From Polyangia bacterium (GTDB lineage Bacteria > Myxococcota_A > Polyangia > Polyangiales > JAUICN01): 64,000 bases of DNA. Positions 1-64,000 of this stretch are shown piece after piece. Under the pieces are notes generated by a model, which was given only the letters and a program-made list of their open reading frames with translations, was not told the DNA's origin and made no database searches. The position numbers were made by a program, and so were the translations under genes. The stretch's first letter is position 1; each line of letters starts with the position of its first letter. The stretch lies in the NCBI GenBank assembly GCA_030427835.1, contig JAUICN010000010.1:1-64000 (forward strand), given 5' to 3'.

Positions 1-144
1 TTGGGACGGTGTTGGGGGTCTGAAGCGGGGAAGGAAGGGCGTCGAGAGGTCCCCTCGGGTCACGAAGGCGGGCTTTGGGCTCCCTGGAGGCGTGCCTGGC
101 GTGGGTGTTGGGGGTGCGAGGGCTCGGTAAGAGGTGCGCGCGAC

Positions 145-212
145 GCATGACCCTGGGGCGGTTCAGGGGGCAAGGGAAGTGGCGATGCATGACCCTGGGG
201 CGGTTCAGGGGG
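145..212. repeat. 26-bp direct repeat pair upstream of the esterase gene
   Basis: Two identical 26-base copies (145-170 and 187-212) of a sequence starting gcatgaccctgggg and ending in a run of G are spaced 42 bases apart, start to start. The second ends 35 bases before the esterase start. They could be regulator sites or a recent local duplication. The first 144 bases hold no convincing gene; the frame beginning at base 2 is open to a TAA at 128-130 and could be the tail of an upstream gene, but nothing in it is recognisable. Confidence 0.7.
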
Positions 213-247
213 GTGCCTTCGGATTGTGTTCTTGGTAGTAAGAGAAG

Positions 248-1288
248 GTGACAGTCACTCCAACAACACCCCATGGATTCACACGATCCTTTGACCTTTG
301 GGGGAAACTCCATGTGCTCCACGTGGAAAGCCACGCTCTTAAGGGTAACCTTCTCGGGGATCCCACCAGACGGGAGGTCCTGGTGTATGAGCCAGGCGAC
401 CTACCCAGCGCTGCACTTCCATGGGTCATGGTGCTCGGCGGATTCGGAAGTACCCCCAGAAGCATGGTCGCCTGCGATCCGTTCCGCCCAAACCTCGTCG
501 AACGGTTGGACCACATCATGCGCACCAGTGTATGCAAACCTGCACTGGTAGTGCTTCCAGACGCGGTATCCAGCCTTGGTGGGAGTCAGTTCCTAGATTC
601 ACCCGTGCACGGTCACCATCAGCGGTTTCTTGCGGACGAGGTCCCAGCCCTTTTGACGCAGCACTTCCATGTGGCGACTGGCCCTGAAAGGCACGCTGTG
701 GTTGGGCGTTCCTCGGGTGGTTTTGGGGCGCTGCGATTGGTGCTGGATCGACCGGACGCCTTTTCTGTGGTTGGCGCCCATGCCGCAGACGGCGCTTTCA
801 AGGAAACCATGCCCCCGATCCTCCAACATGCCGCTATTCACATTCAACGTATGGGAGGACTCGAAGCCTACGTGCCGCAGGTGCTGTCCCGAGGATTCGA
901 GGGAGCCGACTACGGTGCCATGTTTGCCGTCGCCTGTGGTGCCGCGTTTTCTCCCAATGTACGTGGCGCGCTGCCCTATGCTCATATGCCCTATGACGCG
1001 GAGACGCTGAAAAGAAATGAAGAGATCTGGCGATTGTGGCTGGGGGCAGACCCCGTCCATACGGTAGAGAATTGCTGCCCCCACGCGCTCCAAGGTGTTC
1101 GCTTCGCGTGGATTGATGCAGGGTACCACGACGAATACGGGCTTCAGTTTGCATCGCGTCAGTTGGCAAACGCATTCGAAAGCAAGGGAGTGGCGCTACA
1201 CCATGAAGAGTTCCCGGGTGGGCACCGCGGGACCAGCTGGCGGTACGAGCACACCCTGCCTCCTCTCATTGAAACATTGTGGCAATGA
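248..1288 (+). CDS. Putative esterase, alpha/beta hydrolase (esterase D-like)
   Basis: A 346-residue protein without a signal peptide, so probably cytoplasmic. The nucleophile elbow G-R-S-S-G-G is at residues 153-158, making Ser155 the likely nucleophile. It is followed by the usual helix (FGALRLVLDRPDAF). A late His in 'FPGGHRGTSW' and an Asp in 'WIDAGYHDEYG' are suitable triad partners. The arrangement matches the putative-esterase family that includes S-formylglutathione hydrolase and enterochelin esterase, acting on an unknown ester. The GTG start follows a purine-rich stretch (aagagaag). No operon partner is evident; the next gene lies 180 bases downstream. The substrate cannot be read from sequence. 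Confidence 0.8.
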   Translation: MTVTPTTPHGFTRSFDLWGKLHVLHVESHALKGNLLGDPTRREVLVYEPGDLPSAALPWVMVLGGFGSTPRSMVACDPFRPNLVERLDHIMRTSVCKPALVVLPDAVSSLGGSQFLDSPVHGHHQRFLADEVPALLTQHFHVATGPERHAVVGRSSGGFGALRLVLDRPDAFSVVGAHAADGAFKETMPPILQHAAIHIQRMGGLEAYVPQVLSRGFEGADYGAMFAVACGAAFSPNVRGALPYAHMPYDAETLKRNEEIWRLWLGADPVHTVENCCPHALQGVRFAWIDAGYHDEYGLQFASRQLANAFESKGVALHHEEFPGGHRGTSWRYEHTLPPLIETLWQ

Positions 1289-1468
1289 ATATTGGCACGG
1301 GCAATGTAGCTGCAGGAAAGCGTGAATAGGCTTCGAAGCACCGAGCTAGGTTCCTGCGGTGACCCAACCGTGGGGCTGTGGCGTGCACTTTTCCCGCATT
1401 TTTTTCCGACTTTTCCACCGACAGCAACGCCATGTGCTACATAGGGCGCCACGCACTCGAGGTCCTGA

Positions 1469-2152
1469 ATGGCGACGACAAAAGCGACGAGCTCAAAGAA
1501 GGCAGCAACCAAAGTGGAAGCTGTAGAGAAAACCATGGAATCCAAAGGCAATGGTGTGGCAAAAGGCGGCGCGCAGGCAACTGCCGCCCGCATTTTAGAG
1601 GAAGGTGACAACGCCGCCGTTCAGGGTTTGGTGCGGGAGCTGGAATCAGAGAAGGCCACTGCCCAAACCCAGGCAGCCCGTGTGCTCAACGAGGTGGCGG
1701 TGCAAAAGCCCGAATCGGTGACGTCATTTGTGGACCGATTTGTGCTTGGTCTCCGCTCAGAAAACAAGCGTGTGGTACAAGCCTGCGCAGAAGCACTACC
1801 TGGAGTCGCCCGGGTGGCGCCGGCACGGGTGGCAAAGCATCTCGACAAAATTACAGGAGCTTTTGCGGAAACTAGCGACGTAGGTAAGCACGGTATCGTA
1901 CAAACCTTTGTCGCACTTTGTTCCGCTTCTGTGGCCTACCAACGTAGGTTAGAGCCTGCGCTTAAGGTGGCCCTGGAGTGGGCGGACGGGAAAACCTTGC
2001 GAGCATGGACAGAAGCTGTTCTTCCTGCCCTTAAGGGTGAACCCCATGCCAACGCACGCGCAGTCGTGGAGTCCCGACTAGGGAGCCTTACGAAACCACT
2101 GGCGCAACCCATTGCAGACTTCCTAGGTGTGAAGCTGCGTGTGAGAAGGTAA
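1469..2152 (+). CDS. HEAT-repeat-like helical protein of unknown function
   Basis: A 227-residue basic protein. The first 35 residues are rich in Ala, Lys, Thr and Ser (low complexity, probably disordered). The rest is a run of amphipathic alpha-helices with spacing like HEAT/ARM repeats, including 'VVQACAEALPGVARVAP' and 'LRAWTEAVLPALKG'. No catalytic motif, signal peptide or membrane segment is visible. The ATG start is preceded by a good GAGGT ribosome site at 1459-1463. The stop is one base before the TTG start of the permease gene, so the two are probably co-transcribed. A scaffold or binding role is likely from the fold; no specific function can be assigned. Confidence 0.75.
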   Translation: MATTKATSSKKAATKVEAVEKTMESKGNGVAKGGAQATAARILEEGDNAAVQGLVRELESEKATAQTQAARVLNEVAVQKPESVTSFVDRFVLGLRSENKRVVQACAEALPGVARVAPARVAKHLDKITGAFAETSDVGKHGIVQTFVALCSASVAYQRRLEPALKVALEWADGKTLRAWTEAVLPALKGEPHANARAVVESRLGSLTKPLAQPIADFLGVKLRVRR

Positions 2153-2153
2153 A

Positions 2154-2987
2154 TTGGACCTGCTTACCCTTACCGTACTGGTAGGGGCAGGGCTTGTTGC
2201 CGGGTACATCAACGCCACTGCGGGTGCAGGATCCCTTCTCACCCTTCCCGCGCTGATCTTTTCTGGCTTGGATGCCAGCGCTGCCAACGCCACCAACCGA
2301 GTTGCGGTACTGATTCAGCTAACCGTAGCCTGGTGGACCTACCACCAGGGTGGAGTGAGGCTCGATCGTCGTGTGGGCTGGACCCTGGTGGCACCTGCCC
2401 TTGTGGCTTCCCTGGGAGGAGCCTGGGTGGCCGCCCAATGGTTTACTCACAGGCAGCTCCAGGGATCCATCGTGATCGCCATGTGTGTGTTCGCGGTACT
2501 GTCACTCGTCCCATCCAAACCCGCCACCACGGCCAAATCGATTCCCTCAAGCCCGCCTTCATCAAATACACGCAGGCAGAGAGCAGGAACTCCCGAAAGC
2601 AGCCACGTAGGCCTTGACCATGTGGTGGGAAAACCCGCGGTGATGCTGCTGTTCGCCGCCATTGGGGCCTATGCCGGATTTCTTCAGGCCGGGGCGGGCG
2701 TGCTCATTCTCCTGACGCTTTCCCGCGGCTTTGGCGTGCCCTTGGTGATCGGAAACGCAATCAAGGTGGCTGTCCTTGCGGTCTTAACACTACCCGTGCT
2801 CCTGGCCTTCCTCTACTGGGGGGAGCAGGTAGATTGGTTCAGGGGCTTGGTGCTCGCTTTCGGAACGACGGTGGGGGCGCGTCTAGGGGCCCTTCATACC
2901 CTCTCCAAGGGGGAGAGCTTTGCCAGAACCATGTTGCTGTTCAGTGTGGGGCTCGCTGCTGTGAAGTTAGCCTGGGATCTGTGGTAG
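2154..2987 (+). CDS. TauE/SafE family membrane permease
   Basis: A 277-residue integral membrane protein. The start 'LTVLVGAGLVAGYINATAG' and the matching second-half segment 'AIGAYAGFLQAGAGVLILL' are the two inverted halves typical of TauE/SafE (DUF81) carriers, linked to export or uptake of sulfite, sulfonates or other small organosulfur anions. The halves are joined by a Ser/Thr/Pro-rich loop at about residues 120-155 that is longer than usual. The TTG start sits one base after the stop of the HEAT-like gene, suggesting translational coupling; an SH3-like lipoprotein gene follows 11 bases later. The substrate is unknown. Confidence 0.85.
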   Translation: MDLLTLTVLVGAGLVAGYINATAGAGSLLTLPALIFSGLDASAANATNRVAVLIQLTVAWWTYHQGGVRLDRRVGWTLVAPALVASLGGAWVAAQWFTHRQLQGSIVIAMCVFAVLSLVPSKPATTAKSIPSSPPSSNTRRQRAGTPESSHVGLDHVVGKPAVMLLFAAIGAYAGFLQAGAGVLILLTLSRGFGVPLVIGNAIKVAVLAVLTLPVLLAFLYWGEQVDWFRGLVLAFGTTVGARLGALHTLSKGESFARTMLLFSVGLAAVKLAWDLW

Positions 2988-2998
2988 CTTGCTTTGCC

Positions 2999-4195
2999 AT
3001 GGGCCATCTTACTTGGGTGCGATCTTCATATCTTTGGAATAAAACCCAAACCGGGTCCCTAGGGACAAAACGGATTCTGGTGGAATTCCTAACTAAGGGA
3101 ACTTGCGCTTTGACGCTGCTGGCTTTCGGTTGCGGTGGGAACCCAACCGCTACGCCTTCGGGCACGGGAGGCGGAACAGGTGGGGAAGACAATTCTGGGG
3201 GCACCCTACAGGATGGTATTGGATTGGAAGGAATTGGCTCTGAGATGCAGGTCGCCCGTGTCACCAACCCCTGTGAGGGAGTACTGGTTACGGAGGGTAC
3301 CCAACTGCCCCCGGCCATGGTGTACCAGGGAGTTTCTGGACCTGGGCTCTACGAATCAAGCCAGCCTAGCGCGGCAAGCTACGGGTACCTCAAACACGGC
3401 ATGGCGGTGCGCACCGTTGGGGCGGTCGAACAGGGCCGCGTACGTGTGGTGATCGACGGACCGCTAAAAACCAGGGGCTGGACACGGGCCCAGGATCTCG
3501 GAGCCGTGGTTGCTCAAAAGGGTCGCATACCTGGCACTCCAGTATCTGTGGCGGCCGGTGACGTGCTGTGCGTGCTCGGCCCCATGGACGGTAGGGATGG
3601 AATCTACCGGGTAGCTGCAACGCCGACCGGGTTGGATGGGGCAGAGCGCTTTGAGGGGATCTATCCAGCTTCCAGACTTGGGGGCTCCGGCGTGAGGGAT
3701 TCTACCCAACCCACAACCCACCATTTGCCGGTAGGAAGCAGTCTCACCCTGGTGAACAAACCCTCAGGGGATCCGGTGGCGGTGGTTGCCGCGGGACAGG
3801 CAGCGGTACCCGTGGAAGTGGTGCGACAGTCAGGGGATTGGCGCGCCGTCCGGATAGGCAACGGGCCCACCCTGGTGGGCTATCTTGGCCCCCACGAAAA
3901 TCTCGTGTCCGGTGGTCGGGTAACGAGCAGCACAGCGGCCGGTAGTGATCCGGAAGACAACGCCACCCGTGGTATCCCAGCATCCATCCAAAGGGAGGAG
4001 AGTTACCCCATGGTTCGTGTTGCCGAGGGTACCCGCGTGAAGTTTCGAGGCAGGACCGTGGCTATTCTGAAATCAGAAGCGGTGGGCCGCGAACTGCAAC
4101 GCTACGACTCGGGTGAGGTGGATGTCTACCTGGCAGTGGACCCCGATGTCACCGTGAGGGGTATGGTAGCCGTGGACTCCTTGGCGGCCTATTGA
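2999..4195 (+). CDS. Lipoprotein with SH3-like repeats
   Basis: Read from the ATG at 2999 this is 398 residues. A lipoprotein signal (CALTLLAFGC) ends at Cys45. A GTG at 3080 would give a more compact signal peptide (Cys18) and may be the true start; neither has a good ribosome site. After the lipidation site comes a Gly/Thr/Ser linker. At least three beta-rich segments follow ('GMAVRTVGAVEQGRVRVVI', 'VEVVRQSGDWRAVRIGN', and the final 'VRVAEGTRVKFRG' region) with the look of bacterial SH3 domains. The protein should be anchored in the outer membrane, facing the periplasm or cell surface. It lies just behind the TauE-type permease. The ligand is unknown. Confidence 0.65.
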   Translation: MGHLTWVRSSYLWNKTQTGSLGTKRILVEFLTKGTCALTLLAFGCGGNPTATPSGTGGGTGGEDNSGGTLQDGIGLEGIGSEMQVARVTNPCEGVLVTEGTQLPPAMVYQGVSGPGLYESSQPSAASYGYLKHGMAVRTVGAVEQGRVRVVIDGPLKTRGWTRAQDLGAVVAQKGRIPGTPVSVAAGDVLCVLGPMDGRDGIYRVAATPTGLDGAERFEGIYPASRLGGSGVRDSTQPTTHHLPVGSSLTLVNKPSGDPVAVVAAGQAAVPVEVVRQSGDWRAVRIGNGPTLVGYLGPHENLVSGGRVTSSTAAGSDPEDNATRGIPASIQREESYPMVRVAEGTRVKFRGRTVAILKSEAVGRELQRYDSGEVDVYLAVDPDVTVRGMVAVDSLAAY

Positions 4196-4212
4196 TCAAA
4201 AACGGGCCAAGC

Positions 4213-5871
<1,659 letters not shown>

Positions 5872-5973
5872 GCGCCAATCCGCTTAGCCTGACCGGGCGA
5901 CAGGTCAAGAGGCTGGATCAAGACCCTGGGACTGGTGAACATCTCCCTGGTGGGCTATCAACATCCACGAACT

Positions 5974-7509
5974 ATGACGAAACAGCAGACGACTGGGCGT
6001 GCCATCAAAAAAGTGCTGGTGGCAAACCGTGGCGAGATTGCGGTTCGAATCCTACGAACGCTCCGGGAGATGGGCCTGCAAAGCGTGGCGATCTACAGTG
6101 ACGCCGACCGAAATGCATTGCACGTCCAGCACGCGGACGAGGCCGTGCATGTGGGGCCCACCGCGAGCCGCGAAAGCTACCTTTCCATTGAAAAGGTGTT
6201 GAACGCCTGCAAGCAAACCGGGGCGGACGCGGTGCACCCGGGGTACGGCTTCCTGAGTGAGAACGCTGATTTTGCTCGGGCATGCGCCGGGGCGAACATT
6301 GTATTTATTGGGCCCGAGCCCACGGCCATGGACGTGATGGGGCACAAAACCCGTGCCCGTGAAGCCATGATTGCAGCCGGGGTTCCCGTGGTACCCGGTG
6401 CGCATGTGGAGTCGGTGGAGGAGTTGACCAAAGCCGCCATTGAGGTGGGGTTTCCGATCATGCTGAAGGCAGCAGCGGGCGGTGGCGGTAAGGGTATGCG
6501 GCTCGTCGAGACCCCGGAAGATTTGGAATCGGCCTACAACCGGGCCCAGTCGGAGGCGCTCAATGCCTTTGGCGATGGGCGGGTGTACCTGGAGAAGGCG
6601 GTCATGCAGCCAAGGCACATTGAGATTCAAGTGCTGGGCGATACCCACGGCAACGTGGTGCACCTGTTTGAACGGGACTGCTCCGTGCAACGCCGGCACC
6701 AGAAGGTGGTGGAGGAGACCCCATCGCCTTCCACGCTAGCCACGGAGGCCCTGGTGGAAGAAATGGGGCAAGTGGCCGTGAGGGCGGCCCAGGCAGTGAA
6801 CTACCATTCCACGGGAACTGTAGAGTTTCTATTGGCCCAGGATGGCTCCTACTACTTTCTGGAGATGAACACCCGGCTGCAGGTGGAGCATCCGGTGACG
6901 GAGCTCATCACGGGCATGGACCTCGTAAAGCAGCAGATCCGAGTGGCCCAGGGGGAAACCCTGGGATTTGAACAGAAGGACGTGGTTCGCCAGGGCCATG
7001 CCATTGAGTGCCGGGTCTACGCGGAAGACGTAACCCAGAACTTCATGCCCAGCCCAGGGACGATCACCCAACTGTGTGTTCCTGAGGGGCCGGGAGTCCG
7101 CAACGATTCAGGGATTTACGGAGAAAGTGTGGTCACAAGTGCCTACGACCCCATGCTTTCGAAACTGTGCGTATGGGCGCCGGATCGCCGGGCGGCCTGC
7201 GCTCGTATGGCCCGTGCGCTTTCAGAATACGTCGTGGGAGGCGTCACCACGAACCTACCCTTTCACATGGCGCTGATGAGGCACCCGGGGTTCCTTGAGG
7301 GGGAGTACGATACTGGTTTTATTGCGCGCAATCAGGATTCCCTGCTGACACCACAGGAACCAAGCAAGGAGGAACTGATCTCGCTTGGAGTGGCCGCTGC
7401 CGTGGCCTGTGCAACGAAGGACCGACAACAGGCTGGAAGGTCCAGCGAGCAACCCACCGGTACGCAGATTTCGTCCTGGCGCCGTGCGCGTGCCCTCTGG
7501 CGACATTAG
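5974..7509 (+). CDS. accC: Biotin carboxylase subunit (AccC-type)
   Basis: A 511-residue ATP-grasp enzyme that carboxylates biotin on a carrier protein using ATP and bicarbonate. It begins with the biotin carboxylase fold (KKVLVANRGEIAVRI), has the glycine-rich ATP loop GGGGKGM near residues 168-175, and the catalytic segment 'EMNTRLQVEHPVTE' from about residue 297. The ATG at 5974 fits the family start; an upstream in-frame GTG at 5935 would add 13 residues. Compared with the usual 450 residues it has a tail of about 60 residues ending in 'SSWRRARALWRH', like the link region of propionyl/acyl-CoA carboxylase alpha chains but without a biotinyl domain. No accB or carboxyltransferase gene is nearby, so the acyl-CoA partner is open. 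Confidence 0.93.
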   Translation: MTKQQTTGRAIKKVLVANRGEIAVRILRTLREMGLQSVAIYSDADRNALHVQHADEAVHVGPTASRESYLSIEKVLNACKQTGADAVHPGYGFLSENADFARACAGANIVFIGPEPTAMDVMGHKTRAREAMIAAGVPVVPGAHVESVEELTKAAIEVGFPIMLKAAAGGGGKGMRLVETPEDLESAYNRAQSEALNAFGDGRVYLEKAVMQPRHIEIQVLGDTHGNVVHLFERDCSVQRRHQKVVEETPSPSTLATEALVEEMGQVAVRAAQAVNYHSTGTVEFLLAQDGSYYFLEMNTRLQVEHPVTELITGMDLVKQQIRVAQGETLGFEQKDVVRQGHAIECRVYAEDVTQNFMPSPGTITQLCVPEGPGVRNDSGIYGESVVTSAYDPMLSKLCVWAPDRRAACARMARALSEYVVGGVTTNLPFHMALMRHPGFLEGEYDTGFIARNQDSLLTPQEPSKEELISLGVAAAVACATKDRQQAGRSSEQPTGTQISSWRRARALWRH

Positions 7510-7536
7510 CGACCTTGGTGCAGTGGGCAGTAGTGC

Positions 7537-8970
7537 TTAGTCTGTGGTGATTGTGCCGTAGGACAGGCCACTGCCTGAGGTGGGGTTGGTGGTGGGTACG
7601 GTGCTCGTTGAGCCCGTGGCGGTTTGAATGCGCACACATCCGGAACCACCCCCACCACCGCCCGCGCTGCTGTTGTTGAGTGTGCGGTCTGCACCGGGTG
7701 CCCCGGCAGTATTCGAAGTACCGCCACCGGAGCCGCCGCTTGCCACGTTGGCTCCTCCAGCAGCAAGGCCGGTGGATGCGTCGGAACCGTCCGCACCGTC
7801 GCTCCCCGATTGAATGCCACTCGCGCTCCCACCCCCACCACCGCCGGCCGCTGAAACCAGGTGACTTCCCGAAAATTGGACGAGGGGTGCTTCGATCAAA
7901 ATGGCGCCGCCGGAACCTCCGCCGCCTCCGCCGCCCTTGGCAACCGTGCCAAAACTATTGCTTCCACCTTTTCCGCCGCCGCCCCCCGCGTGGATGGACC
8001 CCGCAACGGTGATGGACTGGGTGGAGGAAATTTGAAGGGCGCCGCCACCGCCACCGCCATCGCCACCTAGGCTCGGATCTCCGCCTCGCCCGCCACCACT
8101 GCCCCCCTCTAGGGGTTCTAGGGTTGCGGCGATATTTGCGCCTGCCGCGCCGCCCGTGGCCTGCGCTCCCATGGGACCACCCGTACCTCCTGCGCCACCC
8201 GCAGTGCAGTGGCCAGCACCACCCCCTCCGCCGCGGTTGTTGCCGTTGGGGTTACCCACGACTCCCGGCGCGTTTCCTATGCCGTTCCCTCCCGCAGAGG
8301 TTCCACCGGCACCGCCACCGGGACCCGCGGTCGTTGTGGAACCCGAAGCATCGATGGTGCCGTGTACGGTCACATCCCCATCGGCAAGAATGACCAGCGG
8401 TTTGTCGCCCACAACCTTCATGGTGACACCTGCGGAAACGATCAGGTTTCTGGCGTACAGCACGCATACTTGAACGGAACCCGAGTTTTGGGATTCCACG
8501 GCGGTGTCCGTGCTGGGGGAAGAACAGGCGGTGGTGTCGAACGTGAAGGTACTGTTCACAATCAGTGTGGCTGGGGGCGTCTGTTTGAAGTCCGTGCCGT
8601 TTGAAACGTTGGACGGCACCACCTGGGCACAGCGGGTGGCGGTGGTTGCACAGCCGAGGGTACATACCTCAGTCACCTCGGTTCCTCCGCTGCAAAAACG
8701 GTAGACCCCCGCCGTGCACGTCGCGGCTCCCGTACAGGAAGTCCCTGAGTCGATCTCCCCATCGATTGCGCCGTCCTGTGGGCCAGTGGTGGCATCGGTT
8801 TCCAGTCCCCCATCCGCTCCCCCGTCCACAGGCCCTGTGGACCCGTCACCGGTACCCGCGTCTGAGGTAAGCTGGAGTCGGCTTGTATCAGGGTTTACGA
8901 TGAGCCCGCAGCCCTGGGACGACAGAGGAAAGGCCAAAAATAGGCCCGAGAGTATGTAAAACCTACGCAC
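7537..8970 (-). CDS. Glycine-rich secreted lipoprotein
   Basis: A 477-residue protein from a GTG start. The N-terminus '[12 protein letters not shown]' is a lipoprotein signal with Cys at about 21. It is followed by a D/G/T-rich linker, a small Cys-rich segment ([20 protein letters not shown]), a beta-rich domain of about 90 residues resembling the start of a right-handed parallel beta-helix ('[19 protein letters not shown]'), and then some 250 residues dominated by Gly, Ala and Ser with many GGAGG/GGGGG runs. Such architecture is frequent in surface proteins of Myxococcota. It is probably exposed on the outer membrane; the function is unknown. It stands alone, convergent with the biotin carboxylase gene. 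Confidence 0.75.
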
Positions 8971-9137
8971 TTCTTTAAGGCTAGCACGTGAACTCGGCGG
9001 GGATCCTTGCCGGAGCTGCCTTCTGGGCTCCCTACCCCAGGCGCAACCTGCTAGGGTTCGGCCCTGCGTGTCCTAGGGCACGTCGGAAACTGCGAGGTTT
9101 GGCGTGACGGGCCTGCAGGACAAGCCGATGGGCACAG

Positions 9138-9303
9138 ACTAGACCGCGTCGGAATTTATCTGATCGACCCTCGGCACCCAGCAAAACCACCATGCCCCTC
9201 CAGTCTCCTCACCAATACTCGGCATTGCCTCGTCAACTGTCACGCCCTGGAGGTTCCGCTGGGCACCGATCATTCACTCATCTAAATTCCGACGCGGTCT
9301 AGT
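9138..9303. repeat. 166-bp segment bounded by perfect 21-bp inverted repeats
   Basis: The 21 bases at 9138-9158 (beginning actagaccgcg and ending ggaattta) are perfectly complementary to 9283-9303, read on the other strand. The 124-base interior has no open frame of note. The right arm overlaps the GTG start codon of the SLC13 permease (9302-9304), so in RNA the arms could sequester that start. Alternatively it is a MITE-like miniature element, but no target duplication is obvious at its borders. The rest of the intergenic region (8971-9137) shows nothing recognisable. Confidence 0.8.
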
Positions 9304-11095
9304 GGATTGGAAGGCCATAGTAAGCCTGGCGGTGTGTGCGGGTACAGTGCTTGTGATGGCCTGGAGCAGGCTAGGTCCCGACGTGGTGCTTTTCGGCGGA
9401 CTGGTCGTTTTGGTGGTACTGGGTGTCCTGAAACCGGAGGATGCGTTTTCTGGGTTTGCCAATGAGATGGTGTTTGCCGTGGGTGCGTTGCTTATCGTGG
9501 CCCGGGGCCTTCGGGAGACCGGGAGCCTTCAGGTCGTGGCCACAAAGGTACTCGGACGACCCTCCACCGTGATGGGTGCCCAGTTTCGACTCATGTGGCC
9601 GGTGGCGTTGGCCAGCGCATTTCTGAACAACACACCCGTGGTTGCCATGATGGTGCCCACGGTTTCGGATTGGGCGAAGCGCATTGGGGTTCAACCTTCC
9701 AAGCTGCTGTTGCCCCTGAGCTACGCTGCCATCGTGGGTGGGCTGTGTACGTTGATTGGAACGAGCACGCACCTGGTGGTCGTGGGTATGGCCCGTGCGT
9801 GGGATCCCACGTTGCACATTGGCCTTTTCGAACTCGCACCCATGGGAGTGACGATCGCTGTGGCGGTCATCGTGAGCATTTTGGTGCTGTCACGGTGGTT
9901 GCTGCCCGCACGGGAAGGCGCCCGTTCGCGGCTGTCGGAACCACGGGAGTACACGGTGGCCATGCGTGTGACCGCCTCCACCACGGTCTCTGGCCGAACC
10001 ATCGAGCAAGCGGGCCTGCGACGCCTGCCTGGGTTGTTTCTGGTGGAGATCCAACGGGCGGGGCAAAGCCTTGTGGCTGTGGGGCCAGACACCCCCATGC
10101 AATCCGGGGACGTGCTGATTTTTGCGGGCGAGGTGGAAAGCGTGGTGGATCTGCGCAATCTGCGCGGGCTGGAGCCCGCCGAGGATCAGGTGGGGAAACT
10201 GATGCAACCCAACCGGCAACGGCGCTTGGTGGAAGCCGCCGTGGCTGCCCGATCGCCGCTTGTGGGGCAAAGTGTTCGTGACGCCGCATTTCGCACCCGG
10301 TACCACGCGGCGGTCATCGCCGTTCACCGCCGTGGACAACGGGTGAAGTCACGTATTGGTGACATTGTGTTTGAACCCGGGGATACGTTGCTGCTCGAAG
10401 CCCCCTCTTCCTTCTGTGAACTGTACCGCAACGACCCAGACTTTGCGGTGGTGAGTGAGGTGGAGGGCAGCACGCCGGTGCAACACGATCGTGCCTGGTT
10501 GGGGTTTGTGGTGGTGGGCTCCATGGTGGCCTGCACGATCACGGGCCTGCTGCCTCTGGTGACTTCGTCGTTGCTCGCCGCAGCCGCCATGGTGGTACTG
10601 GGTGCGCTCACCCCCGTGCAGGCCCAGCGGGCGGTGGATTTGCGGATCCTTGTGGCCATTGCAGCAAGTTTTGGCCTTGCCCTTTCCTTGCAACGATCCG
10701 GTGCGGCGGACTGGATTGCCCAGGCGATTGCCCCCCTGCTTTCCGGGGACGGAGTACAGAGCGCCGACATGCGGGTCCTTCTGTCCACGGTGTACCTACT
10801 CACGGCGTTGTTGTCCGCGGTCACCACCAACAATGCGGCTGCAGCGTTCATGTTTCCGGTGGCCATGTCGCTTACGACCATGTTGGGAGTACCGCCGAAG
10901 CCCGTCCTGTTCGTTTTGATGATGGGGGCATCTGCAAGCTTTGCCACGCCCATCGGCTACCAAACCAATCTGATGGTCCTAGGACCGGGTGGTTACCGGT
11001 TTTCGGACTTTCTGCGCCTGGGTGTGCCCCTGCAACTCCTGGTGGGAGTGATCGCGGTGGGGACCGTGCTGTTGTTCGGGTGGGGTTTCCCGTGA
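9302..11095 (+). CDS. SLC13/DASS family permease with two TrkA-C domains
   Basis: A 597-residue membrane transporter. The two membrane halves (residues 1-205 and about 395-597) carry the paired substrate motifs of the divalent anion/sodium symporter family: 'FLNNTPVV' near 108 with 'LIGTSTH' near 151, and 'TTNNAAAAF' with 'GYQTN' late in the protein. Between them lie two cytoplasmic RCK_C (TrkA-C) ligand-binding domains at about 215-290 and 305-375. This architecture is found in carriers of dicarboxylate, sulfate or similar anions; the substrate is not determined by sequence. The start overlaps the right arm of a 21-bp inverted repeat, and the stop overlaps the GTG start of the aminotransferase (GTGA), so those two are translationally coupled. 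Confidence 0.9.
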   Translation: MDWKAIVSLAVCAGTVLVMAWSRLGPDVVLFGGLVVLVVLGVLKPEDAFSGFANEMVFAVGALLIVARGLRETGSLQVVATKVLGRPSTVMGAQFRLMWPVALASAFLNNTPVVAMMVPTVSDWAKRIGVQPSKLLLPLSYAAIVGGLCTLIGTSTHLVVVGMARAWDPTLHIGLFELAPMGVTIAVAVIVSILVLSRWLLPAREGARSRLSEPREYTVAMRVTASTTVSGRTIEQAGLRRLPGLFLVEIQRAGQSLVAVGPDTPMQSGDVLIFAGEVESVVDLRNLRGLEPAEDQVGKLMQPNRQRRLVEAAVAARSPLVGQSVRDAAFRTRYHAAVIAVHRRGQRVKSRIGDIVFEPGDTLLLEAPSSFCELYRNDPDFAVVSEVEGSTPVQHDRAWLGFVVVGSMVACTITGLLPLVTSSLLAAAAMVVLGALTPVQAQRAVDLRILVAIAASFGLALSLQRSGAADWIAQAIAPLLSGDGVQSADMRVLLSTVYLLTALLSAVTTNNAAAAFMFPVAMSLTTMLGVPPKPVLFVLMMGASASFATPIGYQTNLMVLGPGGYRFSDFLRLGVPLQLLVGVIAVGTVLLFGWGFP

Positions 11096-12336
11096 GTCAC
11101 GGGAACCGTTCACTTGTACAGGAGGAGCTTGCCTTTTCCGAGTCGACGAACGCACTCTCCGATCAGGTATTCGGCGCACTGCAATCCCGTGCCCGCAGTC
11201 GTACACCTGCCCCCGCACCGCTGCACGTGGGGGATACCCACCGGAGTCTCCCGGCGGATCTTGCCCAGTCCTGCGCCCGCATCATGGAAGCGTCGGGTGC
11301 CTTTCACTACAGTGCGCCCGCGGGCATCCAGGAAACGCGGGCTGCATTTTGCGCGCAGCTTTCCCGTTGGATGCCCGGGGACCTGGCGCTCCGGGTTTGT
11401 GCAGATGACGTGGTAGTCACCCACGGTGCCACGGGCGGGTTGAGTGTGGTGTGCCAGGCACTGCTGAACCCAGGAGACGAGGTTCTGATACCCGCACCGT
11501 TTTGGCCACTCATCCGTGGCATTGTGCGTGGGCGGGGTGCGAACGCCGTGGAGGTTCCGATGTTCGACCGATTGAAGAACCCAGACTTCAATCCGGTGGA
11601 CGCCATTGAACAAAAATGTACGGACCGTACGCGATTGCTCTACCTGAACACCCCCCACAATCCCACGGGGCAGGTGCTTTCCCACGCCACCTTGCGTGCG
11701 CTGCTGGACATGGCCCTGGCGCGAAAGCTCTGGGTTGTGCTGGATCTTGCCTATGATGGATTGATCTATTCGAATCCAGCAAACCGCACTCCCCCGGAGG
11801 GAAACTCTGCCCTTGCGGTGGCCATGGAACACCCGGCCTGGGGGCAGGTGATTTCCTGCCACACCCTTTCGAAGTCGTTCGGAATTGCGGGAGCCCGTGT
11901 TGGGTTCGTGCATGGTGCCGCTCGAGCTATGGAGCGGCTCCGCTCGGTGATGACATTCCACTCCTACTGCGCCCCCCGACCCATGCAGCAAGTGGCGGCA
12001 CTCCTGCTTACGCGGGGGCAAGCCTGGGCCGCGGACCTGCGCGAACAGAACGGCATGGCTGCCGGGGAGGTGTCGGCATGGCTTCGTCAGTGGACGGGCC
12101 AATCCGACGTCTCAGTGGATGCTGGGACCTTTGCGTTCTTTGAAGTTCCGGCGGTGGCCCGGGGAGAATGCACCCTAGGCGCGTGGCTGGAACGGTGCCT
12201 GGACCACGGCGTGTTGCTTACACCCGGCATTGCGTGTGGAGAGGACTACGGGAACTGGGCGCGCCTCTGTTTTACGTCTGTGGGGCCCACTCAGTTGACC
12301 GCAGCACTGCAATCTCTTGCGCCGCTACTGGCCTAG
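11092..12336 (+). CDS. Pyridoxal-phosphate aminotransferase, class I/II
   Basis: A 414-residue fold-type I enzyme. It shows 'THGATGGLSVVCQALL' in the cofactor-binding region, 'LNTPHNPTGQVLS', the Asp/Tyr pair in 'VVLDLAYDGLIY', and the Schiff-base Lys261 in 'SCHTLSKSFGIAGARVGF'. This is the aspartate/aromatic aminotransferase subgroup; the amino-acid substrate is uncertain. The start is placed at the GTG overlapping the permease stop (GTGA, 11092-11095). Coupling to an anion carrier suggests the pair may handle one metabolite, such as a dicarboxylate or keto acid, which is inference. The stop codon lies in the first unit of a 17-bp tandem repeat. Confidence 0.92.
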   Translation: MSHGNRSLVQEELAFSESTNALSDQVFGALQSRARSRTPAPAPLHVGDTHRSLPADLAQSCARIMEASGAFHYSAPAGIQETRAAFCAQLSRWMPGDLALRVCADDVVVTHGATGGLSVVCQALLNPGDEVLIPAPFWPLIRGIVRGRGANAVEVPMFDRLKNPDFNPVDAIEQKCTDRTRLLYLNTPHNPTGQVLSHATLRALLDMALARKLWVVLDLAYDGLIYSNPANRTPPEGNSALAVAMEHPAWGQVISCHTLSKSFGIAGARVGFVHGAARAMERLRSVMTFHSYCAPRPMQQVAALLLTRGQAWAADLREQNGMAAGEVSAWLRQWTGQSDVSVDAGTFAFFEVPAVARGECTLGAWLERCLDHGVLLTPGIACGEDYGNWARLCFTSVGPTQLTAALQSLAPLLA

Positions 12337-12405
12337 CAGCTCGATTGGCCTAGCAGCGCGATTGGCCTAGCGCTGCTACTGGCCGAGTGGCTCGATTGGC
12401 CTAGC
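12330..12405. repeat. 17-bp tandem repeat between convergent genes
   Basis: Four full 17-base units (12330-12346, 12347-12363, 12364-12380, 12381-12397), each starting GGCCTAGC or a one- to three-base variant, plus a partial fifth. The CTAG in the first unit provides the TAG stop of the aminotransferase on the + strand. The CTAG in the last provides the TAG stop of the HiPIP gene on the - strand. Confidence 0.9.
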
Positions 12406-12820
12406 TGGTTTCGGTGGGGACCCAACTGTTGCAGTGGCCCTTTGGATGGATGGGGCCCTTGACGAGGGTGCAGGCGCCGCAGCTGTTGGGCTCCGGTGCG
12501 ACCTGCCAAAAACGACAACCTTCGCAGACTTTGGCCGCGTCAGGGGAATGGTCCACATACTTGAGTTGTTCGCGGGTGGTGCGATCCTGGGAGCTCAGGC
12601 CGGCAAGATCGGTGCAGGCAAGCTCCTTGTTTTTGCTTCCGCAGCCCTGGAGCAGCGCCCCTCCAGTGACGACCGCACCGGCCGCCAACGCGGTGCCCGT
12701 GGCCACGGTTTGCAACCACTGTCTCCGTGAGACCTGCACGCCAATGTTCAAGCTCTGTTCGGATAGGGCCGTTTCAGAAGGAGTGCCTTGGGGGGAAACA
12801 ACGGTGAGGTGCTTTTTCAT
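12401..12820 (-). CDS. High-potential iron-sulfur protein (HiPIP), Tat-exported
   Basis: A 139-residue periplasmic electron carrier. The N-terminus has a twin-arginine motif (SRRQWLQT, residues 31-38) and a hydrophobic stretch ending 'LLQGC' at Cys60, so it may also be lipidated after Tat export. The mature part carries the HiPIP [4Fe-4S] ligand pattern: Cys99 and Cys102 (CEGCRFW), Cys117 in 'CTLVKG' and Cys130 in 'GHCNSW'. Cys114 is an extra cysteine. HiPIPs carry electrons between the bc1 complex and terminal oxidases or other acceptors; no partner is encoded nearby. An AAGGAAG ribosome site precedes the ATG. Confidence 0.92.
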   Translation of the reverse strand: MKKHLTVVSPQGTPSETALSEQSLNIGVQVSRRQWLQTVATGTALAAGAVVTGGALLQGCGSKNKELACTDLAGLSSQDRTTREQLKYVDHSPDAAKVCEGCRFWQVAPEPNSCGACTLVKGPIHPKGHCNSWVPTETS

Positions 12821-12929
12821 GGTGCGGATCTTCCTTGGGGATTGGTGTTGCTACGTGTTTGTTTCGCGGCGCAATGCCGTACAGCCCTGCAATCACGCTT
12901 CACCAAGAAAGCGCCAGCTCCGGCCGCGG

Positions 12930-14129
12930 TCAAGTGGCGACGGTGCCGGGGTTCGTGTTTGGGTGGATTTGATCCACAAAACGAAGGAGTTCGCGGGAGT
13001 GCTCAAATAGTAAAAATGGAATGTCGGGATAGGTTTTGGGCCACTGAATTCTGATTTCATTTAGAACAGCGACCCTGTGGGGTTTGCTTGGCACCTTGCG
13101 AATGGCCACGCCCGCGATTCGCCCGGGGTTGTTTTGAACGATCTGTTGGTAGATGACGGGATCCTCCTGGCCTGAATCCCCCACGAGAATGAAGCTCTGC
13201 ACCGGTAGGGAGTGGAGAATCCCCTCCACCTTTTGTTGTTTGTGACCGTGGGTTCCGTCTGGGGCAAAGCCCTGCATGCTTGGGCCCCAATCCCGTAGCA
13301 ACAGGGGGCCCCTTGGCATCTGGTGGTGCTCGAGCCAGTGGGTGAGGTGGTCGTGCACGTTCACGGGGCTGCTGGACACATAGAAGACGGGTCGCCCCCC
13401 GGCGAGTGCCTGGTAGGCCTGGGCAACGTCCACAAAGGGGGGGCGCTTGGTGATTTCACCAAGGAACAGGGAACGGGCCCGGGAGAGGCGGCTTGTGACA
13501 TGGGTGTCGATGATCGTGTCGTCAATGTCCGAAATCACAAGGGGCGCACGTATTTGTGCCCGTCCTTGCGCCGACGGTTCCACGGAGGGGTCCAAGGCTG
13601 CAACCCAAACCTGGCAGGGGATCGTGTGCTCTCGCTTGCCCAACCGGGTGGAGAGCAGCACGTTGTGCCAACCCGGTGTCAGGGGCCCGGGTCCGCCAGA
13701 GCTGTCGAGTGCACAGGTTACGTCGACAAAGCCTTCGTCGTCGGTTGATGCCTCCACAATCCTGTGCCCGTTGCAATGAATCTGCACCTGAACCCCTGGG
13801 ATTTCGGCGGTTCGGTATCGGAGAACAGATGCCCAAATGCCGCCGAACAGACCACGGGCGAGTTTGGGGTTTGGCAGCGGTCGATGCTCGAGAACCCTGG
13901 CGCGGATCCGTACCTGGTGTGGGGTTCCCCAGCCAAGGTAGGGGTGGATGCGTGGGCGCACGGGAACGCCCAACAGGCGACGCACGGCCCACCTGAACCT
14001 CTGTTGCCAGGACTCCCACCGGGCCCAAAGGGGGCCCAGTGCCACCATGACGCGCACGGGGAAACTTGGGGACCGGCGGCTGGAATCAGGAATCGACATG
14101 TGCTGCAGTTCGTGCGATGGGTGTGCCAT
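12930..14129 (-). CDS. App1-like phosphatidate phosphatase domain protein (DUF2183)
   Basis: A 399-residue protein. The C-terminal half is an HAD-type phosphatase of the App1/DUF2183 family: the DxDxT motif D201-I-D-D-T205 ('LVISDIDDTIIDTH'), 'FYVSSSPVNVHDHL', the Lys in 'GHKQQKVEGIL', and 'FILVGDSGQEDPVIY'. The N-terminal half (about 60-180) is a beta-rich domain, common in bacterial homologues. Yeast App1 dephosphorylates phosphatidic acid; a lipid-phosphate substrate is likely but unproven here. The start could instead be Met11 (14099). With the upstream ATG, only 13 bases separate it from the divergent bacterioferritin-like gene. Confidence 0.85.
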   Translation of the reverse strand: MAHPSHELQHMSIPDSSRRSPSFPVRVMVALGPLWARWESWQQRFRWAVRRLLGVPVRPRIHPYLGWGTPHQVRIRARVLEHRPLPNPKLARGLFGGIWASVLRYRTAEIPGVQVQIHCNGHRIVEASTDDEGFVDVTCALDSSGGPGPLTPGWHNVLLSTRLGKREHTIPCQVWVAALDPSVEPSAQGRAQIRAPLVISDIDDTIIDTHVTSRLSRARSLFLGEITKRPPFVDVAQAYQALAGGRPVFYVSSSPVNVHDHLTHWLEHHQMPRGPLLLRDWGPSMQGFAPDGTHGHKQQKVEGILHSLPVQSFILVGDSGQEDPVIYQQIVQNNPGRIAGVAIRKVPSKPHRVAVLNEIRIQWPKTYPDIPFLLFEHSRELLRFVDQIHPNTNPGTVAT

Positions 14130-14142
14130 GTTAGGGTCAATT

Positions 14143-14577
14143 ATGGAACAGTCGATTCAACAAAAAGCGATTTCTATTCTCAACCGGGTCATGGAGTTCG
14201 AGCTGGCGGGGGTGGTGCGCTACACCCACTACGCCCTGATGGTATCGGGGCCCCATCGCATTCCATTGGTGTCCTTTTTGAAGGCCCAGGCCAAGGAGTC
14301 CCTTGCCCATGCGGAACAGGCGGGCGAACTTCTTACAGGGCTTGAAGGGCACCCTACCCTGAACATCGCGGCGATTGAGGAGACCCACCAGCATTCCACA
14401 GAGGACATCCTTCAGGAGAGCTTGGATCACGAACTGGCAGCCTTGGCACTCTACCGGGATCTATTGGACACCGTGCGGGACGCATCGGTGTACCTGGAAG
14501 AATATGCGCGGGGCCAGATTGCCACCGAAGAGCAGCACACCATGGAGCTCAAGAAGATGCTTCGGGACTTGTCCTAG
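14143..14577 (+). CDS. Bacterioferritin-like protein
   Basis: A 144-residue four-helix ferritin-like protein for iron storage or oxidation. Candidate ferroxidase ligands are Glu in 'VMEFELAGVVRYTHYAL', Glu and His in 'KESLAHAEQAGE', Glu in 'LDHELAALALYRDLL' and the final 'IATEEQHTMEL'. In the second helix the spacing is E-x-x-x-H rather than the usual E-x-x-H. Leu sits where classical bacterioferritin has the haem-ligand Met52, so haem binding is doubtful. The ATG at 14143 has an AGGG six to eight bases upstream; an ATG at 14128 is the alternative. It is divergent from the App1-like gene. Confidence 0.85.
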   Translation: MEQSIQQKAISILNRVMEFELAGVVRYTHYALMVSGPHRIPLVSFLKAQAKESLAHAEQAGELLTGLEGHPTLNIAAIEETHQHSTEDILQESLDHELAALALYRDLLDTVRDASVYLEEYARGQIATEEQHTMELKKMLRDLS

Positions 14578-14606
14578 CGGGGGACTTTTTGAGGTCCCGC
14601 TCGTCG
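14578..14606. terminator. Hairpin between convergent genes
   Basis: Just after the bacterioferritin stop, GGGAC pairs with GTCCC around an eight-base T-rich loop, extended by AGC/GCT with a two-base bulge. No T-run follows on the + strand, so this is at best a weak or bidirectional terminator between the two converging genes. Confidence 0.3.
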
Positions 14607-14610
14607 TGGT

Positions 14611-15213
14611 CTAGCGTTCGCAGAAGTGCGTGTTCGTGCTTCCAACACAGAAGTTGGTGACGGAGGTGCTGCCGCCAGCGCAACCCTGGACTTCGCATTT
14701 GTCGATGTAGGTATCCTTGCCGGGCTGGGGTTCCTCCGTGGGGGGGGCTGTGGGGCTAGTAAGCGTACGTGTCCACCGGGTGCGTTCACCAATGTAGAAC
14801 GGGTGTTCCACCGCAAACCAAAACTGGGGCGTGTTGGTGTTGGCGTCCGTGCAGTTGGGGTCCGTGCAGAACAGCACCTTGATGTGAATGTCCTTGGACT
14901 CATCCTTGGACTCCACGCTCAGGTTTTCCACGTCCACGTCTTGAAGATCCACGGGGGCGGGGTCGCCGGAACGATCCCAGTTGACCGAAAATGCAAATCC
15001 GGGGTCACGTACCTGGGTGGACACGTAACGGAGACCATTTTCAACACCTGGCAGCCGGAGCTCGATCTCCAGAAAGGCATTGCGTGCGCAACCGGTGCCC
15101 CATGCGAGGCCCACAAGAATGAACAGCAGGGTGAATCGCGGGGTCGCCAATGGGCGGTTGGGGGCACGCGCGCTCCGCCCCTGCACCTTTGGGGAAATCG
15201 TGTTGGGCCTCAT
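14611..15213 (-). CDS. Lipoprotein of unknown function, coupled to a TPR/PEGA protein
   Basis: A 200-residue protein beginning at the ATG that overlaps the upstream stop (ATGA). After a basic N-terminus, 'FTLLFILVGLAWGTGC' is a lipoprotein signal. The mature part is beta-rich with acidic segments, has two cysteine pairs ('FCTDPNCTD' and 'KCEVQGC') and ends 'THFCER', suggesting a small disulfide-stabilised periplasmic or surface domain. No family is recognised. The four-base overlap with the preceding gene means the two are almost certainly made together and may form one envelope complex. Confidence 0.8.
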   Translation of the reverse strand: MRPNTISPKVQGRSARAPNRPLATPRFTLLFILVGLAWGTGCARNAFLEIELRLPGVENGLRYVSTQVRDPGFAFSVNWDRSGDPAPVDLQDVDVENLSVESKDESKDIHIKVLFCTDPNCTDANTNTPQFWFAVEHPFYIGERTRWTRTLTSPTAPPTEEPQPGKDTYIDKCEVQGCAGGSTSVTNFCVGSTNTHFCER

Positions 15214-16058
15214 AGGGAAACGCTCCTGTCTGAGCCGGGATCCAGCTGTGCGTTCTTCTGCAGCAGAACGCTGGTCACGATGACCGTGGTGAGTGCCGCC
15301 ACACCCACGGCCACCCAAAAGCCGGGCCGTTTGCGTAGGGCCTTGCCCGATGGGTTCTTCTCCCACTGCACCGTGATGACCTTGCGCTCCCCATCGTCAA
15401 TGGACCCCTGCCAAATGAAGGGCTTGTAGCCGTCCTGCTGCACGATGAGATCGTGGTGACCTGCGTTGGCTTCCACTTCCATGGGGCGTTGTCGCCGGTC
15501 CACGAGGCCACGGTCGTCCATTCGGATGTCGTGCAGAACGGCGGAGTCTAGGCCCACCAGGGCGAGAATCGCCACGCGGGCAGCCACCTCGGCCCGATAT
15601 TGGGTCGCGGTCTCCTGGTTGCTTCCGTCAGGGTAACGCCGCAGGTAGTCGTCAAAGGCGTTGCGTGCTTCCAGGTGTTTGCCCAATGCACGGAGGGCCA
15701 CACCCATGTTGAAAAGCGCGCTTGGCACTTGCACCAGCTCGTAGGCGCGGCGAAATCGGTCGACCGCATCGGCCCAACGGCCCTCCTCTGCGGCACGGCT
15801 GCCCTGGGAAAAGAGCTGACGGGCCAGCGCCACGCGGGTTTCCTGATCCAACTCCACTGTTTCAAGGGAGCGTTGACCTTCCGGTTCCAGGGCACGTTGC
15901 CCCTCCGAGGAGTTTTGGCTCCCGGATTGATTTAATCCCTGGGCCTTCACTGGGGTGGCTAGAGAGAGAATGCAGACCAGGGGTGCAAGCGCCGCAACGC
16001 ATGGGGAGAATCCAGCCCATTGGGGGAACCGGGCCCGTGTTGAAATCGCTGATGGCAT
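15210..16058 (-). CDS. TPR and PEGA domain envelope protein
   Basis: Taken from Met at 16058 (282 residues); an in-frame ATG 38 codons upstream would add an unlikely basic leader. A signal peptide ('LVCILSLATPVKAQ') is followed by a Ser/Gln-rich stretch and a tetratricopeptide segment ('ARQLFSQGSRAAEEGRWADAV', 'SALFNMGVALRALGKHLEA'). Next is a PEGA-type beta domain ('HDLIVQQDGYKPFIWQG') and a C-terminal membrane helix ('FWVAVGVAALTTVIVTSVLL'). This arrangement is common in Myxococcota. The stop overlaps the start of the lipoprotein gene (ATGA). Confidence 0.82.
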   Translation of the reverse strand: MPSAISTRARFPQWAGFSPCVAALAPLVCILSLATPVKAQGLNQSGSQNSSEGQRALEPEGQRSLETVELDQETRVALARQLFSQGSRAAEEGRWADAVDRFRRAYELVQVPSALFNMGVALRALGKHLEARNAFDDYLRRYPDGSNQETATQYRAEVAARVAILALVGLDSAVLHDIRMDDRGLVDRRQRPMEVEANAGHHDLIVQQDGYKPFIWQGSIDDGERKVITVQWEKNPSGKALRKRPGFWVAVGVAALTTVIVTSVLLQKNAQLDPGSDRSVSL

Positions 16059-16194
16059 AGGACGCCCCCGACGGGGCTGCCCCCCCCTTGGGTAGGAAGA
16101 AGGTATTCGGCTTCGCCCATGAACGCCAGGTTCCTGCCACGGGGTTGCCAGTGATTTTGTAGACCGCCTCATTTTTACACTTTATCTGCGCGGC

Positions 16195-16209
16195 AGAATT
16201 TTTAATTCT
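16195..16209. promoter_or_regulatory. Palindrome in a divergent intergenic region
   Basis: AGAATT-TTT-AATTCT is a perfect 6+6 inverted repeat in the AT-rich part of the region between the TPR/PEGA gene (-) and the large lipoprotein gene (+). Its position suits an operator or the melting region of a promoter; no clear -35/-10 pair was found. The rest of 16059-16394 shows nothing else recognisable. Confidence 0.35.
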
Positions 16210-16394
16210 ACACGAACATCACCTTGAGACCTGAAACGCGGTGGGGTCTGGGGAGTCCAGCTGGGGCCGTGGTGGGGTGAATAGGCCGGGCGATCGTGGG
16301 GCTTGTTGGCCCCCTTCCATTCCCAAAAACGCTCTAATCTCACCAACTCGCGTCATTTTTCGTAGGCACGGTTGTTGCTGTTACTTTGAGCATC

Positions 16395-17915
16395 ATGCGT
16401 GACAACCAAAGTTCAGCCGTATTGAAGAGAGTGGGGGCTCTCCTGTTTTCCAGTGTGGGCATGTGCTCCAGTGTGGGCCTGCTCCTGGCGCCCGCACTTA
16501 CTTCATGTGCCGGCGAGGTGCAGACCTGGGACCTGGCTCGCCAGGACGACCCGACCCCCACTCCCACGCCGACTCCCACCCCAACTCCGATTCCCCTGCC
16601 CCCCGCCCATCTGGAAGGAGCTGACCCGGTCTGCCCAGACGGGTACGAGCTTGTGTTTGACAGCACGACCATCGAGGTACCCCGGGCCGACAACGTGGAT
16701 GCCAGCTTGATTGGGCATCTGTTTACCCGTGACTTGCAGCCCTACCGTGGCTCCGCCGGCGGCAGCCTATTTGAAGGCCAGGTCCCCGTGCGTAACGTGT
16801 CCCTTGGTTCTTTCAAGGCCCAGCGCACCGTGTACGAAAAACAACGGAACCTGTTTCTGACCTTGAGTGCCACCGGCCTTCTAAGCAGCGTTCTCTCTGC
16901 AGTTGGGGGCAGCCTAGGTGCCGGTGTGACCACGGGTGACCTCAAGGACGTCCGCATGGTTCGCTATTCCGCCGAGTACCTCTCGGTGAACAAGGTGGGT
17001 GATTTCGTGAACGGGGTCGTACGCACCAAGCCCATTCCGCCCGAGGCGGCCTACGTCTTGGCCGAGGTGAAGATGGGCCGATCCCTGGATATCTACACCT
17101 ACGGGACCACACGCCAGGTGCACCGCGGTTTGGTTGCCGAAATCGGCAACGGCGTGCCCGGCGCCCAACAAATGGGAGGCACCATCAACCAGGGCGGTAC
17201 CACCGACGGTGATGAACTGAACTCCAACCATTTTCAGACCCGGTACATTCGTCAGACCTACAACGCCACCACCACCGTGCACACCAACGGCCTTACTCCC
17301 AACACGAACGGCGCCATGTTTGTGGCCAACGATGTGGACGTGAAGAACAACTTCACCGAGTTTGGCCCACTGGCTGTGGTGAAACTGGTGTTCATGAGCG
17401 TACCCCGGACCTGCTTGCCCACGGACCGCACGCTGGAGCTTGCGGATCCCATTGAGTACGAGGTTCGCGCCGAGGCCATCAAGGTGTACCAGAATGGTCG
17501 CAAAAATATTGGAGATGTTCTTTTTGGGATTTCCAACCCTCCTTCGGAGTGGAACGTACAGGCGGCGATTTCCCTGGACGGCAACCGTGTAAACATTGCG
17601 GAAGAGACGGCTACCGTGCTCAATGAAACCAACGTGAAGGACAACACCACCTACACCCGTAGCTGGTCCTATGTTCTCAGTGCATTGCCTGGCCAACAGC
17701 TCCGTTTGGGCATCGAGGGTTCTGTAACCCCCAAGGTGGGCACGGACAGCCACAGCCTGCCTGAGAGCTCGGTAACCATCGACCTTGCCGAAGACACCAA
17801 CCGCTGTGACGAGGGGGTGGTGCTTTGCCCCGAGGGACCCCTGATGCTGGAAGACAAGTCCGAACCGAGCCTGGGTACCTACCAGGTGAAGTGGTCGGTC
17901 ACCCGGGCCCGCTAG
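16395..17915 (+). CDS. Large lipoprotein with a Pro-Thr linker
   Basis: A 506-residue protein. The signal peptide ends at the lipobox 'APALTSCAG'. Directly after it come about 30 residues with alternating Pro-Thr (PTPTPTPTPTPIPLPP), a rigid spacer lifting the rest off the membrane. The remaining 430 residues are mixed alpha/beta with many Asn, Thr and Val residues and a hydrophobic, glycine-rich stretch (TLSATGLLSSVLSAVGGSLG) at about 155-180. That stretch resembles a membrane-inserting segment, so a pore- or adhesin-like role is conceivable, but no family is recognised. A strong terminator follows. The start is the ATG at 16395; a TTG three codons upstream is possible. Confidence 0.8.
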   Translation: MRDNQSSAVLKRVGALLFSSVGMCSSVGLLLAPALTSCAGEVQTWDLARQDDPTPTPTPTPTPTPIPLPPAHLEGADPVCPDGYELVFDSTTIEVPRADNVDASLIGHLFTRDLQPYRGSAGGSLFEGQVPVRNVSLGSFKAQRTVYEKQRNLFLTLSATGLLSSVLSAVGGSLGAGVTTGDLKDVRMVRYSAEYLSVNKVGDFVNGVVRTKPIPPEAAYVLAEVKMGRSLDIYTYGTTRQVHRGLVAEIGNGVPGAQQMGGTINQGGTTDGDELNSNHFQTRYIRQTYNATTTVHTNGLTPNTNGAMFVANDVDVKNNFTEFGPLAVVKLVFMSVPRTCLPTDRTLELADPIEYEVRAEAIKVYQNGRKNIGDVLFGISNPPSEWNVQAAISLDGNRVNIAEETATVLNETNVKDNTTYTRSWSYVLSALPGQQLRLGIEGSVTPKVGTDSHSLPESSVTIDLAEDTNRCDEGVVLCPEGPLMLEDKSEPSLGTYQVKWSVTRAR

Positions 17916-17938
17916 TCCCCTTCTAGAACCCAACCTGT

Positions 17939-17984
17939 GAACCCGCGTGCGCGAATGGAGCGTCCGCGGGTTCTATTTTTTTTG
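17939..17984 (+). terminator. Rho-independent terminator
   Basis: GAACCCGCG (17939-17947) pairs perfectly with CGCGGGTTC (17965-17973) and is followed by TATTTTTTTT. It ends the transcript of the PT-linker lipoprotein and insulates the kinase module downstream. Confidence 0.9.
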
Positions 17985-18008
17985 GCCCAACACTGGTAGC
18001 CTTGGGGT

Positions 18009-19295
18009 GTGGTACCTTCTCGCTATTGCCCGTTGATGTTGCTTGGTCGCGGGGGCATGGCGGATGTGTACTTTGGGGCCCTGAAGGGTGCGGAAGGTTT
18101 TATTCGGCCGGTGGTGCTGAAACGGGCGGTCGGAGGTCGGGGGGCCACGGCTGAACAGGCCCGGGAGGGCTTGATTCAGGAATCGCGCCTGTGTGGTTTG
18201 CTCAATCACCCCCACGTGGTGCACATCTACGACCTCTTTGAGTCGGAGCAGGGTCTCACGCTCGCCATGGAATACGTACAGGGCACCTCGCTGCAAAGCC
18301 TAGTGGAACTGCTGCGAGAAGAGGGGGGGCAAATCCCCTGGGCGGTGGCCTCGCGGATGGGAGCGGACGTGGCCCGTGGCCTGCATCACGCCCATCACGC
18401 CACCGCACCGGATGGCAGCCCACTGGCCGTGATCCACCGCGATGTGAGCCCCAAGAACCTACTTATTACCGAAGATGGTGTAACCAAGGTGGCCGACTTC
18501 GGGATTGCGCGCAGCTCCCTACGGGAGTTGACCGCCACCGCCATCGTGAAGGGAACACCCAGCTACTTTTCGCCGGAGCAGGCCCGGGGAGAACCCCTGG
18601 ACTGGCGCACGGATGTGTTTTCCCTTGGGGTGGTGTTGCACGAGCTGTTCTCCCAGCACTACCTGTTTTTGAAGGCCAGCCCCATCGCCACCATGAAAGC
18701 GATTCTACGGGAATCCCCCCCTCCCCTACCGGACACCATTCCACGGACCGTACGCACCTTGGTCAAACACATGCTGACCAAGCGGGTGGACCAACGGGAA
18801 CTTTCCATGGGCGAGGTGGCCGACACGTTGGAAACCGCCATTGCAGGTCGGGGAGGAAGTGAACGGGACGTGGCCCAGTTTCTCCAGGCCGAATGCAGCG
18901 CCCAGATCCAGGCACGGCGCCAACGGGTAAGCGAACTCCTGACTGGATCAGACCTCTTGGAAGGATCTTCTCCGGAAGGTGGTGCTTTGGGGAAGCACGG
19001 CGCCATGGAATTGGAAGGCACCTCCACCTGGGTTGCCCTGGAACGGGCCCTGGATCACGGAAAGAGACTGGAAAAGACCGTGGTCGACCGGACTGGAGCG
19101 CCGAACAGGGAAAAAAGCTCTCAAGAGGACACGGTTTCCGACCAGACGGTACTGGATCAACACCCCTACGACCCGGGGAATGATGACCCGGGGAATGATG
19201 ACCCGGAGGATCGCTATTCCGAGGGCCCCTCCGACACTCCACCAGGAAATGACACCGTTGTGGACCATCCGGCATTTCCCTCTGCAAAAGAGTAA
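18009..19295 (+). CDS. Hanks-type Ser/Thr protein kinase (soluble)
   Basis: A 428-residue kinase. The domain occupies about residues 6-280: glycine loop GRGGMADVYFG, catalytic Lys38 (VVLKRAV), catalytic loop HRDVSPKN with Asp145, DFGIA with Asp163, and 'SYFSPEQARG'. The C-terminal 140 residues are polar and acidic, probably disordered, and contain a 15-bp in-frame repeat (DPGNDDPGNDDPED). There is no membrane helix, so it is cytoplasmic. It starts at a GTG with very little sequence before the kinase fold. The FHA-sigma54 activator begins 15 bases after its stop, a probable operon in which the kinase phosphorylates proteins read by that FHA domain (inference). Confidence 0.93.
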   Translation: MVPSRYCPLMLLGRGGMADVYFGALKGAEGFIRPVVLKRAVGGRGATAEQAREGLIQESRLCGLLNHPHVVHIYDLFESEQGLTLAMEYVQGTSLQSLVELLREEGGQIPWAVASRMGADVARGLHHAHHATAPDGSPLAVIHRDVSPKNLLITEDGVTKVADFGIARSSLRELTATAIVKGTPSYFSPEQARGEPLDWRTDVFSLGVVLHELFSQHYLFLKASPIATMKAILRESPPPLPDTIPRTVRTLVKHMLTKRVDQRELSMGEVADTLETAIAGRGGSERDVAQFLQAECSAQIQARRQRVSELLTGSDLLEGSSPEGGALGKHGAMELEGTSTWVALERALDHGKRLEKTVVDRTGAPNREKSSQEDTVSDQTVLDQHPYDPGNDDPGNDDPEDRYSEGPSDTPPGNDTVVDHPAFPSAKE

Positions 19296-19310
19296 GTTAC
19301 CCTCTTGGGA

Positions 19311-20693
19311 ATGGGTTCACAGGTTACCCGGGCCATTGCCCCCGTCACAGACGACATGGAAGCCGTCCACCTGCGTGTGGGTTCGGGCGATCACGTCGTG
19401 CTGGTGGATCGCCCGCTGACGTTGGGATCTTCAGACAAATGCGACGTGGTGGTGGAAGACCGCACGGTTTCACGCCGGCACCTGGAAGTGCGCCCCTGTG
19501 CCACGGGTGTGCGTATTGTGGATCAGGACAGCCGCAATGGGACCTGGTCTGTGGCCAAGGGTGGGTCCCGGGAGTCCAGTGCCGTGCGGTTGTACGATGC
19601 TGAACTGGAACTGGGGCAGTCGTTTCAGGTGGGAGAAACCGTGATTACGGTGGAAAACGCCGACGCTTCCAACAGCGTTGCCCCAGGAAACCCGGGCGAT
19701 ACCTCGCCGGTGGACGACGAAGAGATTACCAGTTTCGGACGTTTTGTGGGGTCGGCCCGGGTCCTTCGGCCGCTGTACAAGGAACTGCGGCGCCTGGCCC
19801 GGTCCGATCTGGCCGTCCTCCTGGAGGGGGAGTCGGGCGCGGGCAAGGAGCTGCTGGCGGAAGGCCTGCACGAACAGGGGGCCCGTTCCAAGGGGCCATT
19901 TGTGGTGGTGGACTGTGGTGCGCTGCCCGAAAACCTGATCGAATCCGAGCTATTTGGCCACGTGAAGGGTTCCTTTACGGGCGCCATGCGCGACCGCATT
20001 GGCGCGTTCGAGCAAGCCCACGGAGGCACAGTTTTTCTGGACGAAATCGGCGAACTTCCCCTGACCATGCAGACTCGACTGCTGCGTGTACTGGACCGCA
20101 AACAGGTGCGTCGGGTGGGTTCCGAAAAGGTGGTGGACGTGGATGTTCGCGTGGTGAGTGCCACCAACCGCAACCTGGAAAAGGAGATTGAGCAATCCCG
20201 CTTCCGGCTGGACCTGTTCCACCGGCTGGGTGGCTCGGTGGTGCGCATCCCACCCCTACGTGAGAGACGGGGTGATGTGGAAATGCTCGCACGGTTGTTC
20301 CTCAAGAACTTTGGATTGGACGACGCTTCCCTTACGGAGGAGGTGTTGGGGCGCATGGGCACCCACCTCTGGCCGGGCAACGTTCGTGAACTGCGAAACT
20401 ACGTGGAACGCCTGGCTCTCCTTGGCGAATCTGGGTTTGTGGAAGGTCCCGACAGGCTTCGCACCCTGGACGAGTTGGCGCGGTCAGAGCTGCCATTCCG
20501 CAACGCCCGAGCCCAAGCATTGGAGGCCTTTACGGAATCCTATGTGGGCCACATGTTGGAAAAACATGATGGCAATGTCACCGATGCCGCCCGGGCGGCC
20601 GGAGTGGCCCGTCGACATTTTCAACGCTTGCGTAGCCAGGGAGAAGGGGACAGCCCAGAGCCAACCCCTGGAAGCCCAGAAGACATCGACTGA
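19311..20693 (+). CDS. FHA-domain sigma54-dependent transcriptional activator
   Basis: About 460 residues from the ATG at 19311 (a TTG two codons upstream is possible). The N-terminal FHA domain, which binds phosphothreonine, shows 'LTLGSSDKCDVVVEDRTVSR', 'SRRHLEV' and 'SRNGTW'. The central AAA+ domain has Walker A GESGAGKE near 173, 'GSFTGA' at 220-225 (the GAFTGA loop contacting sigma54, with Ser for Ala), Walker B 'TVFLDEIGE' and 'LWPGNVREL'. A Fis-type helix-turn-helix ends the protein ('NVTDAARAAGVARRHFQRL'). It sits between two Ser/Thr kinases, so it probably turns kinase signals into sigma54 transcription. Confidence 0.95.
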   Translation: MGSQVTRAIAPVTDDMEAVHLRVGSGDHVVLVDRPLTLGSSDKCDVVVEDRTVSRRHLEVRPCATGVRIVDQDSRNGTWSVAKGGSRESSAVRLYDAELELGQSFQVGETVITVENADASNSVAPGNPGDTSPVDDEEITSFGRFVGSARVLRPLYKELRRLARSDLAVLLEGESGAGKELLAEGLHEQGARSKGPFVVVDCGALPENLIESELFGHVKGSFTGAMRDRIGAFEQAHGGTVFLDEIGELPLTMQTRLLRVLDRKQVRRVGSEKVVDVDVRVVSATNRNLEKEIEQSRFRLDLFHRLGGSVVRIPPLRERRGDVEMLARLFLKNFGLDDASLTEEVLGRMGTHLWPGNVRELRNYVERLALLGESGFVEGPDRLRTLDELARSELPFRNARAQALEAFTESYVGHMLEKHDGNVTDAARAAGVARRHFQRLRSQGEGDSPEPTPGSPEDID

Positions 20694-20711
20694 TCTCCAA
20701 TCCCGTTTCTT

Positions 20712-20743
20712 TGCAACAGACACGTGCTCCCATGTGTGTTGCA
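20712..20743. promoter_or_regulatory. Inverted repeat upstream of the second kinase
   Basis: TGCAACA (20712-20718) and TGTTGCA (20737-20743) form a perfect 7-bp inverted repeat with an 18-base centre that also contains CAC/GTG complementarity. It lies between the activator gene and the second kinase, a plausible operator or activator site. No sigma54 -24/-12 sequence with correct spacing was found here. Confidence 0.35.
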
Positions 20744-20825
20744 CACGTACGTTGCCCTCTTGATTCGTCCCAGGGTGTGCAGGTGTGGTGGACTGGAAAT
20801 CCCTTCAACTGCTAGTCTTACAGCA

Positions 20826-22598
20826 GTGTTGGCCCCATCCGAGTCCCAATCGAGTCACACACGCCTCGGTCGTTACGAAACCCTCTTTCGCATTGCGTCG
20901 GGGGGCATGGCGGAGGTGTACGCTGCCCAGGTGCGCGGTGTCGGTGGGTTTCAGAAGCTCGTGGCCATTAAGCGCATGCTTCCAGGCCTGGCGGAAGACG
21001 ATCGCTTTGTACAGATGTTCATGGACGAGGGGCGCCTGGCAGCCAACATCTCAAGCCCCTACGTCATTTCCACATTGGATCTGGGGCGAGCGGACGACGA
21101 CTCGCTTTACTTGGTGATGGAACTTGCGGTGGGCGTTTCCTTGCGCGCTCTGATTCGCAATACGGGCGCCCGGGAAGAAAAGCTTCCCCTGCCGATCGCT
21201 TCGGCCATTTTGGCCATGTCCGCACGGGGGCTGCACGATGCCCACGAAGCGCGCACCCCCACGGGCGACCCGCTTTCCATCATTCACCGGGATGTTTCAC
21301 CCCACAACGTGCTGGTGGATATCCACGGGCGGGCACTCATTACCGATTTTGGTATTGCCTACGCACTTCAACGGGCCACCCAGACCCGCAGCGGCGACAT
21401 GAAGGGCAAGGTTGCCTACTTTGCTCCCGAACAGGCCCTGGGCCAAAACATCGATCGCCGGGTGGACGTGTTTGCGCTTGGTGTGGTGGGCTGGGAACTC
21501 ATGACGGGGCAACGGCTTTTTCAAGCCGACAACCCGCTCAATATTTTGTCAAAAGTGGTGGAAGCCAAAATACCGGATGTACGCGAACTCAACCCGGAGG
21601 TCCCGGCCGCACTTGCGGAGGCGATTGCGGGTGCATTGCAGCGAAACCCGGAAGAACGCTTTTCCACCTGCGGTGAATTTGGGGATGCTGTGACCCGTGC
21701 GGTGCATTCGGAAATGGCTTCACCCCAGGATATTAGCGTGTTCGTTCGCGAGTACGGCGGTCGTGCCCTGCAACGGGTGGAGGACGGTATTCGTTCTGCC
21801 CTTAGGGACACCGTCTCCACCGTGGAACCGGAAGAAATTCAGGACGTGGACCTGGCTGAGGCCACGCGGGTGACCCGCTCCACACGGGCGGTACGCAACT
21901 GGGAGCCCAAAACCGTGGCGTCTGGTGCCCTGCAAGGCGCCCATTCAGAGGGTGAGGGCCGTTCGCGCGCCCTGGCATCGCCTGGCCCCCTTTCCCCCGA
22001 TTCGTTCACCCTAAGCCCCCGGCCGCGGGGTACCTCCGCGAACCCGAAGTCCCGTGCCAGGCCCTGGGTGGGCATTACGCTTGGCCTTGTGGTTACCCTT
22101 GGAATTTTGTTTGGATGGTTTCTCGTCACGCGCGGCTCACTCGACGGCATTTTGGGAGAACCTGAGATTGCGGATGAGGGGAGTACCGCAACCGAGCGCG
22201 CGACCCCGCCAGAAGAAGCCCGCTTGCCCCCTGAGGAACTGGCTCCCGTGGCTATCGAGACCGCCCCCGAGGTATCTGAAGAGGCACCGGAAGCCATCTC
22301 AGCTGGGACCGGAGACTCCCCCAGCAACGCGGGGGGAGCACGTTCCATACGCAGATCGGCAGGAACGGGTAGAAATCCAAGCCGGGGGACGGGCGCACAG
22401 GGGACGGGCGCACAGGGGACGGGCGCTGGTAACACAGAAGCAAGCAACACAGGCGAGAGCGTGCAAGCTACCCCTGTGGAAGGTGCGAACGGCAGCACCA
22501 CGACCCAGGGATCGGGTTCACAACAGACCGGCAACAGCGGTGGGAACTCCCTTCTGGTGGGCATGGAAGAGTTCAACAACGAGGTGGGTAGTAAGTAA
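20826..22598 (+). CDS. Transmembrane Hanks-type Ser/Thr protein kinase
   Basis: About 590 residues from a GTG at 20826, close to where the kinase fold begins ('LGRYETLFRIASGGMAEVYAA'); in-frame upstream starts reach back to 20724 but add an atypical Cys-rich leader. Kinase motifs: Lys in 'LVAIKRML', 'HRDVSPHN', 'DFGIAYAL', 'AYFAPEQALG'. A single membrane helix at about 412-435 (GITLGLVVTLGILFGWFLV) separates the cytoplasmic kinase from an outside region of about 155 residues rich in Glu, Pro, Ala and Thr. That region contains a GTGAQ repeat and has no recognisable sensor domain. It follows the FHA-sigma54 activator by 132 bases. Confidence 0.93.
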   Translation: MLAPSESQSSHTRLGRYETLFRIASGGMAEVYAAQVRGVGGFQKLVAIKRMLPGLAEDDRFVQMFMDEGRLAANISSPYVISTLDLGRADDDSLYLVMELAVGVSLRALIRNTGAREEKLPLPIASAILAMSARGLHDAHEARTPTGDPLSIIHRDVSPHNVLVDIHGRALITDFGIAYALQRATQTRSGDMKGKVAYFAPEQALGQNIDRRVDVFALGVVGWELMTGQRLFQADNPLNILSKVVEAKIPDVRELNPEVPAALAEAIAGALQRNPEERFSTCGEFGDAVTRAVHSEMASPQDISVFVREYGGRALQRVEDGIRSALRDTVSTVEPEEIQDVDLAEATRVTRSTRAVRNWEPKTVASGALQGAHSEGEGRSRALASPGPLSPDSFTLSPRPRGTSANPKSRARPWVGITLGLVVTLGILFGWFLVTRGSLDGILGEPEIADEGSTATERATPPEEARLPPEELAPVAIETAPEVSEEAPEAISAGTGDSPSNAGGARSIRRSAGTGRNPSRGTGAQGTGAQGTGAGNTEASNTGESVQATPVEGANGSTTTQGSGSQQTGNSGGNSLLVGMEEFNNEVGSK

Positions 22599-22600
22599 GC

Positions 22601-24232
22601 CTACGGAGCTGGGTCCGCCAACTTGTCGGCCCCGGCGGCGATCCCCTGGGGAAACATGGACTCGCCAGGAAGGGTAATGTTTCTGCCACCGCGAGCGCGC
22701 AGGCGATCCCATTCAGCCACCATCTTACCGCCAGCTGCCACGTGCCCTTGTCCCCACCTTTCCACCAGCTCAAGGCAACCGTGATCGATGTAGGCCAGCG
22801 CCCCAAAGTGAATGTGCACTTCAGAACCCTTGGGGAGTTTTTCTAGGGCGTTTGCCAGGTCCGGCAGCCGGACAAAAGTGGCGGCCCCTTCCAGGCTCAC
22901 ATCGATACGACCCGACTTCAGATCGGGAAGCACGACCACCTCCAACTTGGAAAAGGTGTACAGCAACTTGGCCGCAGAAAGCACAAAGCCCACGAGTACA
23001 CCTGTCAGTAGATCCACGGCCACGACCATCACCACCGTGCTCACGTACACGCCCAACTCGCCTCGACCGGCCTTGGCTAACTTTCGAATGGTTGGAACGT
23101 TGATTAACTTGAACCCGGTGTACACCAGCACCGCGGCAAGGGCTGCCGTGGGTATTTTTTCAAGCATCCAAGGTAGGGCCACCACGAAGGCCAACAACCA
23201 TAGGCCGTGCACCACCGCGGGAATACGGGTTTTGCTGCCCGCTTCCACGTTGACCGAGCTGCGTACAATTACCCCGGTCACCGGCAGGGCACCGAGAACG
23301 CCGCACAACATGTTGCCGAGGCCCTGGGCCGCAAGCTCCTTGTCGTAGTTGGCCCGGGGCCCCGAATGCAGTCGATCCACTGCAGTCACACACAACAGGG
23401 TCTCGGCGCTAGCAATAAACGCAATGGCCACCGTTTCCAAAAGAAAGGATCCATTCAAGAAGATGGATAGGTCACTGATTTCGGGAAGGCGGAAGCTTTC
23501 AAATAGGTTCTCTGGAATAGAAACGTATTGCACGGGAAGACCCATGAGGGACGCAACCAGGGTGGCGACCAACACGGCCACCAGCGGCGCTGGAATCATT
23601 TTCAGTTGTTTGGGCCGCAGGGTGTTCCAAGCCAGGATGGTACCAATGGTCAGGACGCCCACAGCAGCGGCAAGGTGGTGGGCGGTACTGGTGGGTGGGT
23701 ACAGGCCATCCAATACGGCCCCGGGAATGGATACCAGGTTAGTCAAGCCTCCCCCGGGTGGCTTGTGATCCAACATCACATGGAATTGGCTTGTGAGAAT
23801 CAATACACCAATGCCTGCAAGCATGCCGGAAATCACGGCTGGAGAAACCGCCCGAAACCATCGGCCCAGCTTCAGCACACCGCTAATCAGTTGGATAAGC
23901 CCGGCTCCTAGAACAGCCAGCGCAAGGGCCTGAAGCCCGTGCTCCCGGGCCATCTGCCAGACCAGCACCGCCAGCCCAGCTGCGGGCCCAGATACCTGTA
24001 GCGGTGCGCCTGCAAACATGCCCACCACCACGCCGCCCACGATTCCGCTGATGAGCCCCATGGCAGGCGGTACGCCTGAAGCAATGGCAATGCCCATGCA
24101 CAGTGGCAGTGCCACAAGGAACACCACTACCGAAGACATCAGCTCCCGGCCGAGGGACGTGCCCTCAGGAATCCTAAACAACCGTGCAAATGCGTTTTGC
24201 GTACTGCCTGGTTGAGTAGAGCTGGAGTTCAT
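22601..24232 (-). CDS. SulP family anion transporter with STAS domain
   Basis: A 543-residue membrane protein. The N-terminal 400 residues form the SulP core: 'LPLCMGIAIASGVPPAMGLISG', 'APLQVSGPAAGLAVLVW' and 'GNMLCGVLGALPVTGVIVRSS'. It ends in a STAS domain ('VEVVVLPDLKSGRIDVSLEG' onward, with 'HFGALAYIDHGCLELVERWG'). Bacterial SulP proteins carry sulfate, bicarbonate, dicarboxylates or other anions, often with sodium or protons; the substrate cannot be named. A perfect 6-bp hairpin (GGGCAA/TTGCCC) lies 15 bases upstream of the start. Its stop is 2 bases beyond the convergent kinase stop. Confidence 0.93.
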   Translation of the reverse strand: MNSSSTQPGSTQNAFARLFRIPEGTSLGRELMSSVVVFLVALPLCMGIAIASGVPPAMGLISGIVGGVVVGMFAGAPLQVSGPAAGLAVLVWQMAREHGLQALALAVLGAGLIQLISGVLKLGRWFRAVSPAVISGMLAGIGVLILTSQFHVMLDHKPPGGGLTNLVSIPGAVLDGLYPPTSTAHHLAAAVGVLTIGTILAWNTLRPKQLKMIPAPLVAVLVATLVASLMGLPVQYVSIPENLFESFRLPEISDLSIFLNGSFLLETVAIAFIASAETLLCVTAVDRLHSGPRANYDKELAAQGLGNMLCGVLGALPVTGVIVRSSVNVEAGSKTRIPAVVHGLWLLAFVVALPWMLEKIPTAALAAVLVYTGFKLINVPTIRKLAKAGRGELGVYVSTVVMVVAVDLLTGVLVGFVLSAAKLLYTFSKLEVVVLPDLKSGRIDVSLEGAATFVRLPDLANALEKLPKGSEVHIHFGALAYIDHGCLELVERWGQGHVAAGGKMVAEWDRLRARGGRNITLPGESMFPQGIAAGADKLADPAP

Positions 24233-24246
24233 CGCAGGGGGTACTA

Positions 24247-24262
24247 GGGCAAACCGTTGCCC
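24247..24262 (-). promoter_or_regulatory. Perfect hairpin in the sulP leader
   Basis: GGGCAA-ACCG-TTGCCC on the + strand (the same stem on the transcribed - strand) lies 15 bases upstream of the transporter ATG. It could be a transcript end for rpmB without a U-run, or a leader structure affecting translation of sulP. A second imperfect hairpin (CCTTCCA/TGGAAGG) lies at about 24287-24313. Confidence 0.35.
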
Positions 24263-24364
24263 TTATCAACCGCTGTAGGTCCTCAACCTTCCATCCAACG
24301 GGGTGTTGGAAGGCTGTTGTCGGCTTTTTTGGTGCCAGCGCTGGGCTTACGTCAGCCGTTGGCT

Positions 24365-24601
24365 TCAGATCTTTTGGCCATTGGAACGCATCTTCTTCAA
24401 TACGGCATCGATGCCAAGGCGATCAATGTCACGAATGGAGGAGGTGCTTAGACGAAGTGTGACCCAACGTTGCTCCGTCTCTACCCAAAACTTCCGACGT
24501 TGGAGGTTGGGAAGCAAACGACGCTTGGATTTACGATTGGAGTGGGAAACCTTGTTGCCCACCAGCGGGCCCTTGCCCGAAACCTGACAAAACTTGGACA
24601 T
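24365..24601 (-). CDS. rpmB: 50S ribosomal protein L28
   Basis: A 78-residue basic protein with the L28 signature '[20 protein letters not shown]' and 'RFWVE'-type core ([17 protein letters not shown]). It has a single cysteine (Cys5) and lacks the Cys pairs of zinc-binding L28 forms, so it is the zinc-independent type. The ATG has a strong AAGGAAG ribosome site. It lies 9 bases after rpsN and is certainly co-transcribed with it. Confidence 0.97.
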
Positions 24602-24610
24602 GCTTCTTCC

Positions 24611-24916
24611 TTACCAGCTCGACTTGGTGACTCCGGGGACCTCGCCGGCGAGGGCGCATTCCCGAAGAGCAATTCTAGAGAGACCGAATTTACGGTAGTA
24701 ACCGCGAGGGCGACCCGACAGAAAGCAACGGTTCCGGATTCGAATTGCACTGGAGTCCCTTGGCAAACGTTGGAGTCGACGGCTGGCCTGGTCTTTTTCC
24801 TCGTCGGAAGCGCTTTCGCTCACCAGGGTAGCCTTCAGCTCGGTTCGAAGGTCAGAGTACTTGTCTACAAGCTTCCGCTTGCGCTTGTTTCGGGCGATCT
24901 TTGCCTTGCTAGCCAT
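24611..24916 (-). CDS. rpsN: 30S ribosomal protein S14, long zinc-free type
   Basis: A 101-residue protein with the S14 core '[20 protein letters not shown]' and '[17 protein letters not shown]'. It is the long form without the CxxC...CxxC zinc knuckle found in the 61-residue form. The start is the ATG at 24916 with an AGGAG six bases upstream. It is encoded apart from the spc operon, paired with zinc-free L28 and divergent from a cysteine-poor DksA. In other bacteria this pattern marks paralogues used in zinc shortage; whether a zinc-type S14 exists elsewhere in this genome is unknown from the window. Confidence 0.97.
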
Positions 24917-24967
24917 GGGTTCTCCTAGGGCCCGGTCATCCTTGTTTCCGGGGTCGGCAGTTCTAGA

Positions 24968-24980
24968 CGGTCCTGGACCG
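24968..24980. promoter_or_regulatory. Palindrome CGGTCC-T-GGACCG upstream of rpsN
   Basis: Six-base perfect arms around one base, 51 bases upstream of the rpsN start. It shares half-sites with the larger palindrome at 25039-25056, so both may bind one regulator controlling the divergent rpsN-rpmB and dksA-like genes. Confidence 0.4.
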
Positions 24981-25038
24981 AAAGGCAAATCGGAAGACAG
25001 GTATCATTAGTGACTCAACGCAAGATGGGTGGCGCGCC

Positions 25039-25056
25039 CGGTTCAATATGGGACCG
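25039..25056. promoter_or_regulatory. 18-bp imperfect palindrome between rpsN and the dksA-like gene
   Basis: CGGTTCAATATGGGACCG is symmetric at 14 of 18 positions and has half-sites matching the CGGTCC/GGACCG palindrome at 24968-24980. A further inverted pair TTCAATA (25042-25048) and TATTGAA (25060-25066) overlaps it. The size and position suit a Fur/Zur-class or similar dimeric repressor, which is inference. Confidence 0.45.
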
Positions 25057-25167
25057 TGGTATTGAATCTGGGCAGGAACTGTGGCACGCAGGGGGCTGCT
25101 TTTTGGTCGGCGGCTAGGAGGGAACCTTCCCCTGCCCCCGACGTAAAGGGATAAGGTAAGGCATACG

Positions 25168-25611
25168 ATGGCAACAAAGAAGACCTCCACGAAAGAAGCC
25201 GGGGCAGACAAGGTGGCATTTGTTCCACAGGCCCACGAGGATGCAAAGGTTACCAAGGCGCAGATCAAACTGCTCTACGCAAAGCTTGTGGAAGAGCGGG
25301 ATCGGGTCACCTCGGGTCTTGACCGTCACCTTTCGGAAGCCACTGTGGGCACAGAAGTGCTCACCGAAGAGGTGGATATCGCCCAACGCTCCACGGAGCA
25401 GGCCTACCTGATTCGTTTTGCTGACAAGGAGCGTAAGTTGCTTTTGGAAATCGAGAACGCCCTGGTGAAGTTAAAGGAAGGCGAATACGGTGTATGCGAA
25501 GGGACCGGAGAGCCCATCGCTTACAAGAGGCTGGAGCTTCGCCCCTGGACCCGCTACAGCGTGGCCTACAAGGAGCAGTTGGAAAGAGAACGGGCGCAGC
25601 ACCGCCGCTAG
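25168..25611 (+). CDS. DksA/TraR-family protein lacking the zinc finger cysteines
   Basis: A 147-residue protein of the DksA family, which binds the RNA polymerase secondary channel and modulates transcription with ppGpp. The coiled coil (about 30-105) has the tip as E67-x-x-D70-x-A72, close to the DxxDxA motif. The zinc-finger region 'GVCEGTGEPIAYKRLELRPW' keeps only Cys110; the other three positions are Thr113, Ser131 and Tyr134. It therefore cannot bind zinc in the classical way, like zinc-independent DksA2 proteins. It is divergent from rpsN-rpmB. AAGG lies about seven bases before the ATG. tRNA-Pro follows by 35 bases and may be co-transcribed. Confidence 0.93.
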   Translation: MATKKTSTKEAGADKVAFVPQAHEDAKVTKAQIKLLYAKLVEERDRVTSGLDRHLSEATVGTEVLTEEVDIAQRSTEQAYLIRFADKERKLLLEIENALVKLKEGEYGVCEGTGEPIAYKRLELRPWTRYSVAYKEQLERERAQHRR

Positions 25612-25646
25612 AATTTTTTGTGGAATTTTACTTGTAGGGTTTCATT

Positions 25647-25723
25647 CGGGGTGTAGCACAGCCTGGTAGTGCGCAAGCTTTGGGAGCTTGAGGTCGCAGG
25701 TTCGAATCCTGTCGCCCCGACCA
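25647..25723 (+). tRNA. tRNA-Pro(UGG)
   Basis: A 77-base cloverleaf with an encoded CCA. The acceptor stem CGGGGTG/CGCCCCG has one G-U pair. The anticodon stem CAAGC/GCTTG closes the loop TTTGGGA, giving anticodon TGG for proline. The T arm GCAGG-TTCGAAT-CCTGT is standard. No separate promoter was found; it may be read from the dksA-like transcript. Confidence 0.97.
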
Positions 25724-25782
25724 AAACGTCTTTCACTCGGAAGGACGCCCCGATTCTATTTTCGTGCCAAAGCGCGCAAGGC

Positions 25783-25811
25783 TTGACCTGGCGCCTGCCC
25801 ATGCCTAGTTT
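25783..25811 (+). promoter_or_regulatory. Sigma70-type promoter for the ncRNA
   Basis: TTGACC (25783-25788), 17-base spacer, TAGTTT (25806-25811). The -35 matches consensus at five of six positions with ideal spacing; the -10 is weaker. Initiation would fall at about 25817-25819, where the closing stem of the structured RNA begins. Confidence 0.65.
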
Positions 25812-25817
25812 GGTACA

Positions 25818-26040
25818 AGGTACTTCTATTTGATGCGTGAGCGACTTTCATATGAATCCCCGACTTGTTCGAACCCGGGGGCTTTCTCGGATGTGGTGTG
25901 CAGATCCGGCTCGTTTCACCGGAGAGCCTGAAGCATCTGATACCGGCTCCCACCTGCCTATGGCGGGGGTTCGGAAATGTTTAGCCACGATCAAAACGGT
26001 TGTTACCATTGAAGCCAGGCCTTTTGCGCCTGGCTTTACT
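25818..26040 (+). ncRNA. Candidate structured non-coding RNA with own promoter and terminator
   Basis: The segment forms a closed structure. The outer stem is GGTA (25819-25822) with TACC (26004-26007), and TTTGATgCGTG (25829-25839) with CACGATCAAA (25986-25995). Three hairpins lie inside: CCCCG/CGGGG (25858-25880); GGT, CAGAT and GGCTC pairing with GAGCC, ATCTG and ACC (25895-25944); and CCTGCC/GGCGGG (25953-25967). A terminator ends the unit. No coding signal or ribosome site is convincing. The size and long closing stem recall 6S RNA, but the branched inside does not clearly match it, and the tmRNA, RNase P and SRP RNA signatures are absent. Confidence 0.55.
26012..26040 (+). terminator. 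Rho-independent-type terminator of the ncRNA
   Basis: AAGCCAGGC (26012-26020) pairs perfectly with GCCTGGCTT (26028-26036) around a seven-base loop, with a short T-rich tail. No protein gene ends just upstream, supporting a separate RNA transcription unit. Confidence 0.8.
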
Positions 26041-26081
26041 TAATTTGAAAGAGACGTGCTCGCGCAGTCCTGTTCCAACTT

Positions 26082-26146
26082 CGAACCGGTCTGTCGAACC
26101 AATCTAGCGAACCAATCTAGCGAACCAGTCTAGCGAACCGATTTAG
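26082..26146. repeat. 13-bp tandem repeat at a gene end
   Basis: Five 13-base units starting CGAACC, most ending in CTAG (26082-26094, 26095-26107, 26108-26120, 26121-26133, 26134-26146). Units two and three are identical. The last unit contains the TAA stop of the MXAN_5187-type gene on the - strand; the CTAG in the other units would act as further stops. Confidence 0.9.
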
Positions 26147-28272
26147 CGAATGGGGGTGGCCTTGAGGGCGGCACGTCCGTCCTTGATGTACACCTTGAAG
26201 GCCACCTGTGTGGCCCCATGTTGGCGGGTGATGGCCTCTCGGTTCTTCAGGAGAATTCCCTCAAACTTCTGGAATGTGATCCCTTCCGTGGCTTCGCCGC
26301 ACTCCTGCTTGAGCGCCAGAAACTTCTGGTACACCTCGTAGAACCCCTGTTGCTCTTCCGTAAGGGCAGCAATTTGGTTCGGGGTGAGCTTATCGCTATC
26401 GGTCGTGTTTCCAGTGACGGCCACAACTTCTTTGGAAGTGGGTGCCTGGGCCAACATTTGCGTCGCTGCGCGCTTTTTCTTGGAGGGTATTTCCTGCGGC
26501 GTCTGGACATTTGACGCTTGGGCACTTGGTGGCTGGTTCCTAGGTGACTGGGCCGCCATCATTTGGGTTTCCGGACGTTTTTTAGTCGGAGTGCCATCGA
26601 CCTTCAACGTACCGGTTCCCGCCGTTTGAGGGGACTGCTCCCCTGATGGACTTTGTGCGACGCCACCCACAATCGTTGCCGAACCCCGAGCTTGGGCGGC
26701 ACTTGCGAGGGGCGAGGTGGCGGGCGAGGTTGCAGGCGACTGACCGCCGGGGGTTGCCCCCATCATTTGAGTGGAGGCACGCTTACGGGGCGGTGTCGGT
26801 GGGGACGGAATAGGAGCACCTACTGGGGTCGTACCTGCTGGGGTAGCACCTGCTGGGGTAGCGCCTGGAGCAAGCATCGTACTCGAGGTCCCCATGGGCT
26901 CCTTGGGCACACTGCCCATTCCCACCATGGTGCCCTTGGCGGTTGTATCTGCTTTTCGAGGAACACCTGGCATAGGTGCCGTGCCCGGGCCGTTTTCAGG
27001 CAGTTGGGTGGTTGGGGCATCCGCAGCGAACTCAAAAAACTCTCCACCTTCACCCCGATTCTGCTGAAGCAATGCGTCAAGTTGTTCGGGGCTGCTGGCC
27101 ATCCCCTGGCTGGAGAGTTGGCGCACCATGCGATCCATGGCTTGGTTCATTCTCTCCGCCAGGTTGCGGTAGTCGCCGTTGAGCTCGTGTAGGGGGAACC
27201 TTTCCAGTTCACCCTGGGCCACGCTTACCGCAAATGCATCAAACAACTTTGCAGGCTTGCTGTGCTCTTTCCAGACTAGGTAGAGGCCCGACCCAAGCAA
27301 CACCATGCCCACAAGCAACACCAACAACCAAAAAGTCATGGGAACCGCACTTCCTGCTCCCGACGCCAATGCGTTTGCAAAATCACCCAGGGCAGGCATG
27401 GGTTGCGAAAGGGCGTAGACCAAAGGAACCCCCGCTCCATCGCCCTTCAGTGCACCCAACACAACAAGGCTCGCTCCCACGTGTTTTGCCGGTACCTTGG
27501 ATGACGGAGTACCTTTCCCACCGGAGCCCGCTTCGTTTGCGTCCAGTTTGTAAGCGTGGGGATCGCGAGTGAGAGCAAGGATCTCCTGGGCCTCGCTTTC
27601 CGCAAGGGTGTTGCTTTCTGCGGCGCCGAGGCTCTTGCCGTCTGCTGAAAACAACAGCGACGCTCCCCTAAACCTGCTTCCAAGTTTGTTGGCAAACCGT
27701 TCGTCCAAACGGATCCCATGTACAATGGCGCCCACGTACCGGTCCCGTTGCATGACGGGTCGCGCTGCCATGCGGTAGTAGTGGTTATTCCAGGGCCAGA
27801 CGTCATCGCTTACGACGCCCTCCAGGGCCTGGCGAACCAGGGGGAACTCCCCGAGGCCTGCTCCCTCAGGGACGGTCTTCACGCCCATTGCAAAAACAAT
27901 GCTCCCTCGCATGTCCACGAGGAACAGCAATTCACCTGCAAGCTCACCCAGGGCCTGGTTCAAACCGGGGAGGGTTTCGCGCACCTCTTTTTGCGCCGCC
28001 CGTATGGAGCGCTTTCGACGGCTTGCGCCGGGCCCACTCAGGTAAAGCAACTTTCGGACGTGATCGTCTGCAGCCAGGGCCGCGAGGGCTTCTACCCGTG
28101 CTCGGGCATCGGACCGCAGGAGATACTCCAACTCACCCTGATCCCGATAGAGATCATGGAGAGCTTGCTCTGACGATCGGTGTTTGGCCCCACCCGCAAG
28201 GCCAAGAGCAACGCTAAAAGCCACACATGCAACTACCGAAACCAACCCCACCCAAACTCGCGTTAACGTCAT
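26143..28272 (-). CDS. Membrane sensor protein with MXAN_5187-type C-terminal domain
   Basis: A 709-residue protein. A membrane helix at about 5-27, an outside domain of nearly 300 residues (28-320) with Cache-like features ('ELLFLVDMRGSIVFAMGV', 'ARPVMQRDRYVGAIVHG'), and a second helix near 322-342 make a sensor-like N-terminal half. A short HAMP-like segment and some 200 residues rich in Pro, Thr, Ala and Gly follow, including 15-bp in-frame repeats. The final 80 residues ('FYEVYQKFLALKQECGEATEG' region to 'VYIKDGRAALKATPIR') match the C-terminal domain named after MXAN_5187 of Myxococcus. No output enzyme is fused, so it may pass signals through protein contacts. Its ATG overlaps the upstream stop (ATGA). 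Confidence 0.85.
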   Translation of the reverse strand: MTLTRVWVGLVSVVACVAFSVALGLAGGAKHRSSEQALHDLYRDQGELEYLLRSDARARVEALAALAADDHVRKLLYLSGPGASRRKRSIRAAQKEVRETLPGLNQALGELAGELLFLVDMRGSIVFAMGVKTVPEGAGLGEFPLVRQALEGVVSDDVWPWNNHYYRMAARPVMQRDRYVGAIVHGIRLDERFANKLGSRFRGASLLFSADGKSLGAAESNTLAESEAQEILALTRDPHAYKLDANEAGSGGKGTPSSKVPAKHVGASLVVLGALKGDGAGVPLVYALSQPMPALGDFANALASGAGSAVPMTFWLLVLLVGMVLLGSGLYLVWKEHSKPAKLFDAFAVSVAQGELERFPLHELNGDYRNLAERMNQAMDRMVRQLSSQGMASSPEQLDALLQQNRGEGGEFFEFAADAPTTQLPENGPGTAPMPGVPRKADTTAKGTMVGMGSVPKEPMGTSSTMLAPGATPAGATPAGTTPVGAPIPSPPTPPRKRASTQMMGATPGGQSPATSPATSPLASAAQARGSATIVGGVAQSPSGEQSPQTAGTGTLKVDGTPTKKRPETQMMAAQSPRNQPPSAQASNVQTPQEIPSKKKRAATQMLAQAPTSKEVVAVTGNTTDSDKLTPNQIAALTEEQQGFYEVYQKFLALKQECGEATEGITFQKFEGILLKNREAITRQHGATQVAFKVYIKDGRAALKATPIR

Positions 28273-28973
28273 GGCTTTTGCCCCAAACGAAGTGCAATGG
28301 AATCTTCCAGCGTGACCGCGCCAGATTCGCCCACCACAATTCCCCGGGTGTGCACGACTCGATCCTGAAACAACACTTTCAGGGTGTAGTCCCCTGATTC
28401 GATATTTTCAAAAGTGAAGTTCCCCCGCGAAGAGATTTCGGCGATGGACACCAACCTTGGAAGTACATGCACGTAGGCTTGCATGTGTGGGTAGGTGACA
28501 TCTCGCATCCACCAAACACCCGTGGAGGGCACCGCATGTTCTTTGGTGTCCGCTGGAACGAGGGGAATAGTCTCACCTTCCCACCCACTGGAACGGATGG
28601 CGTGGTCACATGGGTCGGTGTTTTGAATCTTCATGGAGGTGGCAGAGCGAACGGCCACGGTGGTTGGGTAGAAGTCGCCGCCGCGAATCTGAAGGGTGGA
28701 CTCCGTGATTTGCGTGGTGGCGGTACCTTCCAGAACCACGGCCAGGTGTCGACGGACCGAAAAGGGCTGGGCCTGGAGCGGCAGCGCCCCGTTGTGAATC
28801 GAGAGATAGGTCTCCCTGGGAGCTTCCCGGGGGGCGGATTCCACCGCAATCTTTCCTTTCACTTCCGAACCGTCTGCCAGGGCAGTGCCCAGGGGAAGGC
28901 TAAAAACCGCCACAATAACGGGAGCGAACAGGTGTTTTGTTCGAAGAATATGAGTCACTGGGTACGCTACCAT
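28269..28973 (-). CDS. Exported beta-sandwich protein, partner of the sensor
   Basis: A 234-residue protein with a signal peptide ('LFAPVIVAVFSLPLGTALA'). The mature part is beta-rich. A first domain has cupredoxin-like strands ('LQIRGGDFYPTTVAVRSATS', 'IQNTDPCDHAIRSSGWE'), but the full set of copper ligands is not evident. A C-terminal segment ('GNFTFENIESGDYTLKVLFQD') is typical of carboxypeptidase-regulatory-like folds. Its stop overlaps the start of the MXAN_5187-type sensor gene (ATGA), so the two are coupled and this may be the periplasmic partner or ligand sensor (inference). Confidence 0.82.
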   Translation of the reverse strand: MVAYPVTHILRTKHLFAPVIVAVFSLPLGTALADGSEVKGKIAVESAPREAPRETYLSIHNGALPLQAQPFSVRRHLAVVLEGTATTQITESTLQIRGGDFYPTTVAVRSATSMKIQNTDPCDHAIRSSGWEGETIPLVPADTKEHAVPSTGVWWMRDVTYPHMQAYVHVLPRLVSIAEISSRGNFTFENIESGDYTLKVLFQDRVVHTRGIVVGESGAVTLEDSIALRLGQKP

Positions 28974-29120
28974 GGGGTTGTATCCACAAGGGAACGTCGC
29001 CCATACACATGGGTTTGTCCCTATCAGGTAACGAGACTACCGAAAGTGCAGGCAATGGGTCAAACAGGGTGCATTTTCAGGGCCATCCATCTGCCCTGCG
29101 AACCAGCTTCCTGGAGGCCA

Positions 29121-29165
29121 GGCGACTAGGGGTTTGGCGACTAGGGGTTTGGCGATTGGGGGCCA
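29121..29165. repeat. 15-bp tandem repeat spanning the end of the pterin dehydratase gene
   Basis: Three 15-base units: two identical GGCGACTAGGGGTTT (29121-29135, 29136-29150) and one variant. The CTAG of the middle unit gives the TAG stop of the gene on the - strand. Confidence 0.88.
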
Positions 29166-29446
29166 ATCCTGTCGATGGACTGGGCCAGGGCCACATCCTT
29201 GGAGGTGATTGCAGCAGAATCATGGGTCATCAAACGAAGGCGAAGGCGGTTGTAGGACCAGTACAGATCGGGGTGGTGGCATTGCTCTTCGGCCAGGTCG
29301 GCAATGGCATTGACCCACCGTTGCACCGTTCGAAAGTCGTCGCCCACCCAGGTACAAGTGAGGGCGCCCTCTTCCAGGGACCATCGGGGGATCTTCTGCA
29401 GGGCCTGCTCGAGTTCCCCGGGGGTGAGTGTGGATATGGGTGACAT
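29141..29446 (-). CDS. phhB: 4a-hydroxytetrahydrobiopterin dehydratase (pterin-4a-carbinolamine dehydratase)
   Basis: A 101-residue PCD/DCoH protein that recycles the oxidised pterin produced by aromatic amino-acid hydroxylases. Active-site features are 'DFRTVQRWVNAIADLAEEQ' followed by 'CHHPDLYWSYNRLRLRLMTH', containing the conserved His-His-Pro with Asp/Tyr. The start is the ATG at 29446; the longer open frame runs antisense through the tRNA-Leu gene and is not coding. No phenylalanine hydroxylase gene is in the window. The stop lies inside a 15-bp tandem repeat, so the extreme C-terminus is probably variable. Confidence 0.93.
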   Translation of the reverse strand: MSPISTLTPGELEQALQKIPRWSLEEGALTCTWVGDDFRTVQRWVNAIADLAEEQCHHPDLYWSYNRLRLRLMTHDSAAITSKDVALAQSIDRIGPQSPNP

Positions 29447-29465
29447 GTGTATTTCACTTTCTCTG

Positions 29466-29545
29466 CAAGACCCCCCTACTGGAGCCCCCCTACCGGAGGC
29501 ATCCTGTTGGAGGTATCCGGTAGAGGCCCATCGGTGGAGGTGCCC
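29466..29545. repeat. Degenerate GGAGG/CCTCC periodic repeat
   Basis: Between the dehydratase start and tRNA-Leu there are five or six degenerate copies of a 14-16 base motif around TGGAGG (for example ccggaggcatcc, ttggaggtatcc, gtggaggtgccc). No gene is present here; it may be the decayed remains of a tandem array. Confidence 0.5.
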
Positions 29546-29575
29546 GGAGCGGGTCCGCTCACACCGATTCCTTTG

Positions 29576-29659
29576 TAGCCGAGGTCGGGCTCGAACCGAC
29601 ACGTCCTTTCGAACACCGGATTTTGAATCCGGCGCGTCTACCAGTTCCGCCACTCGGCC
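29576..29659 (-). tRNA. tRNA-Leu(CAA)
   Basis: An 84-base class II tRNA on the - strand. The acceptor GGCCGAG/CTCGGCT begins with a G-U pair. The D arm GCGGAACTGGTAGACGC is typical of leucine tRNAs. The anticodon loop TTCAAAA gives CAA. A long variable arm and T arm GTCGG-TTCGAGC-CCGAC follow. CCA is not encoded. Confidence 0.95.
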
Positions 29660-29679
29660 TGAGTTGGGAAAGTCGGCGC

Positions 29680-29707
29680 AGTATAGGTGTGATTCTCTGT
29701 CGGTCCA
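29680..29707 (-). promoter_or_regulatory. Promoter of tRNA-Leu
   Basis: On the - strand TGGACC (29702-29707), a 16-base spacer, and TATACT (29680-29685), about 20 bases upstream of the mature tRNA 5' end. The -10 is near consensus. Confidence 0.6.
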
Positions 29708-29729
29708 CTCTTTTGGAACGGGAATGGAC

Positions 29730-31484
29730 TCAAGCCTGGAGTTGGCGAAGGGTGACCTCGGCCTGGGGCGCGTCTCCGCTGGTGGAGCTGGCCTCTGGTC
29801 CTTCGCCCATCTCGGAGGACAGTTCCTCCATGAGCTCCCGACATTCTGGGCGATCCTTGAGATGTCGAATCAGAATGGCGGATGCCTCGGTGAAGGCCCG
29901 TTCATAGCTCAGGGCCTCCCGCACACGGGTTGCAATACGCTCGCGGCCCGACTGGAGATCGGCTTCCAGGGCTTCCCCCTGTTGCTGCAACTGCTTGCGG
30001 AGTTCACCCACTTGCCGGCGCAACCCCGAGGCGTGTTCCTCCCGTTCCCGGGCGACCTGTTCGTATTCTTTTTGAACCTCACGCAGGGTTTCCATGCGGG
30101 ACCGGACGTACGCGGCGTGCTCGTAAATGCCCCGAGCGCCGGCTAGGTTTCCAGAAGATTCCATGGTTTGAACGTCCTTTTCTGCGGTCGCGTATTGCTG
30201 TTCCGCTTCTCGAATCGAACGTTCCACGGCCGCCGCCCGTTCAAGTTCGGAACTGGCGTCCCGGGCCATTCGTGATTCTTCGTGGGAAAGTTCTTCCACC
30301 TTACGGCCGATTTCCGCACGGAGACCACGACCGCGGCGCTCCATGGCCTCCAAACGCTTGGAGTGACTGGACAGTTCCCCTTCCAAGCGGGAAGCCCGGG
30401 CCGCGAGCTCCCACATTCGGTCCCCTGCATTGCGCACCGCCTCAGGGCTGTGCCCATCGGGGTAGGCACGGGACACGAGCCTAAGGAAGTTGGAGGCCCG
30501 GCGGCTCCATTCCACCACGCCGGGGCTTGGGGCGGGGGGGGGAGGCGGAGGCGCGGCCTGAACCGCCGGCTGAGCATCGGAACTGCGAACATCCCATGCC
30601 TTGGAGGGCATCATGCGCTGCAGTGCCTTGAGTTCATCCTGAAGGTGGTGGCCGTCACGGAACCTGTCCGCAGGGCCCTTCTCCAATAGCTTGTGCACGA
30701 TGCGTTCGGCCGCCTCTGGAAGATCGGCACGTACGGAACGGACGCTTGGAGCGGGGCCCGTACGCTGCATTTCCAGCAACGTATCCCTATCGTTGGATCG
30801 AAAGGGAAGACGCCCAGTAACCATTTCAAAAAAGAGAATACCCAGGGCGTACAGGTCACTTGAGGCGGTGGCGTCTTCTCCGCGAGCTTGCTCAGGAGAC
30901 ATGTATTCCGGGGTTCCAAACACCGCACCCTTGGGTGCGAGCCGTGGATCCCGGGTGAGGGCTGCCAGTCCGAAGTCCAGGATTTTCACAAAATCCTTAC
31001 GACCACCGCGCACCAGGAGCATGATGTTGTCGCTCTTTAAGTCCCGATGCACCACCCCTAAATCGTGGGCACGTGCAAGGGCTGCACACATTTGCTCCAA
31101 CACATCCACCGCACGGGCGATGTCCATGGGGCCCCGGCACACCTCGGTGGACAGGGATTCGCCTACCAGGTACTCCATGACGAGATAGAGCTCGCCATCT
31201 TCGGTTTCACCCACGTCGTGAATGTCCACGATATGGGCGTGGTCGACGCGATTGGCGGCGCGGGCTTCCCGCAACATCCACGCACGCAGATGGGTTTCGC
31301 CGCGAAGGTCGGGGCGGATGAGCTTGAGTGCCACCACCCTGTCGATGAGAACGTGACGGGCGCGATAGACAACGCCCATCCCGCCTTCACCCAGCTGGGT
31401 TTCAAGGCGATAGCGACCGGCCACGACCTTTCCGATTAAGGGGTCCTTATTGTCGCGTGAGCTGCTTCTTGATTTTCGTTGCAT
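29730..31484 (-). CDS. Ser/Thr protein kinase with long coiled-coil tail
   Basis: About 584 residues from the ATG at 31484 (an upstream start adds 12). The N-terminal kinase has GEGGMGVVY, Lys in 'VVALKLIRP', the canonical HRDLKSDN loop (unlike the HRDVSP loops of the other three kinases here), DFGLA and 'GTPEYMSPEQARG'. A Pro-rich linker (APPPPPPPAPSP) leads to about 200 residues of heptad-type coiled coil rich in Glu, Arg, Gln and Ala ('REVQKEYEQVAREREEHASG', 'VGELRKQLQQQGEALEADL'). There is no membrane helix. The tail probably makes dimers or binds a partner. It is divergent from the kinase at 31713, separated by 228 bases with no clear promoter. Confidence 0.93.
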   Translation of the reverse strand: MQRKSRSSSRDNKDPLIGKVVAGRYRLETQLGEGGMGVVYRARHVLIDRVVALKLIRPDLRGETHLRAWMLREARAANRVDHAHIVDIHDVGETEDGELYLVMEYLVGESLSTEVCRGPMDIARAVDVLEQMCAALARAHDLGVVHRDLKSDNIMLLVRGGRKDFVKILDFGLAALTRDPRLAPKGAVFGTPEYMSPEQARGEDATASSDLYALGILFFEMVTGRLPFRSNDRDTLLEMQRTGPAPSVRSVRADLPEAAERIVHKLLEKGPADRFRDGHHLQDELKALQRMMPSKAWDVRSSDAQPAVQAAPPPPPPAPSPGVVEWSRRASNFLRLVSRAYPDGHSPEAVRNAGDRMWELAARASRLEGELSSHSKRLEAMERRGRGLRAEIGRKVEELSHEESRMARDASSELERAAAVERSIREAEQQYATAEKDVQTMESSGNLAGARGIYEHAAYVRSRMETLREVQKEYEQVAREREEHASGLRRQVGELRKQLQQQGEALEADLQSGRERIATRVREALSYERAFTEASAILIRHLKDRPECRELMEELSSEMGEGPEASSTSGDAPQAEVTLRQLQA

Positions 31485-31712
31485 AGGGCAATGATCGAGA
31501 GCTGGAACTTTCTGCCGCAAGCATACATGAAACCGTACGTATTCAGACTTTTTTCGTTCCTACTGGAACTGATGACGGTGTCTGTGTGGGAAGCACCCAC
31601 CCCACAAAACCAACGAGACTGCCGCAACTTGAAGTAGACTCCATGGAATAGGCCGTACCCATCGGAGCTTTCTATTCACAAGGCTTCAGGGTCCGGCGAA
31701 CCGTTGGGAACT

Positions 31713-33713
31713 ATGGAAGGTACTGGAACCGAACTTGGTCCGTATGTGATTGAACGGCGGCTTGCTGCGGGCGGCATGGCGGAGGTGTTCGTTGCGGATC
31801 GCCGTGGCGCCCACGGCTTCTCTAAGCGGGTAGCCCTCAAACGTATTCTTCCGCAGTTCTCCAAGGACCGTGCGTTTGTGCGGATGTTTATTGATGAGGC
31901 CCAACTTGTGGCCAAACTGACCCATCCCAATATTGTTCAGGTCTTTGATTTTGGAGATATGGATGGCCAGCTATTCATCGCCATGGAACTTGTGCAAGGA
32001 GCGAACGTTAACCGGCTCCTACGCGCAGTGGCAGCGGAGGGCGAAGCGGTGCCCCTGGAGGTGGCGCTGCACGTGGCCTCCCAAACCGCTCATGCCCTGG
32101 CCTATGCGCACGGCGCACGGGACGACCAGGGGCAGCCTATTGGCATTGTTCACCGTGATGTAAGCCCGGCAAATATTCTTTTGACTTATACCGGCCACGT
32201 GAAGCTCAGCGACTTTGGTATTGCACGTGCATTTGGAAAGGAAACTTTCACGGACCGGGGCCACGTGCGCGGGAAGTTAGGATACATGTCGCCGGAACAG
32301 GTGATGGCAGAATCCCTGTCGGGGCGCAGCGATGTGTTTACCCTTTGCACAGTGCTGGCAGAGATGTTGTTGGCAAAGCCACTCTTTGGCACGGGAAGCA
32401 ATATGGACGTACTGCTGCGTATCCGGGACGTGGATCTTCGCCCGTTGGACGATGCGCCCGTACCCATCGATGCGGATGTGCAGCAGGTACTTCGACTGGG
32501 CCTGCGCCCAAGCCCAGATGAGCGGCCGTCCGCCAGCAAACTTGCCCGTGCCTTGGACGAACTGATGCGGCAGCGTGGGTTTGCCCGGGGCCCTCACCGC
32601 CTTTCCCAACTTCTCTTTAGACTTGGACTTCTGGGCGACGAATCCCTGCAGGGCTTTGACCCCAACTCCGCAACCCAACCCAACAGTGTTCCCCTTCGTA
32701 TGCCCGAGGGCACCTCACCGCAAAAACTAGGCGTGGGTCAACGGGGAGGGGAGCCTCCTCCCGCCCGCACCGAATACAAAATGCTCTCTGAGAGCGGCCA
32801 ACTTGAGGGTCCTATCACCTACCTGAGCATCATCGACCGGATCATGAGCGGGAAGGTGAGCTCCAGCACCCTTGTGTGCAAAAAGGATGGAAACTTTGTC
32901 CCTGCCAACGCCCTGGCCGAGTTTCGCCGTTTTCTGAACTCCGCTGCCCTCCGATGGGACAAGGATCCGCCCGAATCAGACGCAACCCATACGGGTGAGT
33001 TTCCGACAGCCCCGATCCTGCATGTCATTCACGAGGTGAGTACCCGTTTTGGCACGGGTGTGTTGAGCCTTCGAAACGGGGAGCGACGAAAGCGTATCTA
33101 TTTTGTGGAGGGCCGCCCGGAGTTCGTGTGTTCCACAGACAAGTCAGAACTACTTGGTGAGTTTCTGGTGGAAAACGGTCAATGCAAGCGCGAGGACATC
33201 GAAAGTGCTCTGGCCATTCTTTCACGGTTTGAGGGGCGTATCGGCGATGCTCTTGTGAGTTTGGGTGTGCTCCGCCCCATGGATCTGTTTCGGGCCATTC
33301 AAAGCCATTTGCGCCAACGATACCTGGAGGCGTTTCAATGGAGCGAGGGCAGCTGGATGTTTGTTCCGCGGGTCACAAGCGGTGAGGAAATGGTCACTTT
33401 TGGAGACAGCACGCCGGAGCTGTTGCGCGACGGGGTGAAATGCATGGCACCCGAGGCCGTGGTGGCCGCATTGGCCCCTGTTTGGGAGACCCCCATTCAA
33501 CGGCACCCGGCGCCACCGGTGGCCATGGCCCAGTACCGCCTAGATCCCACCTGGAGTGCCTGGCTAAATGATGAAAGTGAGCTTTCACCAAGGGAACGTG
33601 TGAGTAAAGTCTGCGCCGACTCACCCGAGTCTTCACGAGCTGCCATCGAGCTGGATCTCAAGCGAGCGCTTTGCCTTGGAACGGGCTGTGACCTGCTGCA
33701 TGTGAGTGTGTAA
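31713..33713 (+). CDS. Ser/Thr protein kinase with GYF-like and DUF4388 domains
   Basis: About 666 residues from the ATG at 31713. The kinase domain (about 10-280) has 'LAAGGMAEVFVA', Lys in 'VALKRILP', HRDVSPAN, 'DFGIARAF' and 'GYMSPEQVM'. A linker is followed by a GYF_2-like segment near 355-410 ('GPITYLSIIDRIMSGKVSSS') and a DUF4388 (PATAN-type) domain from about 434 ('RFGTGVLSLRNGERRKRIYF', 'GEFLVENGQCKREDIESAL'). DUF4388 domains are frequent in myxobacterial and cyanobacterial regulators. The protein is soluble, and the extra domains probably place or sense partners. No phosphatase is next to it. Confidence 0.93.
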   Translation: MEGTGTELGPYVIERRLAAGGMAEVFVADRRGAHGFSKRVALKRILPQFSKDRAFVRMFIDEAQLVAKLTHPNIVQVFDFGDMDGQLFIAMELVQGANVNRLLRAVAAEGEAVPLEVALHVASQTAHALAYAHGARDDQGQPIGIVHRDVSPANILLTYTGHVKLSDFGIARAFGKETFTDRGHVRGKLGYMSPEQVMAESLSGRSDVFTLCTVLAEMLLAKPLFGTGSNMDVLLRIRDVDLRPLDDAPVPIDADVQQVLRLGLRPSPDERPSASKLARALDELMRQRGFARGPHRLSQLLFRLGLLGDESLQGFDPNSATQPNSVPLRMPEGTSPQKLGVGQRGGEPPPARTEYKMLSESGQLEGPITYLSIIDRIMSGKVSSSTLVCKKDGNFVPANALAEFRRFLNSAALRWDKDPPESDATHTGEFPTAPILHVIHEVSTRFGTGVLSLRNGERRKRIYFVEGRPEFVCSTDKSELLGEFLVENGQCKREDIESALAILSRFEGRIGDALVSLGVLRPMDLFRAIQSHLRQRYLEAFQWSEGSWMFVPRVTSGEEMVTFGDSTPELLRDGVKCMAPEAVVAALAPVWETPIQRHPAPPVAMAQYRLDPTWSAWLNDESELSPRERVSKVCADSPESSRAAIELDLKRALCLGTGCDLLHVSV

Positions 33714-33770
33714 ACCTTGGGAAACGCAGCAAACGCCACAGGTTCGATGTCGAATACTCAGTTCAGTGCA

Positions 33771-33860
33771 GAGTGATTCGACCCAAAGTGGTTCGACCCA
33801 GAGTGATTCGACCCAGAGTGATTCGACCCGGGGTCATTGGACCCAGAGTGGCTCAGCGGG
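33771..33860. repeat. 15-bp tandem repeat at a gene end
   Basis: Six 15-base units, most reading GAGTGATTCGACCCA with one to three changes, in exact register from 33771 to 33860. The last unit contains the TGA stop (33853-33855) of the small - strand gene. Confidence 0.92.
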
Positions 33861-34110
33861 CGGCGGGCGCCTCAAGGGCCATGGCGGTCTCTTCTTGAAA
33901 CTCAAGACGGTATCTGCTGTTGGAGGTTTGCAGATACATCACATCACTACCGGCGAGGCGTAGGATACGTTTGACAGGCGTGGTGACGTACTCGTGGAGG
34001 CCATCGGCGAACTCCACCACAACCACCGAACCCTCTCGGGGCGGTTGCACAAGTCGACCTACGACGGCTCGACCTGATTTCCTACCAACTCTGCGGAGCA
34101 GAACGTCCAC
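33853..34110 (-). CDS. Small basic protein of unknown function
   Basis: An 85-residue protein from a GTG at 34110: 'MDVLLRRVGRKSGRAVVGRL' then 'EGSVVVVEFADGLHEYVTTP'. It is predicted beta-rich and resembles small barrel or PilZ-like folds, but no signature residues allow a family call. The longer open frame extends into the next gene upstream and is unlikely. The stop lies inside a 15-bp tandem repeat, so the last residues (LEAPAAR) may be recent. Confidence 0.5.
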   Translation of the reverse strand: MDVLLRRVGRKSGRAVVGRLVQPPREGSVVVVEFADGLHEYVTTPVKRILRLAGSDVMYLQTSNSRYRLEFQEETAMALEAPAAR

Positions 34111-34219
34111 ATGATCAAAGTAGCATAGGAGTTGGGAGCAGCAAAAGTCTTGCGCACCTTTGGACTGTCGTTTGGTGTGTGGAGGTATGCCCAGGAAGGT
34201 GCGCTGCGCAGAAAGACGT

Positions 34220-34840
34220 TCACCTACCCTTTTTTCGGATCCGGTCCAAAAAGCTGGGTCTCTTCTTGCTCTTATGGGATTCGTCATCCTGGTCCGGCGC
34301 CCCAACGTCTTGAGTTAGGGACTCGTCCAACAACTGGATCGTTCCATCGTCCACTACGGTTTCAAAGTCTTCCACCTCAAACACGTCGTCGCTGTCTTCT
34401 TCGGATAGGTCCTCAACCGGGTCTGTGGTTTCCAGTAGCTCTTCCTCTGTGAAGGCACTTGCCTCGACGGTTGCGGATTCAAAAGGCGCTTCCGTGGAAA
34501 CAACCCCCTCAGGCTTTGAGTCCCGGGGTTCTGGTGCAAGCGATACGGGCGCCCCTGAAGGGAAAAGAGCGGTTGTGGGAGCGTGATCGGGAGAAGCCAC
34601 CGCGGTCTCGTCGTCAAAGGGGGAGGCTGCCGGTTCTGAAGGAGCCGCGTTAGCGGCACTGTCAGGGGTGGGCTCCATGGGAGAATCTGTTGTGTCAGCG
34701 ACGGGCGACGCCACGGGGCGCCCAGAGTACCCTGGGCGTACACTGTGTTTCTTACGAACCATTTCTAGCTCGCCGCCAGACAAACCCAGTTTTTCCAGTT
34801 CCCGGTCGATGCGATCCAGGTCGTACTTCCGATCTCCCAC
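34220..34840 (-). CDS. Acidic low-complexity protein
   Basis: A 206-residue protein from a GTG start. The first 35 residues are ordered and helical ('RKYDLDRIDRELEKLGLSGG'), the middle is long, acidic and rich in Glu, Asp, Ser, Thr, Pro and Ala, and the last 15 residues are strongly basic (KKRPSFLDRIRKKGR). The charge pattern suggests a tethering or chaperoning role, but no family is recognised. It follows alaS in the same direction after 79 bases and may share its transcript. Confidence 0.7.
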   Translation of the reverse strand: MGDRKYDLDRIDRELEKLGLSGGELEMVRKKHSVRPGYSGRPVASPVADTTDSPMEPTPDSAANAAPSEPAASPFDDETAVASPDHAPTTALFPSGAPVSLAPEPRDSKPEGVVSTEAPFESATVEASAFTEEELLETTDPVEDLSEEDSDDVFEVEDFETVVDDGTIQLLDESLTQDVGAPDQDDESHKSKKRPSFLDRIRKKGR

Positions 34841-34919
34841 AACGGAAGCCTCGCCGACACGGTGCAGGATGTCAAAAGGTACTGTTCACGGAGTTCGAAT
34901 CGTAGCCACTCCCACGCTG

Positions 34920-37571
34920 TTACAACGTATGAAGGACCGCCACGGCCTGCTCCAGTTTCTCCACGTCGGGGCCGCCGGCTTGGGCAAAGTCGGGTCGCCC
35001 TCCACCCTTACCCCCAAGGATTTCTGCGGCCGCTTTAATAATGTCTCCCGCCCTATATTTTGGGGTGAGCTGCTTGGATACCGTGCAGGCGAGGATCGCT
35101 TTGCCCTTTCCGGTGTCGGCTCCCAACAGGACCACGGCGGGTGCGAGCTTGTCTCTCAAGGAATCGGCCATCTCACGAAGGGCCTTTGGATCCTTCAGCT
35201 CCACAATAGAAGAAAGAAATCGACCGTCCTCCCGTTGTTGAGCAAGGTCATTCCAATCCTGTCGACTGCCGGCACCCAGCTTCTTTTGTAGGGCTTCCAG
35301 TTCCCGTTCCAGCTCCCGTTGCTTCTCCAGCAGACGCGAGGCCTTGGGTGCGAGCTGGTCCACCGGGCACTTGAGGGTGGCCGCCAGGGCTTCTAACTGA
35401 TTCTCGGCGTGGCGGGCGTGCTCCAGGGTGGCGGTTCCGGTGGCCGCTTCGATGCGCCTCACTCCGGCGGCAAGCCCCTGTTCAGAGAGGATTCGGAACA
35501 TGCCAATGTCCCCCGTGCGACTCACATGGGTTCCGCCACACAGCTCAACGGAATCCTCGGTGATGGTCAGCATGCGCACCACTTCGCCATATTTTTCTTC
35601 AAAAATCCCAATGGCACCCCGGGACCGCGCCTGATCCATGGGCAATACGTCGGTTTGCACCGCCACGTTCTTCAGAATGCGTTCGTTGACCCGATCCTCG
35701 ATGGTTCTCAGTTGTTCCGGGGTAAGTGGGCTGGAGCCGCTGTAGTCAAAACGGAGGCGGTCTGGGCCCACAAGGGAACCCTTCTGCATGGCGGTGGGAC
35801 CCAGGGTCGTACGAAGTGCGAAATGCAACAGGTGGGTCGCGCTGTGGTTTCTACGGACGGAAGATCTGCGGCCCTGATCCACGTCCAGCCGGGCGGTGTG
35901 CCCCTGGGTGATGGTTCCATCGGTGACTTTTCCACGATGCACAAACAGGCCCTGCACGGGCACCTGGGTATCTAGAACCTGAAAGGTTCCCTCAGCGGTG
36001 GAAATCACTCCATGGTCACCCACCTGGCCACCCGATTCTCCGTAGAAGGGAGTTCGATTCGTGACCAATTCTGCTTCGTCTCCAGTTTCTAGGGATGGCC
36101 GAATCTCACCGCCGTACACCAGTGCGGTGATGATGCCCTGATCCGTATGAAGGTCATATCCACTGAACTCAGTGGGCCCGTGTTGTTCGAGGATGTTGAG
36201 GTAGGCGGTGCTGACCACGTCTTGCGCGTTTTTGAATTTTCCACTTCGTTTCCGCGCCTGTTCGAGGGACTTGGTGAACCCGAGCTCGTCCACCTGGAAC
36301 CCTTGCTCGGTGCCAATCACTTGCTGTAGGTCCAGGGGAAACCCGTAGGTATCCATGAGCTGGAACGCCACCTTTCCAGGGAGCACACGGGCGCCGTTTT
36401 TCTCTAGCCATTGTTTGTTTTCGGTGAGCAACGTGAGGCCCCGGTCCAGGGTCCGGCGAAAACGCTGTTCCTCCTGGCGGCACACGTCTTCGATCAGGGC
36501 ACGACGCTCCTGGAGCTCCGGATAGGCGCCGGCCATATGGTTGACGACTTCAAGCGCGCATTCGTGCAGGAAAAGATCCTTGAGACCCAGCCGGTGCCCG
36601 TGGCGTATGGCACGACGCATGACCCTCCTCAGAACGTAGGCACGACCGTCCCGGTCTGGGAAAATCCCTTCGGCAATGAGAAAGGCTGCCGTTCGGGCAT
36701 GATCCGCAATGACCCGTTTGGAGACATCGTTTGCCTCCATGGAACCGTTGTAGGGAGTCGCCGTGAGAGTGGAGACATGGTCAACAATGGGCCTCAATAG
36801 GTCCGTGTCGTAGTTGCTCTTTGCTCCCTGTGCGACCACCGCGAGCCGTTCAAGCCCCATGCCCGTGTCGATGCTGGGAGCAGGTAGCGGTGTGAGTTTA
36901 CCCGATTCATCCCGGTCGAACTGCATGAACACCAGGTTCCAGATCTCCGTCCAACCGGTCCCGTCCGGTGCGGGTTCCGTGTGAAAACGGCTGGGGTCAC
37001 CCTGCCCTTCTCCGACCCAATAGTGGATTTCGGAACAGGGGCCGCAGGGGCCGGTATCTCCTGCCTGCCAGAAGTTGTCTTCGGCACCGCACCGCAAAAT
37101 CCGCGAATCCGGTAGGCCGCTTATTTTGCGCCACAGCTCTTCCGCAGGTTCGTCGGCGGGCACTCCCTCTTCGCCTCCAAACACCGTGACCACCATTCGG
37201 TTGGGGTCTAGCCCCACCTCCTTGGTAAGAAACTCCCAGGCAAGGGTGATGGCCTGCTCCTTGAAGTAGTCACCAAACGAGAAGTTTCCGAGCATCTCAA
37301 AGAAGGTGTGATGCCGGGCCGTTACGCCAACGTTTTCAAGATCGTTGTGTTTTCCGCTGATTCGAATGCACTTTTGGGAGGTGGTGGCCCGCGTGTAACT
37401 CCGGGTTTCCTTGCCCATGAACAGATTCTTAAACGGCACCATGCCCGCGTTGGTAAACAACAGGGTGGGATCGTTGCTGGGAACCAGCGGTGCGGAGGGC
37501 ACCTGTTCATGGCCGTTGGCCACGAAGTAACTCAGGAATCGGGAACGGAGATCGGCCGCTGTGGAAGTCAT
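34920..37571 (-). CDS. alaS: Alanine--tRNA ligase
   Basis: An 883-residue class II synthetase charging tRNA-Ala. Recognisable parts are the N-terminal catalytic core ('SFLSYFVANGHEQVPSAPLV'-type start, 'NAGMVPFKNLFMG', 'WNLVFMQFDRDESG'), the tRNA-recognition region, the editing domain with metal ligands 'RNHSATHLLHFALR' and 'CGGTHVSRTGDIG', and the C-terminal oligomerisation segment with 'GGKGGGRPDFAQAGG'. Full length with no defects. Confidence 0.99.
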   Translation of the reverse strand: MTSTAADLRSRFLSYFVANGHEQVPSAPLVPSNDPTLLFTNAGMVPFKNLFMGKETRSYTRATTSQKCIRISGKHNDLENVGVTARHHTFFEMLGNFSFGDYFKEQAITLAWEFLTKEVGLDPNRMVVTVFGGEEGVPADEPAEELWRKISGLPDSRILRCGAEDNFWQAGDTGPCGPCSEIHYWVGEGQGDPSRFHTEPAPDGTGWTEIWNLVFMQFDRDESGKLTPLPAPSIDTGMGLERLAVVAQGAKSNYDTDLLRPIVDHVSTLTATPYNGSMEANDVSKRVIADHARTAAFLIAEGIFPDRDGRAYVLRRVMRRAIRHGHRLGLKDLFLHECALEVVNHMAGAYPELQERRALIEDVCRQEEQRFRRTLDRGLTLLTENKQWLEKNGARVLPGKVAFQLMDTYGFPLDLQQVIGTEQGFQVDELGFTKSLEQARKRSGKFKNAQDVVSTAYLNILEQHGPTEFSGYDLHTDQGIITALVYGGEIRPSLETGDEAELVTNRTPFYGESGGQVGDHGVISTAEGTFQVLDTQVPVQGLFVHRGKVTDGTITQGHTARLDVDQGRRSSVRRNHSATHLLHFALRTTLGPTAMQKGSLVGPDRLRFDYSGSSPLTPEQLRTIEDRVNERILKNVAVQTDVLPMDQARSRGAIGIFEEKYGEVVRMLTITEDSVELCGGTHVSRTGDIGMFRILSEQGLAAGVRRIEAATGTATLEHARHAENQLEALAATLKCPVDQLAPKASRLLEKQRELERELEALQKKLGAGSRQDWNDLAQQREDGRFLSSIVELKDPKALREMADSLRDKLAPAVVLLGADTGKGKAILACTVSKQLTPKYRAGDIIKAAAEILGGKGGGRPDFAQAGGPDVEKLEQAVAVLHTL

Positions 37572-37636
37572 GGGTATCTATGCCTGCGAAACAAATGGGA
37601 TCAATGGAACAGATGGAGCCAACGGAACGGGCAAAA

Positions 37637-39493
37637 TTAGTCGAACCGGTAGCCCAACACGAGGCTGGTTCGCAAGTAGTTGTCGGGCACGGCGGTCTGA
37701 AAGCCTCCCGTCACGTTGGTGACTTCACCATCGTAGGGCCAGGGTTCCCAGGGGTCGGTTCCTGTACACGCACCACCGGGCACGAGGCACACTGCTTGCC
37801 CCTTAAACAGGGTTCGAAACTGGAATACGTCCACACGAAGGCCGTAGTACACTCCATCGCCCAAGTAAGGCGCATCGGACCGCAGTTCGATGTTGAAATC
37901 GAACCCCGTAAACCCGCTTGTCTCCGTCCCCCAAATCTGCAGCGCGTCGGTCCCCACTGAAAGGCCTTGCCGATAGGCACCGCCCACAATGATGTCCAGG
38001 TAGGTGGGCACGACCTGAAACTGCAGGCTAGTCCCGAAGTTCAGGTAGCTGTAGCGAAGGGGAGGAACGATGCGTTGGGGGTCCACGTCCAACAGGGTCT
38101 GCCTGTCAAAGGTGAAGGCGAACATGCCGTAGCCTAGATCAAACTTCAGTTTGGGATCGGTTTCCTTGTACCCAAGCCGGAAGCGCAGGCGGGCGCCGCC
38201 AAAGACTTCCATCTGGTTGGTGGGAACGGTCAATACGTCGTCTGTGGTGCACGGAGCCGAAAGGGAGTCCCGTCGGCGACAGGTTTCCGAACTTAGAAAT
38301 AGGGACTGGCGAAACCCGGCAACGAGGCCAAACCAGTTCATTTTTTGCTGTTTTCCAGCGGACCAAGGGTAGATTTCAGCTTCCAATCCAATCTCCATAT
38401 GGCCTAGCCCCGCGCTCTTGTATTGGCGTTCTTCGGTGAGTAGGTTGGTGCCTGAAGGGTCGCGGCCGTTGTTGAACACCAGGGCCGTGGCATTGAGGGA
38501 TCGACGCACTGCACCACCGGTGAACCGAACATGGGCCCAGGGGTGGCGGTCGACTTCAATGATGACCTCTTCGTAGGCTCCCTCGAGGTATTCCGCCTCA
38601 GGGTCATATTCCACATAGTCGTAGGTAGCCTCACCCTCGACACCCTCGGGGTCTATGGCGATGCCCTGCTCATCCGGAGCTTCTACCTCTCCCTGTTGAT
38701 ACCAGGCTTCCTTACCGTCTCCCTGTGTGGAGTCCTGGGCCGCGGCCTGACCTGTGGAGGGCGCCGGAGTTTCGCCTGGGGAGGTGCCCTGGTCTGCCCC
38801 CGATGGCCCCGTGCCAGGACTTGCTTGCCCCGTGGCCTCGGATCCCGCGGTCGTGCCTTCGCCTGACGTCGAAGGTTCGGCGGGGGCTAGGGCGGCCGGG
38901 GGCTGGGCGGCTGGGGGCTGGGCGGCATCCAGGTAACCGTTGAGCCTTCGAAATGCGGTGGTGCGCACTGCGTTCAGCCCAGTAAACGTCTGGCCAGACC
39001 AGGTGGAGGAACCAAGAACAGAGCCTGTGGCCGCGTTTCGAACCGTGACCAATAGGGCCCAACCACGACGACTCCGCGTGACCCGCCCGGAAAGAAACGC
39101 CGATACGCCCAGGGGCCGGGCCACAATGGTGTACTCGTTTTCCTTGAGCACCCGCCGGTGGATATTTAGGGAACCGGCGGTTTGAACCACCTCGTCCTGC
39201 GGTACGACAACAATGCCGCCCGCAGTCTCCAGGTTGTTCACTAGGGCAGAACGGAGGCCGGCGGCACGTGGCCCGACGAAACTCTGAACCACCACCTTCT
39301 TGGGGCCCGCTTCACCGCCCGATGCCTGGGCCAGGCTCACGGAGGGCGCGGAAACCACGCACAGGACGAGTAGGGTTAACCGCGTCAGCTGGGTCAATCG
39401 AACCAGCTGGGATAACCGGGCCAAGGGGGGTACACCTACCCGACGTAATTGAAGCCACATAAGCCAGAACACCCTAGCAGGTCGCCGGGCCAT
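37637..39493 (-). CDS. Outer-membrane beta-barrel-like protein with periplasmic N-terminal domain
   Basis: About 618 residues from the ATG at 39493 (an ATG at 39547 would add 18). A long basic leader with LVRLTQL-type repeats leads into a signal peptide ending 'SAPSVSLAQA'. Residues of about 65-200 form an alpha/beta domain ('VVVQSFVGPRAAGLRSALVN') like those that precede barrel or TPR proteins in Myxococcota. A Pro/Ala/Gly/Thr linker with a 15-bp in-frame repeat (AAQPPAAQPPA) follows, then about 330 residues of alternating strands ending in an aromatic-rich 'VLGYRFD', the end expected for an outer-membrane barrel. It is divergent from recN. The function is unknown. Confidence 0.78.
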   Translation of the reverse strand: MARRPARVFWLMWLQLRRVGVPPLARLSQLVRLTQLTRLTLLVLCVVSAPSVSLAQASGGEAGPKKVVVQSFVGPRAAGLRSALVNNLETAGGIVVVPQDEVVQTAGSLNIHRRVLKENEYTIVARPLGVSAFLSGRVTRSRRGWALLVTVRNAATGSVLGSSTWSGQTFTGLNAVRTTAFRRLNGYLDAAQPPAAQPPAALAPAEPSTSGEGTTAGSEATGQASPGTGPSGADQGTSPGETPAPSTGQAAAQDSTQGDGKEAWYQQGEVEAPDEQGIAIDPEGVEGEATYDYVEYDPEAEYLEGAYEEVIIEVDRHPWAHVRFTGGAVRRSLNATALVFNNGRDPSGTNLLTEERQYKSAGLGHMEIGLEAEIYPWSAGKQQKMNWFGLVAGFRQSLFLSSETCRRRDSLSAPCTTDDVLTVPTNQMEVFGGARLRFRLGYKETDPKLKFDLGYGMFAFTFDRQTLLDVDPQRIVPPLRYSYLNFGTSLQFQVVPTYLDIIVGGAYRQGLSVGTDALQIWGTETSGFTGFDFNIELRSDAPYLGDGVYYGLRVDVFQFRTLFKGQAVCLVPGGACTGTDPWEPWPYDGEVTNVTGGFQTAVPDNYLRTSLVLGYRFD

Positions 39494-39559
39494 TCGCTCG
39501 TCTGTCGCAGGCTTGATCCGGGGCTGGAAGGTGATACCGAATCCCATGGTTGTTTTGCC

Positions 39560-41281
39560 GTGCTGACTTGCCTAAGAATTCGCAATTTCGCGATCATTGA
39601 CTCCCTGGAACTGGAACTGGGGCCTGGGCTCAATGTGCTTACAGGAGAAACCGGCGCGGGTAAGTCGATTGTGATTCAAGCACTCCAGTTGGTATTGGGG
39701 GCCAGGCCCCGGGGACAGAGTATTCGCACGGGTGCAAAACAAGCAGAAGTGGAGGCCCTATTTGACATCCAGGGTCATCCGGAGCTGGCCGAACAACTGC
39801 GGGCCCTGGAAGTTGAAGTCGATGCGGACCGCGAGGGGGCCGATGGGGAGCCGTTGGTGGTCCGACGGGTACTGCTTCCAAGTGGAAGAACACGCGCCTA
39901 CTTGAATGGAAGAATGGTCACAGCACAGCAGCTGGCCCAGGTCACCCAGGGATTGACGGATATTTCTTCTCAACATGAGCATACACGCCTTATCGATCCA
40001 CGTGCCCACTTGGAGTTCCTGGATGCCGCTGCAGACTTGATGCCCCTTCGGGAGGGAGCTTCCGAAGCCTATGAGAACCTTAGCCGCGCCCACCGCGCCC
40101 TTCGGGAGTTTGAGGCGAGCATGCGGCAACGGGAGGAGCGGCTCGATCTGCTCCGCTATCAGCTTCAGGAAATCGACTCGGTGCAGCCAGAGGCGGGTGA
40201 ACTGGAAAAGCTCCAGCAAAAGAGGGACCGGCTGCAACACGCCGAAACCCTGCGCACCACCACAAACGAGGTGGGGCAAGTGCTCTACTCCGGTGATGGA
40301 TCGGTTTCGGAGCGATTGACCCGGGCGGCCCATGAAGTGCGTCATGCGGCCACGATGGATGCCTCTCTCACCGAGTACGCAGAGCAGTTGGAAACCCTGT
40401 GCACCCAGGCGGAAGAACTGGGGCGCGAACTGGGTGGTTACGCACAGGGCATCGATGCGAACCCCGCACAACTGGATCGCATTCAAGAAAGGCTGGAAGG
40501 TCTTCGGCGGTTGATTCGCAAATACGGTGGTGACCTCTCTGAAGTGTTGCAACGGCAGGAGCAGGCCCGCCTGGAGCTTACACGCTTGGAAGATGTGGAG
40601 CAGACTCGACTGGAGTTGGAGCAATCCTTGGGCCGAGAGGAGTCCAGGGCTCGGAGCGTGGGCCAGGAGCTTCGGGATCGACGCCATCGGGCGGCAAGTG
40701 ATTTATCGTCCAACCTTGGCCGGGAGCTTCGGGATTTGGGAATGGGCAGTGCGCGTATTGAGGTGCGTGTCGCCACCCTGGACCCCCGGGCGGATGACGT
40801 GACTGTGGACGGGGCCCGTTTTACGCGGACGGGGATGGATCAGGCGGAGTTTCTCATTGCACCCAATGCAGGAGAACCGGTGCGCCCGCTACGCAAGATT
40901 GCCAGTGGGGGGGAGCTTTCCCGAGCGTTGCTTGGAATCAAACACGTGCTGGCGGGGATTCGACAGGCCGGGTTGTACGTATTTGACGAAGTCGACGTGG
41001 GTGTGGGCGGAGCGATTGCAGACGCCATCGGCCAGAAAATGCGAGAAGTGGCCCAACACCACCAGGTTCTTTGCATCACCCACCTGGCCCAGGTGGCTTC
41101 ATTTGCGGATCACCATTTTGTGGTGGAAAAAATTGAGAAGGATGGCCGAACCCAAAGCCGCATCTTTGCCCTGGATGAATCACAACGCATCCAGGAAGTG
41201 GCGCGCATGCTTGGCGGCGCACGTGTCTCCAAAACCACGAGAGAAGCGGCTAAGGAAATGCTTACGGCCGCCCAACCCTAG
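39560..41281 (+). CDS. recN: DNA repair protein RecN
   Basis: A 573-residue SMC-like ATPase acting in double-strand-break repair. The GTG start gives the family N-terminus 'LTCLRIRNFAIIDSLELELG' followed by Walker A 'GETGAGKS'. The centre (about 150-370) is coiled coil. The C-terminal half has the signature 'ASGGELSRALLGIKHVLAG' and Walker B 'YVFDEVDVGVGGAIAD', ending in 'QVLCITHLAQVASFADHHF'. In-frame codons upstream of 39560 overlap the divergent gene and are not needed. Confidence 0.98.
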   Translation: MLTCLRIRNFAIIDSLELELGPGLNVLTGETGAGKSIVIQALQLVLGARPRGQSIRTGAKQAEVEALFDIQGHPELAEQLRALEVEVDADREGADGEPLVVRRVLLPSGRTRAYLNGRMVTAQQLAQVTQGLTDISSQHEHTRLIDPRAHLEFLDAAADLMPLREGASEAYENLSRAHRALREFEASMRQREERLDLLRYQLQEIDSVQPEAGELEKLQQKRDRLQHAETLRTTTNEVGQVLYSGDGSVSERLTRAAHEVRHAATMDASLTEYAEQLETLCTQAEELGRELGGYAQGIDANPAQLDRIQERLEGLRRLIRKYGGDLSEVLQRQEQARLELTRLEDVEQTRLELEQSLGREESRARSVGQELRDRRHRAASDLSSNLGRELRDLGMGSARIEVRVATLDPRADDVTVDGARFTRTGMDQAEFLIAPNAGEPVRPLRKIASGGELSRALLGIKHVLAGIRQAGLYVFDEVDVGVGGAIADAIGQKMREVAQHHQVLCITHLAQVASFADHHFVVEKIEKDGRTQSRIFALDESQRIQEVARMLGGARVSKTTREAAKEMLTAAQP

Positions 41282-41298
41282 ACTGGACACCCCTAGGG

Positions 41299-42471
41299 CT
41301 ATTTTGGGGAACTTGTTTGTTCAGAAGAATCTGCCCGTGCGCTCTCCAGTACGGCAAGCAGTTCCGTGCCGTACTGGGACAATCGCGCAGCGCCAAACCC
41401 TGGAATCGTCTCAAGCTCACCTAGGCTACTCACCCCCGCAGAAACCATGTCCCGCAGGCAGTGCCCCGGAAGGACTACGTGAATGGAGAGGTTTTTGGCC
41501 TTGGCCTTGGATTCGCGCCAACGGGAAAGGGCTTTCTCTATCTTTTTCTGGAGATGCCAGGCGGCCCGTTCTTCTTCGGTGGGTGCAGGCGGACGGGCAG
41601 GCTCTTGCACTTGGGGGTTCTTCAGCGTCTCAAACATGGCGTGCTGGGAGGCCTTGTCTATGTTGGACCGGAACTTACCAAGCAATCGACTCATATGATT
41701 TGGGGAACGGGGAGGCGTGCTGCTCAGTCGCGCGATGAGATGGTTGGGAAACACCCGAAACGGTGGAACATCCTGTTGTTGCGCCATGTTTTCACGGAGC
41801 AATGCCAGCGCTCGGGTTCTCGCGCGCACTTCGTCAGAGGCAGATTTGTACCCTTTCACTCGGGTCCAGGGCGTGGAATCCGGTTGATTCCAATCCACAT
41901 CCTTCGATGCCTGGCCCAGCGTGTAGAGACACTCGGTATCCACCTCTTCGAGGATTTCTTTTTCAGCCGCAAGATTGACGAGCATATCTGCAAGTCCGAA
42001 GAGATGTTGGACATCCCCTACAAGGTAGGATTCCCATTGCTCGGGAATGGGGCGCCGACCCCAGTTTTCATGCTGTAGGGCCTTTGAAACTTCCACCTGT
42101 AGATGGCGTTCCAACAGGGCGGCAAGTCCGGTTGCGGGCTCATCCAGGAAGCGGGCAAGAATGGAGGTATCCACAACGTGCCCCAACCTGAGTTTTCGTG
42201 TGGCAAGAAGCCGAACATCAAAGGAAACGTCATGGATGATCTTCTGAACCTTGTTTCCGCTAAGAATGGCATCTAGTGGTTTAAGGTTTTCCACCTCGAA
42301 GGGATCCAGGAGAAACGCAACGGAGGGCGTGGCCAACTGAACCAGACAGAGCCTTGGGCGATACCGGAACATGCCATCCCCCTCCACATCCACCGCAATG
42401 CGTGGTTCTGCGGAAAGTACCGTGCAGGCTTGGGCCAGTTCAGTTTCTGTCCGTATCCATTGGATTTTCAT
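41299..42471 (-). CDS. rnd: Ribonuclease D
   Basis: A 390-residue 3'-5' exonuclease trimming tRNA precursors and other RNAs. The DEDD catalytic residues are visible in 'AVDVEGDGMF' (Exo I), 'IIHDVSFDVRLL' (Exo II) and 'SYLVGDVQHLFGLADML' (Exo III). A first HRDC-type region spans about 200-275 and a C-terminal helix-hairpin-helix-like segment ('LGELETIPGFGAARLSQYG') ends the protein. It is divergent from the DciA-like gene. Confidence 0.96.
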   Translation of the reverse strand: MKIQWIRTETELAQACTVLSAEPRIAVDVEGDGMFRYRPRLCLVQLATPSVAFLLDPFEVENLKPLDAILSGNKVQKIIHDVSFDVRLLATRKLRLGHVVDTSILARFLDEPATGLAALLERHLQVEVSKALQHENWGRRPIPEQWESYLVGDVQHLFGLADMLVNLAAEKEILEEVDTECLYTLGQASKDVDWNQPDSTPWTRVKGYKSASDEVRARTRALALLRENMAQQQDVPPFRVFPNHLIARLSSTPPRSPNHMSRLLGKFRSNIDKASQHAMFETLKNPQVQEPARPPAPTEEERAAWHLQKKIEKALSRWRESKAKAKNLSIHVVLPGHCLRDMVSAGVSSLGELETIPGFGAARLSQYGTELLAVLESARADSSEQTSSPK

Positions 42472-42523
42472 GGGTGGAATGTGGCAGCCATGGAACAGAA
42501 CCGCTAGAGCTCAGTGGAAGTTC

Positions 42524-42994
42524 ATGGGGTTTCGACGCAAACGGGCCCAACCGGCCCTACTCCAGGGCCTGGTGAGGCAGGTCTATCCGGATCGAAGAGA
42601 TCGGGCGTTGCGGCTTATTGCAGCCATTCGAGCCTGGGATACCCGTATTTTGGAACGCATCCGTAAGGTTGCGCGCCCGGTACGGGTGGAGGGTGCGACG
42701 TTGGTGGTACACACCACACACAGCACCTGGTGCCAGGAACTGGAGGCCATGAAGTCTGATTTGCTTGAGGCCCTGCTCCAGGAGCGGGGACACGGTATCC
42801 GTGCCCTGAAGTTCCTGGTGGGGCCCATGCCGGAGATCCGGGTGGAGGAGGAAGTTACTCGCAAACATCGGGCCGTAACCGAACTTCCTCCCGAGTTGGC
42901 ACGCATGCTTGCTTCGGTGGAGCAAGACGAGCTCCGGGAAACGGTGGCTCAGGCGGCTCTTGCGTCGCTTGCGGCCTCGGAGCGCAACAAGTGA
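42524..42994 (+). CDS. DUF721/DciA-like protein
   Basis: A 156-residue protein of the DUF721 family, which includes DciA, the ancestral loader or recruiter of the replicative helicase DnaB. Typical features are the basic N-terminal KH-like domain ('GATLVVHTTHSTWCQELEAM') and 'IRALKFLVGP'. The C-terminal 45 residues are acidic and helical ('LPPELARMLASVEQDELRET'). The ATG at 42524 has a GGAAG ribosome site. Its role as DciA is likely if the genome lacks DnaC, which cannot be checked here. Confidence 0.85.
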   Translation: MGFRRKRAQPALLQGLVRQVYPDRRDRALRLIAAIRAWDTRILERIRKVARPVRVEGATLVVHTTHSTWCQELEAMKSDLLEALLQERGHGIRALKFLVGPMPEIRVEEEVTRKHRAVTELPPELARMLASVEQDELRETVAQAALASLAASERNK

Positions 42995-43022
42995 CTCGTG
43001 CATAGGCCAATTGACGTACCCG

Positions 43023-43820
43023 TTAACGCTGGGTACCTGCTGCCAGTTCTGAAATCAATGCGGTTAGTTTTGACTCTGCAACCGGGAGTTCTTCGCATTC
43101 CTGCAGCAACTTGATCAACGCGGTTCCCACCACGGCCCCATCCGCATCGCGTGCCACGGAGGCCACGTCCTGGGCGGACTTGATTCCGAACCCGACTGCC
43201 ACGGGATGCCCCGTCTGCACTTTCAGTACCTTTGCCTGTTGCGCCGCCGCACGCAGGTCAGGGGCAGCCGCCCCGGTCACGCCCGTCAATGAGACAAAAT
43301 AGATGAACGATGTGGCCACATTCGCCACCTGTTGAACCCTGCCCTCATCACTTGTGGGGGCGAGCAACGGTACATAGTCCAACCCATGCTGGACGAGTGG
43401 ACCCCGGAGCACGGATGCGTGTTCTGGGGGAAGGTCCACCACGAGCGCTCCGTCCGCTCCCGCATCGGCCGCGTCCTGGGCAAACCGTTCTTCACCATAC
43501 TTCAGGATCGGGTTGTAGTAACCAAACAGCAGGATGGGGACGTCACAGTCTGTTCGAATTTCCCGAACCATCTCTAAGACACGTGCAAGTGTGGTGCCCT
43601 TGCCGAGGGCCCGGGCGCTTGCTTGCTGAATGGCGATGCCGTCCGCTGTGGGATCCGAAAATGGCACTCCCAGTTCCACGATGTCCGCACCGCCACGGGC
43701 TGCCGCACGTACAAGTGCAGGGGTCCACTGGGGGTCGGGATCGCCCGCACACAAATAGGCAACGAGCGCGGCACGGTTTTCGGACTGGGCCCGTGAGAGG
43801 GCTTGCTCGATACGACTCAT
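43023..43820 (-). CDS. trpA: Tryptophan synthase alpha chain
   Basis: A 265-residue TIM-barrel subunit converting indole-3-glycerol phosphate to indole and glyceraldehyde 3-phosphate. The catalytic Glu and Asp lie in '[17 protein letters not shown]'; phosphate-binding glycines are in '[13 protein letters not shown]'. Its ATG overlaps the trpB stop (ATGA), so it is translationally coupled to the beta subunit. Confidence 0.98.
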
Positions 43821-45100
43821 GGGGCCTCCCCGCTGGACTCCTGTGTAGTGATTTGACTCGCAGATCCCTCGCTAGTTGTTGTGGCAAGCACCGTTTGCAG
43901 GTCCTTGTCGCCACGGCCCGAAAGGTTGACGATCACATGCAAGCCTCGTGCAAGTTCCCCGCGATGACTCTTCCTGGGTGGTGCGTCTGGCTCCTGGTCT
44001 TTAAACTGTTGTACAAGGGTGGGTAGGTAACCAAGTGCATGACTCGTTTCTAGGGCGGGAACAATCCCTTCCGTACGTGCGAGCTGGTGAAATGCGTGGA
44101 GAGCGGTTTGGTCGTCGACGGACACGTAGTTCACACGCCCCTGGTCCTTAAGCCAGGCGTGTTCGGGGCCCACACCAGGATAGTCTAGGCCGGCGCTGAT
44201 GGAATGGGCTTCCTGGATTTGGCCGTGCTCGTCCTGGAGCACATAGCTGCGAGATCCATGCAGCGTTCCAACACTGCCCTTGGTAAGGGTAGCCGCATGA
44301 CGCTGGCCGTGAACACCCTCGCCGGCTGCCTCCACCCCAAACAATTTTACCGAGGCATCCCCTAGGAAAGGCGCAAAGATGCCGATGGCGTTGGAGCCAC
44401 CTCCCACGCAGGCCACGACCGCGTCTGGAAGGCGACCAATACGGTTTCGTATCTGGGCGCGGGATTCTTCGCCGATCACGGCTTGCAGATCCCTTACAAT
44501 GGTGGGGTAGGGATGGGGGCCCGCGGCTGATCCTACACAGTAGTAGGTGCTCTCGACGTTGGTTACCCAGTCACGGAGTGCCTCGTTCATGGCGTCTTTC
44601 AGGGTTTTGGAACCGGAATGCACCGGGTGAACGGTGGCTCCCAGGAGCTCCATACGTTGAACGTTGGGGGCTTGCCTCACCACGTCTTGCGCACCCATGA
44701 ATACCTCGCATTGCAGCCCGAATAGTGCGCACGCGGTGGCGGTGGCAACCCCGTGCTGCCCTGCTCCTGTTTCTGCAATGACTCGCTTCTTTCCCATGCG
44801 CCTGGCCAACAGAACTTGCCCTACCGTGTTGTTGATTTTGTGGGCGCCGGTGTGACAGAGGTCTTCCCGTTTCAGCCATATTTCTGCACCAAGAGAACTG
44901 GAAAGTTGGTCCGCGTGGTAGAGGCTTGTGGGGCGGCCGACATAGTCACGCAGCAGACGAAAACGTTCTGCCTCGAAACTTGGGTCCCTACGCGCCTGCG
45001 CATAGGCAAGCTCTAGCTCGTTCAGCGCTGGAAAGAGTGTTTCAGAAACATAGCGGCCTCCGTAGGAGCCAAACTCATGATTGGACGGGTTGGACGGCAT
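43817..45100 (-). CDS. trpB: Tryptophan synthase beta chain
   Basis: A 427-residue PLP enzyme condensing indole with serine to make tryptophan. The cofactor Lys88 is in '[13 protein letters not shown]', with '[19 protein letters not shown]' and '[10 protein letters not shown]' as further signatures. It is about 30 residues longer than usual, with a short insertion ([10 protein letters not shown]) and a polar tail. It is followed by trpA with a four-base overlap. A 59-codon lipoprotein gene lies 59 bases upstream in the same direction. Confidence 0.98.
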
Positions 45101-45159
45101 GGCGCCCCACTATGGTGGTTTGCTGGACCGGATGCCAGCTATCACGCCCGACGGGTGGG

Positions 45160-45339
45160 CTATTGTTGAGAAGTGTTGGTGCCACTGTCACCCGGCAGGC
45201 CGCTGTCCAGGAGACCGCCATCCAGGCCGTGAATTCTGTACGGATCGCAGTCCTGATATCCCATGCGACCACAGCCACAAAGGAGAGACAGCAGCACAAC
45301 AACCCCCCACACTACCCCGTGTGCTTGTCGCCCTTGCAT
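45160..45339 (-). CDS. Small lipoprotein (59 residues)
   Basis: A short open frame with a clear lipoprotein signal: 'GVVWGVVVLLSLLCGCG' gives a hydrophobic core and a lipobox (LCGC). The mature part of about 36 residues has a Cys and a D/G/L/S-rich stretch (DGGLLDSGLPGDSG) like the linkers of larger lipoproteins in this window. The ATG at 45339 has a G-rich run immediately before it, closer than an ideal ribosome site; a GTG nine codons later is the alternative. It lies just upstream of trpB in the same direction and is divergent from the thrombospondin-repeat gene. No function can be assigned. Confidence 0.6.
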   Translation of the reverse strand: MQGRQAHGVVWGVVVLLSLLCGCGRMGYQDCDPYRIHGLDGGLLDSGLPGDSGTNTSQQ

Positions 45340-45437
45340 CCCCTTACGCTGAACGAAATTGAATTTTATTGCAATACTACATTTTTACTTGAATTCGTCC
45401 GATACCCCTTCTGGGCTCTCTTTGCCCGGGGGAAAAT

Positions 45438-47672
45438 TTGCGTATCGTGTTCTGGACCCGATTCAACGTTGTCATTGCTGTCCTCTCCTTTGGGGTAATT
45501 TGGGGGTTCTGTTTTGCGATGCCCATGGCCGCAGTAGCCCAGGATGGGGACGGTGATGGAATCCCCGACGCCGATGAGGCCTCTTACGGGACGAGCGCCG
45601 TTGACGCAGATACCGATGACGACGGGCTCACGGATGGCCAGGAAGTGGGCCTTGTGGCGGGTCCGCCCACCATGGTGCGGCTGGGTATCTCCGCAGACAA
45701 TAGCTACGACGCCCTGTTCATTGATGGTACGAGTGTCGGCACCCTGAAGTTTCGGGCATCGCTTTGGACCTACCCGGACTACTACGAAGCAAACCTCACT
45801 GAAGGGAACCACGTGATCGCGGCCCGCGCAAACAACCCCAGCGGCGCGGGTGGCATCATGATGGTGTTGCAACAGTCCGGGGAAGAAGTGGTGGCAGTAA
45901 CAGGCCCTTCTCTTCCCAAGTACACCATGGGCAACCCGGAAGGGGATTCCACCTGGAACGAACTTGGTTTCGACGATTCCAGCTGGGGCACCAACTCCGA
46001 CTGCGGACTTGGGCCGTGGGGCACACTGAGCGGCTTTTCCTTTGCTCGCTGGGGCCTCAAGGAGGGGGCGCACTACACGTGGACAGCTCCCGGATGCAAC
46101 GGTACTGGGCAAGCTTGGATTCGATGGACGGTGAACGTGCAAGGGTGTGTAGATACCGACCCCACCGTTGCTGACACGGACGGGGACGGGCTGCTGGACG
46201 GCCAAGAATGCGGACTCACCGTGGCCGACGTGGGTATTGATACTGCCCTGGGCGTGTTTGTTGCCGATGCGGACCCCTTCACCACGACTTCTCCCGCGGA
46301 TGCGGACAGCGATGACGACGGACTTGTGGATGGCGACGAGGATAGCAACCAGGATGGTGCCCAGGGCGCGTCTGAAACAGACCCGACGTGGTGGGATACC
46401 GATGGTGACTACGCACCGGATGGAATGGAAGTGGGCAACCAAAACGCCGCGTCCAGCGGGACCAGCGCGGGCGGAATACCATATCTTGGCACCGACCTTC
46501 TCAACGTGGGGCACTGGATCGCGGACCACAAGACCCACATCGTGGACGCAGACCCGACCTGCACGACTGACCCCACCAACGAGGATAGTGACGGTGACGG
46601 AGTCGGCGACGGGTACGAAGAAAAACAGGAGATCCACTCGGACCAACTTGGAACCATGGACGGAGCCTTTACTGGAACCGTTGGAGGAACCGGCACCAGC
46701 GGAGGTATGGAAACGGATCCGTGCAACCCCGATACGGACGGGGATGGCCTTAGCGATGGCGTGGAAGATCCCAATGCCTGGTATACGCCTGGAGTAGATA
46801 CTGACCCCGCCGACTCGGATACGGATGATGGTGGTGTAAACGACGGCCACGAGGTCAACGTCATGGGTACCGACCCCCATTCCGGTGGCGACGATGTGGA
46901 ATGCTTCCTGGCTGTACACTGCACTGACAACAACGACTGCACCCAGGACTCCTGTATCGCCCAGAGTTGTTCCTATAGTGGTGAAAGCGTTGGTACGAGC
47001 TGTTCCCTAGGAACCGGTACGGGTGTTTGCAACGGAACTTCTGGCATGCCTGCGAATACGTGTAGGGCCTGCGTGGACGACAACGTGCACCCTTCCGTAG
47101 ATACGGGTTGTTCCTCTGGCACGCCGGTGTGCGACCCTAGTGCGGGTGGTGGCGAGGGTGCCTGTGTGGAGTGCCTTTTGGATACAGATTGCCCCATGGG
47201 CGATGTTTGCAACATGTCCAACCTGTGTGAGACCCCCATGGGGGGCAGCATGGACGGAGGAATGGCGGATTCGGGTTCCGGGGACTCGGGCATGGTGGAC
47301 AGTGGCACGACGGACAGTGGCACGACGGACAGTGGCACGGCCGACAGTGGTACTGGGGACAGTGGCGGGGGTGATGGTGGCGCAGGTGATGGTGGCACCG
47401 CGGACTCTGGGTCAACCGGTGCAGGCGCCGATGCGTCCACCCCAGATGCTGCGGTGGCAGATGCTGGATCGCTTGGAGAGGACGGAGGCGCTGCACAACT
47501 GGACGCTTCGGTGATGGACAACACCATCCACAACCTTCATGAAATCCCATGCGAACCGGTTCTGTTTGCTTGCTCGGCCACTGCCGTTGGTCGGGAGCCG
47601 GGTCCTCAGCTACTTGGGCTTCTATCGATTCTAGGATTCGCCTTGCTGAGACGACGGCGACGGCGAGACTAG
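45438..47672 (+). CDS. Thrombospondin type 3 repeat surface protein with MYXO-CTERM-like tail
   Basis: A 744-residue exported protein from a TTG start with a GGGGGA ribosome site. After the signal peptide (ending 'AVAQDG') come about eight calcium-binding TSP3-type repeats (DGDGDGIPDADE, DTDGDGLLDGQE, DADSDDDGLVDGDE, DSDGDGVGDGYE and others), interrupted by a beta-sandwich-like insertion at about 70-240. A Cys-rich stretch (about 490-595) and a Gly/Ser/Asp/Thr stretch with 15-bp in-frame repeats follow. The C-terminus has Cys, a hydrophobic segment (GPQLLGLLSILGFALL) and RRRRRR, the layout of MYXO-CTERM sorting signals, so it should be anchored at the cell surface. It splits trpF from trpBA. 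Confidence 0.88.
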   Translation: MRIVFWTRFNVVIAVLSFGVIWGFCFAMPMAAVAQDGDGDGIPDADEASYGTSAVDADTDDDGLTDGQEVGLVAGPPTMVRLGISADNSYDALFIDGTSVGTLKFRASLWTYPDYYEANLTEGNHVIAARANNPSGAGGIMMVLQQSGEEVVAVTGPSLPKYTMGNPEGDSTWNELGFDDSSWGTNSDCGLGPWGTLSGFSFARWGLKEGAHYTWTAPGCNGTGQAWIRWTVNVQGCVDTDPTVADTDGDGLLDGQECGLTVADVGIDTALGVFVADADPFTTTSPADADSDDDGLVDGDEDSNQDGAQGASETDPTWWDTDGDYAPDGMEVGNQNAASSGTSAGGIPYLGTDLLNVGHWIADHKTHIVDADPTCTTDPTNEDSDGDGVGDGYEEKQEIHSDQLGTMDGAFTGTVGGTGTSGGMETDPCNPDTDGDGLSDGVEDPNAWYTPGVDTDPADSDTDDGGVNDGHEVNVMGTDPHSGGDDVECFLAVHCTDNNDCTQDSCIAQSCSYSGESVGTSCSLGTGTGVCNGTSGMPANTCRACVDDNVHPSVDTGCSSGTPVCDPSAGGGEGACVECLLDTDCPMGDVCNMSNLCETPMGGSMDGGMADSGSGDSGMVDSGTTDSGTTDSGTADSGTGDSGGGDGGAGDGGTADSGSTGAGADASTPDAAVADAGSLGEDGGAAQLDASVMDNTIHNLHEIPCEPVLFACSATAVGREPGPQLLGLLSILGFALLRRRRRRD

Positions 47673-48310
47673 GAACGAACCGCCGACTGGGCGGCCGCAA
47701 TAAAGGCACGAATGGCGTCTGGGCTTTTTTCACCCGGAGAAGATTCCACACCGCTCGCGACGTCCACCCCGAACGGTTGAACTACCTGGATCGCTTTAGC
47801 CACATTGCCGGGATGCAAGCCCCCGGCAAGCCATACCTTTCGTTGCCGTGCAATGGGTTGCGCCCGACCCCAATCGAGCAACTTTCCCGTGCCCCCGGGG
47901 AGCCCCGGCACATAGGCGTCGAGCAAGACCTCCATACCCTGTGGCCATTGGTGGATAGAATCCTCGGTGGCACGGGCTTGATGACTGTCACCCAAACGAA
48001 ACGCCCGGATGGTCTGTGCGCCCAGCAACCGAGCCATTTCCACCGGTTCGTCACCGTGAAGTTGCACCCAATTCAGATCGGCGCGGGTGCAGGTCTCAAG
48101 AATCTCTTCGACGGAGGCGTTCACGAACACACCCACTTTGCGCACATGGGGGGGCACCACTTGGGTGATGTCCCGCGCCATCTGCACCGTGCAGCAGCGT
48201 GGGGATTTTTCCCAAAAGTTGAGGCCTATGGCGCTGGCGCCCGACCGCACCGCCACGAGGGCGTCTTCCACGCGACGCAAACCACATATCTTGATCTGAA
48301 TCGATTCCAT
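47669..48310 (-). CDS. trpF: Phosphoribosylanthranilate isomerase
   Basis: A 213-residue TIM-barrel enzyme of tryptophan synthesis. The catalytic Cys is in 'IKICGLRRVEDA', the catalytic Asp in 'EVLLDAYVPG', and the phosphate site in 'VWLAGGLHPGNV' and 'GVDVASGVESSPG'. It is on the same strand as trpB-trpA but separated by the surface protein gene on the other strand. Its stop and that of the surface gene share the palindrome CTAG (47669-47672). Confidence 0.97.
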   Translation of the reverse strand: MESIQIKICGLRRVEDALVAVRSGASAIGLNFWEKSPRCCTVQMARDITQVVPPHVRKVGVFVNASVEEILETCTRADLNWVQLHGDEPVEMARLLGAQTIRAFRLGDSHQARATEDSIHQWPQGMEVLLDAYVPGLPGGTGKLLDWGRAQPIARQRKVWLAGGLHPGNVAKAIQVVQPFGVDVASGVESSPGEKSPDAIRAFIAAAQSAVRS

Positions 48311-48318
48311 GATCTCGT

Positions 48319-48675
48319 TTAACGTTCAAACCGTTCGCTACTCATCTTCTCGCCCAGGGCATCGGAACGATCACCCAGGGTTCGTAGGTAACGGAAGGTG
48401 TAAATCCCCGTCTCGTGACCATCCCCCCAGCCCAAACGGAGGGCGTAACGCCCGGTCTCTTCTATGGTTTTGAGTTCCAGGTTCACCGCGGCCATTTTCT
48501 CTGGGTCTAAAAACCGGATAGGACCCTGATGCCCCTGGCAGGTGGCGCAGGGGCAAAACCCCCGGAGAGTTCGGTGATGCAATGCCGAAGTGACACCGTC
48601 GGACCATAGTATCTCCATGGTGCGTGCTCCCTCAGGGGCTCGAATCTCTACCGGTGCTGGGAGTTGGGTATCCAT
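48319..48675 (-). CDS. DUF971 (GBBH-like N-terminal) protein
   Basis: A 118-residue protein of the DUF971 family: 'EILWSDGVTSALHHRTLRGF' followed by the metal-type motif 'CPCATCQG', and 'YALRLGWGDGHETGIYTFRY' at the end. The fold occurs at the N-terminus of gamma-butyrobetaine hydroxylase and in iron-sulfur-assembly-associated proteins; the stand-alone form is of uncertain function. It lies 8 bases upstream of trpF and 15 bases downstream of recO, so is probably within one operon. Confidence 0.9.
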   Translation of the reverse strand: MDTQLPAPVEIRAPEGARTMEILWSDGVTSALHHRTLRGFCPCATCQGHQGPIRFLDPEKMAAVNLELKTIEETGRYALRLGWGDGHETGIYTFRYLRTLGDRSDALGEKMSSERFER

Positions 48676-48690
48676 GCCTAGGCGACAACT

Positions 48691-49512
48691 TTACAGTTCC
48701 CAGGGCCAGGTCAATGGCTTACCCGTCGCATGCTCCCATACTGTGCGAACCACAGGGACGGCCTGTGGGATCAACGGCACATGTTCAAGCATGGAAAGTT
48801 CCGGCACCGGTATCTTGAACCCGCTTTGAAATGTGGGCGCCATGAGTTTGGCACGGAGGTTGGCGGCAAGCCGAACGGACCCACCGCCACAACTGCGACA
48901 ACGGAGCCCACCGGACCTGGAATCCATGAGCGCGCTTTGATCGGGCCGTGCCCTCCGGCCGCAGGTCGCGCATTTTTCAAGATCGGGCCACTGGCCGAGC
49001 TGGCCGAGTACGTGAACTAGCCAGGAACACAACCTCCAGGAAAGCAGATCATTGCGATCGCGCTCGGGTAACTCTTGTGAGGTATGACTGTTCAAGACCT
49101 GAAGTAGGTCTACGCAGGATTGAAATAGCTCAGGCTCGGGCTGGTGGGGTGCGAGCAGGGTACGCAAGGCGGTCCACGCGGAACCCAATAGCCTCATCCA
49201 CTCAAGATCCCCGAGCACGGTTGGATACCCCATATCCATGGACGCGCTTTGAAGGTTTCTTAACTCTGCAGTGCCTGAGCTCAAGCGGGCCTGCAGCACC
49301 GCAAACGCGGGAAGCCCGCTGGCAAAACGTCGGGCACTTTTGCGAGCACCACGGGCAAGTACGTGCACCAGGCCAAACTGTTCCGTGAACAATACGGCGA
49401 TCCGGTCCGAGTCCCGATAATCTGTGGTTCGAAGAACGAGCGCCCTTGTGGGGACGCTGGAACGGGCGCGGGATGGGGAGCCGGAGGCCACCTTAGCTGG
49501 GGTGCGAAGCAA
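48691..49512 (-). CDS. recO: DNA repair protein RecO
   Basis: Up to 273 residues; a mediator loading RecA at gaps with RecR. The N-terminal OB fold starts 'TRALVLRTTDYRDSDRIAVL' and contains 'HVLARGARKSARRFASGL'; the C-terminal zinc motif is 'CATCGRR' with 'CRSCGG'. The TTG at 49512 overlaps the end of the upstream gene by 20 bases; a GTG at 49491, just after that stop, is equally plausible. Confidence 0.95.
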   Translation of the reverse strand: MLRTPAKVASGSPSRARSSVPTRALVLRTTDYRDSDRIAVLFTEQFGLVHVLARGARKSARRFASGLPAFAVLQARLSSGTAELRNLQSASMDMGYPTVLGDLEWMRLLGSAWTALRTLLAPHQPEPELFQSCVDLLQVLNSHTSQELPERDRNDLLSWRLCSWLVHVLGQLGQWPDLEKCATCGRRARPDQSALMDSRSGGLRCRSCGGGSVRLAANLRAKLMAPTFQSGFKIPVPELSMLEHVPLIPQAVPVVRTVWEHATGKPLTWPWEL

Positions 49513-49954
49513 ACGGAGTCGTGCTGGGAATGACGTCTACCGCCGAGGATAACTCCACAAGACCAAACTGTTGACGCGGCTTGAGCATCACCGAAAGCGC
49601 GAGCACGGAAAGAATCAAAAGCCCGGCCAGGGTTACCGCAAGACCAAACCGATGATGGCCGGTGGCCCCTTCAGCCCGGGCGACCAGTGAGAAAGGTGCT
49701 GTGTTGGTCACCTGGTCTGTGCTCACTACACCCTTGAACTCAGGAGTGGAAACCGTATCCAACGTGATGCCGAGAACACGTGCATAACTACGCACAAACC
49801 CGCGCACAAACACTGGGTCGGGAAGTTCTGTGGTTTTGCCCGCCTCCAGTGCTTCCAATGTGCGCACCGGAATACGTGTGGCGTGGGAGATCTCCCCAAG
49901 GGAAAGCTGCCGCAGCTCTCTTTCACGCTTCAGTAGGGCGGCGGTGCGTTCCAT
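49493..49954 (-). CDS. RodZ-like helix-turn-helix membrane protein
   Basis: About 153 residues from the ATG at 49954. A Cro/RodZ-type helix-turn-helix ('LKRERELRQLSLGEISHATR', 'LEALEAGKTTELPDPVFVRG') is followed by a linker and one membrane helix ('FGLAVTLAGLLILSVLALSVML'). Only about 25 residues remain outside, so the beta domain of full RodZ is absent. RodZ couples MreB to the cell wall; this shorter protein may do part of that or be a membrane-bound regulator. It overlaps or abuts recO. Confidence 0.82.
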   Translation of the reverse strand: MERTAALLKRERELRQLSLGEISHATRIPVRTLEALEAGKTTELPDPVFVRGFVRSYARVLGITLDTVSTPEFKGVVSTDQVTNTAPFSLVARAEGATGHHRFGLAVTLAGLLILSVLALSVMLKPRQQFGLVELSSAVDVIPSTTPFASHPS

Positions 49955-50030
49955 CAAAATCGATCTACCCGGCGGCCCTGGGGTGGTCAAGGGCACAGTC
50001 TGGAGTGGAATCCAAGCGCCACAAGTACTT

Positions 50031-51068
50031 CTATTTGGCCGGTATCGGGTTGTGGCACGCGATCTGATGGGAGAGCTCTCGCTCTCTTGCCTCTGGGTTA
50101 CTTTCCGACGGCTCTTTCAAATCCGTAAGCTGGGGCACGATCCGGTCACAGGTACCCGGCACCCTACGAGGGCACCGTGGATGGTACGCGCACCCCGTGG
50201 GTGGGGACTCCGGATTCGGCACTTCATCCCGAAACGATTCGCCTAGGGTGCCCCTATTTAATGATTTTGGGATGACTGCACGCCCGGGCTGGGCTTCGAG
50301 CAGCGCTTGTGTGTAGGGGTGGCGGGGTGCGTGCCCTAGGATTTCCGCCGGGCCCAGTTCGACCACGTTGCCAAGGTACATCACAGCGATCCGATCGCTC
50401 ATGTGCCGAATGACCGAAAGATCATGGGAAATGAAAAGTAGGGTGAGGTTCATCTCCAAACGGAGATCCTGAAGGAGGTTCAGCACTTGGGATTGTACGG
50501 AGACGTCCAGGGCGCTTGTGGGTTCATCCGCCACGAGCAAGGTGGGGCGAACGGCGATAGCTCGAGCAATGCTAATTCGCTGCCGTTGGCCCCCTGAAAA
50601 CGAATGTGGAAAGCGGTGCTGCATCTCCGGGCTTAGCCCCACCATGGAAAGTAACTGCTCAACACGTTCCCGGGCTTGCGCCCTGTTGCGAACTTCGCGG
50701 TGAATGAATAGGGGTTCCGAGAGGGTTTGCAGTATGGTGCGTCTCGGGTTCAGGGAACCAAAGGGATCCTGAAATACCATCTGAACCTGGCGAGAAAGTG
50801 TGTTGCGTTCCCGTTTCGAAAGGGATGCCAGATCTGTGCCCGCGACTGTGGCACTCCCTTCGTCCATCGTTTCCAAACCTATCAATGTGCGCCCCAGGGT
50901 GCTTTTTCCGCAACCGGATTCGCCCACGATGCCGAGCACTTCTCCTGTTCGGACCTGAAGGGTAATCCCCCGTAGGGCCCCCAGGGTGCGCAGGGGCTTG
51001 CCCCACAGGTTGCGTTCCAACACGTAGGTCTTGCGAACTCCCTGTAGGTCCACGATGGGCGCACTCAT
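50031..51068 (-). CDS. oppF: Oligopeptide/dipeptide ABC transporter ATPase (OppF/DppF type)
   Basis: A 345-residue ATPase: Walker A 'GESGCGKSTLGR', signature 'FSGGQRQRISIARAI', Walker B 'LLVADEPTSALDVS', plus the C-terminal oligopeptide extension with 'CAYHPRCPRR' that may bind an iron-sulfur centre. The ATG at 51068 overlaps the oppD-type stop (ATGA); the longer frame is not needed. Permease and binding-protein genes are missing nearby. Confidence 0.94.
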   Translation of the reverse strand: MSAPIVDLQGVRKTYVLERNLWGKPLRTLGALRGITLQVRTGEVLGIVGESGCGKSTLGRTLIGLETMDEGSATVAGTDLASLSKRERNTLSRQVQMVFQDPFGSLNPRRTILQTLSEPLFIHREVRNRAQARERVEQLLSMVGLSPEMQHRFPHSFSGGQRQRISIARAIAVRPTLLVADEPTSALDVSVQSQVLNLLQDLRLEMNLTLLFISHDLSVIRHMSDRIAVMYLGNVVELGPAEILGHAPRHPYTQALLEAQPGRAVIPKSLNRGTLGESFRDEVPNPESPPTGCAYHPRCPRRVPGTCDRIVPQLTDLKEPSESNPEARERELSHQIACHNPIPAK

Positions 51069-52231
51069 GGAACAGGATCCCCTGGGCGGTCGCTGGCAGC
51101 GTACCAACAGGCCACACGGTGCGATTTCGAGATCCCGGTAAGTGCCATGAGCGGCTGGTCTTCCTTGCAACGCGATGCCTCTGTTGCACTTACATTTTGA
51201 TGAAGGGTTTTGGCAGTGCCACACCGGGCAAGAAACGGGCACCCGTCAGGCTGGAGGATGGGGTTGGGCGGCACCCCTTCGAGCACGGGCAAGTGGGTTT
51301 TCTTGGGGCCGGATTCCCGGTCTGGAAGGCACCGCAACAGCCCTAGGGTGTAGGGGTGTTTTGCGTGGGAGAACAACCGATCGGCGGGGATTTCTTCCAC
51401 AATTTTTCCGGCGTACATGACAAGAATACGATCCACGGAATCCACAGCCAGGGCGAGGTTGTGGGTGATCAGTAGCAGCGCCATGTTGCGTTTCTCCCGT
51501 AGCGCATCGATGAGCTTCATGATTTGCGACTGCACCGTCACGTCCAGGGCGGTGGTGGGTTCATCGGCGATGAGCAATGCGGGCCGGAGAGCAAGCGCGA
51601 TGGCAATCACGATGCGCTGGCGCATGCCCCCCGAAAGTTCGTGGGAATAGGCATGAAACCGGGAACGTGGAATACCCACTTCCACCATAAGGTCTTCGGC
51701 CTGCTTTCTGGCCTGGGCACGGGAACATCCGTTGGCATCACCGCTAGCATCACCATTGGCGCCTCTACAGGAAGCACGCACGGCTTCTGCCACCTGCGAA
51801 CCAACGGTGTACACGGGGTTCAGGGCTGTCATGGGTTCCTGAAACACCATGGCCATGGCTCCCCCACGAAGCTCGCGGTAGTCCGACCGGTCTGGCCCGA
51901 AGTAGCGTTTTCCTTTCCAACGGATTTCTCCATCGCCCCAATGGGTGTTGGATTCAGCCAGCAGGCCCATGAGCGCCTGGGCCGTGACGCTCTTTCCAGA
52001 ACCGGACTCGCCCACGAGGCCTACCCGTTCGCCCGGGCGCACTTCTAGGGATACTCCTCGCACCGCGTTTACCCGACCACGCGCCGTATCAAATCCAATT
52101 GTAAGCCGTTGCACCTCAAGTAGCGCTTGCTCCCAGGGAACGGTGTTTGTGGATGCCGACGGGGAACCTGCCGCAGATGAACGTACCGGAGCCTGATCCA
52201 CGGGCGGACCACTCACGGGCAGACCACTCAC
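51065..52231 (-). CDS. oppD: Oligopeptide/dipeptide ABC transporter ATPase (OppD/DppD type)
   Basis: A 388-residue ATPase: Walker A 'GESGSGKSVTAQALMGL', signature 'LSGGMRQRIVIAIALA', Walker B 'LLIADEPTTALDVT', and the C-terminal oligopeptide extension with 'CPFLARCGTAKTLHQ'. The first 35 residues are a variable leader with a 15-bp in-frame repeat (VSGLPVSGPPV). The GTG start overlaps the stop of the upstream lipoprotein gene (GTGA). Together with the OppF-type subunit it would power a peptide importer or exporter whose membrane parts lie elsewhere. Confidence 0.94.
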   Translation of the reverse strand: MSGLPVSGPPVDQAPVRSSAAGSPSASTNTVPWEQALLEVQRLTIGFDTARGRVNAVRGVSLEVRPGERVGLVGESGSGKSVTAQALMGLLAESNTHWGDGEIRWKGKRYFGPDRSDYRELRGGAMAMVFQEPMTALNPVYTVGSQVAEAVRASCRGANGDASGDANGCSRAQARKQAEDLMVEVGIPRSRFHAYSHELSGGMRQRIVIAIALALRPALLIADEPTTALDVTVQSQIMKLIDALREKRNMALLLITHNLALAVDSVDRILVMYAGKIVEEIPADRLFSHAKHPYTLGLLRCLPDRESGPKKTHLPVLEGVPPNPILQPDGCPFLARCGTAKTLHQNVSATEASRCKEDQPLMALTGISKSHRVACWYAASDRPGDPVP

Positions 52232-53184
52232 GGACAGGGAACCCTTTGTATTGGCAGACCCGGTGGCGGCGTTTGTTCAAAGGCCTCCTCGGGTATGGAG
52301 GGGTTGAGGTCCATGTCCGTGAATCGGACGTGAGTCTTCAGATCCGAGCGGGGCACCTCGAACTCCACCTTGCGTGGAAAAGCTACTCCCCAGGGGTGAC
52401 CGGAGGGGTGACGCCCACCGGCTCGGTCGGCCACAAGCACGTGGTCTGCGTAGTGCAGGTTCCAAAGCACGCCTTGCTCGGGAGATACCGCTCGGTAACT
52501 CGCCATGCGCAGGTGTTGCTCTTGAATGGGAGCGTTCCTGTCCTGTTTTCTCACGCGGAAGGTCATGAGGTGTTTTGCCTTAGGGTTCCCGAGCTCTACC
52601 ATGTATTGGCCTTGGTAACGGTTTCGGCGCCCACCGCTTTTCTTTTGGTCGTCACAGAGAACCGGATCGTCACCACCAAGGGCGGTGTGTAGGGGCAGCG
52701 GCGCCTGGCCCAAAAGGGCTGCCACAAGCACGTTTCCTGGCACGGCAACACCCAGCAGCCGTCCAACATTCTCGGCACAGGGGGGGCCTTCAAGAAAAGC
52801 TCCTTCTCGCATGTCGTGCATGGCAAATACGCTCCCGTTGCTGGTGAGAGTTGCGACGGGGCCAAATGGGCCGATGGCATCGAAACGCACCCTGTCTGGC
52901 ATGGCAAGCAGCATGCGAACCTTGCCTCGAATGCGTCCATTGGGACCCCACTGCTCCACCTCTGCTACTGCTCGCACGGTTCGTACGGGGGCACGCATGC
53001 GGTGGTGTGCTCCCATGAGCTCGGCTGCACGTTCGTGGGGATAGGTGGGGCAGGAGGCACCACCACAGCCCGTGGGCCCGGTGGCGGCCAACAAAACCAC
53101 AAACAACGTGGCCAGACCAACCCTGGCCCAACAAAAGGAATCGAGGAAAGGGTATCTGTTCGTGCCCGGGCCTGCCGTATTCAA
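52228..53184 (-). CDS. Outer-membrane lipoprotein with LolB/DUF4292-like fold
   Basis: A 318-residue protein from a TTG start overlapping the upstream stop (TTGA). The signal 'LATLFVVLLAATGPTGCGG' has a lipobox at 'GPTGC'. The body has 'KVRMLLAMPDRVRFDAIGPF' and 'PVATLTSNGSVFAMHDMREG', strands typical of the LolA/LolB-type lipid-binding fold seen in DUF4292 proteins. A role in lipid or lipoprotein handling at the outer membrane is possible. It lies between a methionine/folate enzyme and two ABC ATPases in a chain of four-base overlaps. Confidence 0.8.
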   Translation of the reverse strand: MNTAGPGTNRYPFLDSFCWARVGLATLFVVLLAATGPTGCGGASCPTYPHERAAELMGAHHRMRAPVRTVRAVAEVEQWGPNGRIRGKVRMLLAMPDRVRFDAIGPFGPVATLTSNGSVFAMHDMREGAFLEGPPCAENVGRLLGVAVPGNVLVAALLGQAPLPLHTALGGDDPVLCDDQKKSGGRRNRYQGQYMVELGNPKAKHLMTFRVRKQDRNAPIQEQHLRMASYRAVSPEQGVLWNLHYADHVLVADRAGGRHPSGHPWGVAFPRKVEFEVPRSDLKTHVRFTDMDLNPSIPEEAFEQTPPPGLPIQRVPCP

Positions 53185-55169
53185 CGTACGATCCCTTCGA
53201 TGACCTGAAGCGCAAGATCGGTCCGGCCAAAAGGAGGCATGATGTAGGCACCCTGAACGCGATCCTTGACGGCCTCCAGCATCTCGCGCGCAATGGCCAC
53301 GCCTTCCCGACGGCCCGGATCGCCCGAGCCCGCACGTCCCATACGCTCACGCACGCCTGTGGGTATGCGCATGCCTGGAACCTCGTTGTGAATGAACTCG
53401 GCGTTCTTGGCACTGGCCAAGGGAAGCAAACCCACCAGTACCGGGATCCCTAGGGGTTCGGCCACCTTGAGAAAACGATCGAGTACGTCTGGATCGTAGA
53501 CAGGTTGGGTCATGATCATCTCGGCACCTGCCTGTACCTTTGCGTGCAGCCGGCGAACTTCGCGATCGAAATCCACCGCCGCGGGTTCCGCACCCGTGGC
53601 ACAGAAGAACGATGTGGCTGCTTGCAAGGGTTTGCCCCCTGGATCACGACCGTGGTTGAGGCCGTTCACCACCCGAAGCAACCCAATGGAATCGGTGTCG
53701 TACACAGCGGAGGCATCCGGGAAGTCGCCCATTTTGGGTGGATCACCTGTGATGACCACCAGATTGCGCAGCCCCAGTTCGTGGGACGCCATGAGATGGG
53801 CCACGAGACCCAGCAGGTTTCGATCCCTGGTGGTGACGTGCATGAGACTGGGCATTCCAAGTTGGTCTTGAATGCGTAGGCAAAGCGCCATATTGCCCAT
53901 ACGCACGCTTGCCCTGGGGCCGTCGGCCACGTTGATCACGTCTACCCCGCCCTCCTGAAGGGTTCTTGCGCTGCGAAGGGCACGGGACAGGTCCATCCCC
54001 GCAGGGGGGTTGATTTCCACCGATACAACAAACTGTTTTCCAAGTTTGGCGGGCAGTGGCCCCTTTTTTTCCGTGGGAACGACCTCAACCCCTGGGGCTG
54101 CCGTGCCTTCCTGGGCGACTTGGGCTGGACGGCCACCTGGGGACACGACGGAAGGGGCACCGCTAGGGGTAGGAGCACTGCTGCGAGCAGGGTCGCGCGC
54201 TCCGCCTCCCCCGGATTCGGTGGGATGGCTTCCCACCATGCGCGCGGCAGCGGCGATTTTACGAATGTGATCGGGCGTGGTTCCACAGCAACCACCGACG
54301 GCGGAAATCCCTGCCTTGAATAGGCGACGGGCATAGAGCTGAAAGTATTCGGGTGTTGCCATGTAGGCGAAACGGCCGTCCACGCGCTTTGGCAACCCCG
54401 CATTGGGAACCGCCACCACAGGCACACCTGGGGATCCCATGCGAATGACCATTTCGTACACTCCAGCGGGACCGTCCGCACAATTGACGCCAATGGCGGT
54501 GGCGCCCCACCGAACCATGGAATCGGCGACCGCCTCGGGGGGAGTGCCGTCTGCCAGGGTTCCCTGTGGATCAAAGGAAACGCAAGCGATGACAGGAAAC
54601 GTCGTTTGGAGTTCGCGAACGGCATCAAGCGCGAGCTGCAACTCCTGGGGCTGCCGAAACGTCTCGAGCACCAAACCATCCACGCCACATTCGACCAGTA
54701 TCTGGGCCTGCTCCAGAAATCCCTCGCGGGCCTGATCGGTGGAGGGGTTGGCTCTGTCTCCAAACAGCATTCCAGTGGGCCCCATGGATCCCAGTACCCA
54801 TCCGTTTGGATTGGAGGTCCTGGCGAGTTGAATGCCGGCCACGTTGATGTCTCTGACCTTGTTTTCCAGGCCGTGGGGGCGAAGCCGAAACCGGTTGGCG
54901 CCAAAGGTGTTGGCGGTGACCACCTGGGCGCCCGCGGCGACGTACTCGCCATGGACCTGGGCGACGAGGTTTGCTTGGTCCAGGTTGGCCGCGTCCATGC
55001 TGCGGGAATAGAGCAACCCCTTGGAGTACAGGGCCGTGCCCATGGCACCGTCCAACACGAGGCCGCCGGAGGCCAGTGCGTCACTCAAGTTCTGCCTGGG
55101 GCTCTGCCCGTGGAACGGCCCCGGAATGTTCTGTTCAGGCTTGCCTGGTGTTGTGTCCGCCGAAGTCAT
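53181..55169 (-). CDS. Bifunctional homocysteine S-methyltransferase / methylenetetrahydrofolate reductase
   Basis: A 662-residue fusion. Residues of about 25-320 are a homocysteine methyltransferase with zinc ligands in 'IGVNCADGPAG' and 'AVGGCCGTTPDHIRKI'. A Pro/Ala/Gly/Ser linker (about 325-375) joins it to a MetF-like flavoprotein from about 385 ('FVVSVEINPPAGMDLSRAL', 'NLVVITGDPPKMGDFPDAS'). The fusion, known from Bacillus YitJ-type proteins, would make methyl-THF and use a methyl donor to form methionine. It heads a four-gene overlapping operon. Full length for the family. Confidence 0.93.
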   Translation of the reverse strand: MTSADTTPGKPEQNIPGPFHGQSPRQNLSDALASGGLVLDGAMGTALYSKGLLYSRSMDAANLDQANLVAQVHGEYVAAGAQVVTANTFGANRFRLRPHGLENKVRDINVAGIQLARTSNPNGWVLGSMGPTGMLFGDRANPSTDQAREGFLEQAQILVECGVDGLVLETFRQPQELQLALDAVRELQTTFPVIACVSFDPQGTLADGTPPEAVADSMVRWGATAIGVNCADGPAGVYEMVIRMGSPGVPVVAVPNAGLPKRVDGRFAYMATPEYFQLYARRLFKAGISAVGGCCGTTPDHIRKIAAAARMVGSHPTESGGGGARDPARSSAPTPSGAPSVVSPGGRPAQVAQEGTAAPGVEVVPTEKKGPLPAKLGKQFVVSVEINPPAGMDLSRALRSARTLQEGGVDVINVADGPRASVRMGNMALCLRIQDQLGMPSLMHVTTRDRNLLGLVAHLMASHELGLRNLVVITGDPPKMGDFPDASAVYDTDSIGLLRVVNGLNHGRDPGGKPLQAATSFFCATGAEPAAVDFDREVRRLHAKVQAGAEMIMTQPVYDPDVLDRFLKVAEPLGIPVLVGLLPLASAKNAEFIHNEVPGMRIPTGVRERMGRAGSGDPGRREGVAIAREMLEAVKDRVQGAYIMPPFGRTDLALQVIEGIVR

Positions 55170-55217
55170 CCTGGGAGTTCACTACCATCGAATGGGGGAA
55201 GTTTCACCGGCTCACCC

Positions 55218-56243
55218 CTAATTGTTGAGGGCGCCGTCCTGTATCCATTGTCGAATGGCCGCGATATGCTGGCTGGAAAGGGCTGTTCCGGTGGGCATGG
55301 GATCACCGCAAACGGGATCGCCTGCAGTGGTGGATCCATCCACCTTGTGGATCAGCAGGGAATCGTCAGGGTTGCCCGCAACGACGCGCGTGGTGCCTGA
55401 GGATGCGCAGTCTTGCCCCGCGGAAGCCATGCCTACCAGGGCGGCGTAGGCCACAGCGGCGGAGCCTAGGTCCAACTGGCTTTCTTCTACGAAGTCGACT
55501 CCACCTGAACTGTGGCAATCCACACACTGGGGAACAAACACCTTGGTGTAGATGTCTTGCCACGTGGGGTTCACCACCTGGGCCGAGCTGCGAACGTAAC
55601 AGTCGCCGACTTCGCCACCGGGGCACATGGCGCCCTCTGGACGACCGGGCCCGCTGTCACTTGTGCGCTCCACCACGGGGGCCCCGCAGGAAAGCCAATT
55701 CTTAAGCATGTCTCTGCCCTTCTTGGAGGCCAGTGCGGGAAGGGGATCGCCGTCCGTGTTGAGGTAGGAAAGTTCAGCCACCGCCTCCTCGCCCGCTCTT
55801 CCAGGTGGCATGGTGCCGTTCTCTACTTCCTCAAAGATGGCAAAGCGATGGTCGAATACCTTGGTTCGGCCCCGACGAAGCGATGCAATGTCGTCCGTGT
55901 CGGGCACGGTGTCGTCGCTGGTTCTGGAGCCCACCATATCGAAATCTAGATCCCCAGGCGCACCGACCCGCAGCTCGGAGTTGGCCGACTGGGAGTGGCA
56001 GACGGACCCGTTACCACAGGTGGTCTGGGTGAGGGCCTGCCCCCCGTAGGCCGGGAACCCGGACAAATCAAAATACACTTCCTGGGCGGACTCTTCGTCG
56101 CATTGCCCTAGGTCCACGGGGTTGCATGCACATGCCAGGCACAAAAGGGTTGCCGCAGAAACAAGCGGCCCGGGGCTGGGGCGCCTGGGAGCAGTGAGTG
56201 AACGGGAAACAAATGGCAGGGTCGTCATGTTGCTGTTTGCCAT
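55218..56243 (-). CDS. Cytochrome c-type lipoprotein
   Basis: About 341 residues from the ATG at 56243 (Met at 56228 also possible); the longer frame runs under the sctV end and is unlikely. The signal ends 'ATLLCLACACNP', a probable lipobox. A classical haem motif CVDCH lies in 'VFVPQCVDCHSSGG', with a late Met (GDPMPTG) as likely axial ligand, as in planctomycete-type cytochrome c domains. An earlier 'CGNGSVCHS' is an unusual CxxxxCH that may or may not hold haem. It would be a periplasmic or surface electron carrier. It follows sctV by 49 bases but is probably unrelated in function. Confidence 0.8.
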   Translation of the reverse strand: MANSNMTTLPFVSRSLTAPRRPSPGPLVSAATLLCLACACNPVDLGQCDEESAQEVYFDLSGFPAYGGQALTQTTCGNGSVCHSQSANSELRVGAPGDLDFDMVGSRTSDDTVPDTDDIASLRRGRTKVFDHRFAIFEEVENGTMPPGRAGEEAVAELSYLNTDGDPLPALASKKGRDMLKNWLSCGAPVVERTSDSGPGRPEGAMCPGGEVGDCYVRSSAQVVNPTWQDIYTKVFVPQCVDCHSSGGVDFVEESQLDLGSAAVAYAALVGMASAGQDCASSGTTRVVAGNPDDSLLIHKVDGSTTAGDPVCGDPMPTGTALSSQHIAAIRQWIQDGALNN

Positions 56244-56292
56244 GCTACTGCATTTTGTGTGCTTTGGGGCCCCATCGAAATGGCACTGCAGA

Positions 56293-58425
56293 TCAGATAG
56301 AAATTCGAGCCAGGGGTTCCACCTGAATCTCCGGGTCCAGTTCTTGGTACCCGAGAACCACCAGGTCTGGAAACTCCACTTCCAGCAGCTTCCTGACAAA
56401 TCTTCGCACATCGGATTGGGTGACGATGACCGGTGGTGGAGGTTGTACTTGCGCAGGTGCACTTTGCAGCTCTCCTGTGCTGTCGACGTCGCTTTCTGAA
56501 ACACGGGCTTCTGAACCGTGGGCAGTGGCGCTTTTGGCAACCGCAGCACGTATGGCAGCGACCACGTCCTGGGCCTCATCCGGAGCAAGTGCAAGATAGC
56601 TCCCGGAGGCAGTTTTCTGGATGGCGCCGCGGATCACCTGTTCGATTTCCGGGTCCAACAGGTAGACTGGAAGCACACCTGCCTGGCTCCAGCGAAAGGA
56701 AATTTGGCGTTTGAGTTGGCTTCGGACCAACTCCGTGAGCTGCACGGGCTCCCGTTCGGTGGGGGCAAACATGGCCAGAGCTTCGAGCACCTCACGGAAG
56801 GGGCGAATGCTTACCCGTTCATCCACAAGGCGGCGCAACACGTCGGCGAGCAGTGCCAAAGGCACCGGTTTTGGCACCACGTGCCGTACCAGCGCGGGGT
56901 ACACACCCTCCAAGCGATCCAACATGGCCTGGGTTTCCTCCAGACCTACCCATTCTTTGGCACGACGGCGAGCCACGACACCGAGGTGATCCACAATGAT
57001 CTCGCTTGCGGCTTCTGGGGAGGAAACCAGGGAATGCGCCACCTGGGAATGCGCCACCTGGGAATTGCCGGTGGGGATCTGGCCATGGGCGGCGCGGGTT
57101 TCCTGAAACCACAGCTGGTATTCGCCCGGCGCGAGTGCGGGCGCACGACGAATGGAGATTTGGGGCATTTGTATGCCCAGTTCCGAAAATAGATCTGCCC
57201 GGAGCTGTTGCACGGGAACATCCATCTGGGGGAAGTCTGAGGGCAAGGCTGCTGCACCTCCGGTGGATGGGGGTATGGTCAGAAGGTCCGCCAGATCCGA
57301 CGACAGCTCCACCGACACCGGCAATACCCAGGGAACCCAGCTTCCCGGTGCCTGTTCGTCCATGGAGGGTTGGGGGCCGCCCAGGCCCGACGGGGCCGCG
57401 CCATCCATGCCAGGCCCCACGCCAACAAAGGCCAGGGCAGAGGCCTTGACCCCTGAGGAAGCCATGGACCGGTACGCCATGACGAGCATGACGGCCGCAA
57501 GAGCTAGAAACGGAAGGACCGGTAGGCCGGGAACGATGGCCAATGCAATGAAGAAAACCGCCGCAATGCGAAGGGTCTTTGGATTTCCAAACACCTGGCG
57601 GGCGATGTCGCTCCCGAGGGAAGAATCCTCCTGCTCCGACGAGACTCGAGTCACGACCAGACCTGCGGCGGTAGAAATGAGCAGGGAGGGAATTTGAGAT
57701 ACAAGCCCGTCTCCGATGGTGAGCAGCCCATAGGTTTGCAGGGCTTCCACCACAGGCATGGAGGACATGCCTACCCCGATGGCAAGGCCACCGAGGATGT
57801 TGATGACGGTGACAATGATGCCGGCAATGGCATCCCCCTTCACAAACTTCATGGCGCCGTCCATGGAACCGTAGAATTCGCTTTCCCTCTGGAGCACTCC
57901 TCGGCGGCGGCGCGCTTCAGATTGATCGATGGCCCCAGAACGGAGTTCTGCATCGATGCTCATTTGCTTGCCGGGCATGGCATCCAAGGTAAACCGCGCA
58001 CCCACTTCGGCGACGCGCTCCGACCCCTTGGCCACCACGAGAAACTGAATGAGCGTGAGAATAAGAAACACGACAGCACCCACCACGTAGTTTCCTCGAA
58101 CCACGAAATGCCCAAAGGCGTGAATCACGTCACCCGCATCGGCCTGGAGAAGGATGAGCCGGGTGGAAGAAACATTCAGGGCAAGGCGGTAGAGCGTAGT
58201 CACCAGCAAAACGGTGGGAAAAGCGGTGAACTCCAATCCGCTCCTTACGAATAGGGCCACCAGCATCATCAGAACGCCCAGGGCCACGTTGGTAGCCAGA
58301 AGCATATCCAACAGGGCCGTGGGTAGGGGCAGGATCATCATGCCCACCATGAGCATGACGAACACCGCCAGGGTGACGTCTGCCCAGACGTTTTTGGATT
58401 TCCCTACACCTGTCGTACTCGCCAT
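56293..58425 (-). CDS. sctV: Type III secretion export gate protein SctV (FHIPEP family)
   Basis: A 710-residue inner-membrane protein. The N-terminal half has about eight helices and the family signature ('LFVRSGLEFTAFPTVLLVTT', 'RLALNVSSTRLIL'). The loop 'KGSERVAEVGARFTLDAMPG' with 'GAMKFVKGDAIAGI' is closer to virulence-type SctV than to flagellar FlhA. The C-terminal half is the cytoplasmic ring domain; a 15-bp in-frame repeat (QVAHSQVAHS) sits in it at about residues 455-475. All other T3SS genes (sctN, sctR, S, T, U, secretin) are absent from the window, so this gate is either part of a dispersed system or a remnant. Confidence 0.94.
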   Translation of the reverse strand: MASTTGVGKSKNVWADVTLAVFVMLMVGMMILPLPTALLDMLLATNVALGVLMMLVALFVRSGLEFTAFPTVLLVTTLYRLALNVSSTRLILLQADAGDVIHAFGHFVVRGNYVVGAVVFLILTLIQFLVVAKGSERVAEVGARFTLDAMPGKQMSIDAELRSGAIDQSEARRRRGVLQRESEFYGSMDGAMKFVKGDAIAGIIVTVINILGGLAIGVGMSSMPVVEALQTYGLLTIGDGLVSQIPSLLISTAAGLVVTRVSSEQEDSSLGSDIARQVFGNPKTLRIAAVFFIALAIVPGLPVLPFLALAAVMLVMAYRSMASSGVKASALAFVGVGPGMDGAAPSGLGGPQPSMDEQAPGSWVPWVLPVSVELSSDLADLLTIPPSTGGAAALPSDFPQMDVPVQQLRADLFSELGIQMPQISIRRAPALAPGEYQLWFQETRAAHGQIPTGNSQVAHSQVAHSLVSSPEAASEIIVDHLGVVARRRAKEWVGLEETQAMLDRLEGVYPALVRHVVPKPVPLALLADVLRRLVDERVSIRPFREVLEALAMFAPTEREPVQLTELVRSQLKRQISFRWSQAGVLPVYLLDPEIEQVIRGAIQKTASGSYLALAPDEAQDVVAAIRAAVAKSATAHGSEARVSESDVDSTGELQSAPAQVQPPPPVIVTQSDVRRFVRKLLEVEFPDLVVLGYQELDPEIQVEPLARISI

Positions 58426-58453
58426 GGCCCTCCCCTACTCGATTATGAGACTG

Positions 58454-59050
58454 CTATTCAAGTGCACGCCGACCCTCAAATGCGCGCCCCAGTGTGACCT
58501 GGTCGGTGAACTCCAACTCGCCCCCGTGGGGGACACCGCTTGCGATCCGCGACACCCGGACTCCCGTGGAGCGAAGCCCCTGGGCCACGTACAGGGCGGT
58601 GGCTTCACCTTCCACGCTCAGGGGCGTGGCCACCACCACCTCCTGGACGGCATCTTCCTGAATGCGCTGGATGAGCCCGGCCAGGGGGAGTTTCTCCGGG
58701 CCCATGCCCTCCAGGGGAGCAAGCAACCCGTGGACCACATGGTACCGACCACGAAAACTGCCTGCCCGCTCCACCGCCATGAGGTCGGGCACTCGCGCGA
58801 CCAGGCAAAGCAAGCGCGCATCCCGATTGGGATCCCTGCAAATGTGGCACTCATCCTGGGCGTCGTAGTTTCCGCAACGTACACAGCGGCGTACTTTCTC
58901 GTGGAGTTCCCCCAGGGAAACGGCAAGGGCTGCGGCGTAGGCTGGATCATCTTCCAGAATGGAAAATACGTGGCGGAGGGCCGTGCGGTCCCCCACGCCA
59001 GGCAACCGCGACAACAGCTCCACAAGACGTTGGATGGGGCTGTTGTTCAT
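58454..59050 (-). CDS. recR: Recombination protein RecR
   Basis: A 198-residue clamp-like partner of RecO. It has the helix-hairpin-helix 'LSRLPGVGDRTALRHVFSIL', the C4 zinc motif 'CVRCGNYDAQDECHIC', and the Toprim domain 'LCLVARVPDLMAVERAGSFR' with 'VVVATPLSVEGEATALYVAQ'. The ATG overlaps the dnaX stop (ATGA). The YbaB/EbfC gene that often sits between dnaX and recR is absent. Confidence 0.98.
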   Translation of the reverse strand: MNNSPIQRLVELLSRLPGVGDRTALRHVFSILEDDPAYAAALAVSLGELHEKVRRCVRCGNYDAQDECHICRDPNRDARLLCLVARVPDLMAVERAGSFRGRYHVVHGLLAPLEGMGPEKLPLAGLIQRIQEDAVQEVVVATPLSVEGEATALYVAQGLRSTGVRVSRIASGVPHGGELEFTDQVTLGRAFEGRRALE

Positions 59051-60894
59051 TTGCTTCCGTCCAGGGCTCCCTGTTCCACCGAAACGCGCAGTTGTTCCTG
59101 CCCGCTTGAGAATACCTCAAGGGCATCGTTCACCACGGGATGGGTGCGTGCCTGTTGTTCCACTTCCTGCAGGCGCTGTTCCCGCCGTTGGGCCGCCTGT
59201 TGGGCCAGGGTGTTGCCCTGCCGTGCCGCGAGTTCTTTCACCAACTCGACCTTCACTTCTGGGGTGCTCCCCAATAATGAGCTGGCCAATAGTGAGCTGG
59301 CGGCCTCCTGGATCGCCTCAACGGAGTCCTTGTCCTGGGCCTGGCGACCGAAGAAGGACGTTTCTTCGAACTCCACCACCACCCGTTCTGGGGTCACGTG
59401 ACGGGGAACGCCGTGTTCGAGAATGGCCCCGAGAGCCGGCCGTTGTTGACGGACCTGCTGAACAACCTGCTCCCAAAGATCGTGCGGTTCACTCCCATCG
59501 AGCACCGCAGACGGAACCCGTGAACTGGGTGTCTCTGGAGCTGCGGCAACCTCTGGAGCTGGGGCAACCTCTGGAGCTGCGGTGGTCTCCGCGCCGGAGG
59601 AAACTTCCGGTGCAGCGGCGGATTTGGGAGTTGAGGAAACTTGTGGAGTGGAAGGTTGGGCCTTGGAGCTTCTAGGGGCCTGGGGTTTTCCGGGAGGTTG
59701 AGAAGCTCCTGGAGGTTGGGGTTCTGTTGGTGCACTGGGATTGCTTCCGAGGCGGCGTTCCAACTGTTCAAGCCGTGCCAGAAGACTCGCCATGTCTAAC
59801 AAACGTGGTCGGGTGGCCATGCGGATAAGGCCCATATCCAAGCTGACGTGGGCGAGACGCGCGCGCCCCACTTCTTCCGCCAGTTGGTTGAAGCCTGAAA
59901 ATAATCGCTGAAGCTCCAGGGGTGTGCTCTTTTCGCCCATCTTCTGGAGCCGGGAGAGCTGGTCGGTAGACAAACCCGTCAGCGACGCCGCCTCGTTGTT
60001 GCTGACCCGCACCAACACAAGGTCGCGAGCCACGGTGAGCAACTGCTGGGCAAACTGGAAAGGATCCACCCCATGTTCCGCGCGATCCCGGTTGTGTCGG
60101 GTCAAGGTGTCCATATCCCCCGCAAGGATCGCTTCAACCGTGGCGTACACCCGCTCCGAGGATGCGACACCCAGGGCGGTGCACACCTCAGCACCAACGA
60201 GTGTTCCTTCCGAGAATGCGATGGCCTGATCCAATAGGGTAAGGGCATCGCGAAGGGACCCTTGCGCCTCCCTGGCGATGGTGAGTACCGCGTCGTCATC
60301 CGCCTCGATGTTTTCGATGGCTAGGATTTCACGAATGCGTTTGGCCATGGTGGCCGCGGGAATGAGCCTGAAATCGTGACGTTGGCACCGTGAACGAATG
60401 GTGATGGGCACCTTGTGCGATTCGGTGGTCGCGAAAATGAACTTGATGTGGTCGGGCGGCTCTTCCAGGGTCTTGAGGAACGCATTGAACGCTCCACCGG
60501 AGAGCATGTGGACCTCGTCTACGATGACCACGCGGTACCGATCCCGCGTGGGTGGAAACGGTAGGGTTTCCTGGAGCTTGCGAACGTCATCCACGCTGTT
60601 GTTGGAGGCGCCGTCGATTTCGAGCACGTCCATGTCGCGGCCCGCCGTGATGTCCTTGCAAGGGTCGCAGGCGTTGCAAGGTTCCGGTGTGGGCCCCTTG
60701 ACGCAATTGAGGGCCTTGGCGAGTAAACGGGCGGAGGTGGTTTTTCCCACGCCTCGCACACCGGTGAACAGGAACGCGTGGGCGACCCGATCGGTTTCAA
60801 TGGCCCGACCTAGGGTGCGGGCCACGTGATCCTGGCCCACGAGATCCGAAAAGACTTGGGGGCGATACTTCCGCGCAAGAACGGTGTACGACAT
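59047..60894 (-). CDS. dnaX: DNA polymerase III subunit gamma/tau
   Basis: A 615-residue clamp-loader ATPase. 'YTVLARKYRPQVFSDLVGQD' starts the protein; Walker A is 'GVRGVGKTTSARLLAKALNC', the zinc module 'CNACDPCKDI', and the DExx box 'VVIVDEVHMLSGGAFNAFLK'. From about residue 380 a variable tail rich in Pro, Ala, Thr and Glu contains in-frame tandem repeats (APEVAPAPEVAAAPE; ASSLLASSLLGS). The ATG at 60894 is preferred to one seven codons upstream. It is coupled to recR. Confidence 0.98.
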   Translation of the reverse strand: MSYTVLARKYRPQVFSDLVGQDHVARTLGRAIETDRVAHAFLFTGVRGVGKTTSARLLAKALNCVKGPTPEPCNACDPCKDITAGRDMDVLEIDGASNNSVDDVRKLQETLPFPPTRDRYRVVIVDEVHMLSGGAFNAFLKTLEEPPDHIKFIFATTESHKVPITIRSRCQRHDFRLIPAATMAKRIREILAIENIEADDDAVLTIAREAQGSLRDALTLLDQAIAFSEGTLVGAEVCTALGVASSERVYATVEAILAGDMDTLTRHNRDRAEHGVDPFQFAQQLLTVARDLVLVRVSNNEAASLTGLSTDQLSRLQKMGEKSTPLELQRLFSGFNQLAEEVGRARLAHVSLDMGLIRMATRPRLLDMASLLARLEQLERRLGSNPSAPTEPQPPGASQPPGKPQAPRSSKAQPSTPQVSSTPKSAAAPEVSSGAETTAAPEVAPAPEVAAAPETPSSRVPSAVLDGSEPHDLWEQVVQQVRQQRPALGAILEHGVPRHVTPERVVVEFEETSFFGRQAQDKDSVEAIQEAASSLLASSLLGSTPEVKVELVKELAARQGNTLAQQAAQRREQRLQEVEQQARTHPVVNDALEVFSSGQEQLRVSVEQGALDGSK

Positions 60895-60965
60895 GCAGGC
60901 TAGGCACCGTACCATCGCGGCGGCGCCTGTCCATGAACATGTGTGTGCATCGACCGCTTCGGGGT

Positions 60966-61886
60966 TTAGGCCTCGGCGGCTTCTGGGGTGCCGCCCGGGG
61001 CGGTGATCTTGATCTCCCCGTTCAGTACGGGTGAATCTCCCGCGTAGTCATAGATCCCAAGCTGGGTTTTTCGACCAAGTTGCCCCGCCAGCACAAGACG
61101 GCTCAACAGGGCAGGCACCTTGTAGCGCCCGTCGCCCAATTCCCGATCCATCGTTTTGGCCATGGCGTGCACCACATCGAGGCCAATCAGATCCGAAAGG
61201 GCAAGGGGGCCCATGGGATGCCCACACCCCAGGGTCATGGCCTGATCGATGGCCTGTGCGCTCGCAATGCCGGCCTCGAGGGATTCTATCCCGTGCAGCA
61301 GGTAGGGCACGAGCAGGCGATTCACTACATATCCAGGGCTCGGCGCGACCTGGACTGGCACCTTACCGATACGCTCGCAAAAGGCCTTCGCACTTTCGCG
61401 GACACCGGGTGCGGTGGCTTCCACGGTGCTGAGTTCTACCAGCTTCATGACAGGCACCGGGTTGAAAAAATGCAGGGCAACGAACTGGGCGGGCCGACTC
61501 AGGTTGCTCGCCAGGGATTCCAGGGGCAACGAAGAGGTGTTGCTGGCAAGGATGGCGCCAGGGCTAAGCTGTTGTTCGATCTTTTGTAACAATGTAATTT
61601 TGGCTTCAGGTGCCTCCACCGCAGACTCAATCACCAGGTCGCAGTCGGAAAGGTCGCTAAGTTCCGTGGTGTATCGAACTCGGCCAAGAATGGCATCTCG
61701 ATCGGCTTCGCTGATTTTGCCCTTACGTACACGCCGGTCGAGGGAGCGGGCGAGCTTTTCACGGGCGGGGGATACATCACCACCAGTGGCTTTGACTGCA
61801 ACGACCTGGAGCCCACGAGAAGCGACGTTCTCTACGATTCCTGATCCCATCAACCCACAACCCACAACTCCTACCTGTTCAATCAT
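60966..61886 (-). CDS. 3-hydroxybutyryl/3-hydroxyacyl-CoA dehydrogenase
   Basis: A 306-residue NAD(P)-dependent enzyme oxidising 3-hydroxyacyl-CoA or reducing acetoacetyl-CoA. The Rossmann motif is 'VGVVGCGLMGSGIVENVASR'; the catalytic His and Asn lie in 'FVALHFFNPVPVMKLVEL' and the downstream 'PGYVVNRLLVPYLLHGIESL'. The C-terminal helical domain is complete. The ATG at 61886 is preceded by AGGAG and GAGAG. It may serve butyrate-type or beta-oxidation pathways; no partner gene is next to it. Confidence 0.95.
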   Translation of the reverse strand: MIEQVGVVGCGLMGSGIVENVASRGLQVVAVKATGGDVSPAREKLARSLDRRVRKGKISEADRDAILGRVRYTTELSDLSDCDLVIESAVEAPEAKITLLQKIEQQLSPGAILASNTSSLPLESLASNLSRPAQFVALHFFNPVPVMKLVELSTVEATAPGVRESAKAFCERIGKVPVQVAPSPGYVVNRLLVPYLLHGIESLEAGIASAQAIDQAMTLGCGHPMGPLALSDLIGLDVVHAMAKTMDRELGDGRYKVPALLSRLVLAGQLGRKTQLGIYDYAGDSPVLNGEIKITAPGGTPEAAEA

Positions 61887-63954
<2,068 letters not shown>

Positions 63955-64000
63955 GATCTCATCTCCTATTGGATCTCGTCCCTTGGCGGAATAGGGTTCG

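Follow-up and report, generated by a model that had tools for sequence, protein, structure and literature searches.

A diverged 6S RNA gene with its own promoter and terminator signals in a Polyangia bacterium

Results and Discussion

The window analysed here, a stretch of 64,000 nucleotides from the genome of a Polyangia bacterium, almost certainly contains that genome's single 6S RNA (ssrS) gene. Its transcription would start at about 25818-25820, from a promoter belonging to the gene itself, and stop at a hairpin at 26012-26036. The locus belongs to the 6S family, has a conserved structure with covarying pairs, carries promoter and terminator signals, occurs once in this genome and is conserved throughout the order. 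It is an ordinary 6S RNA gene, adding a diverged sequence to a known family.

Assignment to the 6S family

When the whole window was searched with cmscan, Rfam 15 yielded three matches, namely two tRNAs and RF00013 (6S/SsrS). The latter lies at 25820-26006 on the forward strand and scores 58.9 bits, against a curated gathering cut-off of 46.4 bits, with all of the model (positions 1-187 of 187) being covered. Its length of 187 nt and above-cut-off score place the RNA within RF00013, a model that is independent both of the window sequence and of the alignment built here, and that also matches each of the control sequences from E. coli, B. subtilis, Caulobacter and Synechococcus. A lineage covariance model, R1, scores 144.5 bits at the same place, although it includes the window's own sequence. 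The first-pass annotation had proposed just such a search of Rfam with covariance models, and had left the choice between a divergent 6S RNA and a new RNA class; the match upholds the former and disposes of the latter. Its description of the RNA as unannotated reflects a reading of the raw sequence only; a routine Rfam scan picks up RF00013.

The features in common with other 6S RNAs are length, the full-length match, the closing stem, the central bubble with helix P2, the apical arm, the hairpin on the 3' side of the bubble, the single copy, and the possession of promoter and terminator. The differences lie in sequence, which is diverged (58.9 bits with RF00013, and 46-64% identity to the order's other members), and in the neighbours of the window locus, a tRNA-Pro and a DksA-like gene.

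The best-surviving alternative is that the RNA resembles 6S but falls in a different binding class, comparable to the actinobacterial Ms1 RNA, a 6S look-alike that provides the precedent for binding to core RNA polymerase without sigma (PMC9130861). The general rod-with-bubble architecture is common to both. However, Ms1 is a core-polymerase binder of around 300 nt with extra hairpins at its 5' and 3' ends (PMC9130861), whereas the RNA in the window matches its model over 187 nt, like 6S, and spans about 220 nt from start to terminator. The full-length match to RF00013 also speaks against an Ms1-type class, and we regard this alternative as very improbable.

Secondary structure and covariation

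Structure was assessed with an alignment of 29 RF00013-matching sequences from the same order, aligned by sequence alone and having an identity of 57%. The RNAalifold consensus contains 33 pairs, with two-sided changes at 22 of them, and describes the rod of some 160-200 nt (187 nt here) with closing stem, central bubble and apical arm that characterises 6S RNA. In this consensus 93.3% of cells pair, compared to 78.3% in shuffled alignments, none of 500 shuffles reaching the observed figure, and 34-50% in a control in which partners were slid; the relatives having been picked with the 6S model, structure is somewhat favoured in these values, an effect partly offset by the sequence-only alignment. 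The covariation among relatives is strong evidence for a structured RNA, and two-sided changes of the kind that the first-pass annotation proposed to look for are present, although the tRNA-Pro context in which they were to be sought is not common to the relatives. Folding of the single sequence yields z scores, relative to shuffles, of -1.5 for the RNA body alone and -3.3 for the body plus terminator. Since the body barely beats its shuffles, single-sequence folding is weak evidence.

The elements of the fold, all on the forward strand, can be followed from the closing stem inwards. The downstream helix P2 is formed by 25853-25858, the 5' strand adjoining the central bubble, with 25968-25973, and is paired in 92.5% of cells across the 29 sequences. 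On the 5' side of the central bubble, the segment UCGAACC (25869-25875) has an alternative partner in 25968-25974, a pairing present in 77.3% of cells and with two-sided changes at four pairs. The apical arm (25890-25937), with its conserved strands GGUGUGCA ... GAGCCUGAAG, comprises consensus helices 4-6, in which 94-100% of cells are paired and nine of 12 pairs show two-sided changes. Finally, a hairpin on the 3' side of the bubble (CCUGCC-UAU-GGCGGG, 25953-25967) corresponds to consensus helix 7, paired in 91.4% of cells and with two-sided changes at three of its six pairs. Both the apical arm and the CCCACCU...GGGUUC segment agree with the RF00013 consensus.

Taken with the model match, this covariation bears out the structured RNA of about 190 bases noticed at first pass, its extent now being put at about 187 nt (25820-26006, forward strand). 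The accompanying remark that 6S was no obvious match for the interior must be withdrawn, as RF00013 is matched over positions 1-187 and the internal hairpins have their counterparts in the 6S fold. The idea of a novel class of structured RNA with no kinship to 6S had in its favour only that impression of a branched interior; set against the hairpins, the full-length match above cut-off and the matches found in relatives as well, its probability is negligible. A short protein gene or a chance structure is scarcely conceivable, for although a 68-amino-acid open reading frame is present at 25837-26043 and the RNA body by itself surpasses shuffles by only 1.5 standard deviations in folding, the frame has no Pfam match, relatives show no consistent open frame across the locus, as the earlier judgement that there was no good protein frame would have it, and the pair covariation is strong.

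Promoter and terminator

The promoter proposed at first pass consists of a -35 box TTGACC at 25783-25788 and, after a 17-nt spacer, a -10-like box TAGTTT at 25806-25811, both on the forward strand. The latter is a poor box, agreeing with TATAAT at three of six positions, and because of it a generic sigma-70 promoter scan reported nothing at this pair of boxes. Comparison with 28 homologous loci is favourable: 20 of them, including the window locus, have TTGAC at 33-41 nt upstream of the RNA start.

The RNA is followed by an intrinsic terminator hairpin at 26012-26036 (forward strand) having nine perfect pairs and a 7-nt loop, AAGCCAGGC-(7)-GCCTGGCTT. The perfect 9-bp stem was correctly recognised at first pass, and the hairpin is unique in the 64 kb when perfect stems of at least 9 bp with loops of 3-8 nt are considered. 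The U tract that follows it is weak (TACTTAATTT). Of 28 homologous loci, 22 have a terminator-like hairpin, in some cases a weak one, no farther than 60 nt downstream. The recurrence of TTGAC and of downstream hairpins at homologues thus supports the transcription unit despite its poor -10 box.

Copy number and distribution

Both RF00013 and R1 find one 6S copy in this genome of 3.3 Mb (98% complete). At the level of genus and family, searches contained only the window's own genome. Among 56 genomes of the same order, RF00013 matches in 45, the window's genome being counted, while R1, which was built from the 29-sequence alignment with the window's own sequence among its members, finds 6S RNA in all 56 and nearly always as one copy; the two models assign the loci to the same strand. 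The 11 genomes missed by RF00013 under the filters used (G001, G009, G017, G019, G021, G033, G039, G044, G045, G048 and G049) each yielded a 6S RNA to R1. Absences of 6S RNA reported in the order may therefore be annotation gaps. Conservation in the lineage, along with the single copy here, accords with membership of the 6S family. Across the phylum, in a wider sample of 140 genomes with more diverged sequences and under strict filters, R1 matches in 71. Literature searches found nothing specific on 6S RNA in Myxococcus or Sorangium.

Two 6S matches were seen in a few relatives. The two in G010 lie in inverted orientation on a single contig of 11 kb (C83: 4257-4442, reverse strand, and 6681-6866, forward strand) and are either a real duplication or an assembly artefact. 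In G044 the matches are on contigs C58 and C408, and in G031 on C56 and C67, that on C67 being partial.

Predicted mode of action

6S RNA imitates an open promoter and is bound by the sigma-70 holoenzyme. The enzyme is freed once it has copied the 5' bubble strand into a short product RNA, which opens helix P2; a 3'-bubble hairpin aids this release in E. coli, and a bubble-collapse helix does so in B. subtilis and Aquifex (PMC8876501). By homology, the binding partner of the RNA described here would be RNA polymerase with the primary sigma factor, and synthesis of a product RNA would bring about its release. It would fold as a rod whose central bubble resembles a melted promoter and would bind the polymerase mainly as growth slows, holding it away from many promoters. 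On the return of nucleotides the polymerase would transcribe the 5' side of the bubble into a short product RNA, and this synthesis would open P2, leave the 3'-bubble hairpin or else another helix free to form, and release the enzyme. We infer each of these events, from transcription through polymerase binding and product-RNA synthesis to release, from the family to which the RNA belongs. Product-RNA synthesis may begin near U25869, which we take, by position, to be the equivalent of the E. coli start at U44.

A refolding element that would compete with P2, as a hairpin on the 3' side of the bubble or as a bubble-collapse helix, is seen here as pairing potential only. Since the pairings of 25853-25858 and of 25869-25875 are both supported across 29 genomes, strand 25968-25974 can exchange one partner for the other, in keeping with a 6S RNA. 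It is possible, if rather doubtful, that the 6S RNAs of this order combine the two release devices, the 3'-bubble hairpin of E. coli type and the bubble-collapse helix of B. subtilis and Aquifex type.

Genomic context

The tRNA-Pro gene at 25647-25723 lies upstream of the TTGACC box, so that the RNA is indeed downstream of tRNA-Pro at the window locus, as first described. This arrangement does not extend to relatives, no tRNA being detected within 1.5 kb of 6S at any of 29 loci, and the adjacency is therefore local. Neither 6S nor a tRNA was found in the surroundings of the DksA homologues. Both the tRNA-Pro and the DksA-like gene were considered as conserved 6S neighbours and rejected, as neither recurs in relatives. 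In many proteobacteria the usual neighbour of 6S is the gene for 5-formyltetrahydrofolate cyclo-ligase; this gene was not identified among the nearest neighbours of the 6S in the window. Between the 6S terminator and the end of the next gene lies a short tandem array (26082-26150) of 13-bp units (CGAACCAATCTAG, 4.3 copies).

Of the four zinc-finger cysteines, a single one is retained in the DksA/TraR-type protein (PF01258) encoded at 25168-25611 on the forward strand (YGVCEGTGEPI...RYSVAYKEQ). Its homologues carry, with few exceptions, the labels Myxococcota, Polyangiaceae or Sandaracinaceae, which makes a host from the Myxococcota order Polyangiales most likely. The cysteine-poor motif is kept in nearly all of the homologues examined, most of them from Myxococcota. 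Because of this conservation, the proteins look like a real DksA-like subfamily lacking the classical C4 zinc site.
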